Shown here in pieces: positions 1 through 64,000 of a stretch of DNA of 64,000 nucleotides. Source of the DNA: Gordonia bronchialis DSM 43247 (GTDB lineage Bacteria > Actinomycetota > Actinomycetes > Mycobacteriales > Mycobacteriaceae); the NCBI RefSeq assembly GCF_000024785.1, contig NC_013441.1, positions 1,488,001-1,552,000 on the forward strand. The letters run 5' to 3'. The translations under genes and the position numbers were made by a program. Under the pieces are notes generated by a model. The model searched no databases, was not told the origin of the DNA, and worked only from the letters and a program-made list of their open reading frames with translations. The first letter of the stretch is position 1, and each line of letters starts with the position of its first letter.

Positions 1-2
1 AA

Positions 3-245
3 CAGAAAATCCGGGCCCAGCGCGCGGCCCGTGCCGCACGCACCCGGCGGCAAGAGGCCGAGCGCCGTCGTCGCGAGGCCGAGACTCCCGAATTCGCTTC
101 CGCCCCACCGCCTCCGCGTCTTCGGCGTCCGGGCGGGGCGGTTGTGCTGGAGATCGACGACGAGGACCCCGTCTTCGAGCATCTGCCGCAGTACCAGCGT
201 CGACGCGTCATGCGCGAGGAGCCCGAATACCGTCGCGTCGGGTGA
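3..245 (+). CDS. C-terminal end of an unidentified chromosomal gene (partial)
   Basis: An open frame enters from the left edge and stops at TGA 243-245, giving the last 80 residues of a protein. The visible part is very rich in Arg, Ala and Glu, then Pro-rich, and ends in an acidic-to-basic tail (EIDDEDPVFEHLPQYQRRRV). I do not recognise it. It belongs to the chromosomal flank left of the tRNA insertion site and converges on the next gene. The start lies outside the window. Confidence 0.55.
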   Translation, partial: QKIRAQRAARAARTRRQEAERRRREAETPEFASAPPPPRLRRPGGAVVLEIDDEDPVFEHLPQYQRRRVMREEPEYRRVG

Positions 246-335
246 GCATTCCCGGAACGGTCGCCCTCAGTGGTGCCCGAGGAGCGTATTGCCGTCGGAG
301 GCCACTGAGAACGACCGCTCCGGACACCACCAGAG

Positions 336-1094
336 CTATGAGGATGGCTTGTCGTGCGGTCGCACGACGTCGGGATGCGCCACGATCCACGCCCGCCCCT
401 GTTTGACGGCACGCGAAAGCGCAAGGCGCTCACCGACATACAGCGCCGGACCGCCGACCACGGGTATCCAGGTGAGCATCTCGAACGGTTTGCGGGGCTG
501 CGGGCGGCGGTCGAGTTCGTCGGTGATCGCACGCAGTGTCTGAGCCGTGTCCCAGATCGCGCGGGTCATCGACTTGCGTCGCTCCTTGTTTCCGGCGGGC
601 AATGCCGGCGCCGACTCGGCTCCCACCTCGGGGTCGACGAGGTCGCGGCCGCACAAGACGGCCGCGAGGAGCCGCACCTGGTCGGCGCGGTCGGTGACCC
701 CGTACTCGCGGGCGACCGCCACCAACACCATGGCCTGATTGGCGAAGCCGAGAACGGAGGCGACCGGCAGCTTCTTGGTCCACGCCCCGAAGATCCCGGG
801 GAACGCCACCGCGCTGGTGTTGATGGTCCCGATCCGGGTCACCCACCAGCTGGCACGTTTGTTCATCGGCCGCTCCGACCACCCTTTGGTGCCGGGCCAG
901 TCGGCGGCGTCGACGACCTGCGCCAGATGGTGTTTGACCTGGTCGATGCGGGAATCGTGGTCGGCGGCGTCGTGGAAGGTGTGATCCTTCAAGCCCAGCG
1001 GATCGCGTTCGGCGAGGGCGTCGAGGACGGGGTTGATCCCGGCCACGGCGTTGTCGAGTACGGATGCGATGGTCTCGTCGGAAAGCTGGGCCAC
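336..1094 (-). CDS. Conserved-type hypothetical protein, 252 aa
   Basis: This is a 252-residue soluble-looking protein with an alanine-rich helical middle (FANQAMVLVAVAREYGVTD, then DQVRLLAAVLCGRDL) and a hydrophobic stretch near residues 205-225 (MLTWIPVVGGPALYVGERL). The alternating helices recall EcsC-type proteins in pattern only, so I do not assign it. It reads away from the tRNA-Ala gene, and its start lies about 90 bases from the tRNA 5' end, so the two genes are divergent. It is chromosomal flank, not part of the inserted element. Confidence is for a real gene, not for a function. Confidence 0.7.
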   Translation of the reverse strand: MAQLSDETIASVLDNAVAGINPVLDALAERDPLGLKDHTFHDAADHDSRIDQVKHHLAQVVDAADWPGTKGWSERPMNKRASWWVTRIGTINTSAVAFPGIFGAWTKKLPVASVLGFANQAMVLVAVAREYGVTDRADQVRLLAAVLCGRDLVDPEVGAESAPALPAGNKERRKSMTRAIWDTAQTLRAITDELDRRPQPRKPFEMLTWIPVVGGPALYVGERLALSRAVKQGRAWIVAHPDVVRPHDKPSS

Positions 1095-1180
1095 AGAGGT
1101 GACCCTATCGGCCCGGACGCGTTTGTGATCGGGCGGGGGAGGGCTGATAAAGTGACACGCGGCCGGTCGAGAGACCGCCC

Positions 1181-1256
1181 GGGGCTATGGCGCAGTTGGT
1201 AGCGCGACTCGTTCGCATCGAGTAGGTCAGGGGTTCGATTCCCCTTAGCTCCACCA
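1181..1256 (+). tRNA. tRNA-Ala (anticodon CGC)
   Basis: A full cloverleaf can be drawn. The acceptor stem is GGGGCTA with TAGCTCC, including the G3-U70 pair that identifies alanine tRNAs. The D stem is GCGC with GCGC. The anticodon stem is ACTCG with CGAGT around the loop TTCGCAT (anticodon CGC, codon GCG). The T stem is AGGGG with CCCCT around TTCGATT, followed by discriminator A and an encoded CCA. It is 76 nt long. Its 3' half is the attachment site of the element to the right and is repeated exactly at 7613-7659, so this left copy is the functional gene restored by the element. Confidence 0.97.
1210..1256 (+). repeat. attL: 47-bp tRNA-Ala 3' segment, left copy
   Basis: The last 47 bases of the tRNA gene, from the anticodon stem through CCA, are identical to 7613-7659. 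Identity ends abruptly on both sides (G after CCA here, A in the right copy). This is the usual footprint of a tyrosine integrase that uses a tRNA 3' end as attB and rebuilds the gene from attP. Confidence 0.95.
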
Positions 1257-1297
1257 GTAAAAGCCCAGTTCAGGGCATGTATTCGGACTCGTCGCGA

Positions 1298-2470
1298 CTA
1301 CCTCGGAGTCGTCCCGTCCCGCAGTGGTCCCGCAGTAGTTCCGCTCGTGGCCCGGATCTTGGCATCGAGCGCACCGGCCACGAGGTCGAGATCGTCATCG
1401 AAGAGATCCGCGTAGGTGTCCAGGGTCATAGACGCCTTGGCGTGGCCAAGCATCCGCTGAACCGCCTTCACGTTGGCCCCGGCCGAGATCGCCAGGGATG
1501 CCGCGGTGTGGCGCAGGTCGTGCGGACTCAGCGAGGGGAACGTGTCGTCGGCCCGCTGGCAGCCCTTCACCGCCTTGTCGAACACGCGCGGCCGCCATAT
1601 CGAGTTCCGCAGCACGCCCCCGCTCTCGGCCGTGAACACCAGGTCATCGCGGCCCTTGCCCGCCATCAACGGCGCGATGGTCTCGGCCAGGACGGCAGGG
1701 AAGGGGACCGACCGGCGTTCGTGGGTCTTGGGCGTACCCCAGACCAGGTGACCCCTGACCTCGGTGACCGACCGCGAGACGTCGACCCGGCGGCGCAGCA
1801 TGTCGAAGTCGGACACGCGCAGCGCTGCCATCTCACCCCATCGCAGACCGGTGTAGGCCAGGAGCTCGACGACCTCGGGACGGAACGTGATCGCCTCGGC
1901 CAGCGCCTGCACGTGCGGCACCGACAGGTACGCCCGGTCAGGGTGCGAGCGCCGGGGCAGCTTCACGTTCACGCATGGGTTGGCCGAGATCCGCCGGTCA
2001 TCGACAGCCAGTTCGCACAGACCGCGGAGAACGCCGACAGCACGCTCGATGGTCGGCACGCCCACGCCCGCCTGCGCCATGTCCGCCACCCATGCCCGCA
2101 CAGCGGTGACCCGGATGTCGCCGACGGTCACGCCTGCCCACCGGGGCATCACGTGGCAGCAGTAGGCAGTCTCGCGGGACGCGATCGTTTTCTGGCTCAG
2201 GTGGCCGGCCTGCGCGGTCCACTCACCCCACAAGGCCGCGACCGTGACCCGACCGGCGCGCTCATGGACGAACCGGCCGGTATTGCGCGCCGTGGTCAGC
2301 TCGGACAGGTACGCGGTCGCGTCCGACTTCTTGTCGAACGACTTCGAGTGCTCGCGCGACTCATCGACCCACCGGACAAGCCAGCGCTTGCCCCGGCCGT
2401 ACTTGGCCGACCGCTCGCCGGTCGCGGTGTGCCAGGCGTCGGTGATCCCTTCCCGCCGGTTGCGGTTCAC
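1298..2470 (-). CDS. int: Tyrosine site-specific integrase
   Basis: The product is a 390-aa phage/ICE-type tyrosine recombinase that integrates the element at tRNA-Ala. An N-terminal arm-binding region and a SAM-like core-binding domain (about residues 70-155) precede the catalytic domain. Catalytic residues are visible at R210 (AYTGLRWGE), H317-x-x-R320 (SPHDLRHTA), H343 (LGHAKASMTLD) and nucleophile Y353 (DTYADLF). I chose the GTG at 2470, which overlaps the stop of the upstream gene as GTGA, rather than an Arg-rich upstream extension. The gene ends about 40 bases from attL, and its last codons carry the left set of 11-bp repeats. Confidence 0.95.
   Translation of the reverse strand: MNRNRREGITDAWHTATGERSAKYGRGKRWLVRWVDESREHSKSFDKKSDATAYLSELTTARNTGRFVHERAGRVTVAALWGEWTAQAGHLSQKTIASRETAYCCHVMPRWAGVTVGDIRVTAVRAWVADMAQAGVGVPTIERAVGVLRGLCELAVDDRRISANPCVNVKLPRRSHPDRAYLSVPHVQALAEAITFRPEVVELLAYTGLRWGEMAALRVSDFDMLRRRVDVSRSVTEVRGHLVWGTPKTHERRSVPFPAVLAETIAPLMAGKGRDDLVFTAESGGVLRNSIWRPRVFDKAVKGCQRADDTFPSLSPHDLRHTAASLAISAGANVKAVQRMLGHAKASMTLDTYADLFDDDLDLVAGALDAKIRATSGTTAGPLRDGTTPR
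1316..1348. repeat. Left integrase arm-type repeats (3 x 11 bp)
   Basis: Three head-to-tail 11-mers are GTCCCGCAGTG, GTCCCGCAGTA and a degenerate GTTCCGCTCGT. They lie inside the 3' end of the integrase gene, about 60 bp from the attL core. The same 11-mer is repeated three times at 7453-7485, about 127 bp inside attR. Direct repeats shared by both ends of an integrase element are typical of arm-type integrase binding sites. Confidence 0.7.
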
Positions 2471-2706
2471 GAGATGCCGTGCGCAGCGAGGGCGGCAGTG
2501 ATCCCGTTGCGCAACGCGATCAAGCGCGCCGCGTCGACGTCGATGCCGTTGCATTCGGGGTCGCCGTCGAGCACGGTGATGGTCCACCGGGGCGCGCCGT
2601 AGTCGTCGCCGTCACTCGGGTAGGTCTCGGCGATCGTCACGTCGCCGAGGTCCCGCACGCCGGTAACCGAAAACCATTGGCGCTCAATCTCATTCATATC
2701 GCTCAT
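2467..2706 (-). CDS. Small acidic hypothetical protein, 79 aa
   Basis: This 79-aa protein of unknown function is rich in Asp and Glu and has no recognisable motif. The start at 2706 is supported by AAGGA 8-9 bases upstream. The stop overlaps the integrase GTG by four bases, so the two are probably translationally coupled. The product could be an accessory factor for integrase, but that rests on position only. Confidence 0.7.
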   Translation of the reverse strand: MSDMNEIERQWFSVTGVRDLGDVTIAETYPSDGDDYGAPRWTITVLDGDPECNGIDVDAARLIALRNGITAALAAHGIS

Positions 2707-2756
2707 CGTTCGTTCCTTCTCTCGGCGGAGGTGCGGATCTCGCGCCCCCGAGGTTC

Positions 2757-2858
2757 TCAGGCCGGTGTGACAGCCTTGGCGTAGTTGTAGACCGACTGCC
2801 GCGAGATCCCGAACTCGCGGGCCAATGCGGCGACCGACTCCCCCGCGTTCAGGTCTAG
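2757..2858 (-). pseudogene. Remnant of a resolvase C-terminal helix-turn-helix
   Basis: Read on the minus strand, 33 codons give a clear Hin/resolvase-type HTH (LNAGESVAALAREFGISRQ, then SVYNYAKAV). They end at a stop at 2757-2759, with no start of their own. The segment begins where the resolvase gene 2855-3535 stops but lies in another frame (+2), and that resolvase already has its own C-terminal HTH. I read it as the tail of a second, lost resolvase, or the product of a frameshift that exchanged the C-terminus. Confidence 0.6.
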
Positions 2859-3535
2859 GCCAGTGCGGCGGCATCCTGACTGGTCAGCACCGCCCGCACG
2901 GTCGACGCGTGCCACGTCGCGCCGCCCCGCACGGTCGGGATCCCGGCCGCGGTCAGCTCGGCGGCGATCGCGCGCAGGCTCTTGCCCTCGGCCTTGGCCG
3001 CGACGATCCGCGCGGTGACCTCGGCCGGAGTCTCACTCGGCCGTCCCAGACGAACGCCCTGCGCCTTACGAGCAGCCAGTGCAGCCTTGGTGCGATCGCT
3101 GATCATCGAGCGTTCGAGTTCGGCGACGCCGCCCATGATCTGGGTCGTGAAGCGCCCTGCGGCGGTCGAGGTGTCAACCGTGCCGTCGACGGCGACCACT
3201 GCGCCCGCGGCCGACTCGACCCGGTCGATGACGTCGAGCAGGGCGCGCAGGTTGCGCGCCAGGCGATCACTCTTGGCCACGACGAGAGCGGCGGCCTGGC
3301 CCGACTCGACCGCTGCCAGAGCGGCGGCGAGGCCAGGGCGCTTGTCCGCGGCCTTGCCGCCGCTCACGCCCTCGTCGGCGTACTCGGCGACGAGGGTCCA
3401 TCCACGACGGGCGGCCTCGGCCGCGATGGCGGCGCGTTGGGCGTCGAGACCCGCGCCGCTGTCGGCCTGCTCGGCAGTGGACACGCGGACGTACGAAACG
3501 ACCGTGTTGGCGGGGGCGGTGCGGCGCTTGCTCAT
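2855..3535 (-). CDS. Resolvase/invertase-type serine recombinase
   Basis: The product is a 226-aa small serine recombinase. The catalytic Ser is S19 in SYVRVSTAEQ. The conserved segments ADKRPGLAAAL, VAKSDRLARN and GRFTTQIMGGVAELERSMISD follow, and the C-terminal part carries a helix-turn-helix (SLRAIAAELTAAGIPTVRGG). The ATG at 3535 has GAGG five bases upstream and is preferred over the ATG at 3550. In a small tRNA-integrated element it may resolve multimers or control DNA rearrangement. The start at 3535 and a divergent-looking gap to 3573 suggest its own promoter. Confidence 0.9.
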   Translation of the reverse strand: MSKRRTAPANTVVSYVRVSTAEQADSGAGLDAQRAAIAAEAARRGWTLVAEYADEGVSGGKAADKRPGLAAALAAVESGQAAALVVAKSDRLARNLRALLDVIDRVESAAGAVVAVDGTVDTSTAAGRFTTQIMGGVAELERSMISDRTKAALAARKAQGVRLGRPSETPAEVTARIVAAKAEGKSLRAIAAELTAAGIPTVRGGATWHASTVRAVLTSQDAAALA

Positions 3536-3572
3536 GCCCTCAGTGTACATGAATCGACCGTTTTATGTACAC

Positions 3573-3731
3573 CTACTCGGCCGACAAGGCATCGAGAGCG
3601 ACGATCGCGCCCTGGAAAGCGGCGTACTCGGTCGGGGTCGCGGTCAACTCGCCCGCGTCGATGGCGGCCAGGACGCGGCGCAGGTGCTCGGCACTCTCGC
3701 GGGCCTCGGCCAGGACGTCGCGGTCAGTCAT
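3573..3731 (-). CDS. Small hypothetical protein, 52 aa
   Basis: This short helical protein (DRDVLAEARESAEHLRRVL) has no recognised domain. Its ATG lies inside the last codons of the upstream HTH gene (overlap 3724-3731), so it is likely coupled. An alternative start is the ATG at 3740. It is the last gene of the long minus-strand operon before the resolvase. Confidence 0.55.
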   Translation of the reverse strand: MTDRDVLAEARESAEHLRRVLAAIDAGELTATPTEYAAFQGAIVALDALSAE

Positions 3732-4257
3732 GGCGTTCATCCTCGCCGCCCTCATCCCACCGGGCAACGGTGGCCCGGACGCCCCTGGCCAGCGCGTCGA
3801 GCATCGACACGGCAGCCTCGGTGTGCCCGCTTGCGTCGTCGGCCGCGTGCGTCGCGACCCTCGTCAGCCGCTCTATCGCGTTGCTCAGGTCGGAAACCGC
3901 ACGCGCAGAAGGTAACTCGGTCTCGACCGTCTCGACACCCTCCCGGGTGGCGATGTGTTCTAATCCCTTGTCCCACAACCGTTTACGTATCTCAAGCGCG
4001 TCGGTTAAGGCCGCCTCGGCGAGTTCCTGGCGCGCCAGGCGCAACCGCTCGGCCTGGACCTGACCGGCGATCGGCGCAGGCCACCACGACAGGCCCCAGC
4101 GGCGCGATGCCCTGGACAGGTCGGGCTGACTGACGCCCAGATGTGCGGCGGCCTGTGTCTGGGACAGGCCACTGTCGCGTAGTCGGCGGGCCTCGGCCTC
4201 GTCGGCGTCAGTGACCGCGCGCGCGGATCGAACGGGGTCACGGCTCTCATCTGTCAT
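3724..4257 (-). CDS. HTH DNA-binding protein of the element
   Basis: The product is 177 aa. Residues about 22-50 form a helix-turn-helix (ARRLRDSGLSQTQAAAHLGV) resembling small-terminase-like or Sigma-70 region-4-like HTHs. A long helical C-terminal half follows (residues 65-165). The ATG at 4257 overlaps the upstream stop (ATGA), which fixes the start. It could be a regulator or a terminase-small-subunit-like protein. No large terminase is present, so a packaging role is not supported. Confidence 0.72.
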   Translation of the reverse strand: MTDESRDPVRSARAVTDADEAEARRLRDSGLSQTQAAAHLGVSQPDLSRASRRWGLSWWPAPIAGQVQAERLRLARQELAEAALTDALEIRKRLWDKGLEHIATREGVETVETELPSARAVSDLSNAIERLTRVATHAADDASGHTEAAVSMLDALARGVRATVARWDEGGEDERHD

Positions 4258-4553
4258 CGGCGGCACGCCCTGCATTTGTCGCGGTGCCCCGGGTGAAGAG
4301 CACCAGGGTTCCGCGCGAGCAACTCCGCACAGCGATCGCAGAATCCGGCCGACAGCGCGGCCTGGAGGTCGGCCACCTGATTCCCGACGCCGGGAATCAC
4401 GCCGCCATCCTTCCGGAAGATGAGGCTGCGGAGGAGGTCGCCAAAAGCACGCGGGAATCCGAGAACAGCGCCCGGGACGTCCCGCGGCGAGGCCGGGTCG
4501 GGACGGAAATACAGGTCGGGCTCGCCGTTGCCACCGAGTACCCAGCCCATCAC
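4254..4553 (-). CDS. Small protein with C-terminal CxxC zinc-finger, 99 aa
   Basis: This 99-aa protein has two C-terminal Cys pairs (FCDRCAELLARNPG, then HRDKCRACRR) spaced like a zinc finger, with His residues between them. The N-terminal half is unremarkable. Both ends overlap neighbours by four bases (ATGA), which supports it as a real operon member. The function is unknown; a DNA- or RNA-binding role is only suggested by the zinc site. Confidence 0.7.
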   Translation of the reverse strand: MMGWVLGGNGEPDLYFRPDPASPRDVPGAVLGFPRAFGDLLRSLIFRKDGGVIPGVGNQVADLQAALSAGFCDRCAELLARNPGALHPGHRDKCRACRR

Positions 4554-4738
4554 CGCCTCCGCTCATGCTGACGCTCGCGTAATGCCGACCGCCGAACGAT
4601 CGAATCAAACTCACCAGCACACCGGAGAGCGCTCACGTAGAGCTTGCGCCGCTCCTCGGGGTCTGATGCCGCGGCGTGCCGGTTGCGCAGTTCTGTGAAG
4701 CGTTCAAGTACCTCGGCGGCCTCGTCCTTGCGAGTCAC
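4550..4738 (-). CDS. Small helical hypothetical protein, 62 aa
   Basis: This highly charged helical peptide (RKDEAAEVLERFTELRNRHA) is of unknown function. ATGA overlaps at both ends couple it to the genes before and after it in the operon. Confidence 0.68.
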   Translation of the reverse strand: MTRKDEAAEVLERFTELRNRHAAASDPEERRKLYVSALRCAGEFDSIVRRSALRERQHERRR

Positions 4739-5283
4739 TGCCCGCCCCCGGAGATGTCCCTGAGTGCCGCGCGACGACGGCGACGGCGCTCGTTCGCGCG
4801 ATCGAACGCGGCGCGACTCGCCGAAGTCTTGCGGTCACGAGCCTTCTCGACCTCGGCGGTCGTGAACCGCTGGCGAGACCGGGCCAGCTCGGCGCGCCCG
4901 CTCGGAGCAAGCCGCGAATCAATCACCTTGACGCCGGTTGTCGAGCACGCCGGGCATTCGTCCGTGCCTTCGCGGGCGGTCAGCTCCTCGCCGTCGGGTC
5001 CCTGCTCCCGCAAGTTGCCCGCCTTCTCGGCCAACTCTGACTGCGCGACGGCCTCGGCCAGGTCGCCGGCCTGCCGCGCCCTGTGCGCGCGACGCCGAAG
5101 AATTGCCTGTTCCACCCCGCTATTCACCGTGTTGGTTGCGAGTTTCGCGCGGTCGATCTGACTCTCGGGAACCTCGGAACCGCAAGCAGGGCAACGTGTT
5201 GGGCGCTCCTTGCGGATAATGCTGGATCTCGGCACGCCAGACTTGCCTTTGCGATCACCAAATACTTTGTCGGCTTTACTCAT
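4735..5283 (-). CDS. Zinc-ribbon hypothetical protein, 182 aa
   Basis: The protein has two Cys pairs, CPACGSEVP near residues 33-41 and CPACSTTGV near residue 113, separated by a charged helix rich in Arg and Ala. A strongly basic C-terminus follows ([15 protein letters not shown]). It resembles phage- and plasmid-encoded zinc-ribbon proteins with nucleic-acid-binding tails, but I cannot name a family. It is coupled to both neighbours by ATGA overlaps. Confidence 0.72.
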   Translation of the reverse strand: MSKADKVFGDRKGKSGVPRSSIIRKERPTRCPACGSEVPESQIDRAKLATNTVNSGVEQAILRRRAHRARQAGDLAEAVAQSELAEKAGNLREQGPDGEELTAREGTDECPACSTTGVKVIDSRLAPSGRAELARSRQRFTTAEVEKARDRKTSASRAAFDRANERRRRRRAALRDISGGGQ

Positions 5284-5480
5284 TCGCTTTCTCCTTTGTG
5301 TGTTGTTGAAACGGACCGATGAGCCTCGACAGCATCGGCAAGGCGCGAGGCCAGTTCGAGAGCCTCGGCCGCGGTGAAGGCGAACCGCATACCCGAGATC
5401 CCGAACCGGATCGGGCAGCGGCCGTCAGTGACGACGACCTCGGGCACCTCGCGACGTGTAGACATCCGGACCAGCATCAC
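5280..5480 (-). CDS. Small hypothetical protein, 66 aa
   Basis: This 66-aa protein has a beta-rich first half and a helix (TAAEALELASRLADAVEAH) typical of small DUF proteins found in actinobacterial integrative elements. No function is assigned. ATGA overlaps at both ends. Confidence 0.65.
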   Translation of the reverse strand: MMLVRMSTRREVPEVVVTDGRCPIRFGISGMRFAFTAAEALELASRLADAVEAHRSVSTTHKGESE

Positions 5481-5791
5481 GTCGCCCCTTCGGCGATGTC
5501 GGCGTGGTGCGCCAGTTCGGTTGCCAGCGCGTATGCCTGGCGCGGCGACAGGTCGGCCACCGGGACCTCGGCGACCTCCAGGACGACGAGGTCCTGAATC
5601 GCGTATACGACCACCGCAGGACCGCCCTCGGCGCGGATCGCGACCTCGCGGTCAACCTGCGCCCGATCCCGATCGGCCAGGACGCTACCGATCACGACGC
5701 GAGCGACGAGGCAATGCCAACGGGCGGCGATCCATCGGTCGACCCGGTCCAGGCGGCGCTGAAGACGGACGAGTAACAACTCCAGCCTCAT
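5477..5791 (-). CDS. Hypothetical protein, 104 aa
   Basis: This 104-aa protein has no recognised motif. The basic N-terminal helix (RRLDRVDRWIAARWHCLVA) is followed by an acidic beta segment and a closing helix (SPRQAYALATELAHHADIA) similar in style to the preceding gene product. The start at 5791 overlaps the upstream stop as ATGA. Confidence 0.65.
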   Translation of the reverse strand: MRLELLLVRLQRRLDRVDRWIAARWHCLVARVVIGSVLADRDRAQVDREVAIRAEGGPAVVVYAIQDLVVLEVAEVPVADLSPRQAYALATELAHHADIAEGAT

Positions 5792-6711
5792 GCTGCCCTC
5801 CTTGCGTGGTAGAGATCGAGCAGTTCGTAGACGTCGATCTCGCTGAACATGTGTCGGGTGGGGTCGCCGTCGGTCGGGTCGAGGTCCGCGACGATGACCC
5901 GGATTGCCGCGGTGAGTGAGGCTCCCCAATTCGCGGACCGGCGATCCTCTCCGAGCGCTGCCGTGCCCGACTTGGCCCAATCGTCGAACGCGACGAAAAC
6001 GGATTCGGCATGAACGTCGATCCCGCGAGACCACGCTGTGTGCAGCTCGGACCAGTGTGCGCGGTTCGGCGTCCACCTGTCCGGGAGCGGAAGCGGTGAC
6101 CGTGTCTGTTCGAGCGACCAACCACGCTCGAACCGGGCCGTGACAGCGGACAGTTCTGCCCTCGGTTTCGTATCCGCGTGCCCTGCCGAGGTCGGCGAAG
6201 AGCTGTCGTGAGATCCGTTGGCAACGTCAGAGTTCGGCAGGGCACCAGTAGAAAAAGAACCCTGTTCTTCTTTAAGACCCCTGTTATATGTGCGCAACTT
6301 CTTGCGCCCTGTAGCGCGCAACTTCTTGCGCCCTGTCGGGGCGGAAATCTGGCGCAGATGAGCTGCCGTGAACTCGTCGTCTGGGAATCCGGGCTCGACG
6401 TACTCGCCAACTCGCAGCCGGTACAGACTTGCTCGCTGCGTCCCGTCGGTGCGGTAGCGGCGGACCTGCTGAAGGTAACCCGCGTCGGCAAGCCGCGTGA
6501 GGTATCCGTCGATGGATCGCTCGCTCGCGCCGAACTCCTCGGCCATCGTCTCGCGCCGCAAGAAGAACTGTCCCATCGGGTTCCCGATGTAATCGCTTGC
6601 CTCACTGGCTGTTTCACCACGATAGGCGTGGCAGGAGAGGTAGCTGTAGAACGCTGCGATTACGTGCGGCAACTCGGCGAAGATTCTCATATCCACGCGC
6701 CCCCACATCAC
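5788..6711 (-). CDS. Replication-type winged-helix protein of the element
   Basis: The product is about 307 aa. Residues 50-100 form a winged helix (RETMAEEFGASERSIDGYLT, then a wing ending in RASLYRLR) like those of plasmid and phage replication initiators. A low-complexity linker follows, then a C-terminal domain of unknown type. The linker is encoded by two tandem 24-bp repeats, each carrying a perfect palindrome. The gene starts at GTG 6711 overlapping the upstream stop, or at the ATG at 6708. As the largest non-recombinase protein of the element it is the best candidate for an initiator, by inference. Confidence 0.7.
   Translation of the reverse strand: MMWGRVDMRIFAELPHVIAAFYSYLSCHAYRGETASEASDYIGNPMGQFFLRRETMAEEFGASERSIDGYLTRLADAGYLQQVRRYRTDGTQRASLYRLRVGEYVEPGFPDDEFTAAHLRQISAPTGRKKLRATGRKKLRTYNRGLKEEQGSFSTGALPNSDVANGSHDSSSPTSAGHADTKPRAELSAVTARFERGWSLEQTRSPLPLPDRWTPNRAHWSELHTAWSRGIDVHAESVFVAFDDWAKSGTAALGEDRRSANWGASLTAAIRVIVADLDPTDGDPTRHMFSEIDVYELLDLYHARRAA
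6292..6336. repeat. Two tandem 24-bp palindromic repeats (possible iterons)
   Basis: The 21-mer starting at 6292 recurs exactly at 6316, so the period is 24 bp. Each copy contains GCGCAA-CTTC-TTGCGC, a perfect 6-bp inverted repeat with a 4-nt spacer. The period is a multiple of three, so the repeat is read as GRKKLRAT/GRKKLRTY within the replication-type protein. Placement inside the putative initiator gene resembles phage-type origins. Confidence 0.55.
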
Positions 6712-7019
6712 CCGGGTATCCTTGGCGGTGTAGACGATCTCTGAACACTCTTCTTGGGGTGTCGCTCTACGTGTGGTGACGCGCCCCCGGTTTCCTCGCC
6801 GGGGGCGTCGTCGTGTGCGAGGCCCCTGTCTTCGATCGCGTCACGCGACGACTGGTCGCACACGGGGCGAGAAACAGGCCTGAGAGGCGATCTGACGCCC
6901 GTACCAATGCGATCGGTCACCTGATACCCGCCACGTGGTCCGAAGCCGCCAGCGGCCGATATGGCGTCCATCATGCGATCCGTCATCCCGGCGTCGGGCA
7001 CGCCGTGCTCGACCCTCAT
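6708..7019 (-). CDS. Hypothetical protein, 103 aa, weakly supported
   Basis: The frame is joined to both neighbours by four-base overlaps (ATGA at 7016-7019 and GTGA at 6708-6711). The peptide (MRVEHGVPDAGMTDRMMDA...) has low complexity and no motif. A strong hairpin lies inside the frame (6783-6806). Either this is a short real protein, or the segment is mainly a leader or terminator region with accidental openness. Confidence 0.4.
   Translation of the reverse strand: MRVEHGVPDAGMTDRMMDAISAAGGFGPRGGYQVTDRIGTGVRSPLRPVSRPVCDQSSRDAIEDRGLAHDDAPGEETGGASPHVERHPKKSVQRSSTPPRIPG
6783..6806. terminator. Strong GC hairpin (terminator- or attenuator-like)
   Basis: GCCCCCGG (6783-6790) pairs perfectly with CCGGGGGC (6799-6806) around the 8-nt loop TTTCCTCG. 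There is no clear U-run after it on either strand. It lies between the excisionase-like gene and the replication-type gene and could modulate read-through into the rest of the operon. Confidence 0.4.
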
Positions 7020-7237
7020 GCGACGCCCTCCGCCTGAGCAGCCTCGGCCTGAGCCTCAAGGCCGGCCAGCCACCCGACGATGGCCGACCTGCGCCACAGG
7101 CGGCGGCGGCCGACGACGATCGACGGCGGTAGATCGCCCCGGCATTCCAGCGCGCGCAGGGTGCCAATCGGTATGCCGGGCACTAGGTCTCGATGGATCT
7201 CCTGATACCCCATGTACGGGTCGAGATCGTCTGACAT
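7016..7237 (-). CDS. Excisionase-like HTH protein (AlpA/Xis type)
   Basis: This 73-aa protein is mostly one MerR-like/HTH_17 DNA-binding domain (MGYQEIHRDL, IGTLRALECRGDLPPSIVVG, RRRLWRRSAIVGWLAG). This is the usual form of actinobacterial excisionases and AlpA-type activators. It is the first gene of the long minus-strand operon and lies at the opposite end from the integrase, facing attR across a 300-bp control region with arm-type repeats. It probably acts as recombination directionality factor and/or regulator; the family is clear, the role is inferred. Confidence 0.8.
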   Translation of the reverse strand: MSDDLDPYMGYQEIHRDLVPGIPIGTLRALECRGDLPPSIVVGRRRLWRRSAIVGWLAGLEAQAEAAQAEGVA

Positions 7238-7540
7238 GTCGTTCGTTCCTCACCGATGTGTCCGCCCGGCCCCCGTGTCGGGACCGGGCCATCATCGGCG
7301 GCGCGTCGTGGTCATGTAGACCACAGTACCAGCGATGACCAGCACTACCAACGCGGAAACACTCTGTGCGGCAAGTGTATCCATTATCTCACACGCTGCC
7401 CGTCGCCGGATCGTGGCCCGCCCTCAAGGCCGACAATCCGACCCAACAAGGCGTCCCGCAGTGGTCCCGCAGTGGTCCCGCAGGACGACCAACACAAGGC
7501 GATGGATCATGTCGCAACCAACGCAACCAACGAAATGCGA
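7238..7540. other. Non-coding control region at the right end of the element
   Basis: No gene is supported here. It holds the upstream region of the excisionase-led operon, a GC hairpin near 7266-7290 (GCCCGG with CCGGGC) and the three right-hand 11-bp arm repeats at 7453-7485. I could not place a convincing -35/-10 pair. Confidence 0.6.
7453..7485. repeat. Right integrase arm-type repeats (3 x 11 bp)
   Basis: Two perfect copies of GTCCCGCAGTG (7453-7463, 7464-7474) are followed by GTCCCGCAGGA (7475-7485), in the same orientation as the left set at 1316-1348. They sit in the non-coding gap between the excisionase-like gene and attR, where arm sites for integrase are expected. Confidence 0.72.
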
Positions 7541-9364
7541 TTAGCCTGCGCCACAGTTGTATTGGAACGAAAACATGCCCTGAACTGGTACGGGTGAAAT
7601 CGGCACGAATCGCGTTCGCATCGAGTAGGTCAGGGGTTCGATTCCCCTTAGCTCCACCAAAGTGTTCTTACTCGAACCGGTGCCCGAAAGGATGTCGGCG
7701 AGGGAGAGAGCCAAATCAGAAGAAGAGTCGTCACCCGTACGCTTCGAGGCCCCCGCCAGGGGGTCTCGGTTTGCGTTTGCGGCATCGGTGGTCGCTTGTG
7801 CTCTCGTGGTGAGTGCGTGTGCAGCGTGGAAGTCTGCGAACGGCGGGTTCTGTCGGCTTCCCTGAACGCCGTGCTCGTCGATGTAGAAGTACTGGTAGAA
7901 GGTTTGGTTGAGGTTGCGTCGAACGGTGTCGTTTCCGTCTCGGTAGAAGGTGTCGGGGTGCGATACGAGGTCGAGGGCGTCGAGGAGCACTCCTGCGCCG
8001 ACGGCGATCTCGGCGGCAGCGTTGGCCAGCCCGGCTTCCGCAGCCGCGCGATCCGTCTGAATCTTGCGGAGTTTGGCCCTGACCTTTGCTTGTGGGATGC
8101 CGTCATCAGCGAGGAGATCAAGCAGGCGGTCCTCCTTGCCGTCCAGTTCCTTGATCTTGCGGTTCAGGGCTGCGTGGAGCTCGGTAACGCTACGTTGCTC
8201 GTCTGCCACGGCGTCCTCAAGCAGTCTGCGCACCTCAGCGACGAAGGAGGCTGGCAACGCCAGCGTCAGGTAGTGGTCAGCGATGGCCTGTTCGACTCCA
8301 TCGGCGGGCAGGTGCGGCAGGTCACAGATGCCGTCCTGCCGCCCTCGCCACATGAAGTACGCGTAGCGCCTGCCCGAACGGCCTCGGGCTTCGGTGTAGA
8401 TGAGCCGTGTCATTCGTCCGTTATGTTCGCACCGAGCACAGAACAGTGCCCCCTTGAGGTAGTGCTGCAGTACACGATCGCGCTGGCCGCTCTTGCTGCG
8501 GAAATCAGCGACTTCTTGAACCCGGTCGAACAACTCCTGATCGACGATGGGCTCGTGTCGGCCTTTGAACACATCCCCTTTGTAGTTGATGTAGCCGAGG
8601 TAGTATTGGTCTCGCAGCATCCGGTGTAGCGATTTGAACGTCATGGGGCGTTCGGGATATTTCGGGGTTGCGCGTGTGGTCAGGCCGAGATCGGCCATGG
8701 TCGATTCGAGGCGTTCCAGACCGTAGTCGCCGGTGGCGTATAGCTCGAATGCCTTGCGGATGAGCGGTGCCCGTTTGGGGTCAAGTTCAACGGTGTTGAT
8801 CTGCCGACCTTCGTGCTCGATGCGGACGTTGCGGTAGCCGATCGGCGCTTTGCCCGTTGTGCCGCCGTTGGTTGCTTTGTGTTGCAGCTTGATGCGGATG
8901 TCTTCGCCGTTCTGCCTGTTTTGGATATCGTTAAAGATGTCGGTGACTGCCTCCATGGCATCGGCAAAGACGCCGTCACCGAAATCCTCGCGCGCGGAAA
9001 CCAGTCTTACGTGCAACTTGTCCAGTAGTCGCTTGGTGATCGCGGCGTCGATGTAGTTACGGAAGGCGCGGGATCGTGCGTACACGATGACGTAGCGCAC
9101 GTCCGGGTTCTCACGAAGGAAGGTCAGCATGTCCTGAAAGACTTGCCGCTTCTCGATCGTGGAAGCCGAGACACCGGGTTCCACAAACTCACGCGCGACC
9201 GCTGCGCCGATGCCGTCCGCTTTGCGGGTTGCAACCTCGCGCTGGGTTGCGATGGAATTTCCATCGCGATCGATGTCGATGGCTGTGTCCATCTGTTTCT
9301 TGCTTGATACGCGTAGGTAGAGCACGGCCTTGTCGGGTTCGTTTGATTCCGTCGCGTAGGTCAT
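7541..9364 (-). CDS. Large serine recombinase (integrase type)
   Basis: The product is a 607-aa large serine recombinase. The N-terminal resolvase domain has catalytic S20 (LYLRVSSKKQ) and SRAFRNYIDAAITKRLLDKL. A Recombinase domain follows (about 190-270, ELDPKRAPLIRKAFELYATG), then a zinc-ribbon (FCARCEHNGRMTRL ... CDLPHLP) and a coiled coil (about 385-450). The last 20-odd codons are the antisense of the tRNA-Ala fragment (VELRGIEPLTYSMRT), and the frame ends 72 bases inside the first element. The C-terminus is therefore set by whatever lies beyond the attachment site. It starts three bases after the XRE gene stop and is probably co-transcribed with it. It is the likely integrase of the second block. 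Confidence 0.92.
   Translation of the reverse strand: MTYATESNEPDKAVLYLRVSSKKQMDTAIDIDRDGNSIATQREVATRKADGIGAAVAREFVEPGVSASTIEKRQVFQDMLTFLRENPDVRYVIVYARSRAFRNYIDAAITKRLLDKLHVRLVSAREDFGDGVFADAMEAVTDIFNDIQNRQNGEDIRIKLQHKATNGGTTGKAPIGYRNVRIEHEGRQINTVELDPKRAPLIRKAFELYATGDYGLERLESTMADLGLTTRATPKYPERPMTFKSLHRMLRDQYYLGYINYKGDVFKGRHEPIVDQELFDRVQEVADFRSKSGQRDRVLQHYLKGALFCARCEHNGRMTRLIYTEARGRSGRRYAYFMWRGRQDGICDLPHLPADGVEQAIADHYLTLALPASFVAEVRRLLEDAVADEQRSVTELHAALNRKIKELDGKEDRLLDLLADDGIPQAKVRAKLRKIQTDRAAAEAGLANAAAEIAVGAGVLLDALDLVSHPDTFYRDGNDTVRRNLNQTFYQYFYIDEHGVQGSRQNPPFADFHAAHALTTRAQATTDAANANRDPLAGASKRTGDDSSSDLALSLADILSGTGSSKNTLVELRGIEPLTYSMRTRFVPISPVPVQGMFSFQYNCGAG
7613..7659 (+). repeat. attR: 47-bp tRNA-Ala 3' segment, right copy
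   Basis: This is an exact copy of 1210-1256 lacking the 5' half of the tRNA, so it is not a functional tRNA. It marks the right end of the first element. It is also read, in antisense, as the last codons of the serine recombinase gene on the minus strand. Confidence 0.95.
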
Positions 9365-9367
9365 GGC

Positions 9368-9811
9368 TCAGTACTCCTGTGGTGCGCAGGGGCATTGGGG
9401 GCAGTGGTTGGTGCGCTGCGGGCACGGATCAGCGATGGTTCCGGCGTGGTGACAGCCGCGGGAGTGTTGTGCTGGCGGTGTGCGGAGGCTGTCGATGTAG
9501 CGTTGGGCGTTCTCGACTACGGGTTTGGGGAGATCGGCATATTTGGTGTGGAGGTAGGTGTCGATGTCGGGGAGGTCGTCGGCGGTGAGCCAGCCGACGG
9601 TGGTGAATAGTTCCATGGGTTTGATTCCGAGCACTTTGGCGATGGCGATGAGGCTTTCGACGCGAGGTTTGGCGATCATGCCCTGCTCGATGCGCCACAC
9701 GGTGCCGGTGTCGACGCCTGCGCGTCGGGCGACTTCGTTGACGCTCAAGTTCTGCTCGTTGCGCTTGGTGGTGAGCAGATTGATGAGTTTTACGGTTTGA
9801 TCTGGCGTCAT
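9368..9811 (-). CDS. XRE-family regulator with Cys/His-rich tail
   Basis: The product is 147 aa. Residues 6-65 form a Cro/CI-type HTH (LSVNEVARRAGVDTGTVWRI). The C-terminal 30 residues are rich in Cys and His (HSRGCHHAGTIADPCPQ, then HCPQCPC), suggesting a metal site. The ATG at 9811 has AAGGGG about 10 bases upstream. It is followed immediately by the serine recombinase, so it probably controls excision or its own promoter. The palindromes at 9836-9870 overlap that promoter and are natural operators. Confidence 0.88.
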   Translation of the reverse strand: MTPDQTVKLINLLTTKRNEQNLSVNEVARRAGVDTGTVWRIEQGMIAKPRVESLIAIAKVLGIKPMELFTTVGWLTADDLPDIDTYLHTKYADLPKPVVENAQRYIDSLRTPPAQHSRGCHHAGTIADPCPQRTNHCPQCPCAPQEY

Positions 9812-9835
9812 GGTTATTGCATCCCCTTGTATCAC

Positions 9836-9870
9836 CCATTGTATAATGGACCATTGATCAAAATCAATGG
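9836..9870 (-). promoter_or_regulatory. Promoter with two operator palindromes for the XRE-recombinase operon
   Basis: On the minus strand TTGATT (9867-9862) and TATACA (9845-9840) are separated by 16 bases. CCATTGAT-CAAA-ATCAATGG (9851-9870) covers the -35 and CCATT-GTAT-AATGG (9836-9849) covers the -10. Both palindromes are perfect and share the half-site CCATT. This fits autoregulation by the XRE protein encoded just downstream. Confidence 0.65.
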
Positions 9871-9965
9871 ATAAATACAATCCCACACCGCGATTATTTG
9901 CAATTTCGATATGTTCTATTGCATTTCCGCGAATATGCCCTTCTTGGCGACTAGTACTGCGTGTG

Positions 9966-10589
9966 TCAGCTGTTGGCATTGAATATCCAGACTCCGCCGT
10001 CGGGGTTGGTGATAGTGGCGATATCGCCTGATGCTTCGAGGTCGCAGGCGATGGCCGCATAGTCGATGTGGGTGTACTGCTGCACATACTCGGGGAGCTT
10101 GGCCAGCTCGGCGATGTAGCCGAGATCGTCGGCCATCTGCTCGGCGTAGTCGGTGACGGAGCCATAGTGGCCGAGATAGTCCTCGTTGAAGGCGTCAGCC
10201 TCGGAATCGGGATCGATGTCGTCGAGGTCACCGTCGAGGGTTTCGACCCAGGCGGCGTAGGCGTAGCCATGCTCGGCGATGCCGCGCGCGATACGGGAAA
10301 TCTGTTCGATGGAGTCGTATTCGCCGACGCGCCAGTGTCCGAACTGGTCGTAGTCGTGCATAGCGAACTCTTCGGCGCCGGGCTCTGGCGAGCGTGCCAG
10401 CATGGCGGCGATATCAGCGTGGATGTCGTCAGGGTTGCGGGCGGCGTCGAGCCAGACACCGTGCAGCCGTCCGTTGACATAGTCAGCGAGGCTGGCGACA
10501 TAGATCGCTGGCCTCGGTGACGGCTCAGCCTCGTGCTGCCGTTCCGTATCCGGGGTTGTTGGTCGTGGTTCGTGGTGTGAGTCATGCAT
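9966..10589 (-). CDS. ardA: ArdA-type antirestriction protein
   Basis: This 207-aa ArdA-family DNA mimic would inhibit type I restriction enzymes of a new host during transfer. Family features are the PAIYVASLADYVNGRLHGVW start, EEFAMHDYDQFGHWRVGEY, and the very acidic composition throughout. The ATG at 10589 is preceded by AAAGGAGGTGAG, a nearly complete match to the 16S rRNA 3' end, so translation should be strong. ArdA is typical of conjugative or mobilisable elements, which agrees with the transfer-type genes upstream. Confidence 0.92.
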   Translation of the reverse strand: MHDSHHEPRPTTPDTERQHEAEPSPRPAIYVASLADYVNGRLHGVWLDAARNPDDIHADIAAMLARSPEPGAEEFAMHDYDQFGHWRVGEYDSIEQISRIARGIAEHGYAYAAWVETLDGDLDDIDPDSEADAFNEDYLGHYGSVTDYAEQMADDLGYIAELAKLPEYVQQYTHIDYAAIACDLEASGDIATITNPDGGVWIFNANS

Positions 10590-10629
10590 TCTCACCTCCT
10601 TTCGTGTTCGTGATGGGTGTTGTTGGGCC

Positions 10630-10705
10630 GGGCGGGAAGCGGAGAGTCGATGTGACTCGATCCGTTTCCCCGCCCGTACCCTGGATGCACCCCGTGGTGG
10701 GGTGC
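10630..10705. terminator. Two hairpins between ardA and the upstream small gene
   Basis: The first structure (10630-10675) pairs GGGCGGG...GCGGA with TCCGTTTCCCCGCCC and has an inner stem GAGTC/GACTC. The second (10687-10705) is a perfect 7-bp stem, GCACCCC with GGGGTGC, around GTGGT. They could terminate the upstream transcript or shape the ardA leader. No U-run is obvious. Confidence 0.45.
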
Positions 10706-10733
10706 TGTATCTACGGCCGTCGGTCCGGCACGG

Positions 10734-11063
10734 TCATGATGCGGTATCGCCTCCCTTGGTGCTCCGGCGTGTACGAGACGTGCCGGTGGTGGTGGGTTCG
10801 CCCCGGTCGGCGAACAAGGTGGCGATGGCCTGCTGGCGGGCCGCGGCTTCGCGTTCGATGTCGGCGCGCGCTTGGGCGGCTTTGCCGGCCAGTTCCGGAT
10901 CGTCTTTGGCGCGGGCGATGTGCTCGGCGATGGCGATCTGGATTTCATCGGTGATGGTGCCGTCACGTAGCTGGGCGATGAAGCTCAGCTGCGCATGGAC
11001 GTCATGCTTGAGTTTGATGCCAAGGGTTTTGACGCCTCGCATCGACTCGTCGGGTGTAGACAT
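10734..11063 (-). CDS. Small mobilisation-accessory-like protein, 109 aa
   Basis: The N-terminal part (RGVKTLGIKLKHDVHAQLSF) looks like a ribbon-helix-helix strand plus helix. A long charged helix follows, then a Ser/Thr/Arg-rich tail. Such small proteins often accompany mobilisation genes. The family is not certain. The start at 11063 is preceded by GAGG. Confidence 0.65.
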   Translation of the reverse strand: MSTPDESMRGVKTLGIKLKHDVHAQLSFIAQLRDGTITDEIQIAIAEHIARAKDDPELAGKAAQARADIEREAAARQQAIATLFADRGEPTTTGTSRTRRSTKGGDTAS

Positions 11064-11149
11064 TGCGACCTCCTCGGTGCGCTGCGGCCGGTAATCACGA
11101 ACTGTGGTTACGGGGACGGCCGCATGACACCGACGAGGCACGACCGGGG

Positions 11150-12187
11150 TCATGCGGCGGACCTTTCCGGTGGTGGCGGCAATCGGTGCCGTCGTGCCGT
11201 CGCGATCCGGTCCCGTGCCGCGGCGGCGAAGTCTGGGTTGAGTTCGATGCCGTACCAGTCACGTTTCAGGTTCTCGGCGGCAATAGCGGTGGTGCCGCTG
11301 CCCATGAACGGGTCGAGCACCAGTCCGGGCTCGTGATCGGCGTTACATTGGCAGGTTGGGGTGATAGCGGCGCGGGTGGCTGTTCCGCCGAGAGCCCGTA
11401 TCACTCTGCGGGTCCACGGGCGTCGGCAGCGGGTGCAGCGGGCTTCGGGGCAACCGGCGGCGATCATGCGCTCGGCGAGCCGCAGCGGGAAGATCGCATG
11501 GTGGGCGCCTCGGTAGCCGCCCGGCGTGATCGTCCAAACATCACCGGGGTTCTTGCCTAGCGGATGCCCAGCTCTCCCTTGGGCTTTGAGTGTCTGCAAT
11601 CCGGTGGCAGCCATGCCGTTCGGCCCGCGCCACGCCTCACGCGTCGTCGCTTGCCCCTCATCATTTGCGCGAGTTGAGCTTCGTGCGGTTCGCAGAGGTT
11701 CGCGGATGGCGTCGAGGTCGAAAAAGTAGTGCGGTTGTCTGGCGAGCACGTAGATGACTTCGTAGGTGCAGTTGAGCCGGTCGCGGACACTCGAGGGGAC
11801 GGGATTGGGTTTGGCCCAGACAATTTTGTTGCGGATGAGCCAGCCGTCATGGTGCAGGCGCAGCGCCAGGCGTTCGGGTGCCATCAGCAGGCTTTTGCGC
11901 GCCGCGCCCTGGGAGGCGTGACCGGAGTACGTGTCGCCGACGTTGAGCCAGAACGTGCCGGTCGGCACCAAGATCCGCCCGGCCTGTTCGCTGATGGCCG
12001 CCAAGTTGTCCACACACTGGTCGACGTGGCTTTCGAGGCCGAGCTGGCCGTCAGCGTTGTAGTCTCGTAGCCGGAAGTACGGCGGACTGGCGACGACGCA
12101 GTCGATTGAGCTGTCCGGTAGTTCCTGGAGGCGCGTCAGCGCGTCACCGATGACAATCCGATTCCGCCGTATTTGTTGGCTGCTCAT
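11150..12187 (-). CDS. Adenine/cytosine-N4 DNA methyltransferase (beta class)
   Basis: This 345-aa N6-adenine/N4-cytosine methyltransferase has catalytic motif IV SPPY at residues 34-37, target-side conserved text (GTFWLNVGDTYSGH, RNKIVWAKPNPVPSSV) and the AdoMet motif DPFMGSGTTAIAAENLKR near the C-terminus. That motif order defines the beta class; SPPY is more common in N4-cytosine enzymes. A Cys-rich insert (CPEARCTRCRRPW) precedes motif I. There is no restriction gene next to it, so it probably protects the element itself. It overlaps the replication-relaxation gene stop (ATGA). Confidence 0.9.
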   Translation of the reverse strand: MSSQQIRRNRIVIGDALTRLQELPDSSIDCVVASPPYFRLRDYNADGQLGLESHVDQCVDNLAAISEQAGRILVPTGTFWLNVGDTYSGHASQGAARKSLLMAPERLALRLHHDGWLIRNKIVWAKPNPVPSSVRDRLNCTYEVIYVLARQPHYFFDLDAIREPLRTARSSTRANDEGQATTREAWRGPNGMAATGLQTLKAQGRAGHPLGKNPGDVWTITPGGYRGAHHAIFPLRLAERMIAAGCPEARCTRCRRPWTRRVIRALGGTATRAAITPTCQCNADHEPGLVLDPFMGSGTTAIAAENLKRDWYGIELNPDFAAAARDRIATARRHRLPPPPERSAA

Positions 12188-13176
12188 ACCGCTCCTCCCT
12201 GCTCGATGAGCGACACCAAGTCGTCGGGCGCGATGATCCGAAACAGTGCGCTGGGAAGCCTGCGGTCGGCCGCAATGCCCTCGGCAAGAGCGTGGCGACG
12301 GCGCGCAGCCTTCTGCGGGTTTGAGTGGGTCATCGACCAGACGACGAGCGGGAACCCGCCGTGGCGGTCTTGCTCGATCCCGGTCTGCCGATAGGCCTCG
12401 TACTCACGGCACTTGGTGAGCAGCGTTGGAATATGTTCGCTGCCCAGGTCGATCTCGATGAGCCAGGCGGTCACGTGGTCGTCATCGCTGGCGGTTTCGG
12501 CGAACAGATCGGGCTTGAGTGTTCGTCGCGCCGCTCCGATGCCGGTGTAGGTGCGCCACGAGCCGGGTTCGACCGCACCGTCCGCGAGTTCAAATCGGCC
12601 TGTCCGACTGGCCACCGTGAGCGCGATATGGGCATCAGCGATGGCCAGCCGGTGGTCGACGAATCGGGTAGTCGGCTCGTACCGCAGCCGGCTACTGCCA
12701 CGCCGTGCACCGGTCAGGAGTCGGTCCCCGGCTACGCCGACGTGGTAGATGAAGCCACGCGATCCGGCACGGGCACCGCCGATGCGGCGATCGAGAGTGT
12801 CGAGCACACGCAAACCTCGGAGTCGGGCGAGAATGCGGCGGGTGACACGGCCACGCGCGTCCGCCGCAACGGAAGCGACGTGCAGCGTTTCGATCTGCCG
12901 GGCGGTCATGAACCGGTGTTCGTCGACCGATCGGAGGATAGCCATGTCTCGGTCGCTGAGACGGTCACGGATACGGTCGACGGCAGCGCCAGATAGCCGG
13001 CGCAAGGTGTCCGGTGCGGGCGTTGTGGTGCCCTGTGGGGCACCACTATTCCCTGACGGTAGGGATACGGATTGCGGATCTGCCAGGGGCGATACAGGTG
13101 ATACGGACGACACGATCGGACCAGCGAACGGATCACCGTTCGCCGCCCCGCCCGACCCGATTTTCGGCCCGTTCAT
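12184..13176 (-). CDS. Replication-relaxation family protein
   Basis: This 330-aa protein resembles the Replic_Relax family of actinobacterial plasmids and integrative elements. A winged-helix-like N-domain (SDRDMAILRSVDEHRFMTARQIETLH) follows a disordered 60-residue start. The core carries the pattern THDDxL-like FVDHRLAIADAHIAL, then LKPDLFAETASDDDHVTAWLIEIDLGSEH, a nuclease-like D...E-x-D arrangement. It is coupled by overlap to the transfer ATPase upstream and the methyltransferase downstream. The role in plasmid replication or relaxation is known only from family context. Confidence 0.8.
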   Translation of the reverse strand: MNGPKIGSGGAANGDPFAGPIVSSVSPVSPLADPQSVSLPSGNSGAPQGTTTPAPDTLRRLSGAAVDRIRDRLSDRDMAILRSVDEHRFMTARQIETLHVASVAADARGRVTRRILARLRGLRVLDTLDRRIGGARAGSRGFIYHVGVAGDRLLTGARRGSSRLRYEPTTRFVDHRLAIADAHIALTVASRTGRFELADGAVEPGSWRTYTGIGAARRTLKPDLFAETASDDDHVTAWLIEIDLGSEHIPTLLTKCREYEAYRQTGIEQDRHGGFPLVVWSMTHSNPQKAARRRHALAEGIAADRRLPSALFRIIAPDDLVSLIEQGGAV

Positions 13177-15386
13177 GCGCGCCTCCGTCGACGCGGCCCA
13201 CCGATATCCTCGGTGCCATCAGCGGTGGCGGCGCCGTCGAGGAGTGCGGTGAAGCTGGCCTCGATTTCGGTGACGGGACGGCCATAGCGCTCGCGGCTGC
13301 GACGGCGAATGTCGGCCGGGTCGCTGGTCGGTGCAGGTGATGGTTTGGTAGTTCCGGATGCCCAGGGCTGCACGGTGTTGTCGCGGACGAGGCTGGCGTA
13401 GACGTGATGGGCCGGCAGTGAGGTGAAGTCTTCGACGGCGAGCACACTTTGGCCGGCGGTCATGTCTTTGGCATCACCGGCCTGGAGTTGGAACGTGATC
13501 CGGGAACGTGCGTTGTTGCGGAAGGCGTCGAGCATCGCCGGTGGCAGTTGCTTCTCGAACTGATGCGCGAGGTGAAACCCGGCGCGCAGCGACCTGGCTG
13601 TGGCGAGGGCGTCGCCGAGGTCGGTGGGGATACCGCGGATGTAGTCCTGGGCTTCGTCGATGTAGACCATGACCGGATCGCGGTCGGATTCGGGAACCGT
13701 GACCCGTTCGCGGATGGCCTGCCACAGCTCGGCAATCACGATGGCTCCGAGGAGCTGCGCATTTTCCGGGCCGAGTGCTCCCTTTTGGAGCGGCACCAGC
13801 AGTACCTTTTTCTCGGTCAGCACCTGGCGAACGTTGAAGTTCGGGTGTTGCTGGCCGAGCACATTGCGAAGCGGGTGATTCAGCAGTGGCCGCAACTTGT
13901 TACTCAAGGGGGCGATGGTGGTTGCGGCGGCCTCGGGTGAGAGGCTGTCGAACCATTGCCAGAACGGGCCGGAGGCGAACGGATCGGACTGCATCACCCC
14001 ATGCGTCATCCGACGACGGAAACCGGGATTGGTCAGCAGAAGCGGCAGCATCACCAAGCTGGCGTCATCACGACGGGCCAGCAGATCGAGGCAGTTACGC
14101 AGAATGTCGGCCGAGCGCGGCCCGAGCCCGTCACCCCAGATAGCTTTAAGCGTGCCGAACAGAGCGTCGGCTACCACTTCGGGCGGGCGACCGTGCCGAT
14201 GTGCCGGGTCGAGCGGATTGATACCGACCGGTGCCTTGCCGAACGGATCGAGCACAGCGATGTCGCCCTGGCGCTTCTCCGGGATGCCTGTCAGCAGATC
14301 GGTGATCAGGTCTTTGGGCTCGATCACCACCAGCGGTCTGTCAGCCTCGAGGTCCTGGAGGATCAGGTTCAGCAGCAACGTTGACTTGCCGACACCGTTC
14401 GGTCCGATCACCCAGGTGTGGCGCAGCGCATCGGTCACGTTGTAACCGATCGTGCCGTCCGTGCCGGGGGCACTGGCGTCAGCAACGACCCGCTGCCCGG
14501 TTTGTAGCGCGGTGCTCGGCCGCACCGGCCGCGGATGTCGCGGTGGTTGACCGGGAAACTGTTCGTCGCGATCAGCGATCGGCCAGCCCGACAGCCGAGC
14601 GACTTCGGTCACCGTCAACCGCTGCGACGGGGTGAACATCGACCACGCGGCACGCGGCATGTTGACCCGGTCCGGCTTTTCACGGCGCAGCATCACCCGC
14701 ACATCCGGCGACTCGGTCGTCCCGATGGCTGCCGCCAGGCCGGTCAGTAGCACTTTGCGACGTTCGGCGCTCGCCGCCTCGACCCCGAGCCGCACGGCAG
14801 CGGTGAACGCATGCTGGCCAAGTTTCTGCTGCAACGCCGCCTGCGCTCCGGGCCGGGTATCCGAGAGGACACCATGCAGCAGCTTGGATACGACCGGTTG
14901 GTCACCACGAGTCAGTTGACGGGGAGCGCTCGTCGGGTGGTGGCGCGGGCCGAGCACGATCTGAATCGTCAGCCGCTCACCCTTCCCCACCGCGGTGAGC
15001 GCATGCAGGATAGAACGGTGTGAGGCCACCGCGTCGACGGGCTCAAGCTGGCGCATGGTGGTGCTGAGCTGAATACGGCGTGCGGTGCTGATGCGGCCCC
15101 GATCACTCGGATCGAAGCTGGTCACGATGGCGCCATCGACCAGCTGCTCAACGGCCCGGCGAACGGCCACCCGGTGCCGGAGCTGCGAGCCGATCAGGTA
15201 CTCCACACCCGTCACATCGGCACGGGCTTCCAAGATCAGCTGCGGCGCATGGGTACGCGAGGCGAAATGCCGCAGCAACCCAAACGCAGCAGCATTCGTA
15301 AACGTCTGCGGCCAAAACGGTTGCTGCCACACCAGCGATCCCGCCGACACAGGGTCCTCACTTTGACGATCCAAATCGTCAGTCAT
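13173..15386 (-). CDS. TraG/VirD4-like conjugative coupling ATPase
   Basis: The product is 737 aa. Walker A GPNGVGKST is at residues 328-335, and Walker B VMVYIDEAQD plus the sensor-like region (AGFHLAHQFEKQLPPAML) lie in the second half. The N-terminal 280 residues form a divergent domain without obvious membrane helices, so the protein probably docks to a separate membrane partner. The family pumps DNA during conjugation or mobilisation. No relaxase or full type IV secretion set was seen, so the element is likely mobilisable rather than self-transmissible. Confidence 0.87.
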   Translation of the reverse strand: MTDDLDRQSEDPVSAGSLVWQQPFWPQTFTNAAAFGLLRHFASRTHAPQLILEARADVTGVEYLIGSQLRHRVAVRRAVEQLVDGAIVTSFDPSDRGRISTARRIQLSTTMRQLEPVDAVASHRSILHALTAVGKGERLTIQIVLGPRHHPTSAPRQLTRGDQPVVSKLLHGVLSDTRPGAQAALQQKLGQHAFTAAVRLGVEAASAERRKVLLTGLAAAIGTTESPDVRVMLRREKPDRVNMPRAAWSMFTPSQRLTVTEVARLSGWPIADRDEQFPGQPPRHPRPVRPSTALQTGQRVVADASAPGTDGTIGYNVTDALRHTWVIGPNGVGKSTLLLNLILQDLEADRPLVVIEPKDLITDLLTGIPEKRQGDIAVLDPFGKAPVGINPLDPAHRHGRPPEVVADALFGTLKAIWGDGLGPRSADILRNCLDLLARRDDASLVMLPLLLTNPGFRRRMTHGVMQSDPFASGPFWQWFDSLSPEAAATTIAPLSNKLRPLLNHPLRNVLGQQHPNFNVRQVLTEKKVLLVPLQKGALGPENAQLLGAIVIAELWQAIRERVTVPESDRDPVMVYIDEAQDYIRGIPTDLGDALATARSLRAGFHLAHQFEKQLPPAMLDAFRNNARSRITFQLQAGDAKDMTAGQSVLAVEDFTSLPAHHVYASLVRDNTVQPWASGTTKPSPAPTSDPADIRRRSRERYGRPVTEIEASFTALLDGAATADGTEDIGGPRRRRRA

Positions 15387-15639
15387 CGGCGCCAGTGTCC
15401 TTCTCCGTGTCGGGCTTACCGGTGGCCGGCGGCGCCGCGGTCTGGCCGTCGCCATGCTTCATGGCCTCGTCGATCTCGGCAGTCGCCTCGGCCTCCGTCA
15501 GCGCCATCGCAATGACCGCCCGACTGAGCTTGCGCAGATCCGGCGGATCACGACGCACACCCCGCACCACGATCTGCCGATCGCCCTTCGGGGCACCGCG
15601 AGCACCCCGCCGATAGTTTTGTCGTCCTGTTTTCGACAT
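15379..15639 (-). CDS. Small basic/acidic hypothetical protein, 86 aa
   Basis: This 86-aa protein has an Arg-rich N-terminus (RQNYRRGARGAPKGDRQIVV) and an acidic tail, placed directly before and overlapping the coupling ATPase by 8 bases. It could be an accessory protein of the transfer ATPase. AGGATACC precedes the ATG. Confidence 0.65.
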   Translation of the reverse strand: MSKTGRQNYRRGARGAPKGDRQIVVRGVRRDPPDLRKLSRAVIAMALTEAEATAEIDEAMKHGDGQTAAPPATGKPDTEKDTGADD

Positions 15640-15901
15640 AGGTATCCTCCAATCTGAATTACGCGATAAAAGAATGGGACGCATTGAATTCGTGCAATCC
15701 GCAGGACATTGTGTATTGAATTAAATCAATAAACAAGAGTTGCGGGATGGTAGTCGATCCTGCTTTACCTCAACAAACAGAGGTCAAAGAACAGTATTTC
15801 GATAAATGTGAAATTGACAACGACTGCCCGTTACGGCGATTCTGGGCGCGGGACTAGCGCGACAGTAGCCACCGCTCGACGGACAGTCGATGGAAACCAT
15901 C
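15640..15901. other. AT-rich non-coding gap
   Basis: This stretch is markedly AT-rich compared with its neighbours, especially 15645-15830. It separates the transfer-ATPase operon from an upstream operon of small proteins. It probably contains the promoter of the 15379-15639 gene. I see short complementary pieces (GAATT...AATTC-type) but no definite origin of transfer. Confidence 0.45.
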
Positions 15902-16096
15902 TCACCAGCCACGAAAGCGCCGATAAACCAGCGCGCCTCCGCCACCGACAATCACGACGGTGGCCAGCGTGATGCACAGCGGCACCCAGATCTCCCGCAG
16001 AATGTAGACCGCACCGTAGAGCGCCATCGCGGCGACCAGGACAGTCACGCAGATATTCAGCAGCCGGCTGGCGAGACCGCCAGGGTCGTCACTCAC
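15902..16096 (-). CDS. Small two-helix membrane protein, 64 aa
   Basis: The product is 64 aa with two predicted membrane helices (LLNICVTVLVAAMALYGAVY and PLCITLATVVIVGGGGALVY) ending in RRFRGW. The GTG start at 16096 overlaps the stop of the preceding gene (GTGA). The function is unknown; it may be a small membrane subunit of the transfer apparatus. Confidence 0.65.
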   Translation of the reverse strand: MSDDPGGLASRLLNICVTVLVAAMALYGAVYILREIWVPLCITLATVVIVGGGGALVYRRFRGW

Positions 16097-16668
16097 GACG
16101 ACTCCCGGCGGATCTCGCGCAAGATGCCTTGCTCGAACCCGTAGCGCTGGCACTCCAGGTCGAACAGCTCTTGATCGGACGGAAACCGGCGCGCCACCGC
16201 GTTGATGATCACCTGGCCGAGCGTGTCGGCTTTGAGGAAGGCATATTCCAGGCTGTCTCGGGCGAACCCGGCCCGTTCGAGCTCCGACAGGTGTCGAAGC
16301 GCCAGTTCATACTCATCGGGCAACGAAAAGCTCAGCCCCAGCTCCACATGCGCTATATCGTGAACGAACTGCCAGGCGAAGTTGAACTCCGGGGACATCA
16401 GGATCACCGTGGATGAGTTCTCCGACGACACCGACAGTGGGTCGCCGGTCTCCTGGGAATTGACGTAGGCGGCACACAAGTCCGGATACGTTGACGGCGC
16501 GTCGGGCTGCGGTATCCAGGCGAAACCACATTCCTGCACTCTCGTTGCAGCGGCGGTGAAGACCCACCGCGTCAACCTCCGCCTGGCCTGATCGATCTCC
16601 TCAGTTGAGACGTAGTTGGCCTGCCGATCATCCAGCGGCATGGCGTGCTGGGAGACGACGTCTGTCAT
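16093..16668 (-). CDS. Hypothetical protein, 191 aa, with HDxAH motif
   Basis: This soluble 191-aa protein has a striking helix, FVHDIAHVELGLSFSLPDEY, in which H-D-x-x-H-x-E could bind a metal, followed by a helical C-terminal half. I do not recognise the family. Overlaps with both neighbours (ATGA, GTGA) place it in a four-gene operon with two small membrane proteins. Confidence 0.7.
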   Translation of the reverse strand: MTDVVSQHAMPLDDRQANYVSTEEIDQARRRLTRWVFTAAATRVQECGFAWIPQPDAPSTYPDLCAAYVNSQETGDPLSVSSENSSTVILMSPEFNFAWQFVHDIAHVELGLSFSLPDEYELALRHLSELERAGFARDSLEYAFLKADTLGQVIINAVARRFPSDQELFDLECQRYGFEQGILREIRRESS

Positions 16669-16889
16669 CTCGGGCCAGCCTGCCGTCGCTGTGCGATATC
16701 TGTCATCTGCTGGATCGCTGACGTCGTCAGCCGGTTGATCCGGGCCTCAGCCAGTCGGCGTTCCCGATTGATGCGGGCAACCTCCAACTGCCGATCGGAC
16801 TCGTCGCAGACGCTGAGCACGAAGCCAGCGAGGAACAGCACCGCCAGAATCGCGGCTACCAGCACGAGGCCGACGAGAAGTCCGGTCAT
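16665..16889 (-). CDS. Small membrane-anchored coiled-coil protein, 74 aa
   Basis: One N-terminal membrane helix (LLVGLVLVAAILAVLFLAG) is followed by a charged amphipathic helix (QLEVARINRERRLAEARINR). It is coupled to both neighbours by four-base overlaps. The function is unknown. Confidence 0.68.
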   Translation of the reverse strand: MTGLLVGLVLVAAILAVLFLAGFVLSVCDESDRQLEVARINRERRLAEARINRLTTSAIQQMTDIAQRRQAGPR

Positions 16890-17233
16890 CGTCGGTTCAC
16901 CGCCCGACCAGTACCCGCGACGATCTGACCGACACCCACGACGGTCATCGTCTTGATGAAGTCCAGGTCGCCGGATGCAGCTGGTGCCGCGAGGGCGAGT
17001 TGTTGCTGCACTTGCGATACCAGGGCCACCTGCTGCATGGCATAGGCGCCGGTGCGAGCAACGGCATCGACCTTAACCTGCTGAATCTCGCCAGCGGCAG
17101 CAATCCTGGCTGTCGTGATGTCGGTGCCCTGGTCGATGGCTGCGAGGTCGCGGGCGGTTTGGCGGGCCAGCCGGCCACCGGCAGATGATCGGTTTGGGAG
17201 GCTGGACGGCGTGTAGGGCTCGATGGACGACAT
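16886..17233 (-). CDS. Hypothetical protein, 115 aa
   Basis: This Ala/Gln-rich helical protein (ARIAAAGEIQQVKVDAVART) ends in a short hydrophobic stretch (FIKTMTVVGVGQIVAGTG). It is the first gene of the four-gene operon 15902-17233. The ATG at 17233 has AAGGAGT about 8 bases upstream. The function is unknown. Confidence 0.68.
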   Translation of the reverse strand: MSSIEPYTPSSLPNRSSAGGRLARQTARDLAAIDQGTDITTARIAAAGEIQQVKVDAVARTGAYAMQQVALVSQVQQQLALAAPAASGDLDFIKTMTVVGVGQIVAGTGRAVNRR

Positions 17234-17304
17234 TGGAAGACTCCTTCTGGTCGGTGCGAATGTGCTGGTCACGACGCTAGGGGTCACGTGGAGGTATAAC
17301 GAGC

Positions 17305-17327
17305 GGCAAAGTTGGGGGCAAAGTTGG
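17305..17327. repeat. Direct repeat in a divergent promoter region
   Basis: GGCAAAGTTGG occurs twice (17305-17315 and 17317-17327, period 12) between two divergently transcribed genes, close to the palindrome CACGTG (17286-17291). It is a plausible operator, with no assigned regulator. Confidence 0.35.
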
Positions 17328-17371
17328 CGGCCAGATGCGCCCAAACGTGTCAGCGCGTGAATATTGGTTCT

Positions 17372-18496
17372 ATGACCACACGTCCCGTCAGCGATTTGCA
17401 CCGAGCCATCGACTCATTCGGCCGTAAGGCGCGCCAGCTTTCGGTCGCGCGCTTGCTGGAGTTCGACGGAATCATCGTCAGCTTGCGGCCTGAGCTTCGG
17501 GCCGGATCGCCTGTTGATCGACGTGCGTTCGCCGAAATGGTGGAGACGGAGATCCGGACCTGCGTTGAACGGTTTGACCCGATCGACAAAAGAATTGCCG
17601 ACGCTGTGCTGGCGATCAGCCCGGAGTTTCACGACAAGACAGTGACCGAGCGCCGCCAGTACGTCGATGAGCACGACGTGGGATTCACGGGTGATCAGTT
17701 CAAGACCAGGCGCCGCCGCATCGTCGGGGATATCACCGCCCATTTGGAGTGTCACTTCGGCACGGGAGCGCTCTCGGTTGCCGATCGCCTGGACGCAGCC
17801 GGGAGGAACCATGCACGCCAGGTCTTCTGGCGGCTTCAAGACATGGAAGTCCGGCTGGAGTCGCTCGATCTGGCTGCGCGGGCAATCGGGCACCTCCCGG
17901 CCGAGAGCGAGTACCGGCATCACGCCGAGAAGTACTTGCAGCAGCGAACGGTCCACACGGACGCGGTGCTGTGGGGTCTGGCGCACGCACAACGCCATCT
18001 CAGGAAGTTACAACGAGACTCGCGAGGCCGGGATGTGCTCATGACTCTGGGCGTCGAGTGGTGGGATACCAACATCCGCATCCCGTTCGTTGACTACGAG
18101 ATTGCTGAGCTTGTCGGAATCCTGTCCGACGATGACGAGGCTTCAGCTGCGGTCAGTGCCTGGATTGAGAGCACCCAACGTGGGCGCTTCGCGCACGCGC
18201 GATGGCTGGCGATGCTCGGCACCACTACCAAGCGCGGCGGAGTCGACGACGAGAACAAGTATGACCCAATACGGGAGAGAGCGCGATTGATCGGCAACAT
18301 CAGGGCACTCCTCGCGCTGGTTGCGGACGCGTCTTCTAGCGACGTGATGCCCAAAAACATTCGTTCGGCGCTGGCCGATCGCGTGCTGTGGGACACACTG
18401 CTCTTCGGTCCGACGGAACAGGGCGCGACCTTCAACGACTGTACCGGTAGCCAGGTGTTTCGAGCAGTCCGCGCGGCGATGTCAGACCGACATTGA
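17372..18496 (+). CDS. Hypothetical protein, 374 aa
   Basis: This long soluble, mainly helical protein is rich in Arg, Asp and Trp. It has no membrane helix and no motif I can name. It is divergent from the 15902-17233 operon and has normal high-GC codon use, unlike the AT-richer genes that follow. It marks the end of the mobilisation part of the second block. Several starts are possible; the ATG at 17372 is used because the N-terminus MTTRPVSDLHRAIDSFGRK looks natural. Confidence 0.65.
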   Translation: MTTRPVSDLHRAIDSFGRKARQLSVARLLEFDGIIVSLRPELRAGSPVDRRAFAEMVETEIRTCVERFDPIDKRIADAVLAISPEFHDKTVTERRQYVDEHDVGFTGDQFKTRRRRIVGDITAHLECHFGTGALSVADRLDAAGRNHARQVFWRLQDMEVRLESLDLAARAIGHLPAESEYRHHAEKYLQQRTVHTDAVLWGLAHAQRHLRKLQRDSRGRDVLMTLGVEWWDTNIRIPFVDYEIAELVGILSDDDEASAAVSAWIESTQRGRFAHARWLAMLGTTTKRGGVDDENKYDPIRERARLIGNIRALLALVADASSSDVMPKNIRSALADRVLWDTLLFGPTEQGATFNDCTGSQVFRAVRAAMSDRH

Positions 18497-18713
18497 CCTG
18501 TTCAACTGGGTCGCTGCGTTTGCGGCTGGCGCAACATGATCACAACCAACGCCAGACTACCTGGCCTTGGAGGGCTCTAATCCGCGTACAGCACTCGGGG
18601 TCGCGGCGAGGGCGTCCGGGTGCCGATTGAGTGATCACAGCTGCTCGCTAGTTGGCGTCCACAGTCGCTCGACCGGTAGCATACAATGCCAGGAAACCAT
18701 AGGTGAGGTATTG

Positions 18714-19340
18714 GTGACGCGTGTGATTGGACCAACGGTCGTCCGCTGGGAGTACTCAGCAATGATGGATGCGCTTGAGATGGCTTCATCTTACTGTATG
18801 GACGTTTTGTCACTCCCAACTAAGGAAACTAGAACAGACCAAGTGGCAGATGCCGCAGGGGCGGTAGACGCGGTCCTTGCTAGCGCAAGCACAAACTTCG
18901 AGATATCCCATCGCAAGAGCGGCGAACCATTGAAGCAATGGGACGTGAACCCCATTTCGGGTCGCACAAACCTGATGGCAGGTCTATACGATTGCGGAAT
19001 ATCGACGGTAAGAGCAGATGAGACTGGAACAGAATTTTTTGCGGCGATCGCAATTCCAGTCATGGGTCGCATCTACGGTACCGACGGAACTACTGTCATT
19101 AAGAGAACCCGAGACTCATCGACTGGTCACATGATTGAACGGATATTTCAGAAGCCTGCCACGGATGTTGTAAGTGGCAGCAATTCGGGGATCGACGGTG
19201 TTAACCTGGCAACAGGGAGCTATGTCTACGATGCTGTTTTTGTTTTCGAAGGGCGATCAGGCGCAATAGGTAGCGCTCCTGAATCACCGGTAGATAAACG
19301 TGCAGTAGATTTTCTGATGAGAGCCATGTCGAGGAGCTAG
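18714..19340 (+). CDS. Degenerate inositol-monophosphatase-like protein, 208 aa (tentative)
   Basis: The GTG at 18714 has AGGTGAGG five bases upstream. The protein contains GEPLKQ and WDVNPISGRTNLMAGLYDCG, which aligns by eye with the inositol-monophosphatase signature (DPIDGTTNF...G), and a following GTEFFAAIAIP-type strand. The metal-binding Asp residues of that signature are Asn and Ser here, and the protein is shorter than a typical 260-aa family member. Catalysis is therefore doubtful. It precedes a HAD gene on the same strand, and codon use is AT-richer than in the surroundings, which suggests recent transfer. The family call is weak. Confidence 0.6.
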   Translation: MTRVIGPTVVRWEYSAMMDALEMASSYCMDVLSLPTKETRTDQVADAAGAVDAVLASASTNFEISHRKSGEPLKQWDVNPISGRTNLMAGLYDCGISTVRADETGTEFFAAIAIPVMGRIYGTDGTTVIKRTRDSSTGHMIERIFQKPATDVVSGSNSGIDGVNLATGSYVYDAVFVFEGRSGAIGSAPESPVDKRAVDFLMRAMSRS

Positions 19341-19401
19341 GACTCGATCCCGCAACTGGGTATTGCCTCTTTTCCTGAGTATGGTATTATCTAAATTGGA
19401 T

Positions 19402-20079
19402 ATGAACCTCTACCTATTCGATATTGACGGTACTCTAGTCGGATCTGCCGATGGACACAAAGATGCCTTCGCGGTGGGATTTTCGAAGGTTTTTGGAATC
19501 TTTGCTAGTATTCACGAAGTTGACTTCAGAGGTTGCACGGACTTTCAGATAATCGCGATGCTCGCAGAACTGCATACGATTCGTCTGACGCAGGAGTCGA
19601 TAGCGAATCTGGAGTCTGTTATGTCGGAATACTATGCTGACGTTGCTCAGAATTTGACGATTGAGCCCATTCGAGGTGCTCGTGATGCTCTTCTCAGTAT
19701 CCGCGACTCGGGAAATTCTATCGAATTACTTTCGGGGAACTTGTCCAATATTGCAGAAATCAAGCTGAAAAAGGCCGGGATATTCGACCTGTTCGAGTCC
19801 GGTACGTACGGTGACTATGCGGACAGCCGAGTCGCGCTAGTTTGATCTGCCCTCGCTCGTAGCAGGAAAAGGATCGCTGACAACATATTTGTTGTGGGAG
19901 ACACTCCGCAAGATGTCCTCGCTGCGACGGCCAACGAACTGAAAGCCATCGCCGTAATGACTGGTGGCTTTACGGAGCATGAACTGAAGGATGCGGGAGC
20001 ATTATTAGTTCTAGATTCTGTATCTGATATTAATTATCTTGGTTCAATGTCATCGAACGAAGATGCCATAGCTGCCTAA
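19402..20079 (+). pseudogene. HAD-family phosphatase gene with an in-frame TGA
   Basis: The frame encodes a HAD hydrolase of the phosphoglycolate-phosphatase type. Motif I is FDIDGTLVG (residues 6-14), motif II ELLSGN, the Lys segment is EIKLKKAGIFDLF, and motif IV is FVVGDTPQDVLAATANEL. A TGA at 19843-19845 interrupts it between motifs III and IV, but the same frame continues with perfect domain content to 20079. A single CGA-to-TGA change would explain it. The 3' end overlaps the convergent gene 20030-21154. The start could also be the ATG at 19381. Confidence 0.75.
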
Positions 20080-21154
20080 CAGTCCCTAGTCCCGGCACTA
20101 GTAACAGAGATACGAATCCGATATACCAGCCAGAGTCTTGCGAAAGGAAAATTCCATATACAGCTAGCGCAACCAGTATAAGTAAGACCTGACTGTACGC
20201 GACAACATTCCAGAAGTAGGACGGATTCAGGACAGAGAACCGATTCCTGTATGATTCCTGCAGATTGTCGGCAAGTTTATCTGCGTCTTCAAGTATTAGC
20301 GCAAGGTCGTGCACAGACAAAGTGACAAGTTTGCGAGCAGACGCAAGTTTGAGGGCCAGTAGCGCCCAGCTTGTTTCCCAAGCGTCGTGGTACCAACTTC
20401 CGTCTAGTCGCCGCCCATCGCTGAATAGATCATCGACGCACGCAGAAACTCGTGCAGAGTGAGTGGGGTGCGTGCTAGCAGACAGTCCAACTAGTGCGGA
20501 ACAGTATTCCACGAAATTCGCCTTCGTGACATCTACGCTTCCTAACCATGCGCCCAGTTCGTCACACTGAAGACGAAGATCTATATTCGCCTCCGGCGCA
20601 GCCACGAGCGCAGAAGAAACCTGACCAAGGCAATAAGGAGTCGCTGGATATATCCGCTGTGTACGAAGAATTGACACCCATTCGGGGATGGAATTGGAGT
20701 CTGGGCGGCGCGCAGTAACCGTGATCAATAGCTGTGCGATATGGTGAGGCTTTAAATGAGGGTCAGGCACGAGTTGGGACAGGTAATCTGTTGCTTGATC
20801 CACCCATGTGTCGGTATAGGCCGATCCGGCTAGGGCGTTTGCGGCGACAGCCGTGTCCCATACGGTCTCTAGCTTCCCGTTGGACGAGGAAGCGATAACG
20901 TGGCGGGCAGCGCGTTCGAATCCGTCACTCTGAGACCAACCGGGTTGCCAACTTCTGATCGCCTTAACTGCGATCGCCGTATAAGCTGCGCTATTATTTC
21001 CGAATCCGCCTGAGGGTAGTTGTGACGAAATAAGCCATTCTATGGATTGCCTCAAGCGCGGGTCGGAACTCTCATCGACTGTGGTATCTACAGTGTAGCG
21101 GGATAGTTGTCTTCTGACATGATCTACAGTCATCCGAACACTACGGTCTGTCAT
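20030..21154 (-). CDS. Squalene-cyclase/prenyltransferase-repeat membrane protein
   Basis: The product is 374 aa. Residues about 25-300 form the alpha-helical repeat fold of squalene/hopene cyclases and prenyltransferase beta chains. Visible repeats are SIEWLISSQLPSGGFGNN, ETVWDTAVAANAL (compare VWDTALA of cyclases) and LDGSWYHDAWETSWALLALK. The catalytic DxDD of class II cyclases was not found. Two C-terminal membrane helices follow (YSQVLLILVALAVYGIFL and YIGFVSLLLVPGLG). It is the last gene of a four-gene operon after HIT, NTase and HAD, starting two bases after the HAD stop. It could be a lipid-modifying or lipid-sensing component. The fold is fairly clear, the function is not. Confidence 0.7.
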   Translation of the reverse strand: MTDRSVRMTVDHVRRQLSRYTVDTTVDESSDPRLRQSIEWLISSQLPSGGFGNNSAAYTAIAVKAIRSWQPGWSQSDGFERAARHVIASSSNGKLETVWDTAVAANALAGSAYTDTWVDQATDYLSQLVPDPHLKPHHIAQLLITVTARRPDSNSIPEWVSILRTQRIYPATPYCLGQVSSALVAAPEANIDLRLQCDELGAWLGSVDVTKANFVEYCSALVGLSASTHPTHSARVSACVDDLFSDGRRLDGSWYHDAWETSWALLALKLASARKLVTLSVHDLALILEDADKLADNLQESYRNRFSVLNPSYFWNVVAYSQVLLILVALAVYGIFLSQDSGWYIGFVSLLLVPGLGTVRQLWHLRSMTLNQDN

Positions 21155-21156
21155 TC

Positions 21157-21759
21157 CTAGATCCCCATTTGTTCGTTGACCACAGAGTCGACCCACAGGC
21201 CGTCACTATCTGCTTGTATCGCTGGGATGTTCGCCGACCGGGCCGCCTTCACGTTCAATGAGTCGTCATCGACGAAAAGTACCGAATCCACTGGCTCTTT
21301 AGCGATCTCTAGCAACTTAAAAAAGTACTCTGTGTCTGGTTTTCGGCAGTGCATTTCAGATGAGCACGCGATTGCGTTGAATGTATTGAACCATGGGAAC
21401 TTCAACCTCCAAATCGCCAGCCATGGACTGTAATGATTGGTCGCAAGTATTGTCTTAACCCCAAGTTTGGATAGCGTCAAAAGTCCGGCAACTCCATGGT
21501 TTATCTCTAAGAAGCCATCCAGAAAGATTGAGCGGATCTTTTCTGGATGTGTGCCGGTGACACGCGAAAGCTCATTCCAAACTTCAAATTCCGAAGACCT
21601 GCCCGTCTCGAATGGAGTGCGGACGTGGTCAATCCATCGCTTCTTGGCTATTTCGGCTAAGTTCTCGTCGCCACCAGCAATTTCAAGCCAGAATCCGCCT
21701 CGGGTAGGATCGGTGAGTAATACTCCTCCGAGATCTACTGCTAAGGTAGAGTATCGCAC
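21157..21759 (-). CDS. HAD-superfamily hydrolase (YihX-like)
   Basis: This 200-aa HAD phosphatase has motif I VDLGGVLL, motif II ILATNHYS, a Lys in HCRKPDTEYF and motif IV SVLFVDDDSLNVKAARSANI. The DLGGVL form and CRKPD segment match HAD-IA enzymes such as sugar-1-phosphatases. The start lies inside the last codons of the nucleotidyltransferase gene (19-base overlap), so the proteins are made together. Low GC. The substrate is unknown; a phosphorylated product of the neighbouring enzymes is possible. Confidence 0.85.
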   Translation of the reverse strand: MRYSTLAVDLGGVLLTDPTRGGFWLEIAGGDENLAEIAKKRWIDHVRTPFETGRSSEFEVWNELSRVTGTHPEKIRSIFLDGFLEINHGVAGLLTLSKLGVKTILATNHYSPWLAIWRLKFPWFNTFNAIACSSEMHCRKPDTEYFFKLLEIAKEPVDSVLFVDDDSLNVKAARSANIPAIQADSDGLWVDSVVNEQMGI

Positions 21760-22541
21760 TGCTGGTGAGCCTCCTGTAGGTGGCGTTCGACTATCCGAAG
21801 TGCCGTCCGGTTATTACTCGAGATAGTTCCTTGGCTGGCGAACTCTATCCAATCCACAACATGGCGGCATCCATCGATGATTTGCATCGGACTGGCAGAG
21901 AACGCGAGACGACTCACTAAATCGCGGTTGGCGGAGTCTCTGGATTCATATCTCCTGGACGGTTCCCGGAAATTTGGCTGCCCGAGAGTTCGGTCCTCTA
22001 AGTAGCAGAGTAGAGCTTCGACGACGCCGGTGAGTCTGCAACGTGCGTTGATGAACTCACCTCGTCGCAGCTGAATGGAGACGTTCATCAGGTGATAGAT
22101 TAGTCCATCTAGCGTGTTATCGATCCCGGCGCGGGGGGAGGATTCCCTGTTCAAGGTATTGCGACGGATCGTCTGGTCGGGATCCTTTATTATTCCCTCA
22201 AGCTCGTAGAACAATGTCGGCCATCGACGAATGTCGTCCTGCCTGGATATATGAAGCACCGAAAAGTCCACACCGAAGCCATCGACTATTGAATGGAATT
22301 TCGATAGGCCGTTCCAATATATTAAGTGAGGATTTAGTCGGCTCGAAAGAAAGAGTTCTCGCACACGTTCTCTATCCCATCTGTCTATATCCTTGGTAAA
22401 CAGGAAATAGTCAAGGTCTGATAAATTATCAGAGTTCTTCTTGGATTGAGATCCGACCAGAATGGCTGAATATATGTCAGGAGATCGGCAAATCTCGGCT
22501 CGCACTCTTTCTTCTACGTCCTCCCTGTGCGATGAGGTCAC
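21741..22541 (-). CDS. Nucleotidyltransferase (Pol-beta superfamily)
   Basis: The product is 266 aa. The N-terminal domain has the NTase signature ILVGSQSKKNSDNLSDLDYF (GS followed by D-x-D) and a later Asp in GFGVDFSVLHISR, which could be the third metal ligand. The C-terminal half is helical, as in aminoglycoside adenylyltransferases and MNT/HEPN-type pairs. The ATG at 22541 overlaps the HIT stop (ATGA). It would transfer a nucleotide to a small molecule or protein. With a HIT-type hydrolase and a HAD phosphatase in one operon, it suggests a make-and-break cycle for a nucleotidylated metabolite. Confidence 0.82.
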   Translation of the reverse strand: MTSSHREDVEERVRAEICRSPDIYSAILVGSQSKKNSDNLSDLDYFLFTKDIDRWDRERVRELFLSSRLNPHLIYWNGLSKFHSIVDGFGVDFSVLHISRQDDIRRWPTLFYELEGIIKDPDQTIRRNTLNRESSPRAGIDNTLDGLIYHLMNVSIQLRRGEFINARCRLTGVVEALLCYLEDRTLGQPNFREPSRRYESRDSANRDLVSRLAFSASPMQIIDGCRHVVDWIEFASQGTISSNNRTALRIVERHLQEAHQQCDTLP

Positions 22542-22993
22542 TTGACTAGACCTTTCGCGCGAGCTGACTCCCGGAGTCTCTCGGTAACTGATGCCAATAC
22601 GAGTTCAGGTGTAGGCTCGGACGAACGAGGAAAGTCCAAGAAATATGGCCAGTCGTCGTCGTGCCAGAAACCTCCGCCAAATCGCACCGGAGTACTATAG
22701 CGAGGTATCCCGTGAAAGTGGACTGACGGGTCGTGCTGCATCGAAGCGACATAGTTGAAGTGCGCTGGTTGAAACGCATGAGTAATAACTGACTCGAAGG
22801 CCCACACCGCCTTCTGGAAATCCCGGATCTCTCGCTTGGTTAGGTCGGGTATCCGAGGTACGTCGCGTTTCAGTAAGAGCGCGCAGCTGCCAATTGTTAT
22901 CTGTCGTCGCCGTGCTGCAACTATCCAGTGCTTGGTCTGTAGGATCTGTGTATCCTCTAGACGAAATCGTTGCCAGTGCGGTAGGTTAGTCAG
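22538..22993 (-). CDS. HIT-like protein, probable CTG start
   Basis: This 151-aa protein carries the motif SVHFHGIPRY (residues 90-99), matching the HIT signature H-x-H-x-H except that the first His is Ser. The catalytic middle His would be H92. The fold context fits (KHWIVAARRRQ, FESVITHAFQPAHFNYVASM). The frame is open upstream to about 23097 but has no ATG, GTG or TTG before the internal GTG at 22807, which would cut off half the domain. A CTG at 22993 with a perfect AGGAG five bases upstream is the best start. It is the first gene of the HIT-NTase-HAD-cyclase-like operon. Confidence 0.75.
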   Translation of the reverse strand: MTNLPHWQRFRLEDTQILQTKHWIVAARRRQITIGSCALLLKRDVPRIPDLTKREIRDFQKAVWAFESVITHAFQPAHFNYVASMQHDPSVHFHGIPRYSTPVRFGGGFWHDDDWPYFLDFPRSSEPTPELVLASVTERLRESARAKGLVK

Positions 22994-23039
22994 CGTCGCT
23001 CCTGGTGCTCGATTCCGGACAGTCTTTGTGAATATTATA
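22994..23039 (-). promoter_or_regulatory. -10 box and ribosome-binding site of the HIT operon
   Basis: On the minus strand a consensus -10 TATAAT lies at 23039-23034, followed after about 30 bases by AGGAG (23003-22999) and, five bases later, the CTG start codon. No good -35 was seen. The arrangement defines the 5' end of the four-gene operon. Confidence 0.55.
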
Positions 23040-23097
23040 CGATGTGAGCACGACTCGCGTGTCGTCTGTACGAATGAATAGCCGTGAGGGCTTTCAG

Positions 23098-23432
23098 CTC
23101 AGGTTCGCGATTTCCTTCCAGCCGTCAGGCTGGTCGTATCGGCGGCACTTTCAGGACTCCAGCTTTTTGGGCTGTCATCATGCGGCGTTGGACTGCAAAC
23201 TAGCTTGGCGACTTATCTGCGCGCGTTCGTGCATCAAGCTCGGCGTGACCGTGATGACCAGCGCGGTTGGTCACCTCCACATCGATCTTGGTCGAGGTCG
23301 CGGGCGCGTCAGGGTGAGGGCCTGGCTATGTTGCTTTCGCGAATGTGTTCGTATGGGGGTCTGATCTGTGACGTTGGGGCCATCCGGTCCACCCGAGGCT
23401 GTCCATTGATCACAGCTTTGGCCTGCACGGCA
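23098..23432. other. Gap without a supported gene
   Basis: Short frames on both strands here lack ribosome-binding sites and motifs. GC rises again compared with the operon to the left. I see nothing definite; it may contain decayed sequence between the HIT operon and the duplicated gene fragment on the right. Confidence 0.5.
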
Positions 23433-23597
23433 TCAGTCTGGTAGTTCTGTACTGAGAATCCAGACGGCCACAATCCCCTGTTTCGGCATCACCCATCCGT
23501 CGAACCCGATGCTGACGGTCTTCTCCGGGACGCTTGGTGGCATCGCGTGGCTGCGGACCTGTTTGCTGCTGGCGATGAACGCGATGAGGCGCATTTG
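23433..23597 (-). pseudogene. C-terminal remnant of a paralogue of the next gene
   Basis: A 54-codon open stretch (from QMRLIAFIASSK to GWVMPKQGIVAVWILSTELP, ending in Asp) aligns without gaps to the C-terminus of the 23673-24815 protein (DMRVIESVATTR ... GWLMPKAGFTFTWTVDTELP). Nearly half the positions are identical by eye. Upstream similarity continues only after a frame change. It is a decayed tandem duplicate lacking its N-terminal two thirds. Confidence 0.7.
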
Positions 23598-23672
23598 GCG
23601 ATGCCGCAGTCGCAGTCGTCCAGGCCGACGTCGAGGCCCGCAACTTGACAGGGCCAACGTTCATGGGTTTTG

Positions 23673-24815
23673 TCAGGCTGCTTCGTGTTGGCGGTCGTCG
23701 TGGGGCAGTTCAGTGTCGACTGTCCAGGTGAATGTGAAGCCGGCCTTCGGCATCAACCACCCGACCGCCTCAACTGAGATCGTCTTACCGTTGGTGTGTT
23801 CGGGACTTCGTGAAAGTTGTGTTGGCCGAGTGGTAGCAACCGATTCAATGACGCGCATGTCGACGATGTTCGTGTTCGTGTAGTCGAACGACACGGTCAT
23901 GTTGCGCGCTGGCTGTGGCAACTCGAAGTAGAGCCGATGCCCCCAAACGGGCGTCACAGTGCGGAACACTTGCCGTATGCGGACCGGCTCGCCGGTTCTT
24001 GCGCCCGCGTCGAGGTGCACCGAGTACGTCTGACCCTCTTTGCGGACTGTGCGTCGGATCGGCTGCGGCCGACCATCGACAGTGAGTTCGAGTAGTTCGT
24101 AGCTCTCGCGACTGGACGCGTCCATACCCGGCCGTGGCTTCATGAACCACGGCGATGTGGCCGGTATATCGAGGAGCAGGTCGTTGTACTCGTCCCGGTC
24201 GGACACGCAGGCGAAGCGGCGGACGCTGCCCGATGGCACGGTGGTGTACTCCCACTCCACGGTAACGTCGAACAGAGCAGCACCGGAGGTGCTGCTCTCT
24301 AGTGCACTAGAGAGACGGATGCGAACTTCCACGTCGTGCCAGCGTTCGGCTGCGCGGATCGCCTGATCGCGGATCTCGCTGTAGATCTCGCGGGCGAACT
24401 GTTCGTCGCCGAGACGGAGACCCATCGCGTTGGCAGCGATGTCGTCGAGCAGTTCCGGGGTGGCGACGCGTTTCAAATCGGCGGGTTTGATCGCGAAGGC
24501 TTCGAGTACGGCGTCTCTGATCTCGGGGATTTGCTGGCGATTCACCTCGGCGTACTGTGCGACGGCATTGGCGGCCTGGGCGCGACGCGCGCTGTAGTCC
24601 ATGATGCTGCCGATGACACCGGCGGCGATGAATGTACCGCCGATATCGCCCAAGGCGGCACCGTGGAGCCAGTTCCACATGCCGAGGTCGGCGCCGGTGA
24701 TCGAATTGTTGAAGATGGTGAGCGCCCACCCGACAAGGGTGAACGTGACGGCGACTAAGGCAGTCCTCGTTTTGAGGAGATCAGAAGCCAGAGATCGTGA
24801 GTCTTGCTGCGCCAT
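23673..24815 (-). CDS. Two-helix membrane protein with large soluble domain, 380 aa
   Basis: Two N-terminal membrane helices (ALVAVTFTLVGWALTIF and IGGTFIAAGVIGSIMDY) are followed by a helical linker (about 75-150) and a beta-rich C-terminal domain (about 165-370) with many aromatic positions. The layout, a 2TM hairpin plus sensor or effector domain, is common in envelope stress or conflict proteins, but I recognise no named family. A broken paralogue of its C-terminus lies just downstream. GC is host-like. Confidence 0.7.
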   Translation of the reverse strand: MAQQDSRSLASDLLKTRTALVAVTFTLVGWALTIFNNSITGADLGMWNWLHGAALGDIGGTFIAAGVIGSIMDYSARRAQAANAVAQYAEVNRQQIPEIRDAVLEAFAIKPADLKRVATPELLDDIAANAMGLRLGDEQFAREIYSEIRDQAIRAAERWHDVEVRIRLSSALESSTSGAALFDVTVEWEYTTVPSGSVRRFACVSDRDEYNDLLLDIPATSPWFMKPRPGMDASSRESYELLELTVDGRPQPIRRTVRKEGQTYSVHLDAGARTGEPVRIRQVFRTVTPVWGHRLYFELPQPARNMTVSFDYTNTNIVDMRVIESVATTRPTQLSRSPEHTNGKTISVEAVGWLMPKAGFTFTWTVDTELPHDDRQHEAA

Positions 24816-24865
24816 TGCTTATGGCTCATTGTAGCAAACATGCAGTTCAGTGCATAGATTTGTGT

Positions 24866-25384
24866 TCACTCGCCGTGCTGAACAAGTGCCATGATGTCGA
24901 CGTCAAGATGTGAGCCACCGTGGAAGTAGCGCTGGCGGAGTGAGCCTTCGTGGACGAACCCGAGAGACTCGAACAGCTTGCGTGATGGATCGTTGCCGTC
25001 GACGATCCAGGCCTCAAGCCGGTGTAGACCAAGGTGATCGAACCCCCACCCGACCATCTCCGAGACGCCACGGTGCCCGTATCCGCGGCCACGATCGGCC
25101 GGCGCCCAAATACAGATGCCGACTTGCGCCACGCGGTTGCGCCAGTCGATGGCGTGGAGTGAGCATTCGCCGACGAGGCGGGAGGTCTCATCGACGAGCA
25201 CAAAGCTGTACTCAGTGGCCGGAAGTGGACCTGAAGTGGCAGTGATCTTGCGCTGAAGTTCTGCCGAACTGCGAGGGCGCCAGTACGGCGAGCCGTGCTG
25301 GGCAAGCTCTTGCCAGTCGCTACATACTTCGAGAATCGCGGGGATGTCGGTTTCGGCGAGCGCGCGGAGCGACACCGTCGTCAT
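24866..25384 (-). CDS. GNAT N-acetyltransferase (RimJ/RimL-like)
   Basis: This 172-aa GNAT-fold acetyltransferase has the acetyl-CoA loop APADRGRGYGHRGVSEM (Q/R-x-x-G-x-G/A type) and the RimJ/L-like end HRLEAWIVDGNDPSRKLFES with GFVHEGSLRQRYFHGG. It would acetylate a small molecule or a protein N-terminus. Upstream on the same strand lie a 10-codon leader frame with a strong ribosome-binding site and a perfect 14-bp hairpin, an arrangement that suggests attenuation. Confidence 0.88.
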   Translation of the reverse strand: MTTVSLRALAETDIPAILEVCSDWQELAQHGSPYWRPRSSAELQRKITATSGPLPATEYSFVLVDETSRLVGECSLHAIDWRNRVAQVGICIWAPADRGRGYGHRGVSEMVGWGFDHLGLHRLEAWIVDGNDPSRKLFESLGFVHEGSLRQRYFHGGSHLDVDIMALVQHGE

Positions 25385-25474
25385 GTGTTTCTCACTTCTG
25401 TCGCTGGACGCTGGGTGTCTTTGTGCGATGACTCCGAAGTGGTTTGTCAGTACGGAGGTCGTGGATGAACGAAA

Positions 25475-25507
25475 CTGCGGTGTACGAAAAGACTTCGTAC
25501 ACCGCAG
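25475..25507 (-). terminator. Perfect 14-bp hairpin in the acetyltransferase leader
   Basis: CTGCGGTGTACGAA (25475-25488) and TTCGTACACCGCAG (25494-25507) pair perfectly around a 5-nt loop. On the minus strand the stem is followed by TTTCGTT, as in an attenuator. It lies between the mini-ORF 25536-25568 and the acetyltransferase start at 25384. Confidence 0.6.
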
Positions 25508-25535
25508 GTCTCGCATCTTGCATGCTGGTCGCCAA

Positions 25536-25568
25536 TCAGGCGATCTTGAAGTCTCCTCCGCCGGTCAT
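25536..25568 (-). CDS. Possible 10-aa leader peptide
   Basis: ATG at 25568 is preceded by AGGGAGGTGACC, an excellent ribosome-binding site, and encodes MTGGGDFKIA before TGA. The 14-bp hairpin starts about 28 bases after the stop, and the acetyltransferase gene follows. The size, signal strength and hairpin fit a translated leader that controls the acetyltransferase. Alternatively the peptide itself could be the product. Confidence 0.5.
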   Translation of the reverse strand: MTGGGDFKIA

Positions 25569-25733
25569 GGTCACCTCCCTGGTCATCTGGGTCAATCCGA
25601 TCCGTCCCGTCTGGCCGTGTATCGGGCCTATCACGGTCTGGTCAATCTACGCCTATTACGCATGGGCCGCAAACGCATGCGTACATTTCTCTCTGGTCGA
25701 TTAGACACGGGTCGGATGGGGTTGGACATCATG

Positions 25734-25997
25734 TCTGAGAACGCCAAGTCTGCCCTCAAGCCTGTCCTCGTCGAGTTTGGCCGGCGTATCCGTGCGCGCC
25801 GCGAGGAACTCGGCCTGTCGCAGGAGGCGGCCGCTGTATCTATCGGCATCCACTGGACGCAGCTCGGCAAGGTGGAGCGTGGGCAGCGGTCGGTCCGCGT
25901 CGAGAACATCGTCAAGATCGCCGCCGGGTTGAGTACGACGCCCGGTGCGTTGCTCGACGGAATCAGCGCACATGTAGGAGATAACCACGGTGGATGA
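25734..25997 (+). CDS. XRE-family regulator, R-M controller-like
   Basis: This 87-aa single-domain Cro/CI protein (FGRRIRARREELGLSQEAAA, IHWTQLGKVERGQRSVRVEN) has the size and form of the controller (C) proteins of restriction-modification systems. It converges on, and overlaps by 35 bases, a wrecked m5C methyltransferase, which would be its natural partner. An alternative start is the ATG at 25719. A palindrome ACGCATGCGT lies about 60 bases upstream. Confidence 0.82.
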   Translation, partial: SENAKSALKPVLVEFGRRIRARREELGLSQEAAAVSIGIHWTQLGKVERGQRSVRVENIVKIAAGLSTTPGALLDGISAHVGDNHGG

Positions 25998-26370
25998 GGC
26001 CGTGGCGCCTGTCCAGATGAGCAACTGCTGCTGCGTCGACGATCGACAGGAACTTGGCGATAATGACAACAGAGACGACGTCCGTGGGTTCGCCGCCACC
26101 AGAAGTCCTTGGATCGTTGACATCCTTGGAACCAAGGTTCGAGAACCCTTGGCATGGCGGTCCACCGATCACCACCTGCGCCTTCGGGATCTCGCGACTT
26201 CTCACCGACGCGATGTCGCGCTAGATCGTGTGATCCTCGCCAAAGTTGGCGGCATAGGTCGCGGCAGCGTGCAGGTCGAACTCGACGGCCAGCAGCGGTT
26301 CGAAATCCTCGGCCACAAAACCGCTGGTCATGCCCCCGCAACCGGCGAAAAGGTCGATGAGTGTGCGCAA
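25963..26370 (-). pseudogene. Broken DNA (cytosine-5) methyltransferase
   Basis: The frame starts LRTLIDLFAGCGGMTSGF (motif I) and continues to FGEDHTI, where TAG (26221-26223) stops it. The same frame goes on with RDIASVRSREIPKAQVVIGG and PPCQGFSNLGSKDVNDPRT, the catalytic motif IV with PCQ. After that the family similarity fades and the gene ends at 25963. Motifs VIII-X and the target-recognition domain are absent. It is therefore doubly disabled, by a nonsense codon and a 3' truncation. A TTG at 26370 is a possible original start. Confidence 0.78.
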
Positions 26371-26431
26371 GGGTCCAATGGTAAGGGGCTGGTACGACAA
26401 TCCGGCGTGGCGCGCGGGTCGGAACCCAATA

Positions 26432-26866
26432 TCACGCGCGGTGGACAGAATCGACGATGGTATCGACGGCGGTTGGCGTTGGCACGTGCTCCCAGACGCG
26501 GACAACGGTCCAACCCGAGCCCTCGAGTGCACGCGTCTGTTCGAGGTCTCGCTCGGCATTCCGTTCAAGCTTGCGACGCCAGAAGTCGGTGTTGGTTGCA
26601 GGTATCTGGCCGTGGAGTGGGCACAGGTGCCAGAAACAGCCGTCAACAAACACTGCAACCCGCTTCTTCGTGAAAACGATGTCGGGGCGGATCAGCCGGC
26701 CGTCGACACGGATTGGGTAGTCCTTGCGGTATCGGAAGCCGCGGCAGTGAAGCACCGATCGAATGGCTCGCTCGGGTGAAGTCTCAGAGCGTCGCACTGC
26801 GGCCATATTGCGCGAACGGGTTGCAGACGGAGCGACCAGATCACCTCGTCGTGGGGATGTGTCCAC
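26432..26866 (-). CDS. vsr: Vsr-type very short patch repair endonuclease
   Basis: The 144-aa protein shows the Vsr signature: SPERAIRSVLHCRGFRYRKD, RPDIVFTKKRVAVFVDGCFWHLCP (split here by function: catalytic Asp in RPDIVF and FVDGCFWH), NTDFWRRKLERNAERD and GWTVVRVWEHV. Vsr nicks T:G mismatches produced by deamination of 5-methylcytosine, so it normally accompanies an m5C methyltransferase. It starts six bases after the intact methyltransferase gene 26873-27901 and points to the broken one downstream. Confidence 0.92.
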   Translation of the reverse strand: MDTSPRRGDLVAPSATRSRNMAAVRRSETSPERAIRSVLHCRGFRYRKDYPIRVDGRLIRPDIVFTKKRVAVFVDGCFWHLCPLHGQIPATNTDFWRRKLERNAERDLEQTRALEGSGWTVVRVWEHVPTPTAVDTIVDSVHRA

Positions 26867-26872
26867 GTTTGA

Positions 26873-27901
26873 TTACAGTGACTCGACTAAGGACAGCCCG
26901 ATCTTCCGGGCCATCAATGGGGGTACTGCATTCCCTACCTGTCGCGCGCGCGAAGTTAGACTGCCTTCGAATCGAAAACGCCGCGAGAACGTCTGAATAC
27001 TGGCAGCCTCGCGGAGTGAGATTGCCCGATCCTGGTCGGGGTGTCCGAACCGCCCGTTTGAGTACGAGAGACATCGGGTAGTCAGGCCCGTCGCTGGTCT
27101 GTCCCACCACATCCGTCCATACGCGTCTGTATGTCCGCCATGAACTTTGTGACATTCGCTAACCAAGGCTTCGTCCCAATCGCGTCGATCGCCACCTTCG
27201 GGGGTTGCCTGGATGCGAAGTCGATTTACATCGGACAGTCTCATCGCGGCATGGTCGTCGTCTAGAGGGTGGACATCACCGTCCGCGATAGCTGGGAGAT
27301 CACCTATAACCTGTCTCACCGTGCGGGCAGGCCTACCTGCGATCGCGTGAGTCGGGCGCGGCATTCGCGGCTCGCCGATTCGGGAGGCCAGAACCACAAG
27401 CCGGCGGCGTTCTTGAGGCACACCAAACTCAAGCGCACGCAATACTCGAACGTTCACCGCATAGCCGTCACGCGAAATCGCCCTAAGGAACGAATCGAGT
27501 GGACCCTTCCTTGACTGCAGCTGCAATCCTGGAACATTTTCAATGACTACTAGATCAGGGTGAAGTGCCAGCACAAATCTCTGAAACTCGCGAAGTAAGT
27601 TTCGACGGGGGTCGTTGGCGCTGCGATTGCCATTCTGGCGCGAGAATGGTTGACACGGAGCACACCCTGCGAAGAGTGTTACTGCGCCACTCGGAACTAC
27701 GTCGGACACTTGTTCAGTAGACACGTTTCGAATGTCACCCTCGATAAAAGAGGACTTCTTGAAGTTCCGCTTGAAAGTAGCCGAAGCATCAGGGTCTGAG
27801 TCCAATCCAGCTGCAATCTGCATCCCCGCGCTCCTGAACCCGGCGCTGGTGCCACCGCACCCTGAGAAGAAGTCTACGACGGCAACCTCGTCCGTTCTCA
27901 T
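26873..27901 (-). CDS. DNA (cytosine-5) methyltransferase
   Basis: This complete 342-aa C5 methyltransferase has motif I VDFFSGCGGTSAGF, catalytic motif IV APCQPFSRQNG, motif VI VIENVPG, motif VIII FGVPQERRRLVVLAS and motif X RQVGNAVPPLMARKI. The target-recognition region lies around 215-290. The GC of this gene is lower than that of the chromosome. It overlaps the ATPase gene stop as ATGA, and Vsr follows. The operon therefore carries a putative nuclease, a modification enzyme and a repair enzyme. Confidence 0.94.
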   Translation of the reverse strand: MRTDEVAVVDFFSGCGGTSAGFRSAGMQIAAGLDSDPDASATFKRNFKKSSFIEGDIRNVSTEQVSDVVPSGAVTLFAGCAPCQPFSRQNGNRSANDPRRNLLREFQRFVLALHPDLVVIENVPGLQLQSRKGPLDSFLRAISRDGYAVNVRVLRALEFGVPQERRRLVVLASRIGEPRMPRPTHAIAGRPARTVRQVIGDLPAIADGDVHPLDDDHAAMRLSDVNRLRIQATPEGGDRRDWDEALVSECHKVHGGHTDAYGRMWWDRPATGLTTRCLSYSNGRFGHPDQDRAISLREAASIQTFSRRFRFEGSLTSRARQVGNAVPPLMARKIGLSLVESL

Positions 27902-29691
27902 GCGTCGACTGCCTGCGCAAAAGTTTCAACAATGACGCGAATTCCGACGAGAGTTGGGTCATTGTCATCAATGGAGTTCAACGCCACTCGCTGTACAGTG
28001 AATATTTCGCCACCTGTAGGCTCCGTTCCCAGACTTTCCATCGCGAAAGTTTTCCACGCTTCTTTGTAGTCAGACTGCGGGCCACCTTGGGTGGCTAGCC
28101 AAATAAATTCCTCAGGTGTACTGCACGGCAAAAAATTTACGAAAGATCGTCGCCACCTGATTGCAGTTTCTATGGAGGACTTGCGAAGTTCGGCGGCATT
28201 CTCTTCGTTTGATCCATACGGGAGTTTGGGACTCGTTCCGTTCAGTGCAGCACGGAGTTCATTCTCCAATTCACTTTCCGCTATCTCCTTAGGGTCGCGA
28301 GGGTCGTTGCATTTCTGATCTCCGTCGAGTAGTAAAAGGAGGTTTGTCCTGCCTTCATGAGACCACATGGGCACATAGTGTGACCACAGAGTCTGAGCTC
28401 CTCCGGGAATGTAGTCGACGTTTACCAGTGGGGCGCTTGAAGTATTCGCGATAGCCTTTTTCACCAACGCCTGGGCAACCCGATCCTCAACTACTACAGT
28501 TAGCCGGTCATAGGCGGCCCCCAGTGACTCGAATGCGACGCGCGGAGACGATGATTGTGTCGGGATGTCGACCATTGAATCGTCGTCCCGGATTGTTAGC
28601 ACCTTGATCGCATTTGATGGCAGCGCTCGGACCATATCTGGGGAATGCGTTGCGTAGACAATTTGATGTAGCCGTGTCTTAGCCGCAAACATCAGAAATT
28701 CAACTAGTGCGTTTTGAGCAGCTGGATGGAGTGATATTTCCGGTTCGTCAAGCAGTATTAGTGAGCTCTGCGGCGCAGAGAGCATCCGCATTACTAGCAT
28801 CACGGCAGCGAACTCGCCTGACCCCGCAAATGCCTCGGAGTATGATATGTCGTTGGACTTGAGTAATACAGTCCAGCCGCCGGATAATCGAAAATAGCGG
28901 TGCTCGATCACGCGAATTGAACTATACGAGCGGCCCAGTATTACTTCTGCCCACTTCTTAGTATCACCTGACAGCTCGGTTACGGGACTGATAATCCGAT
29001 TGTGTTGGTAGTATTCGTCCGAGTCGAGTTCCCGCTTGATGGCGCTAGCCAGCCGCATGGATCTTCGTCGAATCTTACGTTTCCTTTCGCGAAGTGCATG
29101 CAACGGCGGCTTCGTGTCGTTATGTAGGTCCTCAGATTGAAAGAATGCCCAATCGAACGCTGATATTTGGGATCGAAAGTCAATGTACTCGACGTTCTTG
29201 TGGATCGTGTTCCACCTAGTCTTCGAACCATCTGCAGGCGGATTATCTGGATATGGATATCTCTCCATGTTGTCCGGCGGGGTGAGAAGTGGTCGGCTGG
29301 GCTCAAAAAGATCAGGATCTATCTCATTTTTGGAGCGGGCGCTCCTTAGACGTCCGATTCGTGTCTTGATTACCTCGACTTCGGGAACGTTGGATTCGGA
29401 CTTACGGCCATAGATGAATCGATGTCTGTCTTCAGATGAAATCTCATCGATCGCCGTTCCAAACCAGTAGTTTCCCAAGTCGTTACCACGCGGTGCGCCC
29501 TGAAGTGCTCGGAGAATCGCGGTCTTATTGCATCCGTTCGGACCAACAATCGCTGTTATCGGATGCGAAAATTCGATCCGGAGGTCAGTGGCCAAGTTCT
29601 TGAATCGAGGAAATCGAATGTAATGTATCGTCGGCTCAAATAGGCCTTTCGACCACATCTGACTGAGGGCCCGCTGATCGGGGTCGGACAC
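27898..29691 (-). CDS. AAA ATPase with OLD/Toprim-like C-terminal part
   Basis: The product is 597 aa. An SMC/OLD-like ATPase has Walker A IVGPNGCNKTAILRAL (about residue 48, G-C-N-K-T instead of G-x-G-K-T/S), a signature-like SGEFAAVMLVMRML, Walker B SLILLDEPEISLHP and a switch His ATHSPDMV. The C-terminal part has TVVVEDRVAQALVKKA and LLLLLDGDQK, resembling a Toprim E...DxD centre of OLD-family nucleases. The GTG at 29691 has GAGGAG five bases upstream. It is the first gene of the operon with the m5C methyltransferase and Vsr, so it may be the restriction effector. AT-rich. Confidence 0.8.
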   Translation of the reverse strand: MSDPDQRALSQMWSKGLFEPTIHYIRFPRFKNLATDLRIEFSHPITAIVGPNGCNKTAILRALQGAPRGNDLGNYWFGTAIDEISSEDRHRFIYGRKSESNVPEVEVIKTRIGRLRSARSKNEIDPDLFEPSRPLLTPPDNMERYPYPDNPPADGSKTRWNTIHKNVEYIDFRSQISAFDWAFFQSEDLHNDTKPPLHALRERKRKIRRRSMRLASAIKRELDSDEYYQHNRIISPVTELSGDTKKWAEVILGRSYSSIRVIEHRYFRLSGGWTVLLKSNDISYSEAFAGSGEFAAVMLVMRMLSAPQSSLILLDEPEISLHPAAQNALVEFLMFAAKTRLHQIVYATHSPDMVRALPSNAIKVLTIRDDDSMVDIPTQSSSPRVAFESLGAAYDRLTVVVEDRVAQALVKKAIANTSSAPLVNVDYIPGGAQTLWSHYVPMWSHEGRTNLLLLLDGDQKCNDPRDPKEIAESELENELRAALNGTSPKLPYGSNEENAAELRKSSIETAIRWRRSFVNFLPCSTPEEFIWLATQGGPQSDYKEAWKTFAMESLGTEPTGGEIFTVQRVALNSIDDNDPTLVGIRVIVETFAQAVDA

Positions 29692-30048
29692 CGCTACTCC
29701 TCTCACGTGTCGTCGGCCATGCGGCCTCAGCGTTACATCGGATCGACGATAGTCTAAGTTGGGCCTTCCTTGGTCGGAAACTCCGACGTGTCGCGAGCGG
29801 TGATTACGCCGGACGGACCGCTGATGCTGGATCTGACCGGCGGAGTCAGAGCGGCCGGGTTTCATCTCTGCTGTCGTGCGGTCGTCAATCTTCGGCTCGC
29901 CCAGTCTCGCGTTGAGAATGTGTCGTGGTCGGCTTGTCTGTATGGTCAGCGTGGGAGTCGCATCGATCTTCCGTTCGGGCCGACTCGTTGGACTGCAACG
30001 AATTCACCGAGGTGCAGCAGACCGCCTGCGGGGTGCTAGGGAGTGCCG
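29692..30048. other. Gap without a supported gene
   Basis: No frame here has both a ribosome-binding site and a recognisable product. It should contain the promoter of the ATPase-methyltransferase-Vsr operon near its left end and the 3' end of the HTH gene at its right end. GC is host-like from about 29,780 on. Confidence 0.45.
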
Positions 30049-30468
30049 CTACGAAGGCGTCGAGGTACCAGGCCATCCCGGGCGTGGCCGAATCCTGACG
30101 CCGCGCTTCTTGAGGACGTTGGCGATGGTGGCGTGGGAGACGCCGAAGTGGGCGCCGAGCGTGGCGAGTGACTTGCCTGCTTCATAGAGCTGTGCGGCTT
30201 CGCTCACCTGTTCGTCGGTGAGGCCTTGGCGACGGAGCGGAACGCCCTGTTCGCGGAGGATGGTGGCGACGCGAGTCTTGGACATGCCGTAGCGGCTGCC
30301 GATGTGTTGGGTGGTTTGGCCAGCCTCGTAGGCCTGCACGATCTCGGTTGTGTCTTCCGCGGTGAGGAAACGTCTGGAGCGCGGTGGCGGGGTATCAGGA
30401 CCAACCCGTGGCGACCGGCGTGGCGACGACCTGATCCGTTCTCCCAGGTCACGCCACTTTATTGACAT
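30049..30468 (-). CDS. Double helix-turn-helix protein, 139 aa
   Basis: After a basic 35-residue start come two tandem HTH units of the recombinase/transposase kind: DTTEIVQAYEAGQTTQHIG + SRYGMSKTRVATILREQGV, and VSEAAQLYEAGKSLATLGAH + FGVSHATIANVLKKRGVRI. Such modules are common as detached DNA-binding tails of recombinases. The ATG at 30468 overlaps a short zinc-ribbon frame. It lies near the presumed right end of the second accessory block. Regulator or recombination accessory, unproven. Confidence 0.72.
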   Translation of the reverse strand: MSIKWRDLGERIRSSPRRSPRVGPDTPPPRSRRFLTAEDTTEIVQAYEAGQTTQHIGSRYGMSKTRVATILREQGVPLRRQGLTDEQVSEAAQLYEAGKSLATLGAHFGVSHATIANVLKKRGVRIRPRPGWPGTSTPS

Positions 30469-30538
30469 GTGCGCAAGTTTCGAGTTTCTTCGGATTGCCT
30501 CCACAGACCGGACAGGCAAAGGTCCTTACTCGAACCAT
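30449..30538 (-). CDS. Possible short zinc-ribbon ORF upstream of the HTH gene
   Basis: ATG at 30538 opens a 29-codon frame with FACPVCGGNPKKLETCAHVN, a CxxC...C knuckle, ending in a stop 20 bases inside the HTH gene. It could be a tiny protein, or the N-terminus of the HTH protein separated by a frameshift. Confidence 0.35.
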   Translation of the reverse strand: MVRVRTFACPVCGGNPKKLETCAHVNKVA

Positions 30539-30630
30539 CTGCACCGACGCTGTTCTCTGCGAAGCTGAACTTTCCCGGCCCCTGATCACGTGGTGCCGAG
30601 GTGGACGGTAGGTGTGGCTATAGTCGCTGG

Positions 30631-30933
30631 GTGACGAACACTCCAGCGAGCCCCATCGACGTCTGGTGGCCGAAGCTGAATGAGCAAATCCGATCGGTTG
30701 TCGTGAACAACCTATGGTCACCCCTCGCGCCGTACACGCTTGGTGAGATTGCTCGCCTTGGTGGCCCGTCGACTGATGGCACCTCGTACTTCGTCCTCAC
30801 CGATGGCGAACGGTATTTGCCGCCAGAGGCAGTGCAGTGGCTGACAAGCAGCGGCGAGTTCGATCGGCCGGCGAGACCTGCGCAGCCGGATCCGCGCGCG
30901 GCTTACTTCAGACGCTCGTGGCCGAAGCAGTGA
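30631..30933 (+). CDS. Hypothetical protein, 100 aa
   Basis: The GTG at 30631 starts a small protein with a plausible fold (DVWWPKLNEQIRSVVVNNLW, SYFVLTDGERYLPPEAVQWL). No family is recognised. It ends 58 bases before the glycosidase, close to where the accessory block gives way to chromosome. Confidence 0.55.
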   Translation: MTNTPASPIDVWWPKLNEQIRSVVVNNLWSPLAPYTLGEIARLGGPSTDGTSYFVLTDGERYLPPEAVQWLTSSGEFDRPARPAQPDPRAAYFRRSWPKQ

Positions 30934-30990
30934 ATCTGGAACACTGAACTCCATGACCGCCGCGATCCCTCTCGGTATCGACGACGACTG

Positions 30991-32283
30991 ATGGCAGCGA
31001 TGGTAACGGTAGTGCTCGGGATGGCCGGGTTGACGGTGGCGACCCCGCCCGCCGACGCCGCGGTGCCCGATCTGGGGCCGGATTTCCAGTTCGGCGTCGC
31101 CCAGTCCGGGTTCCAGTCGGAAGGCTACAACCGGGACTCCAACTGGTTGCGCTACAGCAATCAGGGCAAGGTGCCGCAGCGCGTGGGCCGGGCTGTCGAC
31201 TTCTTTCATCAGTACGCCGGCGACATCGCCCGGGCCAAGTCGCTCGGCGTCGGGATCTATCGGACCTCGGTGGAGTGGTCACGCGTGGAACCGGCACCGG
31301 GACACGACGACCCGGCCGGCTGGGCGTTCTACGATCGGGTGATCCGGGCCGTCGTCGACGCCGGTATGCGTCCGATGATCACGCTCAACCACTGGGTCCA
31401 TCCGGGTTGGGAGGTCGATCGTGGCGGTTGGAATCGGCCGGGGATGGCTGCCGATTACGTGGCCTTCGCCAAACGCGTCGTGAACCGGTATGCGTGGGCC
31501 AAGCCGACGTGGATCACTTTCAACGAGCCGACGGAATACGTTCGGCGCGAAGTGCAGTACGGCGGTGTGCGACCGGAGAACTTGGGCCGCATGGTCGACG
31601 GGATCATCGCCGCGCATCGAGCGACCTACCGCTACATCCACGCCGTGCAGCCGGGTGCGCAGGTGTCGTCGAATATGGCCTTCTTTCCGGTGCCAGGTGT
31701 GCAGGCCTGGCTGGAAAGTCTGTTCCCGCAACGGATGCTGGATTCGCTGGACTTCATCGGCGTCGACCACTACTACTCGTTCTCGGTGACCGACGCCTCG
31801 GTCGCGAACGCCGCAACCGGGCAGATGTGGAAGGCGTCGCAGGCACCGGAGAGCATGTACTACCTGCTTCGTCATCTGGCACAACGCTTCCCGGGGAAAC
31901 AGATTCGAGTTATCGAGAATGGGCTGGCCACCGATCCGCATGGTCGGCGGCCCGACGGCTACCGACGCGGAGATCACCTGCGCGACACCATCTACTGGGT
32001 GCAGCGCGCTCGCCAGGACGGTGTACCGATCGTGTCGTACAACTACTGGAGCCTCACCGACAACTACGAATGGGGTGACTTCGACGCCCGGTTCGGTCTG
32101 TACACCGTTGATGCCCAAGGTGATCCGACGCTGACACGCCATGCGACCGACGGGGCGGCAGCCTTGCGTGCGATCACCAAGGCGCATGGCGTGCCGCGCG
32201 GATACCGGCCGACCCGGATGCCGGTGCCGTGCTCACTGGTGACCGTCCCGGACAGTTGCACGCACCCGGCTGTCGTACGTTGA
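30991..32283 (+). CDS. Secreted glycoside hydrolase family 1-like enzyme
   Basis: This is a 430-aa TIM-barrel glycosidase of GH1 type. The acid/base Glu is in WITFNEPTEY, the nucleophile Glu in RVIENGLATD, and YNYWSLTDNYEWGDFDARFG is the GH1 C-terminal signature. The N-terminus is a signal-peptide core (MVTVVLGMAGLTVATPPADA) cleaved after ADA. The usual basic n-region is missing from the annotated start, but it is encoded in frame just upstream (RRDPSRYRRRL) without a start codon. The ATG at 30953 is in another frame, so a 2-nt indel near the start is suspected. The substrate is unknown. Confidence 0.85.
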   Translation: MAAMVTVVLGMAGLTVATPPADAAVPDLGPDFQFGVAQSGFQSEGYNRDSNWLRYSNQGKVPQRVGRAVDFFHQYAGDIARAKSLGVGIYRTSVEWSRVEPAPGHDDPAGWAFYDRVIRAVVDAGMRPMITLNHWVHPGWEVDRGGWNRPGMAADYVAFAKRVVNRYAWAKPTWITFNEPTEYVRREVQYGGVRPENLGRMVDGIIAAHRATYRYIHAVQPGAQVSSNMAFFPVPGVQAWLESLFPQRMLDSLDFIGVDHYYSFSVTDASVANAATGQMWKASQAPESMYYLLRHLAQRFPGKQIRVIENGLATDPHGRRPDGYRRGDHLRDTIYWVQRARQDGVPIVSYNYWSLTDNYEWGDFDARFGLYTVDAQGDPTLTRHATDGAAALRAITKAHGVPRGYRPTRMPVPCSLVTVPDSCTHPAVVR

Positions 32284-32430
32284 CCGGGCGTCGAATCCCG
32301 TTAACCGGGCGTTGATCGGGTTCATTGGTCGCCGGAGTGGCGCACACGCCGTCGTCTCTGTCGTGTCGGTGCAGCCGCGAACCTGTGCACGTGCCCGATG
32401 AACGTGTTCACCAGCACGGTCAACGTGGCC

Positions 32431-32751
32431 TCAGGCCACCCCGACAGCACGCAGACCGGCCGCGGTGGCGGCTGCCAGGATGACGACGACGGCGATCGGC
32501 GCCTTGCACAGCGCGGCGATCACCCCGACACCGACCCCGGCCCGGCGGGCCCAACCAGCGAAGTCGTGGTCGACGAACAGGGTTCCGGTCAGCGCGACGG
32601 CCACCAGCAGAACCACGGCCGCGCGGTCGAGAAGTGCCTCGGTCGACGCCGAGATGCTGATCCGGTTGCGCAGTGCGGGGCCGGCGAGCCGGATCAGGTA
32701 GGTGCCCAGCGCCAGCACGCCGACGGCGATGCCGACCTCCCAGGTGTTCAT
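32431..32751 (-). CDS. azlD: AzlD-type branched-chain amino acid exporter subunit
   Basis: This 106-aa protein has three to four membrane helices (VGIAVGVLALGTYLIRLAG, RAAVVLLVAVALTGTLFV, GVIAALCKAPIAVVVILAA). The size, TYLIRLAGPALR start and position directly after AzlC identify the AzlD family. AzlC and AzlD together export branched-chain amino acids. The start overlaps the azlC stop (ATGA). It ends about 150 bases from the convergent glycosidase gene. Confidence 0.9.
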   Translation of the reverse strand: MNTWEVGIAVGVLALGTYLIRLAGPALRNRISISASTEALLDRAAVVLLVAVALTGTLFVDHDFAGWARRAGVGVGVIAALCKAPIAVVVILAAATAAGLRAVGVA

Positions 32752-33521
32752 CGTCGGACCTCCGCGTCGACGTCGAAATCTGTACGTGCGGGAAGCTTGG
32801 TGTGGATGGTGGGTTCGGCGTCGCCGGTGGGTTCAGCTTTCGACGAGCGCCCTATCCGTCGGGTCGCTTCGAGTGCGGCGAAACCGGCAAGCGCGCCCAA
32901 CACGGGCAGTCCGGCCGGGGTGAAGGGGGTGAGCACGACGGCGACGCCGCCGCCGACGAAGGCGGCCAACAGTGTTCGACGTTCCCGCAGTGCCGGGATC
33001 GCGAGCGCGGCCAGCAGGGCGGGGAAGGCGGCGTCGAGGCCGAGCGCCTCGGGTGACGCGATGATCCCGCCCATCACCGCCCCGAGCGCGGCGCCCAGCG
33101 GCCAGGCCACCAAAATGCCTGCGCCACAGAGCAGAAACGCGGCGCGTGCCCGTCCGGGATCGCGTTCGGCGGTGGCCATCGCGGCCGATTCGTCGTTGAT
33201 CAGGTGTGCGCGCACGAGCATGCCGGGTCCGCCGCGGAGGTGCTTGCCGACGGCGAGTCCGTAGCCGAAGTTGCGGGTGTTCACCAGGATTCCCGCGAGA
33301 GCGCCGACGATGGGCGCGCCGCCGGCCGCGATGATCCCGACGAACACGAACTCCGACGACCCGGCGAGCACCACGGTCGCGATCCCCACGATCTGCCACC
33401 ACGTGAACCCCGCGCTGTGGGCAGTCACCCCGTAGGAGGCCCCGATGACGAGCACCGAGAGGCACATCACGACGACGGCGCGAACCGTCGGACCGTCGAG
33501 TGTTCTCCATGTCGAACGCAT
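32748..33521 (-). CDS. azlC: AzlC-type branched-chain amino acid exporter
   Basis: This 257-aa membrane protein has about six to seven helices (GASYGVTAHSAGFTWWQIVG, ATVVLAGSSEFVFVGIIAAG, LVNTRNFGYGLAVGKHL). The SSEF and NxRxxxYG segments are typical of AzlC. The C-terminal 40 residues are a cytosolic charged tail. It diverges from the XRE-cupin regulator with only 18 bases between the start codons, so the regulator most likely controls it. Confidence 0.92.
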   Translation of the reverse strand: MRSTWRTLDGPTVRAVVVMCLSVLVIGASYGVTAHSAGFTWWQIVGIATVVLAGSSEFVFVGIIAAGGAPIVGALAGILVNTRNFGYGLAVGKHLRGGPGMLVRAHLINDESAAMATAERDPGRARAAFLLCGAGILVAWPLGAALGAVMGGIIASPEALGLDAAFPALLAALAIPALRERRTLLAAFVGGGVAVVLTPFTPAGLPVLGALAGFAALEATRRIGRSSKAEPTGDAEPTIHTKLPARTDFDVDAEVRR

Positions 33522-33527
33522 GCCCAC

Positions 33528-33533
33528 TATGAT
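33528..33533 (+). promoter_or_regulatory. -10 box of a leaderless XRE-cupin transcript
   Basis: TATGAT ends six bases before the regulator's ATG at 33540, so transcription would begin at the start codon. Leaderless transcripts are common in mycobacteria and relatives. The opposite promoter for azlC must overlap this region. Confidence 0.5.
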
Positions 33534-33539
33534 GAACAC

Positions 33540-34145
33540 ATGGACTCTGTTCGTCAAGATGGACGATCGTCCGGTGAATCGAACGATTCGGCCGGAGTGG
33601 TGAATCCCAAGGCACTCGTCGCGGCGTCGCTCAAACGGGAACGTACCCGGGCCGGTCTGTCGATCGGCGAACTCGCCCGGCGGGCCGGCATCGGCAAGTC
33701 CACGTTGTCGCAACTCGAATCGGGCGACGGGAATCCCAGCGTCGAGACGTTGTGGGCGCTCTCGACCGCGCTCGGCGTGCAGTTCTCGGCACTCCTGGAC
33801 TCGCCGACGCCCACGGTCGAGGTCATCCGGTTCGGTGGCGGGCCGGTCATTCCCGCCGCCGACGCCGACTATTCGGCGACCCTGCTCGCCACCGCCGCGC
33901 CCGGATCGCGCCGGGACATGTACATCATCCGGGCCGAGCCGGGAAAGCCCCGGGTTTCGGCGCCGCACGCGCGTGGTGTCGTCGAACATGTCGTGATCAG
34001 CGCGGGACGCGCCCGGCTCGGGCCCACCGACGCCACCGAGGAACTCGGACCGGGTGACTACATCTCCTATCCCGGCGATGTGGAGCACGTCTTCGACGCG
34101 CTGGAACCGGGCACGGTGGCCGTGATGCTCAGCGAGGCGTTCTGA
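33540..34145 (+). CDS. XRE-cupin transcriptional regulator
   Basis: The product is 201 aa. Residues 28-85 form a Cro/CI HTH (RTRAGLSIGELARRAGIGKS, TLSQLESGDGNPSVETLWAL). Residues 125-195 form a cupin barrel (VVEHVVISAGRARLGP, LGPGDYISYPGDVEHVF). The architecture is typical of regulators that sense amino acids or other small metabolites. Its divergent placement next to azlCD points to control of branched-chain amino acid export. Confidence 0.93.
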   Translation: MDSVRQDGRSSGESNDSAGVVNPKALVAASLKRERTRAGLSIGELARRAGIGKSTLSQLESGDGNPSVETLWALSTALGVQFSALLDSPTPTVEVIRFGGGPVIPAADADYSATLLATAAPGSRRDMYIIRAEPGKPRVSAPHARGVVEHVVISAGRARLGPTDATEELGPGDYISYPGDVEHVFDALEPGTVAVMLSEAF

Positions 34146-34406
34146 CGCAGGCACGCGGGTGTCACCCGTCACAGAATTGGGAGTGGGGTCCCCGGCCGCG
34201 TAGGGTGGTCGACAGTGACGCGCCCGATGGCGCCGTCAACGCGTCGTAGAACGCTTTTGCGTGGCACACCGCAGTCCCATCCGGTGGCCCGCTCCGAGAC
34301 TTCATACGGCGAACGGACTCGCACACCTGCGTGTTCGCCATCTGAGCACCTGTGATCGCCCGACATCGGGCTCGATCTGCGGCGTGCCTCAAGCAGAAAG
34401 CAGTAC
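34146..34406. other. Long upstream region of the DEAD-box helicase gene
   Basis: There is no coding potential I trust in these 260 bases. They probably hold the promoter and a long 5' leader of the helicase gene, which often carries cold-responsive structure in this family. GCGAACG/CGTTCGC-type complementary pieces around 34309-34340 could form a stem. Confidence 0.4.
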
Positions 34407-35882
34407 ATGACCACATTCGAATCCCTCGGCGTGCCCGCAGAACTGGTGAAAGTTCTTGCCGCCGAAGGTAAAACCGAAGCATTCCCGATCCAGCAGGACA
34501 CCCTCGGTGACACCCTGGAGGGCAAGGACGTCCTCGGCCGCGGCAAGACCGGCTCCGGCAAGACCCTGGCCTTCTCGATCCCGCTCGTCGCCGGGCTGGC
34601 CGAGATGGAGGTGCCCCGCAAGCCGGGCGCGCCCACCGGCCTGGTCCTCGCGCCCACGCGCGAGCTGGCCACACAGATCGCTCGCGTCGTCGAACCGCTC
34701 GCCGAGGCCGTCGGCCTGCGTGTGACCACCGTCTTCGGTGGTGTGAAGCAGACCCGGCAGGAGCAGGCCTTCCGTCGTGGCGTCGACATCGTCGTCGCCT
34801 GCCCGGGTCGCCTCGACGACCTCATGCGTCAGGGCATCGTCACGCTCGATGACGTCGAGATCACCGTGATCGACGAGGCCGACCACATGGCCGACCTCGG
34901 GTTCCTGCCCGTCGTCACCCGCATCCTGGCCGCCACCCCGGCCGACGGTCAGCGGATGCTGTTCTCGGCCACCCTCGACAACGGCGTCGACAAGCTCGCG
35001 CGCCGATTCCTGGACAACCCCACCATGCATTCGGTCGACGAGGCCAACTCGCCGGTTGCCGCGATGACCCACCACGTCTTCGAGGTCTCCCCGAGCGACA
35101 AGGCCGCACTCATCACCGAACTCGCCTCCGGCGCCGGGCGTCGAATCCTGTTCATGCGCACCAAGCATCAGGCCAAGAAGCTCGCCCGCAAGCTCACCGA
35201 GGACGGCATCCCCGCCGTCGACCTGCACGGCAATCTCAGTCAGGCGCAACGTGATCGGAACCTCGGGGCCTTCGGTGCCGGTGACGTCCGCGTGCTGGTC
35301 GCCACCGACGTCGCGGCCCGCGGGGTGCACGTCGACGACATCGAACTCGTCGTCCACGTCGACCCGCCCAACGAGCACAAGGCCTACCTGCACCGGTCGG
35401 GCCGAACGGCCCGCGCGGGCAGTGCCGGTGACGTGGTCACCGTGTGCCTGCCGGATCAGCGGCGCGACGTCGCCTCCCTGCTGCGCAAGGCCAAGATCTC
35501 GGTGGCCCCGATGCCGGTGACGCCGCGGTCGGATGCGGTGACCGCACTCGTCGGCGAGCGTGCCGAATTCGTTGCGCCGCAACCAGTCAAGCAGCAGCCC
35601 GCCCGCCAGGGCGGCGGCGGGGGACAGCGTGGTTCCGGCCGTGGCCGTGGCGCGGGACGCAGCGGTGCCCCGCGTGGCAACGGCGGCTCGGGCTCGGGCG
35701 AGCACCGTGGTGCCCGTTCCGGCGATCGTCGACGCAGCCACACTTCGGGCGCAAGCGGTTCGGGCGCAAGCCGTTCGACGCGGCAGTCGACGTCGGGACC
35801 CCGTTCGGGCAGCGTTGCCGAGGGCGGCGCGCACCGTCGCGGCAACCAGCAGCGTCGACGCGCGGTGCGCGCAGCCGGCTGA
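34407..35882 (+). CDS. DEAD-box ATP-dependent RNA helicase
   Basis: This 491-aa helicase has all motifs in order: Q motif FPIQQDTL, I GRGKTGSGKT, Ia PTRELATQI, Ib CPGRLDDL, II VIDEADHMADLG, III SATLD, V VATDVAARGVHVDDI and VI HRSGRTARAG. The C-terminal 120 residues are Gly/Arg/Ser-rich (RGG-like GSGRGRGAGRSGA), an RNA-binding tail as in RhlE- and CsdA-type proteins. It unwinds structured RNA in ribosome assembly or mRNA turnover. Monocistronic. Confidence 0.95.
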   Translation: MTTFESLGVPAELVKVLAAEGKTEAFPIQQDTLGDTLEGKDVLGRGKTGSGKTLAFSIPLVAGLAEMEVPRKPGAPTGLVLAPTRELATQIARVVEPLAEAVGLRVTTVFGGVKQTRQEQAFRRGVDIVVACPGRLDDLMRQGIVTLDDVEITVIDEADHMADLGFLPVVTRILAATPADGQRMLFSATLDNGVDKLARRFLDNPTMHSVDEANSPVAAMTHHVFEVSPSDKAALITELASGAGRRILFMRTKHQAKKLARKLTEDGIPAVDLHGNLSQAQRDRNLGAFGAGDVRVLVATDVAARGVHVDDIELVVHVDPPNEHKAYLHRSGRTARAGSAGDVVTVCLPDQRRDVASLLRKAKISVAPMPVTPRSDAVTALVGERAEFVAPQPVKQQPARQGGGGGQRGSGRGRGAGRSGAPRGNGGSGSGEHRGARSGDRRRSHTSGASGSGASRSTRQSTSGPRSGSVAEGGAHRRGNQQRRRAVRAAG

Positions 35883-35909
35883 GCCAACCGTCAACGGGGA
35901 CCGGGGGAG

Positions 35910-36716
35910 TCAGGCCGGCAGGAACTTCTTCGGTAATCCCGCGGCCAGCCATGGCTTGCCGCCCCAGGCGAAGGCCCGTCCGGTGAGTGCCGCCCACATC
36001 GGCGAGGAGCGGCCGTAGCCGGTGAGCAGCGCCGTCGTCGGGTCGACGCTGATGTGCACGTCGGGTATCCGCGGCTCATCGGGGTTGATCTCGAGCCGTC
36101 CGTCGGTGAACTCGTAGATGAAGCTCTCGTCGCAGCCGCGCAGCCGGATGTCGTAGGTGGCGCAATGGCCCGCACAAGCGTCGGCGTCCACCCAACTCGG
36201 CAGGATCTGGTGCCGGCCGCGTGCGATCATCGCCGACACCTGCGGGTCCACCGGCCACGGTGCACCCACCGCGCAGGCGATGTCGTGCCCGTGGACCACG
36301 AACTCACCGATCAGGATCCCCAGCGCGGCGTCGGCACGGATCATTCGATCGCCGTCGAAATGCATCTTCGGCACCTGGGCGCCGAAGTGGGCGACGGTGT
36401 CGAGGAGCTCCTCGAGGTCATCGAGCAGAGTCGCGCTCAGAACACGGACGTCGCGGCTGACCAGGTTCGCGATCTGTTTGGCATTGAAGTCGGCCAGGTC
36501 GGCGGCATTTCCCGACCACATGCCGTCGCCGCGCACCAATTCGAGGTAGCGGCCGGGGGCAGTGGAGACGTGGCCGAGACAGTCGGTGACCGTCCAGCCG
36601 GGCGTGGAGGGAAGCCGTGTCTCCGGGTCGACGATTCCGGTGACGAGCGCGACGAACTGCGCGCCCGCGGCACGGGCTGCGTCGATGTAATCGAACCGCG
36701 AGTACATCTGCGTCAT
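35910..36716 (-). CDS. Mycothiol-dependent maleylpyruvate-isomerase-like protein
   Basis: The product is 268 aa. The N-terminal DinB-like four-helix domain has the family start YIDAARAAGAQFVALVTG, GWTVTDCLGHVSTAPGRYLE with a candidate metal His, and GEFVVHGHDIACAVG. The C-terminal part (about 185-260) resembles an SCP2-like domain (FTDGRLEINPDEPRIPDVHI). Actinobacterial proteins of this type use mycothiol; the actual substrate is unknown. The ATG at 36716 is preferred to an upstream start without a ribosome-binding site. Confidence 0.8.
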   Translation of the reverse strand: MTQMYSRFDYIDAARAAGAQFVALVTGIVDPETRLPSTPGWTVTDCLGHVSTAPGRYLELVRGDGMWSGNAADLADFNAKQIANLVSRDVRVLSATLLDDLEELLDTVAHFGAQVPKMHFDGDRMIRADAALGILIGEFVVHGHDIACAVGAPWPVDPQVSAMIARGRHQILPSWVDADACAGHCATYDIRLRGCDESFIYEFTDGRLEINPDEPRIPDVHISVDPTTALLTGYGRSSPMWAALTGRAFAWGGKPWLAAGLPKKFLPA

Positions 36717-36836
36717 CGGGTGGTCCCCCACATGGGGGACGAGAATACCCCGGTCGGCGACCGGTGGCGAGACCACGATCCCGGCTGTGGAGGCTTCAGT
36801 GCCGAACCGTTATCTGGACACTATGACCACTTGGTG

Positions 36837-37316
36837 TCAAGCGTTCTTGGCGGCTATGATGGCCGCTTTCACCTCGTCGTGGCACTGCGTGCCATCGGGT
36901 GATCCTACGCCGATATGGAAGCTTCCCGGTCCGTCGTCGAAGCCGGTCACGGTGAAACCGGTCGAGGCGAGCGCGTCGTCGGTGAGCTCGTCGTCCATCG
37001 ACGCGCGCGCCAGCGGTGCGGCCAGCGCCGCGGTACCGCGACGCGCCCCGGACACCACGACGATCAGGTGCGTGGGATGCAGGACCACCAGGGTCTGATG
37101 CTCGGAATCGGGATCGACCGGATTGGCGCGCCGCGCGAACAACCTGCCGAACAGGCTGGTCGACGGCGGATTGATGCTGCGGGTCAGCCAGGCCGGCAGG
37201 TCGTCGGTGATGGCCAACTGGTGGGTGTCGGAGTACTCGCGCAACGCCGCAGCGATGCCGGGCGCGAGTGCGCTCAGATCGGCGCGGGTGGTCGTGCGCT
37301 GGTATCCCGGTGCCAT
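36837..37316 (-). CDS. Hypothetical protein, 159 aa
   Basis: This is a small soluble alpha/beta protein (SALAPGIAAALREYSDTHQL, TLVVLHPTHLIVVVSGARRG). It has no family I can name and is probably a lineage-specific conserved protein. The ATG at 37316 (MAPGYQRT) is chosen over a start 15 codons upstream that would run into sequence of different character. Confidence 0.65.
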   Translation of the reverse strand: MAPGYQRTTTRADLSALAPGIAAALREYSDTHQLAITDDLPAWLTRSINPPSTSLFGRLFARRANPVDPDSEHQTLVVLHPTHLIVVVSGARRGTAALAAPLARASMDDELTDDALASTGFTVTGFDDGPGSFHIGVGSPDGTQCHDEVKAAIIAAKNA

Positions 37317-37387
37317 GCCGTCCACCCTAGTGTCCCACACCGGACACCAGGCTTGCATCACGGGACACTGGTTGGACCTCGGCGAAT

Positions 37388-38945
37388 TCAGCGTCGGGCC
37401 AGCAGTTTCCGACGTGTCCGGTGCGGTTCGCCCAACACTCCGGCCTCGAGATCGGCCAGCAGCGAGCCGACGGTCTCGGCCGAGTCGGTCTTGTTGGTCC
37501 CGATGAAGCCCGACGGCCCCCGTTTGATCCAGCCGGTCACGTACACGCCGGGCAGTTGCGCGGCGGCGTCGTCGGTGCCGGGGGCCGACGGGTCGATCAC
37601 GCGTCCCGCCCGGTGCGGAATGGTGCCGGTTGCTTCGTCGAACGGCAGTCCGGGCACCGCGACACCCCGATAACCCACGGAGGTCAGCACCAGACCGGCG
37701 TCGACGACACTCGTCTCGCCGGACGGTTCGACGACGCCGTCGGCGGTGAGGCGGTTTCGGCCGACCCGCACCCCGGTGGCACCGGCGTCGTCGCCGACTA
37801 CCTCCAGTGGTGCGGTGTAGAACGCGAGCCGGATGTACGGGGTGTCGGGGACGGGTCGTCCGGCGACCTCCCGGAGCAGTTCGAGTTTGGCCCGCGTCGT
37901 CGGATCGGTCGGCGTGGGCAGATCGTCGAGATCGGCGGGGTCGACGATCACCGGCGTGCCCGAATCGACGAGTCCGACGAGTTCGGGCAGGGTGAACGCG
38001 GCGTGCTGCGGTCCACGACGGCCGGCGACGACCACCTCACGCACCTTCGAGGCCCGCAGCACGGCCAGCGCGCGACGCGAGATGGTGGTGGTGGCCAGGG
38101 CTTCTGGGTCGCTCACCAGGATGCGGGCGACATCGAGTGCCACGTTGCCGTTCCCGATGACCAGCACCCGCGGTGACGTCAATGTGACGTCGAGGTCGGC
38201 GAAATCGGGATGATCGTTGTACCAGCCGACGAACGAGGTTGCGCTGGTGACGCCGGGCCGGTCGATGCCGGGGATGTCCAGCGGCTTGTCGGTGGGTGCG
38301 CCGCCGGCCCAGATGACGCCGTGATGCCGTTCGCGCAACTGCGCGAGGGTGACGTCGCGGCCGACATGGGTGCTGAGTCGGATCTCCAGACGCGGGTTGC
38401 CGGGCGATGTCGTCGAACAACCGCATCACCGTACGGGTGGCGAGGTGATCGGGGGCGACGCCGAAGCGCGCGAGACCGAACGGCCGGTCGAGACGCTCGT
38501 ACATCGTGACCGACACCTGGGGATGCCGCAGCAACTCGTCGGCGGCGTACATGGCCGACGGCCCCGACCCGACGATCCCCACCGACATGCCGCCGTCGAC
38601 GGCGAGCCGGCGCGGCTGATCGATCGGTGCCAGCGGCAGACGATGAGCCGGGTCGACGGGAAAACGCGCTGCCGAGAACACGTCGGTGGCGTCGGGCCCG
38701 TACTGCGCGGCGTTGATGTCGGTGAAGCGTTCCTGGCCGGCCGGGATGCGGTGGCCGGGCACGATGGCGCCGACCGGGCACGCGCTGACGCAGGCACCGC
38801 AGTCGACGCACGTCGACGGATCGATGTAGAGCATCTCGGCGATACCGAAATCGGGCTCTTCGGGCGTGGGATGGATGCAGTTGACTGGGCATGCGTAGAC
38901 GCACGAGGCGTCACCGCAGCACGCCTGCGTTACGACGTGTGGCAT
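37388..38945 (-). pseudogene. fprB: Ferredoxin-fused ferredoxin/NADP+ reductase, frameshifted
   Basis: The first frame (38945 to about 38400) encodes two iron-sulfur motifs (DASCVYACPVNCIHP and CVDCGACVSACPVGAI) and the FAD-binding start SVGIVGSGPSAMYAADELL, up to LATRTVMRLFDDIAR. The second frame continues exactly there with PRLEIRLSTHVGRDVTLAQL and runs to 37388, with the NADP-binding GNGNVALDVARIL and C-terminal VTGWIKRGPSGFIGTNKTDS. One extra G in the run near 38401-38404 separates the halves. Together they match mycobacterial FprB-type reductases. Either a recent pseudogene or a sequencing error. Confidence 0.88.
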
Positions 38946-39046
38946 GGGGCAATCTTGTTCGGCGGGAAGGGGATCGGGGCGCTCGGGTCAGGCCGCGGTG
39001 TAGGTGGGCTCGCTACGGAAGCGAGACTGCCGGCCGTCGATGCCAG

Positions 39047-39619
39047 ATGGCCGACATCGACTATTACCTCTCGGCGCCGCTGGGGCCCAAGGAGGGGACG
39101 CTGGTGGTGTGGGCGGGAATGCGGGGCGTGGTCACCCTCGCCGCCGCGCAGACCCTGCCGCCGGACACCCACTCCCGCTCGTTGCTGGTCCTGATCGCCT
39201 TCGTGGTGGCGGCGTCGTCCCTGTTGCTGCAGGGTGGCACCCTGCCGTGGCTCATCCGCACCCTGCGGCTGGCGGACACGACCGAGGAGACCGCCGCCGA
39301 GCGCGACCGGCTGCGCACCGAGATGGCCCGGACCGCTCAGCGCGTCATGACCGAATCCGATGCGGTGAAACGGTTTCCGTGGCTGCGTGAACGCATCGAG
39401 CAGCTCGAACGGGAGTCCGACGACGATGAGCAGGTCTCGGCATCGGCGATGGACTACCGCGCCGGTTTCGAGCAGACGCGCCGGGCGATCATCGATGCGC
39501 AACGCAGAACGCTCCTCATCCTGCGCAAGCAGGGCACCTACTCCTCGGCGCTGCTGACCCGGGAACTCAAACAGCTCGACGCCGAGGAGATCAGCCTCGA
39601 CATGCGGACCGAGGACTGA
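39047..39619 (+). pseudogene. C-terminal remnant of a CPA1 Na+/H+ antiporter
   Basis: The 190-codon frame contains VVWAGMRGVVTLAAAQTLP, the conserved arginine/glycine helix of CPA1 (NhaP-type) antiporters, one more helix (LLVLIAFVVAASSLLLQGG) and the cytosolic C-terminal helical tail (RLRTEMARTAQRVMTESDA). The first ten or so membrane helices are missing, and the upstream 100 bases show no trace of them. It is a 5'-truncated, presumably inactive copy next to another damaged gene (fprB). Confidence 0.78.
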
Positions 39620-39626
39620 GGTGTTG

Positions 39627-39881
39627 TCAACGGCTTCCGTAGGGGAGCAGCGCCATCTCGCGTGCGTTGCGGATGGCGGTGGCGACCTGTCGTTGCTGTT
39701 GCGGGGTCAGACCGGTGACGCTGCGGCTGCGGATCTTGCCGCGGTCGGACAGAAAAGTGCGCAGCAGCGCGATGTCCTTGTAGTCCACCGGGCTTCGGCC
39801 GTCGACGCGTACGCCCTGGGCAGCGAGTTGGTTGCGGTGCTTACGGGTGGGTGCGGCCACCCGGCGGTTCGGTTTGCGCAT
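39627..39881 (-). CDS. rpsR: 30S ribosomal protein S18, zinc-independent paralogue
   Basis: The 84-aa S18 ([40 protein letters not shown]) contains no Cys, so it is the C-minus form that replaces the zinc-binding S18 when zinc is scarce. It is the last gene of the operon rpmB-rpmG-rpsN-rpsR. Such operons are repressed by Zur in mycobacteria. Confidence 0.95.
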
Positions 39882-39910
39882 GAGTGTTCCTTCGCTCTCG
39901 AGATCGGTTG

Positions 39911-40216
39911 TCACCAACTGGATTTGTGGATTCCGGGCAATTCGCCGCGATGCGCGAGTTCGCGGAACCGGATGCGGGAGACCCCTGCCTTGCCGATGTA
40001 TCCGCGCGGACGGCCGTCCACAGCGTCTCGATTGCGCAACCGCGTGGGGCTGGCATCGCGGGGCAGGGCCTGCAGTTCACGTTGCGCGCGGCGTCGCTGC
40101 TCGACGGGCGCGGTGAGATCGGCGATCGTGCGTTTGAGGGCGGCCCGGCGATCGGCGTAGCGGGCGACGACCACGCGTCGCTGTCGATCACGAATCACCT
40201 TGGACTTCTTGGCCAT
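39911..40216 (-). CDS. rpsN: 30S ribosomal protein S14, zinc-independent paralogue
   Basis: The 101-aa long-form S14 ([40 protein letters not shown]) has no CxxC zinc motif. Its start codon touches the stop of rpmG with one-base overlap. It allows 30S assembly without zinc. Confidence 0.96.
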
Positions 40217-40380
40217 CAGCGTTCCTCCCGGAAGTCGACGTGGCGGCGGATGATGGGGTCGTACTTGCGCAGGGTCATGCGGTCGGGGTCGTTGCGCCGG
40301 TTCTTGCGGGTGACGTAGGTGTACCCGGTCCCGGCAGTCGAACGGAGTTTGACGATCGGGCGGATCTCGTTGCGCGCCAT
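40216..40380 (-). CDS. rpmG: 50S ribosomal protein L33, zinc-independent paralogue
   Basis: The 54-aa L33 ([39 protein letters not shown]) has no Cys. It overlaps rpmB and rpsN by a single base at each end, so the operon is tightly coupled. Confidence 0.96.
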
Positions 40381-40616
40381 CAGATCTTCTCTCCGCGGGC
40401 GCGGATCGTCGCGAGTACGGACTCGATTCCGTGGCGATCGATCGTCTTGAGTCCCTTGGCGCTGACGTTCAGCGTGATGTGGCGGTCCTCGGCCGGAATG
40501 TAGAAGCGGCGACGCTGAATATTCGGGTTCCAGCGGCGTCTCGTCTTGCGGTGTGAGTGCGAGACCCGGTTGCCGAATCCGGGCGTGGCGCCGGTGACCT
40601 GACAGCGTGCGGACAC
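40380..40616 (-). CDS. rpmB: 50S ribosomal protein L28, zinc-independent paralogue
   Basis: The 78-aa L28 ([40 protein letters not shown]) lacks the CxxC pairs of the zinc form. The GTG at 40616 has GGAG six bases upstream. It is the first gene of the minus-strand C-minus ribosomal operon, divergent from the CobW-like gene, with 67 bases in between that must contain the shared operator. Confidence 0.95.
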
Positions 40617-40643
40617 GGTTTCTCCTCGAGGTCGAGTGCTTAT

Positions 40644-40658
40644 TGACAATGGTTGGCG
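40644..40658. promoter_or_regulatory. Candidate Zur operator between divergent zinc-starvation genes
   Basis: TGACAATGGTTGGCG matches about 10 of 15 positions of the actinobacterial Zur consensus (TGAAAATGATTTTCA, from memory). It lies in the gap between rpmB and the CobW-like gene. A second imperfect palindrome, TGGAAATTGTTACCA, at 40697-40711 overlaps the alternative start codon and scores similarly. Only one, both or neither may be real. Confidence 0.4.
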
Positions 40659-40683
40659 TTTGCGTGGGGATCACGGTAGCCTG

Positions 40684-42054
40684 ATGCCCGTGCAAATGGA
40701 AATTGTTACCAATAACAGGACGCCGGTGATCCTCGTCGCCGGACTCGATCGCGATGCCGTCATCCGGGTCGGGGAGTCGTTCGTGGTGGCGGGAACCACC
40801 TTGATCCACCACGATCTGCGATCGGTCCGCTCGGGTGCCGTCACACGCACGGTGGTGTCGGTGGACCCCGACGGCAACGAGCTCCGGACCGACGAGCTTA
40901 TCCGGCTCGAACACGGATGCGCCTCGTGCACTCTGCGATTGGACCTGTTGCCGCTGTTGCGCCGACTCCACCGCCGGCGTGGCGTCGAGCAGATCGTGAT
41001 CGCGCTGGACTGCTCGTTGGAACCGGAGGCACTCGCCTGGGCGATCGAGCACGTCATCGTCGCCGACATGCCCGGCTACCTCGACGGCCCGGCCGGTCTC
41101 GACGTCGCGATCTCGGCGACGGTCACGTGTGTGGCCGAGATGGACTGGCTCGAGGCGGCCACCGGTGACGTGACCCTGGCCGAGTCCGGTGAGCTCGACA
41201 AGCCCGATCATGGGACGTCCGTACCGGAATCGGAGATGATCGACGACAGCGAGGTCGACGACGACCGAACCCTGGCACAGGTTGCGGTGGGGCAGGTCGC
41301 CTTCGCGGATGCCCTGGTGGTGGCCGCGGCCGACCCGGCCCTGCGCGACAACTGGGAATCCGCGCGCCTCATGGCCGTGCTCACGCGCCTGGCGCCGGGA
41401 GCACCGATCGTCATGGAACTCCCGCAGCGCCCGGTGACCGCACTGCACGCCGCCAGGCTGCTGGCGGCGATCGGACCGGGCGCCCGCCGTGGTCGGGTCG
41501 ACGATCCGCACGGCTCGTTGCTGCGCGGCGAACCGCCGCTGACGCCCGAATGCGGCGTGCAGATCGTCGAGTTCACCGCGGACCGCCCGTTCCATCCCGA
41601 GCGGCTGCACGACGCGCTCGACGTGCTTCTCGACGGCGTGGTGTGCGCACGCGGGCGCGTCTGGCTCGCGACCCGCGGCGAGGAGATGTTCTGGCTCGAA
41701 TCCGCGGGTGGCGCACTTCGAGTGAGCATCGCCGGACGCTGGCTGGCTGCCACGCCGGTCGCCGAACTCGACGAGGTCGACACCGAACGCCGCGCGATGG
41801 CGGCGCTGCGCTGGGACGACGTGCACGGTGACCGACACACCTCGATCGTCGTGCTCGTCCACCGCGCCGACCCGGCGAACGTCGCGGAGGTGCTGCGTCG
41901 AGCCTGCCTCGACGATGCCGAGATGGCCGACGGTCCCACCGGCTGGGCCGGCTACCCCGATCCTTTCGGGGTGTTCCACGAGGACCCGTGTGACCCCGAT
42001 ACCGAACGCGCCGACTCCCATGAGGCGGCCGCAACCCGAGAGGACCCCCGATGA
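40684..42054 (+). CDS. CobW-like zinc-starvation protein
   Basis: This 456-aa protein resembles mycobacterial CobW-family proteins of Zur-regulated ribosomal loci (start [61 protein letters not shown]-terminal [20 protein letters not shown]). The CxxC-like HGCASC corresponds to the C-x-C-C metal motif of COG0523 proteins. The P-loop expected at residues 10-25 is not a G-x-x-G-x-G-K-T/S, so GTPase activity is doubtful. It diverges from rpmB and is coupled to rpmE2 downstream (ATGA). The start could also be the ATG at 40696. Confidence 0.88.
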
Positions 42055-42299
42055 GATCTGACATCCACCCCGACTATCACCCCGTGGTGTTCCGCGATGC
42101 CATCACCGGCGATCAGTTCCTCACCAGGTCGACCGCCACGTCGTCGACGACGGTCCAGTGGTCCGACGGGCGCAGCTATCCACTGATCACCGTGGAGACC
42201 TCCGCGTCGTCGCATCCGTTCTGGACCGGCAAGGCAAGGGTGCTCGACAGCGAGGGCCGGGTGGAGCGCTTCCGCAGGAAGTACGCTGACCTGGCCTGA
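42051..42299 (+). CDS. rpmE2: 50S ribosomal protein L31 type B, zinc-independent
   Basis: The 82-aa L31 ([40 protein letters not shown]) lacks the zinc-binding Cys residues and has the insertion typical of type B. Overlapping start and stop (ATGA) couple it to the CobW-like gene, which completes the zinc-independent ribosomal protein set in one locus. Confidence 0.96.
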
Positions 42300-42486
42300 C
42301 GCTTCGTGGTGGGCGTCGTCTGAATGGTTGGTTGTGATCGCCGCGGCGATCAGGACGGGTTAGAGTTGGCGCACTGCATATCCGCCGCTCACCTGGAGGA
42401 CCGATGTCCGGCCCTGTCCGTCCTTTCGGTGCCATACGCCCGTCGGTGTCAGACCCGTTGGGCACCACGCGACCTGGGACAAGCTC

Positions 42487-44247
42487 GTGGTGAGTCCACA
42501 GCGCCCCACACGGATTGCCCCGGTGCCCGGCGGTCCTCGCGGTCCTGGCGGGCCGGGCAGTCCACCCCAGCGATTCCCGGGACGACCGGGTCCGCCACCG
42601 GGCCGGCCCGGGCCGCCGGTCCCGCCGGTCCCGCCGGTCCCGCCGGGACCGCCACCCGGACAACCGGGACCGCCACCGCGGGGTGCCGGCGGGTCGGTCC
42701 AGGGCGGTGATCTCACCCCCGAACTCGTCGACACCGACGTGTGGACCGATCAGATGGTCGAGCAGGCCGGCATCCCCGTCGTCGACGTGCCGTTCGTGAC
42801 GGTCGGGTCGGGTATCGGGTCTTTCGTCACCGTCGACTATCTGCGCATCTGCGGGGTGCCGACGGACCGCATCGCCGTCCTCGGGCCGCAGGACGTGCCG
42901 TGGCACAGCTACGAGTACCTGACGCGGGTGTCGCAGATCCCGCGGACCGAGCGGCTGCGGTCGGATTCGGCGTCGACGCCGGACAACATCTGGGGGTTCC
43001 CGTCCTACGCGGTTCGTGAGGCGTGGCAGGACAAGAAGATCGGCCCGTTGTGGAATGTCCTGGTGGAACCCATCTTCGCCAATTTCTACACGCCACGCGC
43101 CGGGCACGCCTTCGAGTCGATGGAGAAGGAGTGCCACCGGATCGGTTACCTGAACTGCCTGCATCGCGGGCAGGTTCGGATGATCCGACGACGGGCCGGT
43201 GGTGGCTACTTCACGATTCTCACTCCGCCGCAGGGAACCTCGCCGACCAAGCGGGTCGCGTTCCGCAGCCAATGGGTGCACGTGGCCATCGGTTATCCGG
43301 GCATCAAGCTGCTACCCGACCTGCAGGCCTTCCGCGAGAAGTACCGCGACGCCAGCAAGGTGGTCAACGCCTACGAGCCGCATGAGCACATCTATCAGGC
43401 GCTGCAACGCAAACCCGGCACCGTCATGATCCGCGGCGCCGGGATCGTGGCCTCCCGCGTCCTGCAGCGACTGATCGACGACCGCGACCGCTACGGCCTG
43501 CAGACCCAGATCGTGCACCTCTTCCGCACCTACATCGACAAACCGCACGGACCGCATATCTTCATGCGCCGCAAGGGCAAAGACGGCTGGGCCTACCAGG
43601 GGTTCAACTATCCCAAGTCGGTGTGGGGCGGTCAGCTGAAGGCGCGGATGCGCAAACTCGAGGGCCATGAACGCGCCCAGGCGTACAAGCTGATGGGCGG
43701 CACCAACACCCCGGTGCGCGACGACTGGCAGGAACAACTCAAGCGGGGGCGTGCCGAGGGGTGGTATCGCGTCGCCGTCGGCAAGGCGGAGAGTCTCGTT
43801 CCGGCCCAGGGTGGGCAGGGCGTGCTGGCCACCGTGCGAGTGGATCCGCACGCACCGATCCAACAGCAGCACCGTCCGGACGGCACCTTCGAGCTCTACG
43901 CCGACTACGTCATCGACTGCACCGGACTCGAAGCCGACGTCCGCGAGCATCGTCTGCTCGCCGACCTCCTCGACCACACCGGCGCCGGGATCAACCCTGT
44001 GGGCCGCATGGACGTCGAACGCAACTTCGAGCTGAAGGGCACCCGCAACGGGGCGGGCAAGATCTACGCCTCCGGCAGCGCGACCCTCGGCGGGTACTTC
44101 CCGGGGGTCGATACTTTCCTCGGTCTGCAGATCGCCGGTCTGGAGATCGTCGATGACCTTGCGGCACAGGGGTTCTGCAAACGTCTTTGGCCGGGCCGAT
44201 CGATCCGGCAGTGGTGGCGGTGGGTCAACAACAAGGGGGTGGACTGA
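42487..44247 (+). CDS. FAD/NAD(P)-binding protein with collagen-like N-terminus
   Basis: The product is 586 aa. The first 75 residues are almost only Gly, Pro, Arg and Val in P-P-G/P-P-V triplets, then VDVPFVTVGSGIGSFVTVDY gives a Rossmann dinucleotide fold (G-x-G-x-x-S). Further conserved-looking segments are KPGTVMIRGAGIVASRVLQR (a second GxGxxx site), ADYVIDCTGLEADVREHRLL and SGSATLGGYFPGVDTFLGLQ, as in flavin monooxygenase- or thioredoxin-reductase-like enzymes. It opens a five-gene operon ending in a kinase-like protein. The reaction is unknown. Starts are GTG at 42487 or 42490. Confidence 0.75.
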   Translation: MVSPQRPTRIAPVPGGPRGPGGPGSPPQRFPGRPGPPPGRPGPPVPPVPPVPPGPPPGQPGPPPRGAGGSVQGGDLTPELVDTDVWTDQMVEQAGIPVVDVPFVTVGSGIGSFVTVDYLRICGVPTDRIAVLGPQDVPWHSYEYLTRVSQIPRTERLRSDSASTPDNIWGFPSYAVREAWQDKKIGPLWNVLVEPIFANFYTPRAGHAFESMEKECHRIGYLNCLHRGQVRMIRRRAGGGYFTILTPPQGTSPTKRVAFRSQWVHVAIGYPGIKLLPDLQAFREKYRDASKVVNAYEPHEHIYQALQRKPGTVMIRGAGIVASRVLQRLIDDRDRYGLQTQIVHLFRTYIDKPHGPHIFMRRKGKDGWAYQGFNYPKSVWGGQLKARMRKLEGHERAQAYKLMGGTNTPVRDDWQEQLKRGRAEGWYRVAVGKAESLVPAQGGQGVLATVRVDPHAPIQQQHRPDGTFELYADYVIDCTGLEADVREHRLLADLLDHTGAGINPVGRMDVERNFELKGTRNGAGKIYASGSATLGGYFPGVDTFLGLQIAGLEIVDDLAAQGFCKRLWPGRSIRQWWRWVNNKGVD

Positions 44248-44250
44248 CTC

Positions 44251-44688
44251 ATGCTGCCAACCCTGTGGGGCCGAATCCAGACCAGGGTGCTGGTTCTGGG
44301 GATCCTCGGCGGCCTGTGGACGGTGGTGCTCGCCCCGATCCTGCCCGACGGCGCGCCGATTGCCACCAGCTATCAGGTGGCGTTCACCGTCCTCGCGGTG
44401 GTCATCGTGCTCGGTGTCGCCTGGGAGTTCCTCTACCACTTTCTGCAGCAGTTCCGGTGGGAGAAGGACTGGCCCACCCTCTTCGGGCTGCTCACCGCCA
44501 TCAACGAGGGCATCGCGGCCTGGTTCTTCCTCGAGTACGTGCCGGTGCTACCCGACGACGTCGAACTGACCCCGTTGGTCTTCTGCATCCAGTTCATCAC
44601 CACCTGGCTGCTGGTGTGGGTCGCGGTGAACGGTCCGCTGCGAGCGATCTTCCCGCACTGGCGATTCCAAGGAGGCCGGTTCTTTTGA
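44251..44688 (+). CDS. Small membrane protein, 145 aa, four helices
   Basis: Four membrane helices are visible (VLVLGILGGLWTVVLAPIL, VAFTVLAVVIVLGVAWEFLY, FGLLTAINEGIAAWFFLEYV, LVFCIQFITTWLLVWVAVNG). It has no known family. The gene starts three bases after the flavoprotein stop and its stop overlaps the TTG start of the FHA gene, so it belongs to the same operon. It may be the membrane partner of the flavoprotein. Confidence 0.78.
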   Translation: MLPTLWGRIQTRVLVLGILGGLWTVVLAPILPDGAPIATSYQVAFTVLAVVIVLGVAWEFLYHFLQQFRWEKDWPTLFGLLTAINEGIAAWFFLEYVPVLPDDVELTPLVFCIQFITTWLLVWVAVNGPLRAIFPHWRFQGGRFF

Positions 44689-46142
44689 GCACGCCAACCG
44701 ACACCCCGAGTCTGACCCCCACGGTCACGCTGATCCCGGGCGACGGGATCGTGATCCGCCGGCCGGCGTTCCTCTGCGTCATCGAGAGGTCCGCGCCCCG
44801 CGAGCTGATCCGAGAGGTCATGGGTCTCGAGGCGAGTGTCGCCATCCCGGACCGCATGCCGCGACGTGGCCGTCACCTGGTCCGCAAGCTCGCCGAGCTC
44901 ATCGCCACCGCCGACGAACCGGTGAGCATCGCCTTCGCCGCGCCGGACAGCGCCGGCATCGCCATCTACATGACCGGGACCGTGTTCGCCGAAACCGACG
45001 GCGAGCGCCTCGAACCCGACGCCGACGAACCCTTCGACCGGGCGGTCGTCTGGCCCTACGAGGGGCTCGGTCTGTACCTGGCGGACGCAGTACCCGCCGA
45101 GCCCGGTGAGGAGTTCTTCGACCTCGTCAACGGTGCGGTGCCGTCCAGCGGCGCGCTGCTGCACACGCCACTGGGCTTGCGCGGCACCGAGATCCACGAG
45201 ATCGGCGCACCGCCGCCGCGGGTGCGCCCGGAGATCCGCGCCGAGGACCCGCCCGCGACCTCGTCGACGCCGGCACCGGTCGCGGACCGGAAGCCGGAAA
45301 CGCCCGCCCGCCCGCCCGTCGTCGAACCGGTTGCCGCGCAACCCGAACCGCCGGCGCCGGAGCCCGTCCCCCCGGCCCCGATGCCCGATGACGAGGAGAC
45401 CGAATCCCTGACCCCGCCCGCGCCGGAACCGCCTGCGGCGCAGCCGTTCCGTTCGGCCGCTCTCGGTGGTGGGGAGCCGTTCTCGTCGGCGCCGCTCGGT
45501 CCGCACGCGCCCGAACCGCCTGCGCCGCCGGTGGACCCGCACCCCGGCCCGGCGCCGGTGCCACCACTGCATCACGATCCGCTGCATGCCGAACCACTGG
45601 AGAAGCGGGCGCCACTACCCAAACAGGAACATCAGAAGGCGGCCACCGAGGTCGTCAAGATCGAGGAGTCCCGGGCCCATGTCCATGGGATTCGGTGCTC
45701 GCGTGGTCACCTCAATCATCCGCAGTCGTGGTTGTGTGGGGTCTGCGGCATCCGGATGGACCAGCTGACCGCGATCCTCGTGGAAGGGGAGCGGCCGCCG
45801 CTGGGCTGGCTGCTGCTGGACAACGGGTCGACCTACCTGCTTGACGAAGATCTGGTGATCGGCCGCGAACCCGGTACCGCCGGCCGCGGTGGCCCCAAAC
45901 CGATTCGCGTGCAGGATGAGACCGGTCAGCTGTCCCGACGGCACGTCGAGATCCGGCTGGTGGAGTGGACAGTGCAGCTCGTCGACCTCGGGTCCGCGAA
46001 CGGGACCTACGTGGTGGATCCGTTGAGCGGCAACCGGGAGACGCGGTTGCCCGCCCGACGTCCGCACGTCCTGGCGCCCGGTTCGCATGTGCGCATCGGT
46101 GGCCGGCACTTCATCTTCGAGTCACCGCACGCCCGGATCTGA
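44685..46142 (+). CDS. FHA-domain protein with zinc ribbon
   Basis: The product is 485 aa. The N-terminal 170 residues are an alpha/beta domain of unknown type. About 130 residues of Pro/Ala-rich linker follow, then a zinc ribbon (GIRCSRGHLNHPQSWLCGVC) and a C-terminal FHA domain (LLDEDLVIGREPGTAGRGGP, QLSRRHVEIRLVEWTVQLVD, LGSANGTYVVDP). FHA domains read phospho-threonine, yet the kinase-like protein of this operon lacks the catalytic Asp. The TTG at 44685 has GGAGG nine bases upstream and overlaps the previous stop. Confidence 0.87.
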   Translation: MSTPTDTPSLTPTVTLIPGDGIVIRRPAFLCVIERSAPRELIREVMGLEASVAIPDRMPRRGRHLVRKLAELIATADEPVSIAFAAPDSAGIAIYMTGTVFAETDGERLEPDADEPFDRAVVWPYEGLGLYLADAVPAEPGEEFFDLVNGAVPSSGALLHTPLGLRGTEIHEIGAPPPRVRPEIRAEDPPATSSTPAPVADRKPETPARPPVVEPVAAQPEPPAPEPVPPAPMPDDEETESLTPPAPEPPAAQPFRSAALGGGEPFSSAPLGPHAPEPPAPPVDPHPGPAPVPPLHHDPLHAEPLEKRAPLPKQEHQKAATEVVKIEESRAHVHGIRCSRGHLNHPQSWLCGVCGIRMDQLTAILVEGERPPLGWLLLDNGSTYLLDEDLVIGREPGTAGRGGPKPIRVQDETGQLSRRHVEIRLVEWTVQLVDLGSANGTYVVDPLSGNRETRLPARRPHVLAPGSHVRIGGRHFIFESPHARI

Positions 46143-46152
46143 GGGTATCCCG

Positions 46153-48264
46153 ATGGACAAGCACTGGATCTTCTTTCTCCTGCTCGACGTGGGGGTCATC
46201 ATCGCCGCCGCTCGGATCGGTGGTGCGATCGCACGCAAGTTCCGGCAGCCCGCGGTCGTCGGTGAGATCGCCGCGGGAATCGCACTGGGGCCCAGCCTGC
46301 TCGGTCTGATTCCCGGCGGCATCGACACCTGGCTGTTCCCCTCGGATGTGCGGCCGCTGCTCGGTGCACTGGCCCAGATCGGTCTCGTGCTCTTCATGTT
46401 CATCGTCGGGCTGGAACTCGACATGCGGCTGATCCGGGGCCGCGAGCGAGCGTCGGCCTCCATCTCGCTGTCGTCGATCGCGGTGCCGTTCGCGCTCGGG
46501 GCCGCGCTCGCGGTGGTGCTGTATCCCAAGCACGACGTCGTCGACGGCAAGACGATCGAGTTCCTCGCGTTCGCGTTGTTCCTCGGAATCGCGATGTCCA
46601 TCACCGCTTTTCCGGTGCTGGCCAGAATCCTCACCGACCGCGGGATGATGCGTACGCCACCCGGCGTCTTCAGCCTCGCATCCGCGGCCATCGACGACAT
46701 CGTGGCGTGGACGCTGCTGGCCTTCGTGATCGCGGTCATCTCCGGCGGCAGCCCCCTCGAGGTGGCCCGGATCGTCGGCCTGTCGCTGGTGTACGCCGCG
46801 ATCATGTTCCTCGTCGTCCGGCCGCTGCTGGCCAAGCTGATCACGTGGCGTGATTCCGCCGGACGGATGACCCCGGATCTACTCGCGGTGATTCTGATCG
46901 GCTTGTTCCTCTCGGCCGCGGTGACCGACATCATCGGCATCCATCAGATCTTCGGCGCCTTCCTGTTCGGTGCGATGATGCCCAAAGTCGGTGCCGAGCA
47001 ACTCCATCGCGAGATCTTGGAGCGGCTCGAACAGGTCAGCGTGCTGTTGCTGTTGCCGATGTTCTTCGTGGTCACCGGGTTCAGCGTCGACTTGGCCGGC
47101 ATCGGCCTCGGCGGATTGTGGCAGCTTGGCCTGGTGCTGATCGTCGCGGTCGCGGGCAAGTTCGTCGGCGCGTACTTCGGGGCGCGGGTCAGTGCCATTC
47201 CCAAACGCCAGAGTGCGGCGATCGCCGTGCTGATGAACACGCGCGGACTCACCGAACTCGTGATCCTGAACGCCGGTCTCACGCTGGGTGTCCTCACCAC
47301 CGAACTGTTCTCCATGATGGTGGTGATGGCACTGGTGACCACGGTGCTCACCGAACCGCTGCTACGCCTGGTGTATCCGGATTCGGTGGTGGCCAACGAC
47401 ATTGCGGCGGCCGAGCGGCGTCTGCTGGGAGTGGGTACCACGAGCCGGGTGATGATCGTGCTGCCGAATCTGGATGGGACGCCCGAGGAACTCGTCGCGC
47501 GTCACCGGAGGTTGCTGGGCGTCGGGGCCGGGCACGACGTGGTGCTGGTGGCCCTGTTGCCCACGGCGCCGCCCGGCACGGTGCTCGAGGTGGGTATACC
47601 GGTGATCCCCGACTTCGCGGCGATGGCGTCGGCGGTGGAGGAACTCAACGCGGTGGGTTCATCGCTGGTCGGCCCCACCTCGGTGTCGGTGTTGTGCCGC
47701 TTCAGCGCGGACCCCGTCGCCGATCTCACCCAGATGGCCGAGAACGCCAACCCGGACTTCATATTCCTCGACGCCGCCGACATCGAGGTCGCCACACGAC
47801 TTTCCATCGCCCCGGTGGCGCTCGTCAACGAGACGGCGAGCGCCGACGACGAGGACACCGCGGTCGTGTGTTCGGTCGATGACAGCCGCAGCGGCCGGAC
47901 CGCGATCCTCGTCGCCGCCTCGCTGGCCGTCGCTGACGTGCGGCGGTTGGTGATCGAGACGTCGATGTCGCGGCGCCGGCTGGCGGCCGACCTGCAGGCC
48001 GTACGCGACCGCGGGGTCGAGGTCGACATCGTCGCGAACGTCAAAGGTGCGCTCGGGCAGCGTCTCCCGCTGGTCGTCTCCGCGTCGGGTACCGACCCGG
48101 CGGTTGGAATTCCGGCCCGCCCGCTGGTCGTCGTCGACAACTCCGGCACCAGCGAAGAGGCTCTTGGCGACCGAGCCGACAGATTGTTCCTGCCACGCTC
48201 TTCGGCGGACTCGACACCGAGCGCCGCATCATCGACCACAGCTTCGTCACCGGAGGGGCACTGA
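46153..48264 (+). CDS. CPA2-family cation/proton antiporter
   Basis: The product is 703 aa. The first 400 residues are a CPA2 (KefB-like) transporter with about 12 helices (RQPAVVGEIAAGIALGPSLL, LVLFMFIVGLELDMRL, SAAIDDIVAWTLLAFVIAV, ALLIGLF-type end, MNTRGLTELVILNAGLTLG). The remaining 300 residues are a cytosolic regulatory part with nucleotide-binding-like strands (RVMIVLPNLDGTPEELVARH; DTAVVCSVDDSRSGRTAILV), similar to tandem universal-stress-type folds. It exchanges Na+ or K+ for H+. Its position between an FHA protein and a kinase-like protein suggests signal control of transport. Confidence 0.9.
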   Translation: MDKHWIFFLLLDVGVIIAAARIGGAIARKFRQPAVVGEIAAGIALGPSLLGLIPGGIDTWLFPSDVRPLLGALAQIGLVLFMFIVGLELDMRLIRGRERASASISLSSIAVPFALGAALAVVLYPKHDVVDGKTIEFLAFALFLGIAMSITAFPVLARILTDRGMMRTPPGVFSLASAAIDDIVAWTLLAFVIAVISGGSPLEVARIVGLSLVYAAIMFLVVRPLLAKLITWRDSAGRMTPDLLAVILIGLFLSAAVTDIIGIHQIFGAFLFGAMMPKVGAEQLHREILERLEQVSVLLLLPMFFVVTGFSVDLAGIGLGGLWQLGLVLIVAVAGKFVGAYFGARVSAIPKRQSAAIAVLMNTRGLTELVILNAGLTLGVLTTELFSMMVVMALVTTVLTEPLLRLVYPDSVVANDIAAAERRLLGVGTTSRVMIVLPNLDGTPEELVARHRRLLGVGAGHDVVLVALLPTAPPGTVLEVGIPVIPDFAAMASAVEELNAVGSSLVGPTSVSVLCRFSADPVADLTQMAENANPDFIFLDAADIEVATRLSIAPVALVNETASADDEDTAVVCSVDDSRSGRTAILVAASLAVADVRRLVIETSMSRRRLAADLQAVRDRGVEVDIVANVKGALGQRLPLVVSASGTDPAVGIPARPLVVVDNSGTSEEALGDRADRLFLPRSSADSTPSAASSTTASSPEGH

Positions 48265-48265
48265 T

Positions 48266-49078
48266 ATGGCCACCGTCGAGATCCCGCAGCAGCTCGCGGA
48301 TTTTACCGTCCTCGGCAAACTGGGCACCGGAGGAAACGGCACCTTCTACCTCGCCGTACCACCGCCACGTCTGGGGTTGACCACCGATCGAGTGGTCGTC
48401 AAGGTGTTCAGTGGCACGTGCAGCGACGACGCCTACCGTCGCGGGGTCCGCGAACTGCGTGCCTTTGCCGCGGTCCGCTCGCCGTATCTCGCGGCGCTCT
48501 ACGATGCCGTGCTGCAGGGCCAGTTCATGTACGCGATGGAGTATTTCCCGCTCGGTTCGCTGGGAACGCCTGCGCGACCGTTGTCGAGGACGGAGAAGCT
48601 GACAGCCATCGCCGACGCCGCCCGTGGCGTGGATGCGTTGCACGAGGCGGGAATCGCCCATGCCAACATCACCCCGTCGAGCATCATGGTGACCGACGGC
48701 GGCGGTCGCATCTCCGATCTCGGGCTCGCGCGCGTCCTCGCCGCCGACGAACCGATCACCAGTTTCGCCCAGCCGGGGGCGGTGCAGTACATGGATCCTG
48801 CGCTGCTGGCCGGTGACGTGCCGTCACGCGCCACCGACATCTGGTCACTCGGTGCTTGTCTGCACGTGGCCCTGACCGGCCAGGGCGTCTACGGTGACAT
48901 CCCGGATGCCCAGCCGCTGTTGGCAATTCGGGCCGCACTGTCGACGCCACCGGCATTGTCGGAGAACCTCAACCGCGACGAGCGCGCCCTCATCGCCAGC
49001 TGTCTGGCACTGGCCGGCACCCGCCCGGCCACCGCACTCGAGGTGGCCGACAAGATCGGGGAGCTCGTCGCGGGCTAG
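48266..49078 (+). CDS. Serine/threonine kinase-like protein lacking the catalytic Asp
   Basis: The product is 270 aa and is a kinase fold without membrane helix. The glycine loop GKLGTGGNGTFYLA, the ATP-anchoring K46 (VVVKVF) and the C-helix Glu (RELRAF) are present. The HRD motif is HAN (132-134) and the following K and N are Thr and Ser (HANITPSSIMV). DFG is DLG (151-153), and DIWSLGACLHVALTG is present. With Asp replaced by Asn it is a probable pseudokinase. It is the last gene of the operon, two bases after the antiporter stop, with CGGAGGGG as ribosome-binding site. Confidence 0.85.
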   Translation: MATVEIPQQLADFTVLGKLGTGGNGTFYLAVPPPRLGLTTDRVVVKVFSGTCSDDAYRRGVRELRAFAAVRSPYLAALYDAVLQGQFMYAMEYFPLGSLGTPARPLSRTEKLTAIADAARGVDALHEAGIAHANITPSSIMVTDGGGRISDLGLARVLAADEPITSFAQPGAVQYMDPALLAGDVPSRATDIWSLGACLHVALTGQGVYGDIPDAQPLLAIRAALSTPPALSENLNRDERALIASCLALAGTRPATALEVADKIGELVAG

Positions 49079-49253
49079 TGGTCCGTCTCTAGTGGACGCG
49101 ACCGCCCCTTTTCGCTCCCTGAGCCTGAATTCGTGGGGTCAGTGTCGATAGCACGGCCCACCAGCTCCCTGAGGTGCTCGAGGCGCCAGCAGAGGGGCCT
49201 CGAAGGGTCAGTGAGACAACAGCTTTGGCGACCAGGCACCACCCCGCTATGTA
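49079..49253. repeat. Intergenic region with a degenerate dispersed repeat
   Basis: The segment about 49163-49207 (AGCTCCCTGAGGTGCTCGAG ... CCTCGAAGGG) is the inverted, degenerate counterpart of the tandem repeat at 52931-53001. CTAGTGGTCCGTCTC at 49075-49089 also occurs after soxR at 54927-54941. Both elements lie directly behind stop codons. Confidence 0.5.
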
Positions 49254-51014
49254 TCACGGGTAGGTGATGATGATCTGGCCGGATTCGACGTGTCGCCAGA
49301 TGATCGTCCGGCCGGTGGCCATGGTGGGTGTCCAGATGCCGAGGTGTTTGAATTCGTGGCAGGGGATGCACAGGGGGTGGAGGTTCTCGGCGATGGTCCA
49401 GCCACCTGCGAGGGGGTCTTGGTGGTTGAAGGGCACGATGTGGTCGAGGTGGCATTGATCCACGGGTCGGCCGCAGTAGGGTCCGCGGCAGTGGTGGTCG
49501 GTGTGGGCGATGGTGCGCCGCAGTACCTCCGCAGGCGCATACACGAGGGCGCCGGGTGGTGGTGTGGTGAGTCCACCGTGTCCGGTGGTGTCGATGGGTT
49601 GGGGGTTGGGTGGGCGTGAGCGTACGACGATGCTGCCGGTGCCGCCGTCGGTGGTGGTGAGGTGGGTGGGCACGATGATGGTTCCGGCTGTGCGGGTCCG
49701 GCCGGGTTTCAGCAGGCCGAAGGTCTGGTCGGGTTGGGTGGGGTCGGTGTGGTGGGCGAAGCGTTGGCTTTCGCGGTACATGCCTTGCCAGGTGCCGTTG
49801 GCGGCGAGTTCGCGGGCATGGGCGGGATCGATGGCGCCGTAGCCTTTGATGTAGGGCACCATGTCGCCGGTCAGCCCGGCCAGGGTGGGGGCGTCGGTGA
49901 CGACTTCGACGACGACTCGTACCGGCCTCGGCGCGATCTCGGTCGAGGGCTGGGGTTCGGGTTCGGGGTCGTCGGGCTGGTCGGGTTCCTCCGGCAGTGG
50001 TGCATCCACGTCGCTGTCGAGAGTGGTTGCGTCAGCGTCGATATCGGCATCGACGACGCATCCGTCGCTGTCGTCACCGTCACCATCGCTGTCCTCACGG
50101 TGACCGTCGTTGCCGTCGGCGTCTTCGGCGTCGCTGACGCCCTCGTTGCTGATGTCCTCGTCGCTGTGAGCGTCCTCGGCGCCGTCACCGTTGGCATCGC
50201 TGGTGGGGGTGCCGGGTTCGGGTTCGTCGTCGTTGGGTGGTTGGTTGGCGGGTGCTGTGCAGTGGGGGTCGCCGCAGCGGCAGTCGAGGGTGGTGCGGTC
50301 GTGGATGAAGGCGGCGAGCGCGTCGGCGCGTTGTTGGCCGGGTGGGCGGGTGTCGTTGCGGCACAGGAAGTGCTCGATCATCGCGGCGAGCCGGGCTTGT
50401 AGGGTGCGGGCGTCGCCGATGTCGAGGGTGGCTGAGATGTTGACGTGTCCGTAGAGGTCTTTGCGGAATCGGACGTCTTGGGTGCGGGCGGCATACGCGT
50501 GGCGGGCTTGTTCGGCGCGGTCGGGGTCGAGCGCGATGACCATCTCGTCGAGCAGTTCGGAGAGCACGCTGTTGGTGGTGGCTTCGGCGGCGTAGCCGAG
50601 GGCGGCGTCTTCGGCGGCGTCGTACTGATTCTCATCCAACGCGGTCAGGGCGTGCGCGATCAGTGAGGCGCGGGATTCGGTGAGGTCACCGGCCAGGAAT
50701 GCGGCCCGCACGTTGGGGAGGTGGGAAAGCAGCTCCCCGAGGGCGAGCCAGCGTCCGGCGGTGGCGGCGGGGACGTCGAAGTGCCAGGCAACGTCGCGGA
50801 CGGCGGCTTTGTCGGGCATCTTTTTGCGGTAGCGGTCGTAGTCGGCGGCGATGTGGCGGTCGAACACTTTGCGTCCGAGGTGGTAGGCGGCAAGGATTTT
50901 GCGGGCCATGGCTTGGCGTTCCAGGCGGGTGAACGCCGCGGCTGAAGCAGCCAGCTCGGACTCACCGGCGCAGGCCAGGGTGGCCTCGTCGGTGTTCCGG
51001 CCTGCTTCGAACAT
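49254..51014 (-). CDS. DUF222/HNH endonuclease (13E12-repeat type)
   Basis: The product is 586 aa. The N-terminal DUF222 region (about 1-230; ILAAYHLGRKVFDRHIAADY, DLTESRASLIAHALTALDEN) is followed by a very acidic insert of about 90 residues made of Asp, Glu, Gly and Ser. A second conserved block comes next, then a C-terminal HNH nuclease (CRGPYCGRPVDQCHLDHIVP ... ENLHPLCIPCHEFKHLGIW). This family is present in many copies in mycobacteria and relatives, sometimes with group II-like mobility or phage origin; its function is unresolved. Confidence 0.9.
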   Translation of the reverse strand: MFEAGRNTDEATLACAGESELAASAAAFTRLERQAMARKILAAYHLGRKVFDRHIAADYDRYRKKMPDKAAVRDVAWHFDVPAATAGRWLALGELLSHLPNVRAAFLAGDLTESRASLIAHALTALDENQYDAAEDAALGYAAEATTNSVLSELLDEMVIALDPDRAEQARHAYAARTQDVRFRKDLYGHVNISATLDIGDARTLQARLAAMIEHFLCRNDTRPPGQQRADALAAFIHDRTTLDCRCGDPHCTAPANQPPNDDEPEPGTPTSDANGDGAEDAHSDEDISNEGVSDAEDADGNDGHREDSDGDGDDSDGCVVDADIDADATTLDSDVDAPLPEEPDQPDDPEPEPQPSTEIAPRPVRVVVEVVTDAPTLAGLTGDMVPYIKGYGAIDPAHARELAANGTWQGMYRESQRFAHHTDPTQPDQTFGLLKPGRTRTAGTIIVPTHLTTTDGGTGSIVVRSRPPNPQPIDTTGHGGLTTPPPGALVYAPAEVLRRTIAHTDHHCRGPYCGRPVDQCHLDHIVPFNHQDPLAGGWTIAENLHPLCIPCHEFKHLGIWTPTMATGRTIIWRHVESGQIIITYP

Positions 51015-51264
51015 GTGTTCATGATGTCAGGCGGGTCTGACAATTCTGGATTGTCGGCTGTGGGGGTTGTGGAATGTGTTGGGGCGCTGACATTGTCGGG
51101 TTGCGGATGGTTTCGACACGTGGCCGCTCGTTCCTCGCGGACACGGCTCAACCAGCAAGTGGAGGGCAGTGGCCGCTCGTTCCTCCGCTCGCCAGCGCTC
51201 CGGTCACCTCAGGGGGCGTTGGATGAGTGTCAGGGAGCTGAGCGGCGTTAGGGAGCGTCGGGGC
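51015..51264. repeat. Intergenic gap with 17-bp direct repeats
   Basis: GTGGCCGCTCGTTCCTC occurs at 51120-51136 and again at 51169-51185. CACCTCAGGG-type pieces related to the dispersed repeat at 52931-53001 follow. No gene is supported. Confidence 0.45.
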
Positions 51265-52869
51265 TCAGGAACCGAAAGGTGCGCTCTGCCACCAATCGTC
51301 GAGAACCTGCCGTCCGGTGTGGCCGGGCCAGGTGGTGACCACCGTGTACGGCCGGCGCTTGTCGTCGTTGAAATCGGTCACGACCCAGCCGTGCGAGACG
51401 GTGTCCGGGCTGGCGAATACGGGTCCCTCGTCCCAGCTGCGGGCCATGCCGGGGCGGTTCGGCAGGTCGTCGACGACTGCCGCATGACCCGCCTCGGTAC
51501 GTGTGTGCCAGACCACGAAGGTGAGATTGTCGGGGTTGATGCAGGTGATGCCGACAACCGAGTCCTTCGTCGTCTCTTTGCATCCGGCGTCGCGCCAGCC
51601 CTGTTCGCCGGGACGGCTGGGGAGGAGGTCGGGGAACGTGTCGGCGATGGGCTGCGCCGCCGACGACCAGCCGGGCGGCGCGTTGCGGGAGCCGAGGTAG
51701 ACGAGCCCGCCGACGACCACGGCGACCACGGCGAGGACGGCCAGAATCGGGACGACCGCCTTACGTAGACGCCCTCGACGGGGAGTGGCGGTTGGCCGGG
51801 CGGCGCGGTGCGGTTGTGGTTGGGGTCCGGGTCCGGCGACGTTCTTCTGGAGCGCGGCACGGCGGTCGGTGACGACCTCGGTGGGCCGGTCCGGGCTGGC
51901 GCGTGGGGTGAACAGTCGACGGGCCCGGATGGTCGGGTCGTCGAAAATCTCGGTCGCGGGCGCATCCTCCTCGGCATTCGACCCGCTCGACCCGGGGGAC
52001 CGTCCTGCGGATGGTTGCCCGGCGCTCTCTGACCCGGGCCGCGACAACGTGATGGCGAGTTCGGCGGCACGGGTGAACTCGGTGCATGTCCGGTAGCGCA
52101 AATTGCGTTCACCACCCAGCGCGCGCTCGATAACCACCCGGAGTGCGGGCGAAATGCGTTCGGGCAGTGGCTGATCGGGGACGGGTGCCGATCCGGTGAG
52201 CAATTCCACCAGGGTGTACACCAAGGAGTGGATGTCGTTGGCCGGATGATAGCGGGCGTCGTCGGCGGTCCGGGACAGACCGAATCCGGTGAGGACCGCG
52301 TGGGGCGTGCCGTCGGCCTCGGCGACCACGATCGTGTCGGGGCGAACATTGCGATGGACCAGGCCCTTGCGGTGGGCGCTGTCCAGGCCGGCGCCGACAT
52401 CGGCGATGATGTGTACCGCCGAGGCGTCGTCGAGCCCGTCGGGCCGGGCTCGCAGCAGTTGGCCCGCCGTGTCGCCGGGCAGACGGGTTGTCGCAATCCA
52501 CAACCGTCCGTTGTCATTTCCGTGTCCGAGCACATCAGCCAGATGGGGGTGACGGAGGCGGACGGCGATATCGAGAGCACGTCCGAAACGACGGCGAAAG
52601 TCGGGGTCGGCGGACAGGTCGGCCGGTAAGACGGTCAGATCGACCGGTCCGCGCTGTCCAGTGGCGCGATAGGTGATTCCGGATGCATCGTGGCGCAGCA
52701 CCGCCTCGATCCGGTGGCCCGAGACGATGGTGCCGGGTGACATGGCGGTTGATCCCGGGCCGGTCACAGCCGCAGTTGTCCGGGGTGGCGGGGGAGACGC
52801 AGGCTTCTGGACGCGGGCGCGCATCGGCGGATGCCGGTCGCCACCCGGCGGCCTGTCACCGTGGTTCAC
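51265..52869 (-). CDS. Membrane-anchored kinase-like protein, catalytically degenerate
   Basis: The product is about 534 aa. The kinase fold (about 45-290) has lost all key residues. The glycine loop is HDASGITYRA, the VAIK Lys is Thr (DLTVLP), HRD is HRN (172-174) and DFG is GFG. A Pro/Thr-rich linker, one membrane helix (VVPILAVLAVVAVVVGGLVY) and an external domain of about 130 residues (with two Cys near KETTKDSVVGITCINPDN) follow, as in PknB-type receptors. It is probably a signalling scaffold or sensor. Start choices are GTG 52869, ATG 52824 and ATG 52743. Confidence 0.82.
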   Translation of the reverse strand: MNHGDRPPGGDRHPPMRARVQKPASPPPPRTTAAVTGPGSTAMSPGTIVSGHRIEAVLRHDASGITYRATGQRGPVDLTVLPADLSADPDFRRRFGRALDIAVRLRHPHLADVLGHGNDNGRLWIATTRLPGDTAGQLLRARPDGLDDASAVHIIADVGAGLDSAHRKGLVHRNVRPDTIVVAEADGTPHAVLTGFGLSRTADDARYHPANDIHSLVYTLVELLTGSAPVPDQPLPERISPALRVVIERALGGERNLRYRTCTEFTRAAELAITLSRPGSESAGQPSAGRSPGSSGSNAEEDAPATEIFDDPTIRARRLFTPRASPDRPTEVVTDRRAALQKNVAGPGPQPQPHRAARPTATPRRGRLRKAVVPILAVLAVVAVVVGGLVYLGSRNAPPGWSSAAQPIADTFPDLLPSRPGEQGWRDAGCKETTKDSVVGITCINPDNLTFVVWHTRTEAGHAAVVDDLPNRPGMARSWDEGPVFASPDTVSHGWVVTDFNDDKRRPYTVVTTWPGHTGRQVLDDWWQSAPFGS

Positions 52870-52930
52870 TGTCGGATCTGCTCCCCGGTCTGCGCGGCGT
52901 GTCGGATTGTTGGAGTGTACCGACCGGGTC

Positions 52931-53001
52931 CCTTCGAGGCTCGCAAGCTCGCACCTCAGGGAGCGGGGGTCGGCTCGCAAGCTCGCACCTCGGGGAGCGG
53001 G
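52931..53001. repeat. Tandem copy of a dispersed intergenic repeat (34-bp period)
   Basis: The 30-mer beginning GGCTCGCAAGCTCGCACCTC at 52938 recurs at 52972 with one mismatch. The unit has the inner palindrome GCTCGCAAGCTCGC-like character and the ends CCTTCGAGG / CTCAGGGAGC. Similar units occur degenerately at 49163-49207 and around 51200. I recall such elements as frequent between genes in Gordonia-like genomes. Confidence 0.6.
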
Positions 53002-53002
53002 A

Positions 53003-53293
53003 TCAGTTCACGAGCGCGGGCGCGCTGCCGAACAGCATGACGACGAAGAACGCGAGCAGAAACCATGATCCGCCCTGCCATAACTGCCATCTGCCCGCGC
53101 GGCGCCAGACCCGGTAGGTACGCCAGAGCATGGCGAGCGCACCGAGAAGCGCCACGATCGGCGACGCGACGAACAGCACGGTGCTCAGCGGCGTCGATGA
53201 TGCCGCGCCGACGGCCGCGAGGCCGAGAGCGAAACCGACGGTGACGATTACGTGAACGATCACCGCGCGCAGGTCGTCATTGGACTCATTCAT
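53003..53293 (-). CDS. Small membrane protein, 96 aa, three helices
   Basis: Three membrane helices (VIVHVIVTVGFALGLAAVGA, STVLFVASPIVALLGALAML, WFLLAFFVVMLFGSAPALV) with a basic loop (WRTYRVWRRAGRWQLW). The function is unknown. It diverges from the universal stress protein gene with about 160 bases between starts. Confidence 0.78.
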   Translation of the reverse strand: MNESNDDLRAVIVHVIVTVGFALGLAAVGAASSTPLSTVLFVASPIVALLGALAMLWRTYRVWRRAGRWQLWQGGSWFLLAFFVVMLFGSAPALVN

Positions 53294-53453
53294 GGCTGAT
53301 CACAAGCTTGTTCATGGATGTGCCCAGCCTACACAGTTGTCCGTTTCGTCCGAGTGGCGGGACTTTGGCCTCTTTGCGTCGCGGCCGGCGTCGGGCAGGA
53401 TGGAGAGTGAGGGTAAGAGTGTCCGGAAGTCGAATAGAGGAGATGGACGCCAG

Positions 53454-54314
53454 ATGAACGCGATTCTTGTCGGTGTGGACGGATCGGATGCGTCGACCGG
53501 TGCGGTGAAGTGGGCGGCGCACGCGGCTGCCGTCGAAGGTGCCGAACTCAAACTCGTAGGCGTCTATGACGCCAGCACGAGCGATTACGCCCCCGGGCTG
53601 ATCATCCCGCAGGACGTCATCGACGCAATCCGTCAGGACGCCTCGGACGCTGTGCACGCAGCTGCCGACACCGCCAAGGAAGTGGCCCCGGGAGTTCCGG
53701 TCGCGACGTCGATCGTCGACGGAGACGCGGCGCGCGTGCTCCTCGAACTCGGCAAGGAAGCGTCGATGATCGTGCTCGGCACCCGTGGACTCGGCAGCAT
53801 CAAAGGTCTGTTTCTCGGCTCGGTGAGCACCACCGTCGCCGCGCATGCGCACGGCCGAGTGGTCGTGGTGGCCGGTGCCGGTGGCGATGGTCCGGTCGTG
53901 GTGGGCGTCGACGATTCGCCGATCAGCGATGCCGCCGTAGCCGAGGCGTACCGGCAGGCTTCGTTGCGCAACGCCACCCTGATCGCGGTGCACACCTGGA
54001 CGCCACTGGACGCGGATGCGCTGCACGGCTACGGCATCGAACCCGACGAGATCGAGCGGATGTCGCAGGACGCCGTGGAGGCCGTCGCCGAGCGACTGGC
54101 CGGATATGCGTCGGAGTATCCCGACGTCAAGGTCGAACGCAAGGTGCTGCCGGAAGAGCCCGCGAAGGCGCTGCTCGACGCGGCCGGTGAGGACGCCCAG
54201 CTGATCGTCGTCGGCAGCCGCGGCCGCGGTGGCTTCCGTGGCCTGCTGCTCGGTTCGACGAGCCAGAAGGTCATGCACCAGGCGCACAGCCCGGTGATGG
54301 TCGTCCGGAACTGA
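53454..54314 (+). CDS. Tandem universal stress protein
   Basis: This 286-aa protein consists of two UspA domains (residues 1-140 and 145-286). Each starts with the strand-Asp motif (ILVGVDGSDASTGAVKWAAH; VVVGVDDSPISDAAVAEAYR) and ends with the ATP-binding G-x2-G-x9-G-S/T motif (GTRGLGSIKGLFLGSVSTTV; GSRGRGGFRGLLLGSTSQKV). It binds ATP and functions in dormancy or stress in related genera. The ATG at 53454 follows GAGGAGATG, with the good ribosome-binding site AGAGGAG about 10 bases upstream. Confidence 0.95.
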   Translation: MNAILVGVDGSDASTGAVKWAAHAAAVEGAELKLVGVYDASTSDYAPGLIIPQDVIDAIRQDASDAVHAAADTAKEVAPGVPVATSIVDGDAARVLLELGKEASMIVLGTRGLGSIKGLFLGSVSTTVAAHAHGRVVVVAGAGGDGPVVVGVDDSPISDAAVAEAYRQASLRNATLIAVHTWTPLDADALHGYGIEPDEIERMSQDAVEAVAERLAGYASEYPDVKVERKVLPEEPAKALLDAAGEDAQLIVVGSRGRGGFRGLLLGSTSQKVMHQAHSPVMVVRN

Positions 54315-54483
54315 GCGCCACACATACCCGCGTCCGGTGACTGCCGGACGCCGTGAGAACGCCCGTGAACCCGTCGGGGGCAGGGGTGTTCGTCGATCAC
54401 GGATTGTCGACGGTGACAATCGTGGGCGGGCCGGCCGCTGCAGGGGTTCGATCACCCCGCCATCGGCGCTCTACCATGGCGCC

Positions 54484-54930
54484 ATGGCCCTGAAGAAGCT
54501 CGAACTCTCCGTGGGAGAGCTTGCGCAGCGGGCCGGGATCGCGCCGTCGGCGGTCCGATTCTATGAAGAGCAAGGGCTCATCTTCTCCCGCCGTACCTCC
54601 GGAAACCAGCGCCGGTATCACCGTGCGATGTTGCGTCGGGTGGCGTTCATCCGTGCATCGCAGTCCGCGGGGATTCCGCTGGCCGTCATCGGTGAGGTCC
54701 TCGCCGAACTCGGCGACCACGAGTCGCCACCGAAGGCCTTGTGGGAGGCCGCATCTCAACGCTGGATCGCCGACATCAACCACCGCATCGCACTACTGGA
54801 GAACATGCGCGACATGATCGGATCCTGCGTCGGCTGCGGGTGTCTGTCGCTGGGGGAGTGTCACCTGCTCAATCCGGGTGATGAACTCAACCAGTTGGGG
54901 CCCGGACCGCGCCGCCTCATGCGCGACTAG
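54484..54930 (+). CDS. soxR: Redox-sensitive MerR-family activator SoxR
   Basis: This 148-aa MerR protein has an N-terminal winged helix (LSVGELAQRAGIAPSAVRFY), dimerisation helix (residues 80-118) and the SoxR [2Fe-2S] signature CVGCGCLSLGEC (residues 119-130). In actinobacteria SoxR responds to redox-active compounds and activates a few transport or oxidoreductase genes. The patatin and MFS transporter genes just downstream are plausible targets, but I saw no SoxR operator. Confidence 0.95.
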   Translation: MALKKLELSVGELAQRAGIAPSAVRFYEEQGLIFSRRTSGNQRRYHRAMLRRVAFIRASQSAGIPLAVIGEVLAELGDHESPPKALWEAASQRWIADINHRIALLENMRDMIGSCVGCGCLSLGECHLLNPGDELNQLGPGPRRLMRD

Positions 54931-54963
54931 TGGTCCGTCTCGGAAATATGCGAGTCTGAATCC

Positions 54964-55983
54964 ATGGCTCGACCGACGCGGGTTGCCCTCGCCCTGGGTA
55001 GTGGTGGCGCTCGCGGCTACGCACACATCGGTGTGATCTGCGAACTCGTCGCCCGCGATTTCGAGATCGTCAGCGTCGCCGGATCGTCTATGGGTGCACT
55101 CGTCGGCGGGTTGCATTGTGCCGGTCATCTCGACGACTACGTCGATTGGATCGCCGGGTTGCGCCAACTCGACGTGGTGCGTCTCGTCGACGTCTCACTG
55201 TCGAAGCCGGGCGGGGTGATCGGCGCCGAGCGGGTCTTGTCGCGGGTGCGGGAGATCTTGGGCGACACCGTGATCGAAGACCTGGAGATTCCGTTCACGG
55301 CAGTCGCCACCGACCTGAACGCGGGGCGGGCGGTGTGGTTCCAGCGTGGCAGTCTCGTCGACGCGATCCGCGCCTCCATCGCGATTCCCGGCGTCATCAG
55401 CCCCCACGAATACCAGGGGCAGCTGCTCGGCGACGGCGGCATCCTCGACCCGCTGCCCGTCGCGCCGACGTCGGCGGTCCCCAGCGATGTGACGATCGGG
55501 GTGATCCTCGGTTCCGACGGCGGCCCCGACGACGGTGCGTCGCGTGAGCCCCGGTCCAAGGGTTTGCTGCGGCGCAACGTCGCGCCGATCCTCGACAGCG
55601 AGTTCGTGCGTTCGGTCCGCGACCGGTTCGGCTTCGACGTGGGGCCGGGCCAGCGACGACTGCGCGACGATTCGGGTGCCATCGGCGACACTTCCGGTGC
55701 TGACGGCGAGGATGCCGGTGCCCTCGATGCCGACCTCGCCGAGGACCTCGATCCCGCCGAAGGTCCGCAACGGATGGGTCGCATCGAGGTGCTGAGCCGT
55801 TCCCTCGACATCATGCAGGAGGCCCTGACCCGCTATCAGGTGGCCGGCTACCCGCCGGACGTGCTGATCCGGGTGCCGCGGCACACCGTGCGCACCCTCG
55901 ACTTCCACAAGGCGTCGGAGATGATCGACCTCGGGCGCGAACTGACCGCCCGCGCACTGGACGAGCTGCCCGAGCTGACATGA
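54964..55983 (+). CDS. Patatin-like phospholipase
   Basis: The 339-aa protein has an oxyanion loop GSGGARGYAHIGV, nucleophile Ser in GSSMGALVGG and catalytic Asp in DGGILDPLP, the standard Ser-Asp dyad of bacterial patatins. The C-terminal third has an acidic linker (about 235-265) and a helical end. It would hydrolyse membrane lipids. Its stop overlaps the MFS gene start (ATGA). Confidence 0.93.
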   Translation: MARPTRVALALGSGGARGYAHIGVICELVARDFEIVSVAGSSMGALVGGLHCAGHLDDYVDWIAGLRQLDVVRLVDVSLSKPGGVIGAERVLSRVREILGDTVIEDLEIPFTAVATDLNAGRAVWFQRGSLVDAIRASIAIPGVISPHEYQGQLLGDGGILDPLPVAPTSAVPSDVTIGVILGSDGGPDDGASREPRSKGLLRRNVAPILDSEFVRSVRDRFGFDVGPGQRRLRDDSGAIGDTSGADGEDAGALDADLAEDLDPAEGPQRMGRIEVLSRSLDIMQEALTRYQVAGYPPDVLIRVPRHTVRTLDFHKASEMIDLGRELTARALDELPELT

Positions 55984-57191
55984 AGCAGATTCCCCGCGGC
56001 ATCTGGGTGCTGCTGTCGGCCAATGTGGTCATCGCGCTCGGATACGGACTCATCGCGCCCGCGTTGCCGAGCTTCGCGCGCAGTTTCAACGTGTCGTTCA
56101 CCGCGGCCACAGCGGTGGTGTCGGCCTTCGCGGTGATGCGACTGCTGTTCGCCCCGGCCACCGGACGGCTGGTGACGTTGTTCGGTGAGCGGCGGATCTA
56201 CCTGATCGGTCTGCTGATCGTGGCGGCGAGCACGTTCGCGTGTGCGTTCGCCCAGTCGTATTGGCAGTTACTGGTGTTCCGGGCGGCCGGCGGCGTGGGG
56301 TCGACGATGTTCACCGTCTCGGCGATGGCCCTGCTGATCCGCATGTCGCCGAACGACATTCGCGGCCGCGTATCCGGGTTCTTCTCGGCCGGCTTCCTGA
56401 TCGGCAACATCACCGGACCGCTCATCGGCGCGGCGCTGGTGGGGTTCGGGCTGCGGATGCCGTTCGTCGTGTACGCCGTGGCCCTGCTCATCGCGTCCGC
56501 CGTGGTCGCCACCCAACTGCGCGAGGTGAGTGCGCCGGAGAGCGCCGACGGCCCGGCGCATGGCGTGATCTCGTTCCGGCATGCTCTCGGCGACAGCGCC
56601 TATCGTGCCATCATCGCCTCGAACTTCACCCAGGGATGGGCATCGATGGGGGTCCGGGTCGCGGTGGTCCCGTTGTTCATCACCGAGGGGCTCGGCGAGG
56701 GTGCCGGGATGGCCGGTGTGGTGCTCGCCGTGTACGCGGCGGGCAACGTGGCGGCCATCCTGACCGCGGGACGCCTCTCCGACCGATTCGGCCGTCGCCC
56801 CGTCATGCTGCCCGGACTGACTCTCATGGCCGCCGCGACCGCCGCGCTCGGGTTCTCGTCGAACATCATTGTGGCGCTGGTATTGTCGCTGATCGCCGGA
56901 GCCGGTTCCGGGCTGTTCGCGCCGACGCATCAGGCAGCTCTCGCCGACGTGCTGGGCAACCGCCGGCAGGGCGGATCGGCGCTCGCCGCCTTCGGCATGT
57001 CCTCGGATGTCGGTGCCATCAGCGGGCCGGTGATCGTCGGATTCGTCGCCGACCGTGTGGGTTTCGGCCCGGCGTTCATCCTCACCGGGGTCGTCGCCGC
57101 ACTGGCTCTGCTCATGTGGGTGTTCGCCCGGGAGACCGCTCCGGCGATCGTCGGTGACGGCCCGACCATCACCTCCACCGAGCCGCAGTGA
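55980..57191 (+). CDS. MFS transporter (drug-efflux type)
   Basis: This 403-aa major facilitator has 12 helices. The loop 2-3 signature is RLVTLFGERRIYLIGLL, and motif-C-like GFFSAGFLIGNITGPLIGAA supports drug/H+ antiport. The second half begins near residue 205 (IIASNFTQGWASMGVRVAVV) with RLSDRFGRRPVMLPG. It is coupled to the patatin gene by an ATGA overlap. SoxR two genes upstream suggests export of redox-active compounds, as inference only. Confidence 0.93.
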   Translation: MKQIPRGIWVLLSANVVIALGYGLIAPALPSFARSFNVSFTAATAVVSAFAVMRLLFAPATGRLVTLFGERRIYLIGLLIVAASTFACAFAQSYWQLLVFRAAGGVGSTMFTVSAMALLIRMSPNDIRGRVSGFFSAGFLIGNITGPLIGAALVGFGLRMPFVVYAVALLIASAVVATQLREVSAPESADGPAHGVISFRHALGDSAYRAIIASNFTQGWASMGVRVAVVPLFITEGLGEGAGMAGVVLAVYAAGNVAAILTAGRLSDRFGRRPVMLPGLTLMAAATAALGFSSNIIVALVLSLIAGAGSGLFAPTHQAALADVLGNRRQGGSALAAFGMSSDVGAISGPVIVGFVADRVGFGPAFILTGVVAALALLMWVFARETAPAIVGDGPTITSTEPQ

Positions 57192-57247
57192 GCCGACGCG
57201 GGCGGATTCGAACAGTGGGACCCGCCCCGACGCACTACCGTTGATCC

Positions 57248-58501
57248 ATGGCCGACAGTTCTGAGACCACGTCGACGACCGACGGGGCGAACCGCTATCC
57301 GCTCGGCGCCACCTCGGAGGTCGGCCGGTTGCGGGCGGTGATGTTGCACCGGCCGGGTGACGAGCTCAAGCGACTCACCCCGCGCAACAACGATCAGCTG
57401 TTGTTCGACGGTCTGCCCTGGGTTGCCCGCGCGCAGGAGGAACACGACGCCTTCGCCGAGGTCCTGCGCGGCCGCGGCGTCGACGTGTACCTGCTCGGTG
57501 ATCTGCTCACCGAAACCCTCGACCACAGCGGCGCCGCGCGTATCCAGGGCATCGCCGCGGCGGTCAGCGCACGACGCCTCGGCAGCCATCTCGCCGAGGA
57601 TCTCGCCGGATACCTGCGCGGGCTGCCCGCCGCCGACCTGGCCTACGTCCTGACCGCCGGGATGACCTACGACGAACTGCCGGTGACGCCGTCGGCGGCG
57701 GTGAGTTCGCTGGTGCGGCGGATGCACCACGGCCCGGAGTTCGCGATCGACCCGCTCCCGAATCTGCTGTTCACCCGCGACAGTTCGTTCTGGATCGGTC
57801 CACGGTTCGCGATCACCTCGCTGGCACTGCCGGCCCGATCCCGCGAGACGTCGCTGACCGACCTCATCTACGCCCACCACCCGCGCTTCACCGGGACCCG
57901 ACGCGCCTACGAATCGCAGGTCGCCCCCGTCGAAGGCGGCGACGTGCTGCTGCTCTCGCCGGGTGTGGTCGCCGTGGGGGTGGGTGAACGCACCACACCA
58001 GCCGGGGCAGAAGCGTTGGCGCGCAGCCTCTTCGACGACGGTCTCGCCCATACGGTGCTCGCCGTGCCGATCGAGCAGGCCCGGGCGTTCATGCACCTCG
58101 ACACGGTGTGCACCATGGTCGACACCGACGCCGTGGTGATGTATCCGAACATCCGCGACACCATGTCGGCGTTCACCCTCAACCACGTCGACGGGACCGT
58201 CACGGTCACCGGTGCCCGGCCGTTCCTCGAGGCCGCGGCCGACGCCATGACCATCGACAAACTGCGCGTCATCGACACCGGACTCGATCCGGTTACCGCC
58301 GAACGCGAACAATGGGATGACGGCAACAACACCCTGGCGCTGGCCCCGGGTGTCGTCGTGTCCTACAACCGCAACACCGAAACCAATCGGCGCCTGATGG
58401 ATTCGGGTGTCGAGGTGATCGAGATCGAGGGCCGCGAGCTCGGCTCGGGTCGTGGTGGTCCGCGGTGCATGTCGTGCCCACTGGCCCGGGACCCGCTGTG
58501 A
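57248..58501 (+). CDS. arcA: Arginine deiminase
   Basis: This 417-aa enzyme converts arginine to citrulline and ammonia. Family landmarks are [71 protein letters not shown] and the catalytic Cys in [15 protein letters not shown] near the C-terminus. No carbamate kinase or ornithine carbamoyltransferase is adjacent, so the pathway is not a classical arc operon here; a role in acid tolerance or nitrogen use is possible. Confidence 0.96.
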
Positions 58502-58511
58502 GGGGTGCCCG

Positions 58512-58883
58512 ATGACGCTGGCACAGAAGCTGAACATCGACGCGGACGGCGACCGCGCCCCCTTCGACCAGGTGCGCCTGGGCATCCTCGATCTCATCGC
58601 CAACGGCGAACTGATCGTGGGGGAACGGCTGCCCACCGTGCGCGCACTGGCCGCCGATCTGCATCTGGCCGCCAACACCGTGGCCCGCAGCTACCGCGAA
58701 CTCGAGGCGGCCGACGTCATCGAGACCCGCGGACGGCTCGGGTCGTTCGTCAAGGCCGGACCCGACGACGCGCTGGCAACCGCTCAACGGGCCACCGTCG
58801 CACATGTGAATGCCCTGCGTGAGCTGGGTTTCGACGACGAGACGATTGTGTCACTTGTGCAGCGAGTGACTCGCGGAGCTTGA
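58512..58883 (+). CDS. GntR-family (YtrA-like) regulator
   Basis: This 123-aa protein has a GntR winged helix (residues 15-80; PFDQVRLGILDLIANGELIV, LPTVRALAADLHLAANTVAR) and only a short helical C-terminus, as in the YtrA subfamily. It starts 10 bases after the arcA stop and is probably co-transcribed with it. It precedes a BCCT transporter, either of which may be a target. Confidence 0.92.
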   Translation: MTLAQKLNIDADGDRAPFDQVRLGILDLIANGELIVGERLPTVRALAADLHLAANTVARSYRELEAADVIETRGRLGSFVKAGPDDALATAQRATVAHVNALRELGFDDETIVSLVQRVTRGA

Positions 58884-58915
58884 AGTTTCACATCGATCTT
58901 TGATTACGTAAAGCA

Positions 58916-60658
58916 ATGGCAACTGAAAACTTCCTGGCAAAACCGTCGCGGCGAGCCCTCGACCCCGCGGTTTTCGGGATAACGGCAGTTCTCGTCATCA
59001 GCTTCGTGGTCTGGGGGCTCCTGGACCAGGAAAGCCTCAACTCCGTCAGCCAGAACATCCTCGACGCCATCACCGATAACCTCGGGTGGTTGTTCATCCT
59101 GTCGTCCACCGGTTTCGTCATCTTCGCGATCTGGCTGGCGCTGTCCAAGTACGGACGCATCCCACTGGGCCGCGACGACGACCAGCCCGAGTACCGCACG
59201 GTCAGCTGGATCGCGATGATGTTCAGCGCCGGTATGGGTATCGGCCTGATGTTCTTCGGCGCGTATGAGCCGCTGTACCACTACGTCAGTGCCCCACCGG
59301 AATTCCCCGTTCACGACGTCCGGGCGGCGATGGCCACCACGATGTTCCACTGGGGGTTCCATCCGTGGGCGATGTATGCGGTGGTGGGTCTCGCGATCGC
59401 CTACAGCACCTACCGGCTGGGTCGGACCCAGCTGCTCAGCGCCGTCTTCGAGCCGCTACTCGGCCATCGTGCGAACGGTCCGGGCGGCAAGGTCATCGAC
59501 ATTCTCGCCATCTTTGCGACCCTGTTCGGCACCGTCGCGTCGCTCGGCCTGGGCGCGCTGCAGATCGGGTCGGGTCTGGACACCGTCGGCTGGGTTCATG
59601 AGCCGACCACACCGCTGCTCGTTGCCGTCATCGCCATCCTGACCGCTGCCTTCGTGCTGTCGGCGGTGTCCGGGATCGCCCGGGGCATCCAGTGGCTGTC
59701 GAACATCAACATGGTGCTCGCGATCATCCTGGCGGTCTTCGTCTTCGTCGTCGGGCCGACGATCTTCATCCTCAACCTGCTGCCCACCACACTGGGCGCC
59801 TACGCCACCGACATCACCACCTTCTCGGCCCGGTCGTCGGCCACCGTCGACGCCGCCGGGGAGAAGTGGCTCGCGGACTGGACGATCTTCTACTGGGCGT
59901 GGTGGGTGAGCTGGACCCCCTTCGTCGGCATGTTCCTGGCCAAGATCAGCAAGGGCCGCACGATCCGCGAGTTCGTCGTCGGCGTGATGCTGGTGCCGAC
60001 GACGGTGTCGCTGGTGTGGTTCTGCGTCTTCGGCGGCACTGCCATCCGGGAGCAGATGACCGGCGTGCTCGGGTTCACCTCGGACTCCAGCAGCGACACC
60101 GCACTCTTCGACGTCCTGGGCAACCTGCCGTTGACCGGTGTCGCGTCGGCTCTGGTGATGTTCCTGGTCGCCATCTTCTTTGTATCCGGGGCCGATTCGG
60201 CGTCGCTGGTGATGGGCACGCTGTCCGAGCGCGGGGCACACGAACCCTCGAAACTCGTGACCATCTTCTGGGGCACCCTGACCGGCGCGGTCGCGGCGTT
60301 GCTGCTGGCCATCAGTGGCGACGACGCCCTCGAGGGCATCAAGAAGATGGCCATCATCGCGGCGCTGCCGTTCGTCGTGGTCATGATCGGCATGTGTCTG
60401 TCGCTCTACCTCGATCTGCGCCGCGACCCGCTGATCGTGTCGCAGCGCATCCTGCGCACCCAGGTGGACAAGCACATCCGGGAACAGGCCGAGGCCATCA
60501 CCACCGGCGAGTTCGAGGCGATCGACCCGGAGACCGCCGTCCTCATCGAAGGGCTGCAGACCGAGAACGGTTCGTCGAACGGCTCGTCGAAATCCGCCTC
60601 CGCCACAACCGATGCGACCCACACGGAATCGGCGACCGACCAGGCAGCGACGGACTGA
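58916..60658 (+). CDS. BCCT-family betaine/carnitine/choline transporter
   Basis: This 580-aa transporter has 12 helices of the BCCT fold (FGITAVLVISFVVWGLLDQE; MMFSAGMGIGLMFFGAYEPL; FHWGFHPWAMYAVVGLAIAY). It contains the Trp-rich segment TIFYWAWWVSWTPFVGMFLA, which forms the aromatic box for trimethylammonium substrates. The charged C-terminal tail of about 90 residues is in the position of the osmosensing tail of BetP. Uptake of glycine betaine or a related osmolyte is likely. Confidence 0.95.
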   Translation: MATENFLAKPSRRALDPAVFGITAVLVISFVVWGLLDQESLNSVSQNILDAITDNLGWLFILSSTGFVIFAIWLALSKYGRIPLGRDDDQPEYRTVSWIAMMFSAGMGIGLMFFGAYEPLYHYVSAPPEFPVHDVRAAMATTMFHWGFHPWAMYAVVGLAIAYSTYRLGRTQLLSAVFEPLLGHRANGPGGKVIDILAIFATLFGTVASLGLGALQIGSGLDTVGWVHEPTTPLLVAVIAILTAAFVLSAVSGIARGIQWLSNINMVLAIILAVFVFVVGPTIFILNLLPTTLGAYATDITTFSARSSATVDAAGEKWLADWTIFYWAWWVSWTPFVGMFLAKISKGRTIREFVVGVMLVPTTVSLVWFCVFGGTAIREQMTGVLGFTSDSSSDTALFDVLGNLPLTGVASALVMFLVAIFFVSGADSASLVMGTLSERGAHEPSKLVTIFWGTLTGAVAALLLAISGDDALEGIKKMAIIAALPFVVVMIGMCLSLYLDLRRDPLIVSQRILRTQVDKHIREQAEAITTGEFEAIDPETAVLIEGLQTENGSSNGSSKSASATTDATHTESATDQAATD

Positions 60659-60664
60659 GCCGGC

Positions 60665-62251
60665 TCAGCCCCAGCTGGGCAGCCAGATCTGCTGATCCCA
60701 CTGGGTCGGCGAGATCGGCGATCCGGTCAGGATCGGCCACAGCCACACGAAGTTGGTCACCACCGCACCCACGTAGATGGCCACTACCAGGATGGCCAGA
60801 GCGCGGCGCTCCGGTCTGATCGGTGCGCGGTTGACCGAGCGCAGGATGTCACCGCAACACAGGGCCAGACCCATCACCAGGAACGGTGCCATCACGGTGG
60901 CGTAGAAGAAGTACATCTGGCGGTCGATCTCGGCGAACCAGGGCAAGAACCCGGCCGCATACGCGGTGACGACCGCGGCGTAGCGCCAGTCGCGGCGCAT
61001 GATCCACGACCAGAGCCCCCACAGCAGCATCGGGAGTGCGAGCCACCACAGTGCGGGTGAACCGATGAGCATCTGGGCGCGGACGCATTCGCCGACACCG
61101 CAGTGATCTGGCCCGCTCTCGTAGGCGTAGAGCATCGGCCGCAGGCTCATCGGCCAGGTCCACGGCTTGGACTCCCAGGGATGATGGTTGCCCGCGGAAT
61201 TGGTGAGCCCCGCGTGGAACTCGAGGATTCCGGATTCGTAGTACCAGAGCGATCGCCACGCACCGGGCACCCACGACCACGGACCACCGGTGCCGATGGC
61301 GTTGCCCACCTCGTAGCGGTAGACGGCCGTCTCGGAGTTGAACCACGGGATGAACGTCGCCAGGTAGATGGCGATCGGCATCAGCACGAGGCTGGCGCCG
61401 GACGGGATGACGTCGCGCAGCAGGGTACCCACCCACGGGCGCTGCACGTGGTAGGTGCGGCGCGCGGCCACATCGAAGCCGATTGCGAGCAGCACGAAGA
61501 AGATGACGAAGTAGATCCCCGACCATTTGGTCCCGCAGGTGAGACCGAGCATCACGCCCGCGGTGAAGCGGTACCAGCGGAACCCGAGGCGGGGGCCGTA
61601 GGGCGAGTCGGTGATCCGGCCCTCGACGTAGACGCGGTGCATGCGGGCCCGCACCTGGTCGCGGTCGGCGATCAGCGCGGCGAAGGCGGCCACCACGAAC
61701 ACGGCCTGGAAGATGTCCAGCATTCCCATCCGGGACTGCACGAACAGCACACCGTCGCAGACGGCGAAGATCCCGGCGATGGCGCCGATCAGTGTGGACC
61801 GCGACAGCCGGCGCACGACGCAGTAGATCATCACCACGATGGCCACCCCGGCGACCGCCGAGCCGAACCGCCAGCCCACCGGCCCGTAGCCGAACAACCC
61901 CTCGGACATCGCGAGCAGCCACTTGCCGACCGGCGGATGGACCACCAGACCGTAGCCGGGGTTGTCCTCGATCCAGTTGCCACCGGTGAGTACCTGCCAC
62001 CCCTGCGGTACGTAATGCTTCTCGTCGAAGACCGGGGTGCCCTTGTCGGTGGGATTCGAGAGGTTCCAGAACCGGGTGGCGATCGCGAGCAGCGTGATCA
62101 CCACCCCGACGACGAGCCCGCGAACCCGGTCGGGTGCGCCGAACAAAGGCATCGGGATCGCCGGGCCCAACTGCGGTTCGGGACGCGGGGACGCTGCCGG
62201 GGGACCGCTGCTCCAACGGGAGTCCGGCGGTCGTTCGCCGGTGGCGGTCAT
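60665..62251 (-). CDS. pmt: Protein O-mannosyltransferase (Pmt)
   Basis: This 528-aa GT39-type membrane mannosyltransferase has an N-terminal DE-like acidic motif after TM1 (KGTPVFDEKHYVPQGWQVLT) in the first extracytoplasmic loop, and about 11 helices. The W-rich loop GGPWSWVPGAWRSLWYYESG and HHPWESKPWTWPMSLRPMLY are typical of actinobacterial Pmt. It transfers mannose from polyprenyl-phosphate-mannose to secreted proteins. It is divergent from rsmI, 98 bases between start codons, a layout conserved in mycobacteria as I recall it. Confidence 0.93.
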   Translation of the reverse strand: MTATGERPPDSRWSSGPPAASPRPEPQLGPAIPMPLFGAPDRVRGLVVGVVITLLAIATRFWNLSNPTDKGTPVFDEKHYVPQGWQVLTGGNWIEDNPGYGLVVHPPVGKWLLAMSEGLFGYGPVGWRFGSAVAGVAIVVMIYCVVRRLSRSTLIGAIAGIFAVCDGVLFVQSRMGMLDIFQAVFVVAAFAALIADRDQVRARMHRVYVEGRITDSPYGPRLGFRWYRFTAGVMLGLTCGTKWSGIYFVIFFVLLAIGFDVAARRTYHVQRPWVGTLLRDVIPSGASLVLMPIAIYLATFIPWFNSETAVYRYEVGNAIGTGGPWSWVPGAWRSLWYYESGILEFHAGLTNSAGNHHPWESKPWTWPMSLRPMLYAYESGPDHCGVGECVRAQMLIGSPALWWLALPMLLWGLWSWIMRRDWRYAAVVTAYAAGFLPWFAEIDRQMYFFYATVMAPFLVMGLALCCGDILRSVNRAPIRPERRALAILVVAIYVGAVVTNFVWLWPILTGSPISPTQWDQQIWLPSWG

Positions 62252-62301
62252 CGTCACCCGTCCGATCGTAGTGGGCGGGGTACTCGTAGGCTGGATCGAC
62301 C

Positions 62302-62361
62302 ATGTCTGATCCCGCCCATGTCTGATCCCGCCCATGTCTGATCCCACCCATGTCTGATCCC
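62302..62361 (+). repeat. Four tandem 16-bp repeats that include the rsmI start codon
   Basis: ATGTCTGATCCC occurs at 62302, 62318, 62334 and 62350, spaced exactly 16 bp by CGCC, CGCC and CACC. The fourth ATG is the rsmI start. Each of the first three ATGs opens a 7-codon frame (MSDPAHV or MSDPTHV) whose TGA lies inside the next repeat unit. No Shine-Dalgarno is obvious. Confidence 0.9.
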
Positions 62362-63216
62362 ATCGGACCCGATCGTCCCGTCGGACGGCTGATTCTCGCC
62401 GCCACACCGATGGGACGGTCCGACGACGCCTCGCCCCGGCTGCGTGCCGCACTGCGCGACGCCGACGTGGTCGCCGCCGAGGACACCCGTCGTGCCCGCG
62501 CGCTGGCGGCATCTCTCGACGTCGAGATCGGTGGACGATTGGTCAGCTATTACGACCAGGTGGAGGCCGCGCGCACGCCGGCGCTCGTCGAGGCCATCGC
62601 CGGGGGAGCGACGGTTGTGCTCATCACCGATGCCGGGATGCCGTCGGTCAGCGACCCGGGCTACCGGATCACGGTGGCGTGTGCCGACGCCGGGCTGCCG
62701 GTCACCGCGTTGCCGGGACCGTCGGCGGTCACCACCGCGCTGGCGGTGTCGGCGATGCCGTCGGAGCGGTTCTGCTTCGAGGGTTTCGCACCCCGCAAGG
62801 CGGGCGCGCGGGCCGCCTGGTTGACTGCGCTCATCGAGGAGCCGCGGACCGCGGTGTTCTTCGATTCCCCGCACCGACTGGCCGAGACATTGTCGGCGGC
62901 GGCCGAGATCCTCGGCGCCGATCGTCGGGCGGCGGTGTGCCGAGAGCTCACCAAGACCTACGAAGAGGTGCGGCGCGGCACGCTCGACGAACTCGCGCGG
63001 TGGGCGGCCGACGGGGTCAAAGGAGAGATCACCGTCGTCATCGCCGGTGCCGTCGCCGGCGAGCCGGACCTCGACGAGCTGGCCGATCGCGCGGAAGAAC
63101 TCGTGGCCGACGGCATGGGTCTGAAGGAGGCGTGTGCCCAACTCACGCGGGGAAACGGTGCCTCTCGCCGCGAGATCTACCAGCGGGTCCTCGATCGTCG
63201 TCGGGATCAGCGATGA
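62350..63216 (+). CDS. rsmI: 16S rRNA (cytidine-1402-2'-O)-methyltransferase RsmI
   Basis: This 288-aa tetrapyrrole-methylase-fold enzyme modifies C1402 of 16S rRNA in the decoding centre. Family features are GRLILAATPMGRSDDASPRL, DVVAAEDTRRARAL, VLITDAGMPSVSDPGYR, GPSAVTTALAVSAMPSERFCFEGF and AVCRELTKTYEEVRRG. The ATG at 62350 is the last of four repeated start-like motifs. The 3' end overlaps the convergent GAF regulator by 74 bases. Confidence 0.95.
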   Translation: MSDPIGPDRPVGRLILAATPMGRSDDASPRLRAALRDADVVAAEDTRRARALAASLDVEIGGRLVSYYDQVEAARTPALVEAIAGGATVVLITDAGMPSVSDPGYRITVACADAGLPVTALPGPSAVTTALAVSAMPSERFCFEGFAPRKAGARAAWLTALIEEPRTAVFFDSPHRLAETLSAAAEILGADRRAAVCRELTKTYEEVRRGTLDELARWAADGVKGEITVVIAGAVAGEPDLDELADRAEELVADGMGLKEACAQLTRGNGASRREIYQRVLDRRRDQR

Positions 63217-64000
63217 CTCGCAGTTCGACGTCGGCGGCCAGTCGATAGGGCCGGTTGGTGACCAGCGCACCCACCGCACGGCGTAGCCGGGACATCTCCG
63301 CGCGTACCGTCACAAGATGACTGCCGTCGCCGAACAGCATGTGGCTCAAGCGTTCTGCGGTGAGGCCGGAGCCCCCGGCATCGGCGAGCAGCAGGAGGAT
63401 CTGGGCGTGGCGCCGGGTCAGTATCGTCTGCCAGGTCTGCGTGTCGCCGCTCACCGCGATCGACGGTTCGCCGCGGAGATCGAGCTCGGCGATGACCGGC
63501 GACGACGGGCCGGCCGGCCGGACCAGCCAGCCCCGGGGTAGGCGTTCGGCGACGCACGCCCCGAGACCGGGCACGAACTGGTGGGCGCCGTCGGCGGGCG
63601 CCGCCACGCGCGTGGGTCCGCTGCACCCGTGGCTGTCGGCCACCCACCCGTGATCGTCGACGAGTAGTCCGGGACCACGAACCGCGGCGAGTCTCGCCGC
63701 CCCGGCGTTGCGCAGGTCGGCAAGGGTCGCGATGTGCGCGGCCGAGATCTCGTGCTCGCCGAGGGAGGCAATCGCCGAGGTGAATGCCAGCGCGGCGGGC
63801 TGCAACGAGGCCGCGGGCCCGGCGAGCCCGGCGATGGCGACCATCTCACCGGTACGGCGGTCGTGAATCGGTGCGGCAGTGCAATACAGGCCGTGAAGTG
63901 CCCGGTTGTAGTGTTCGGCGCCCAGCACACGGGTGGGCCGGCCGTGCTGGATCACGAGCCCGACGGCGGTGGTGGCGGTGGACTCCTCATCCCATCGTGA
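63143..64000 (-). CDS. GAF-domain transcriptional regulator (5' end outside window)
   Basis: The frame is open to the right edge, so the N-terminus is missing. The visible part begins in a GAF domain (DEESTATTAVGLVIQHGRPT, VLGAEHYNRALHGLYCTAAP, DRRTGEMVAIAGLAGPA), as in actinobacterial GAF regulators. After a linker it ends with a winged-helix, OmpR-like DNA-binding domain (ILTRRHAQILLLLADAGGSG, LSHMLFGDGSHLVTVRAEMS, RLRRAVGALVTNRPYRLAAD). It is probably a ligand- or redox-sensing regulator; the target is unknown. Confidence 0.85.
   Translation of the reverse strand, partial: SRWDEESTATTAVGLVIQHGRPTRVLGAEHYNRALHGLYCTAAPIHDRRTGEMVAIAGLAGPAASLQPAALAFTSAIASLGEHEISAAHIATLADLRNAGAARLAAVRGPGLLVDDHGWVADSHGCSGPTRVAAPADGAHQFVPGLGACVAERLPRGWLVRPAGPSSPVIAELDLRGEPSIAVSGDTQTWQTILTRRHAQILLLLADAGGSGLTAERLSHMLFGDGSHLVTVRAEMSRLRRAVGALVTNRPYRLAADVELRVIADPDDDRGPAGRSRGERHRFPA

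Follow-up and report, generated by a model that had tools for sequence, protein, structure and literature searches.

Single antibiotic nucleotidyltransferases are well known. To our knowledge, the Lnu/ANT resistance genes normally act alone, with no HIT, HAD or membrane partner. In the Hailong system, the nucleotidyltransferase HalB is laid out together with a membrane effector. Precedents for HAD–cyclase pairs and for MccH-type HIT proteins are found in the excerpts available of three papers (PMC9128629, PMC13244436, PMC7157772). As far as the excerpt of PMC7157772 goes, MccH-type HIT proteins have a role in chemical conflict, and in the MccH clade the third histidine of the catalytic triad is changed to lysine. 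HAD-like drimenol synthases are described in the excerpt of PMC9128629 as fusions of a HAD and a cyclase with DDxxE in HAD motif IV, and AsDMS needs the middle aspartate of DxDTT. Literature searches for the four-gene set described below found no described system that contains it, nor a fixed, co-travelling set of a nucleotidyltransferase (NTase, writer), a HIT protein (likely eraser), a phosphatase and a membrane barrel.

The set lies in a 64,000-nt stretch of the Gordonia bronchialis DSM 43247 genome (NC_013441.1, 1,488,001 to 1,552,000; hereafter the window). Four minus-strand genes encoding a HIT-like protein, an NTase, a HAD protein and a barrel protein with two transmembrane helices (barrel/2TM) form an operon, and open reading frames without internal stops were found where an earlier note on this DNA had placed them (Table 1). 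The 19-base overlap and the 2-base gap between operon genes are correct, and the supposed ATGA overlap at the HIT–NTase junction in fact reads GTGA. No ATG, GTG or TTG start is present at the 5′ end of the HIT gene, and translation likely begins at a CTG at 22993, which follows AGGAG; in G809, a second genome of the window's genus, the HIT gene has a CTG after AGGAGG and an in-frame stop just upstream. As had been proposed, the operon is AT-richer than its surroundings (G+C of 0.512 versus 0.646 for the window). The proposed TATAAT box holds in part: the exact hexamer occurs twice in the 64-kb window, both strands counted, once at 23039 just before the operon, and also precedes the HIT gene of Williamsia, but it was not found in the ~145 bases ahead of the G809 HIT gene, and a promoter scan listed no paired site ahead of the operon. 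All protein motifs attributed to the four products are present (HxH without the first triad histidine, GS...DxD, the HAD motifs and C-terminal hydrophobic helices), and the NTase carries a third aspartate as well.

Table 1 Features of the four-gene locus, in window coordinates
Feature	Position	Strand	Length	Remarks
Convergent gene, optional partner	18717..19340	+		No family above cut-off
Terpene-cyclase-type alpha6/alpha6 barrel, long helix and C-terminal hydrophobic hairpin	20030..21154	-	374 aa	
HAD-IA hydrolase	21157..21759	-	200 aa	DxG motif I, T107, K140, DDD164-166
LinB/ANT-type nucleotidyltransferase	21741..22541	-	266 aa	GS..SDLD..GVDFS catalytic residues
HIT-like protein	22538..22993	-	151 aa	SxHxH in place of the full triad; first His lost, other two present
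TATAAT box, likely -10	23034..23039	-		From sequence; ahead of operon; no clear -35

The earlier note had called for a search for recurrence of the gene order, and the order HIT-like, NTase, HAD, barrel/2TM was indeed kept in all three loci read (window, G809 and Williamsia). The proteins of the other two loci are 35–72% identical to those of the window; in this comparison, the G809 HIT protein was ended a few codons before its stop and the G809 NTase was begun one codon early. Among 59 genomes of the genus, two carry each operon gene, and these are the same two for all four genes. A chance origin of the neighbourhood is therefore ruled out by the order in three loci together with this co-occurrence. 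Low G+C is found in all three copies, and the Williamsia cassette, flanked by housekeeping genes, occupies a gap whose counterpart in the genome of the window spans 56 bases. Collectively, the constant order, the filled gap, the shared genomes and the low G+C indicate that the cassette travels together; judged from these sequence features, it is a horizontally moving four-gene unit.

The description of the operon as carried by a mobile element is true for the window copy and not general, and given the Williamsia setting we dropped the rule that the cassette is cargo of mobile elements only. In the 17 kb read around the Williamsia copy, no recombinase gene was seen beside it by eye, and the two intergenic stretches flanking the cassette were found to have no direct or inverted 9-base word in common. 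The NTase gave no tblastn match in plasmids or phages, a plasmid search with P0014, a distant relative of the barrel protein, was likewise negative, and pattern scans of viral contigs with the NTase and barrel alignments gave none either; these collections, like the genome scan, may omit records near the window's genome. A plasmid search with the HIT protein returned 15 records, all of them distant HITs, three of which were examined. The cassette is very rare, occurring in a few bacteria of soil type. The genomic settings of the three loci differ, one being a restriction-type neighbourhood, and context thus says little about purpose.

The convergent neighbour gene tracks the operon within the genus, occurring in just the two genomes of 59 that have it, and was not found in the 17-kb Williamsia locus. 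Its WxxNPISGxxN resembles WxxDPxDGTxN, which we take to be the inositol-monophosphatase motif. Pfam profiles assigned the gene to no family above cut-off, PDB profiles gave no match, and neither bore out an inositol-monophosphatase-like assignment.

The NTase fold proposed earlier is supported. The predicted structure has two domains and is LinB-like, and by this prediction the protein resembles the LinB/ANT antibiotic nucleotidyltransferases. GS x9-11 DxD and the third aspartate are present in all five aligned sequences, including P0006, which by eye is the G809 NTase. Matches to Lnu/ANT profiles are weak and span most of the length: against the NCBIfam Lnu models, the window protein scored at best 20.3 bits (cut-off 540) and its relatives up to 32.8 bits (P0007; cut-off 450). 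The usual lone action of Lnu/ANT resistance genes counts against reading such a protein as part of a nucleotidylation cycle.

The HIT fold is supported too, by sequence profile. A profile search matched the structure 2oik (E = 3.2e-8) and Fhit (E = 0.0012), and a relation to the HIT superfamily is thus supported; the Pfam HIT score of 14.1 bits is under the gathering cut-off of 21.5. The first triad histidine is replaced in six of six HIT sequences (S, S, Y, F, D, D), and the second and third are retained in all six. The HAD protein scored 34.2 bits with each of Pfam HAD_2 (cut-off 23.8) and Hydrolase (cut-off 26.4), passing both. In all three copies its nucleophile aspartate, threonine, lysine and DDD are kept, motif I is DxG rather than DxD (DLGG), and motif IV is DDD without the glutamate of DDxxE. 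The missing histidine could mean altered or lost catalysis in the HIT protein, as could DxG in the HAD, and both changes count against a nucleotidylation cycle.

The predicted fold of the barrel protein matches the alpha6/alpha6 beta-domain of class II terpene cyclases, and also fits TED, GH76, AprG and cobalamin carriers. A search that scored the 8000 best candidates listed 111 matches, among which at least nine, P0010 being one, are members of the barrel family; the remaining 102 (E of 6e-10 or weaker, with cyclase-type Pfam domains) were not counted. In a nine-row alignment, from which P0012 was excluded for its partial N-terminus and P0010 as a shorter form of the protein from Williamsia, WD99-100, HHxAQ137 and GSWY252 are conserved in nine of nine relatives. 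The C-terminal hydrophobic helices are also conserved. A DxDD, DxDTT or DxD[ST] acid motif was found in none of the nine, versus DxDDTA in 10 of 12 squalene-hopene-type cyclases used as a control. Sequence profiles place WDTA of the barrel on the repeat preceding DxDD, whereas the structural match, read end to end from its ranges alone, would place it on the DxDD helix; DxDD is absent in either register. When the barrel was compared with squalene-hopene cyclases profile against profile, just 70 columns could be aligned, and these fell in a different repeat again. Terpene cyclisation through the known acid is disfavoured, and the sequence lends no support to the claim that the protein acts on isoprenoids, given the missing acid motif and a fold common to non-isoprenoid proteins. 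Some barrel relatives are named as archaeal. Of 229 genomes of the archaeal class concerned, one has the barrel, and the accompanying HAD is not demonstrably of the same subfamily (hhalign probability 1.5), which weakened the idea of a barrel–HAD core conserved into archaea. No NTase match was found in that MAG, whose completeness is uncertain, in a search run without a positive control.

A nucleotidylation cycle on a small molecule, as suggested in the earlier note, is compatible with a LinB/ANT-like NTase plus a HIT protein. Our preferred reading, put forward tentatively and at somewhat below even confidence, is a mobile nucleotidylation/de-nucleotidylation cycle at the membrane, probably serving chemical conflict or tailoring. 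The unit would cycle a nucleotide on and off a presumed small hydroxylated molecule, on what we suppose to be the cytoplasmic face. In the assumed direction, the NTase would move an NMP from an NTP onto a hydroxyl (or phosphate) of the molecule, and the middle histidine of the HIT protein (H92) would attack the NMP and remove it or pass it to another acceptor. The HAD would strip phosphate left on, or brought with, the molecule. The membrane-anchored barrel would bind the molecule, possibly attached to a lipid tail, in a putative WD/HHxAQ/GSWY pocket and thereby tether the cycle to the membrane. As to purpose, a bioactive small molecule would most likely be inactivated, stored or finished; the MccH-type role in chemical conflict is a precedent, within the excerpt of PMC7157772. 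A bolder version, which we consider improbable though worth stating, is a mobile writer–eraser system in which the NTase writes NMP on a small molecule, the triad-altered HIT protein erases it, and the membrane-anchored, acid-less barrel with its HHxAQ/GSWY pocket is a receptor or reaction chamber giving a membrane response in defence or chemical warfare; it would be the first example.

The alternative that survives best, itself unlikely, is head-group synthesis: a lipid or solute with a phosphodiester-linked polyol or sugar would be made via an NMP-activated intermediate, the HIT and HAD proteins clearing side products and the barrel presenting a prenyl or lipid acceptor. HIT relatives at 26–31% identity adjoin annotated CDP-alcohol phosphatidyltransferase and nucleotidyltransferase genes on Diaphorobacter and Roseomonas plasmids, with a phosphocholine cytidylyltransferase also in the Diaphorobacter neighbourhood; on Arthrobacter pZXY24, a HIT relative adjoins a myo-inositol-phosphate-synthase-like gene and an NTP transferase. 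These lipid- or inositol-type clusters favour head-group synthesis and weaken the nucleotidylation cycle. Glucose-1-phosphatase among the below-cut-off HAD matches and the conserved hydrophobic helices of the barrel point the same way. However, the unit contains no CDP-alcohol transferase, glycosyltransferase or sugar-nucleotide enzyme, its NTase is LinB/ANT-like, the HIT relatives are distant, and the cassette is very rare.

Less likely again is an anti-phage system, in which a nucleotide product made by the NTase on infection would be bound by the barrel, the 2-TM hairpin would open or disrupt the membrane, and the HIT and HAD proteins would destroy the signal. The defence function considered in the earlier note is backed by one restriction-type neighbourhood among the three loci, and none of the four operon proteins matched a PADLOC model (E up to 0.1; library of 2023). 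Terpenoid biosynthesis is the least probable. Here the barrel would be a class II-type cyclase acting on an isoprenyl compound, the HAD would dephosphorylate the cyclised product in the manner of HAD-like drimenol synthases, and both the NTase and the HIT protein would tailor it. Against this stand the absence of the acid motif from all nine relatives, when AsDMS requires the middle aspartate of DxDTT (excerpt of PMC9128629), a HAD without DDxxE, a fold that also fits the non-cyclase proteins, and an archaeal HAD that is not demonstrably the same.

If the nucleotidylation cycle is real, the ability to tag a small molecule reversibly with a nucleotide would be a transferable trait, and a function would be at hand for a family of cyclase-type barrel proteins without the cyclase acid, including the relatives named as archaeal.

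Compared with known systems, the cassette NTase shares with LinB, Lnu(B,F,H) lincosamide and ANT aminoglycoside nucleotidyltransferases the two-domain fold and the catalytic GS..DxD..D, and weak profile matches cover most of its length; unlike them, it stays far under the model cut-offs (20.3 to 32.8 bits against 450-540) and is encoded in a fixed operon alongside HIT, HAD and membrane barrel genes. Like the HIT hydrolases by which nucleotide antibiotics are inactivated, MccH among them, the cassette HIT protein belongs with the HIT superfamily and has the catalytic middle histidine, but it loses the first histidine and keeps the third in all six sequences, whereas the MccH clade, as covered by the excerpt of PMC7157772, changes the third. 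The plasmid HITs of the CDP-alcohol lipid-type clusters (Diaphorobacter pDCB2, Roseomonas) and of Arthrobacter pZXY24 share the variant DPx[VI]HFHx[IF]PRY or a close form, without the first histidine, and have nucleotidyltransferase-type genes nearby; they differ in their low identity to the cassette HIT and in their other gene content. The HAD-like terpene cyclases (AsDMS, AstC, AacA) and SsDMS likewise set a cyclase-type barrel beside a HAD and offer the closest solved fold to the barrel, whereas in the cassette the two are separate genes without DxDD/DxDTT or DDxxE, the barrel has C-terminal hydrophobic helices, and an NTase and a HIT protein are partners. In contrast to Hailong, the cassette has an NTase nearer to LinB/ANT, a cyclase-type barrel as the candidate effector, and HIT and HAD proteins in addition.

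The four-gene cassette moves as one unit. In the window's own genome, dapA, rnj, a maleylpyruvate-isomerase-like gene, ftsK and terC stand in a row, with 56 bases from the rnj stop to the match of the next gene. In Williamsia, the same flanks lie 3.4 kb apart and enclose the four genes; the exact insertion point is blurred there because the end of its rnj protein differs from that in the window's genome. Among open reading frames of at least 130 amino acids, this 3.4-kb stretch holds, besides the four genes, only a mechanical antisense one. The G+C content of the Williamsia cassette is 0.531, versus 0.647 and 0.682 in its flanks. Similarly, the copy in G809, a second genome of the window's genus, has 0.533, versus 0.663 and 0.603 in the stretches on either side. 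Identities to the window proteins in G809 and Williamsia, respectively, are 72% and 52% for the HIT-like protein, 50% and 35% for the nucleotidyltransferase (NTase), 54% and 44% for the HAD protein, and 65% and 37% for the barrel protein. All four reading frames are intact despite this divergence, which argues for selection on all four genes.

Relatives of the cassette are few. Protein searches returned four matches for the NTase and, among 8000 candidates scored, at least six for the barrel protein, each count including the query itself. When 84,980 species genomes were scanned with the barrel alignment, in a collection possibly without records near the window's genome, two loci emerged, one in Williamsia herbipolensis and one on an archaeal MAG contig. 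Within the genus, the barrel protein occurred in 2 of 59 genomes, the second being G809, and the HIT, NTase and HAD proteins were confined to the same two at thresholds of 1e-12, 1e-6 and 1e-20. The recurrence of gene order predicted from the window alone was borne out, as G809 and W. herbipolensis both carry all four genes in that order. Judged by eye, the G809 barrel protein matches P0009, a search relative from Gordonia rubripertincta, from P0009 residue 2 onward. NTase match P0005 and barrel match P0008 lie on contigs of 48,758 bases each, probably one contig bearing a fourth copy. Draws from the order (397 genomes) and class (394) returned the barrel protein from the window's own genome only. 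The NTase profile found 3 of 396 genomes across the phylum, including the window's own; the other two matches were weak (E 5.4e-8 and 6.3e-7), and the 2.0 and 3.4 kb around them gave no tblastn match to the NTase, HIT or HAD protein of the window. Additionally, four further barrel relatives (P0011, P0014, P0015 and P0016; 24–32% identity) all keep WD, HHxAQ and GSWY. On the 7-kb archaeal contig (L004), which gave no HIT or NTase match, positions 1887-3806 hold a barrel relative (29% identity) with a different HAD directly after it.

Features of the window and of related loci (plain coordinates are window positions)
Feature	Position	Strand	Remark
HIT-like gene	22993-22538	minus	ORF reading
NTase gene	22541-21741	minus	ORF reading
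HAD gene	21759-21157	minus	ORF reading
Barrel-protein gene, C-terminal hydrophobic helices	21154-20030	minus	ORF reading
Second HAD gene, broken (two frames)	19402-20079	+	between convergent gene and operon
Convergent gene, no family above cut-off	18717-19340; G809 locus L011 16-633		beside operon in both
Vsr-type endonuclease	26432-26866		wider island
DNA cytosine methyltransferase	26873-27901		wider island
AAA_15/AAA_21 ATPase	27898-29865		wider island
Large serine recombinase (Resolvase, Recombinase, Zn ribbon)	7541-9364		wider island
Distant HIT clusters on plasmids, first triad His lost likewise	L012 8004-10941; L013 5980-11859; L014 4956-10402		inositol-type (Arthrobacter pZXY24); CDP-alcohol lipid-type (Diaphorobacter, Roseomonas)

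The earlier note's description of four near-touching minus-strand genes of low G+C holds (51.2% versus 64.6% for the window), with small corrections. In gene order, the first junction is GTGA, the second an overlap of 19 bases and the third a gap of 2 bases. The 5′ end of the window HIT gene lacks a usual start codon, and its start is likely CTG (22991-22993), 5 bases after AGGAG. In G809, a CTG (L011 3701-3703) lies 5 bases after AGGAGG, and an in-frame stop just ahead of it rules out a longer reading. CTG is thus the likely start in two diverged copies, both behind a strong Shine-Dalgarno sequence. Counting both strands, the window has two exact TATAAT sites, one of them just upstream of the HIT gene, where a promoter scan gave no paired −35. 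The hexamer also precedes the Williamsia HIT gene and was not found in the bases read upstream of the G809 copy.

The convergent gene is present in the same 2 of 59 genus genomes as the operon and was not found in the 17-kb Williamsia locus. Its suspected resemblance to an inositol monophosphatase motif was not confirmed. In G809, the gap between this gene and the operon is too short for the second HAD gene, and the cassette is surrounded by genes whose translations, inspected by eye, look sugar-related, polysaccharide-related and transposase-like. In the window's wider island, the methyltransferase, Vsr-type and ATPase row (26432-29865) looks like a restriction-type cluster, and the large serine recombinase may mobilise the lower-G+C region.

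The window HAD scored above Pfam cut-offs. Its motif I reads DLGG, in which Gly replaces the second aspartate of DxD; all three copies retain the nucleophile Asp as well as Thr, Lys and DDD. For the HADs of the window and of G809, the closest NCBIfam models are epoxide-hydrolase-N-like phosphatase and glucose-1-phosphatase, both with scores below cut-off. By profile, the HIT protein matched 2oik (E 3.2e-8). Its triad in six relatives reads S/S/Y/F/D/D-x-H-x-H, the first His being lost and the middle and last kept in every one.

The data show the cassette as a unit and its transfer, along with the residues and the predicted folds. As to substrate, reaction direction and purpose, we tentatively infer, as the likeliest reading, a nucleotide on/off cycle on a small hydroxylated molecule. 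The NTase would add an NMP to it, the HIT protein would take the NMP off or transfer it elsewhere, the HAD would strip a phosphate, and the barrel protein would keep the molecule at the membrane. In the three records read out of 15 matched, plasmid HIT relatives (26–31% identity) are clustered in Diaphorobacter and Roseomonas with genes for CDP-alcohol transferases and nucleotidyltransferases, and in Arthrobacter pZXY24 with an NTP transferase gene and one resembling myo-inositol-phosphate synthase. Head-group synthesis is an unlikely alternative to the on/off cycle, and phage defence through a nucleotide signal is somewhat less probable again. Terpenoid synthesis we consider the least probable.

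A literature search for this four-gene set found no described system. We consider it improbable that the cassette is something of a new kind. Altered HIT triads can be active, as in MccH, whose third position is Lys and which hydrolyses a nucleotide antibiotic (PMC7157772); the cassette HIT proteins, by contrast, have lost the first His and kept the third. We rate the cassette as a new, four-part form of small-molecule nucleotidyltransferase chemistry.
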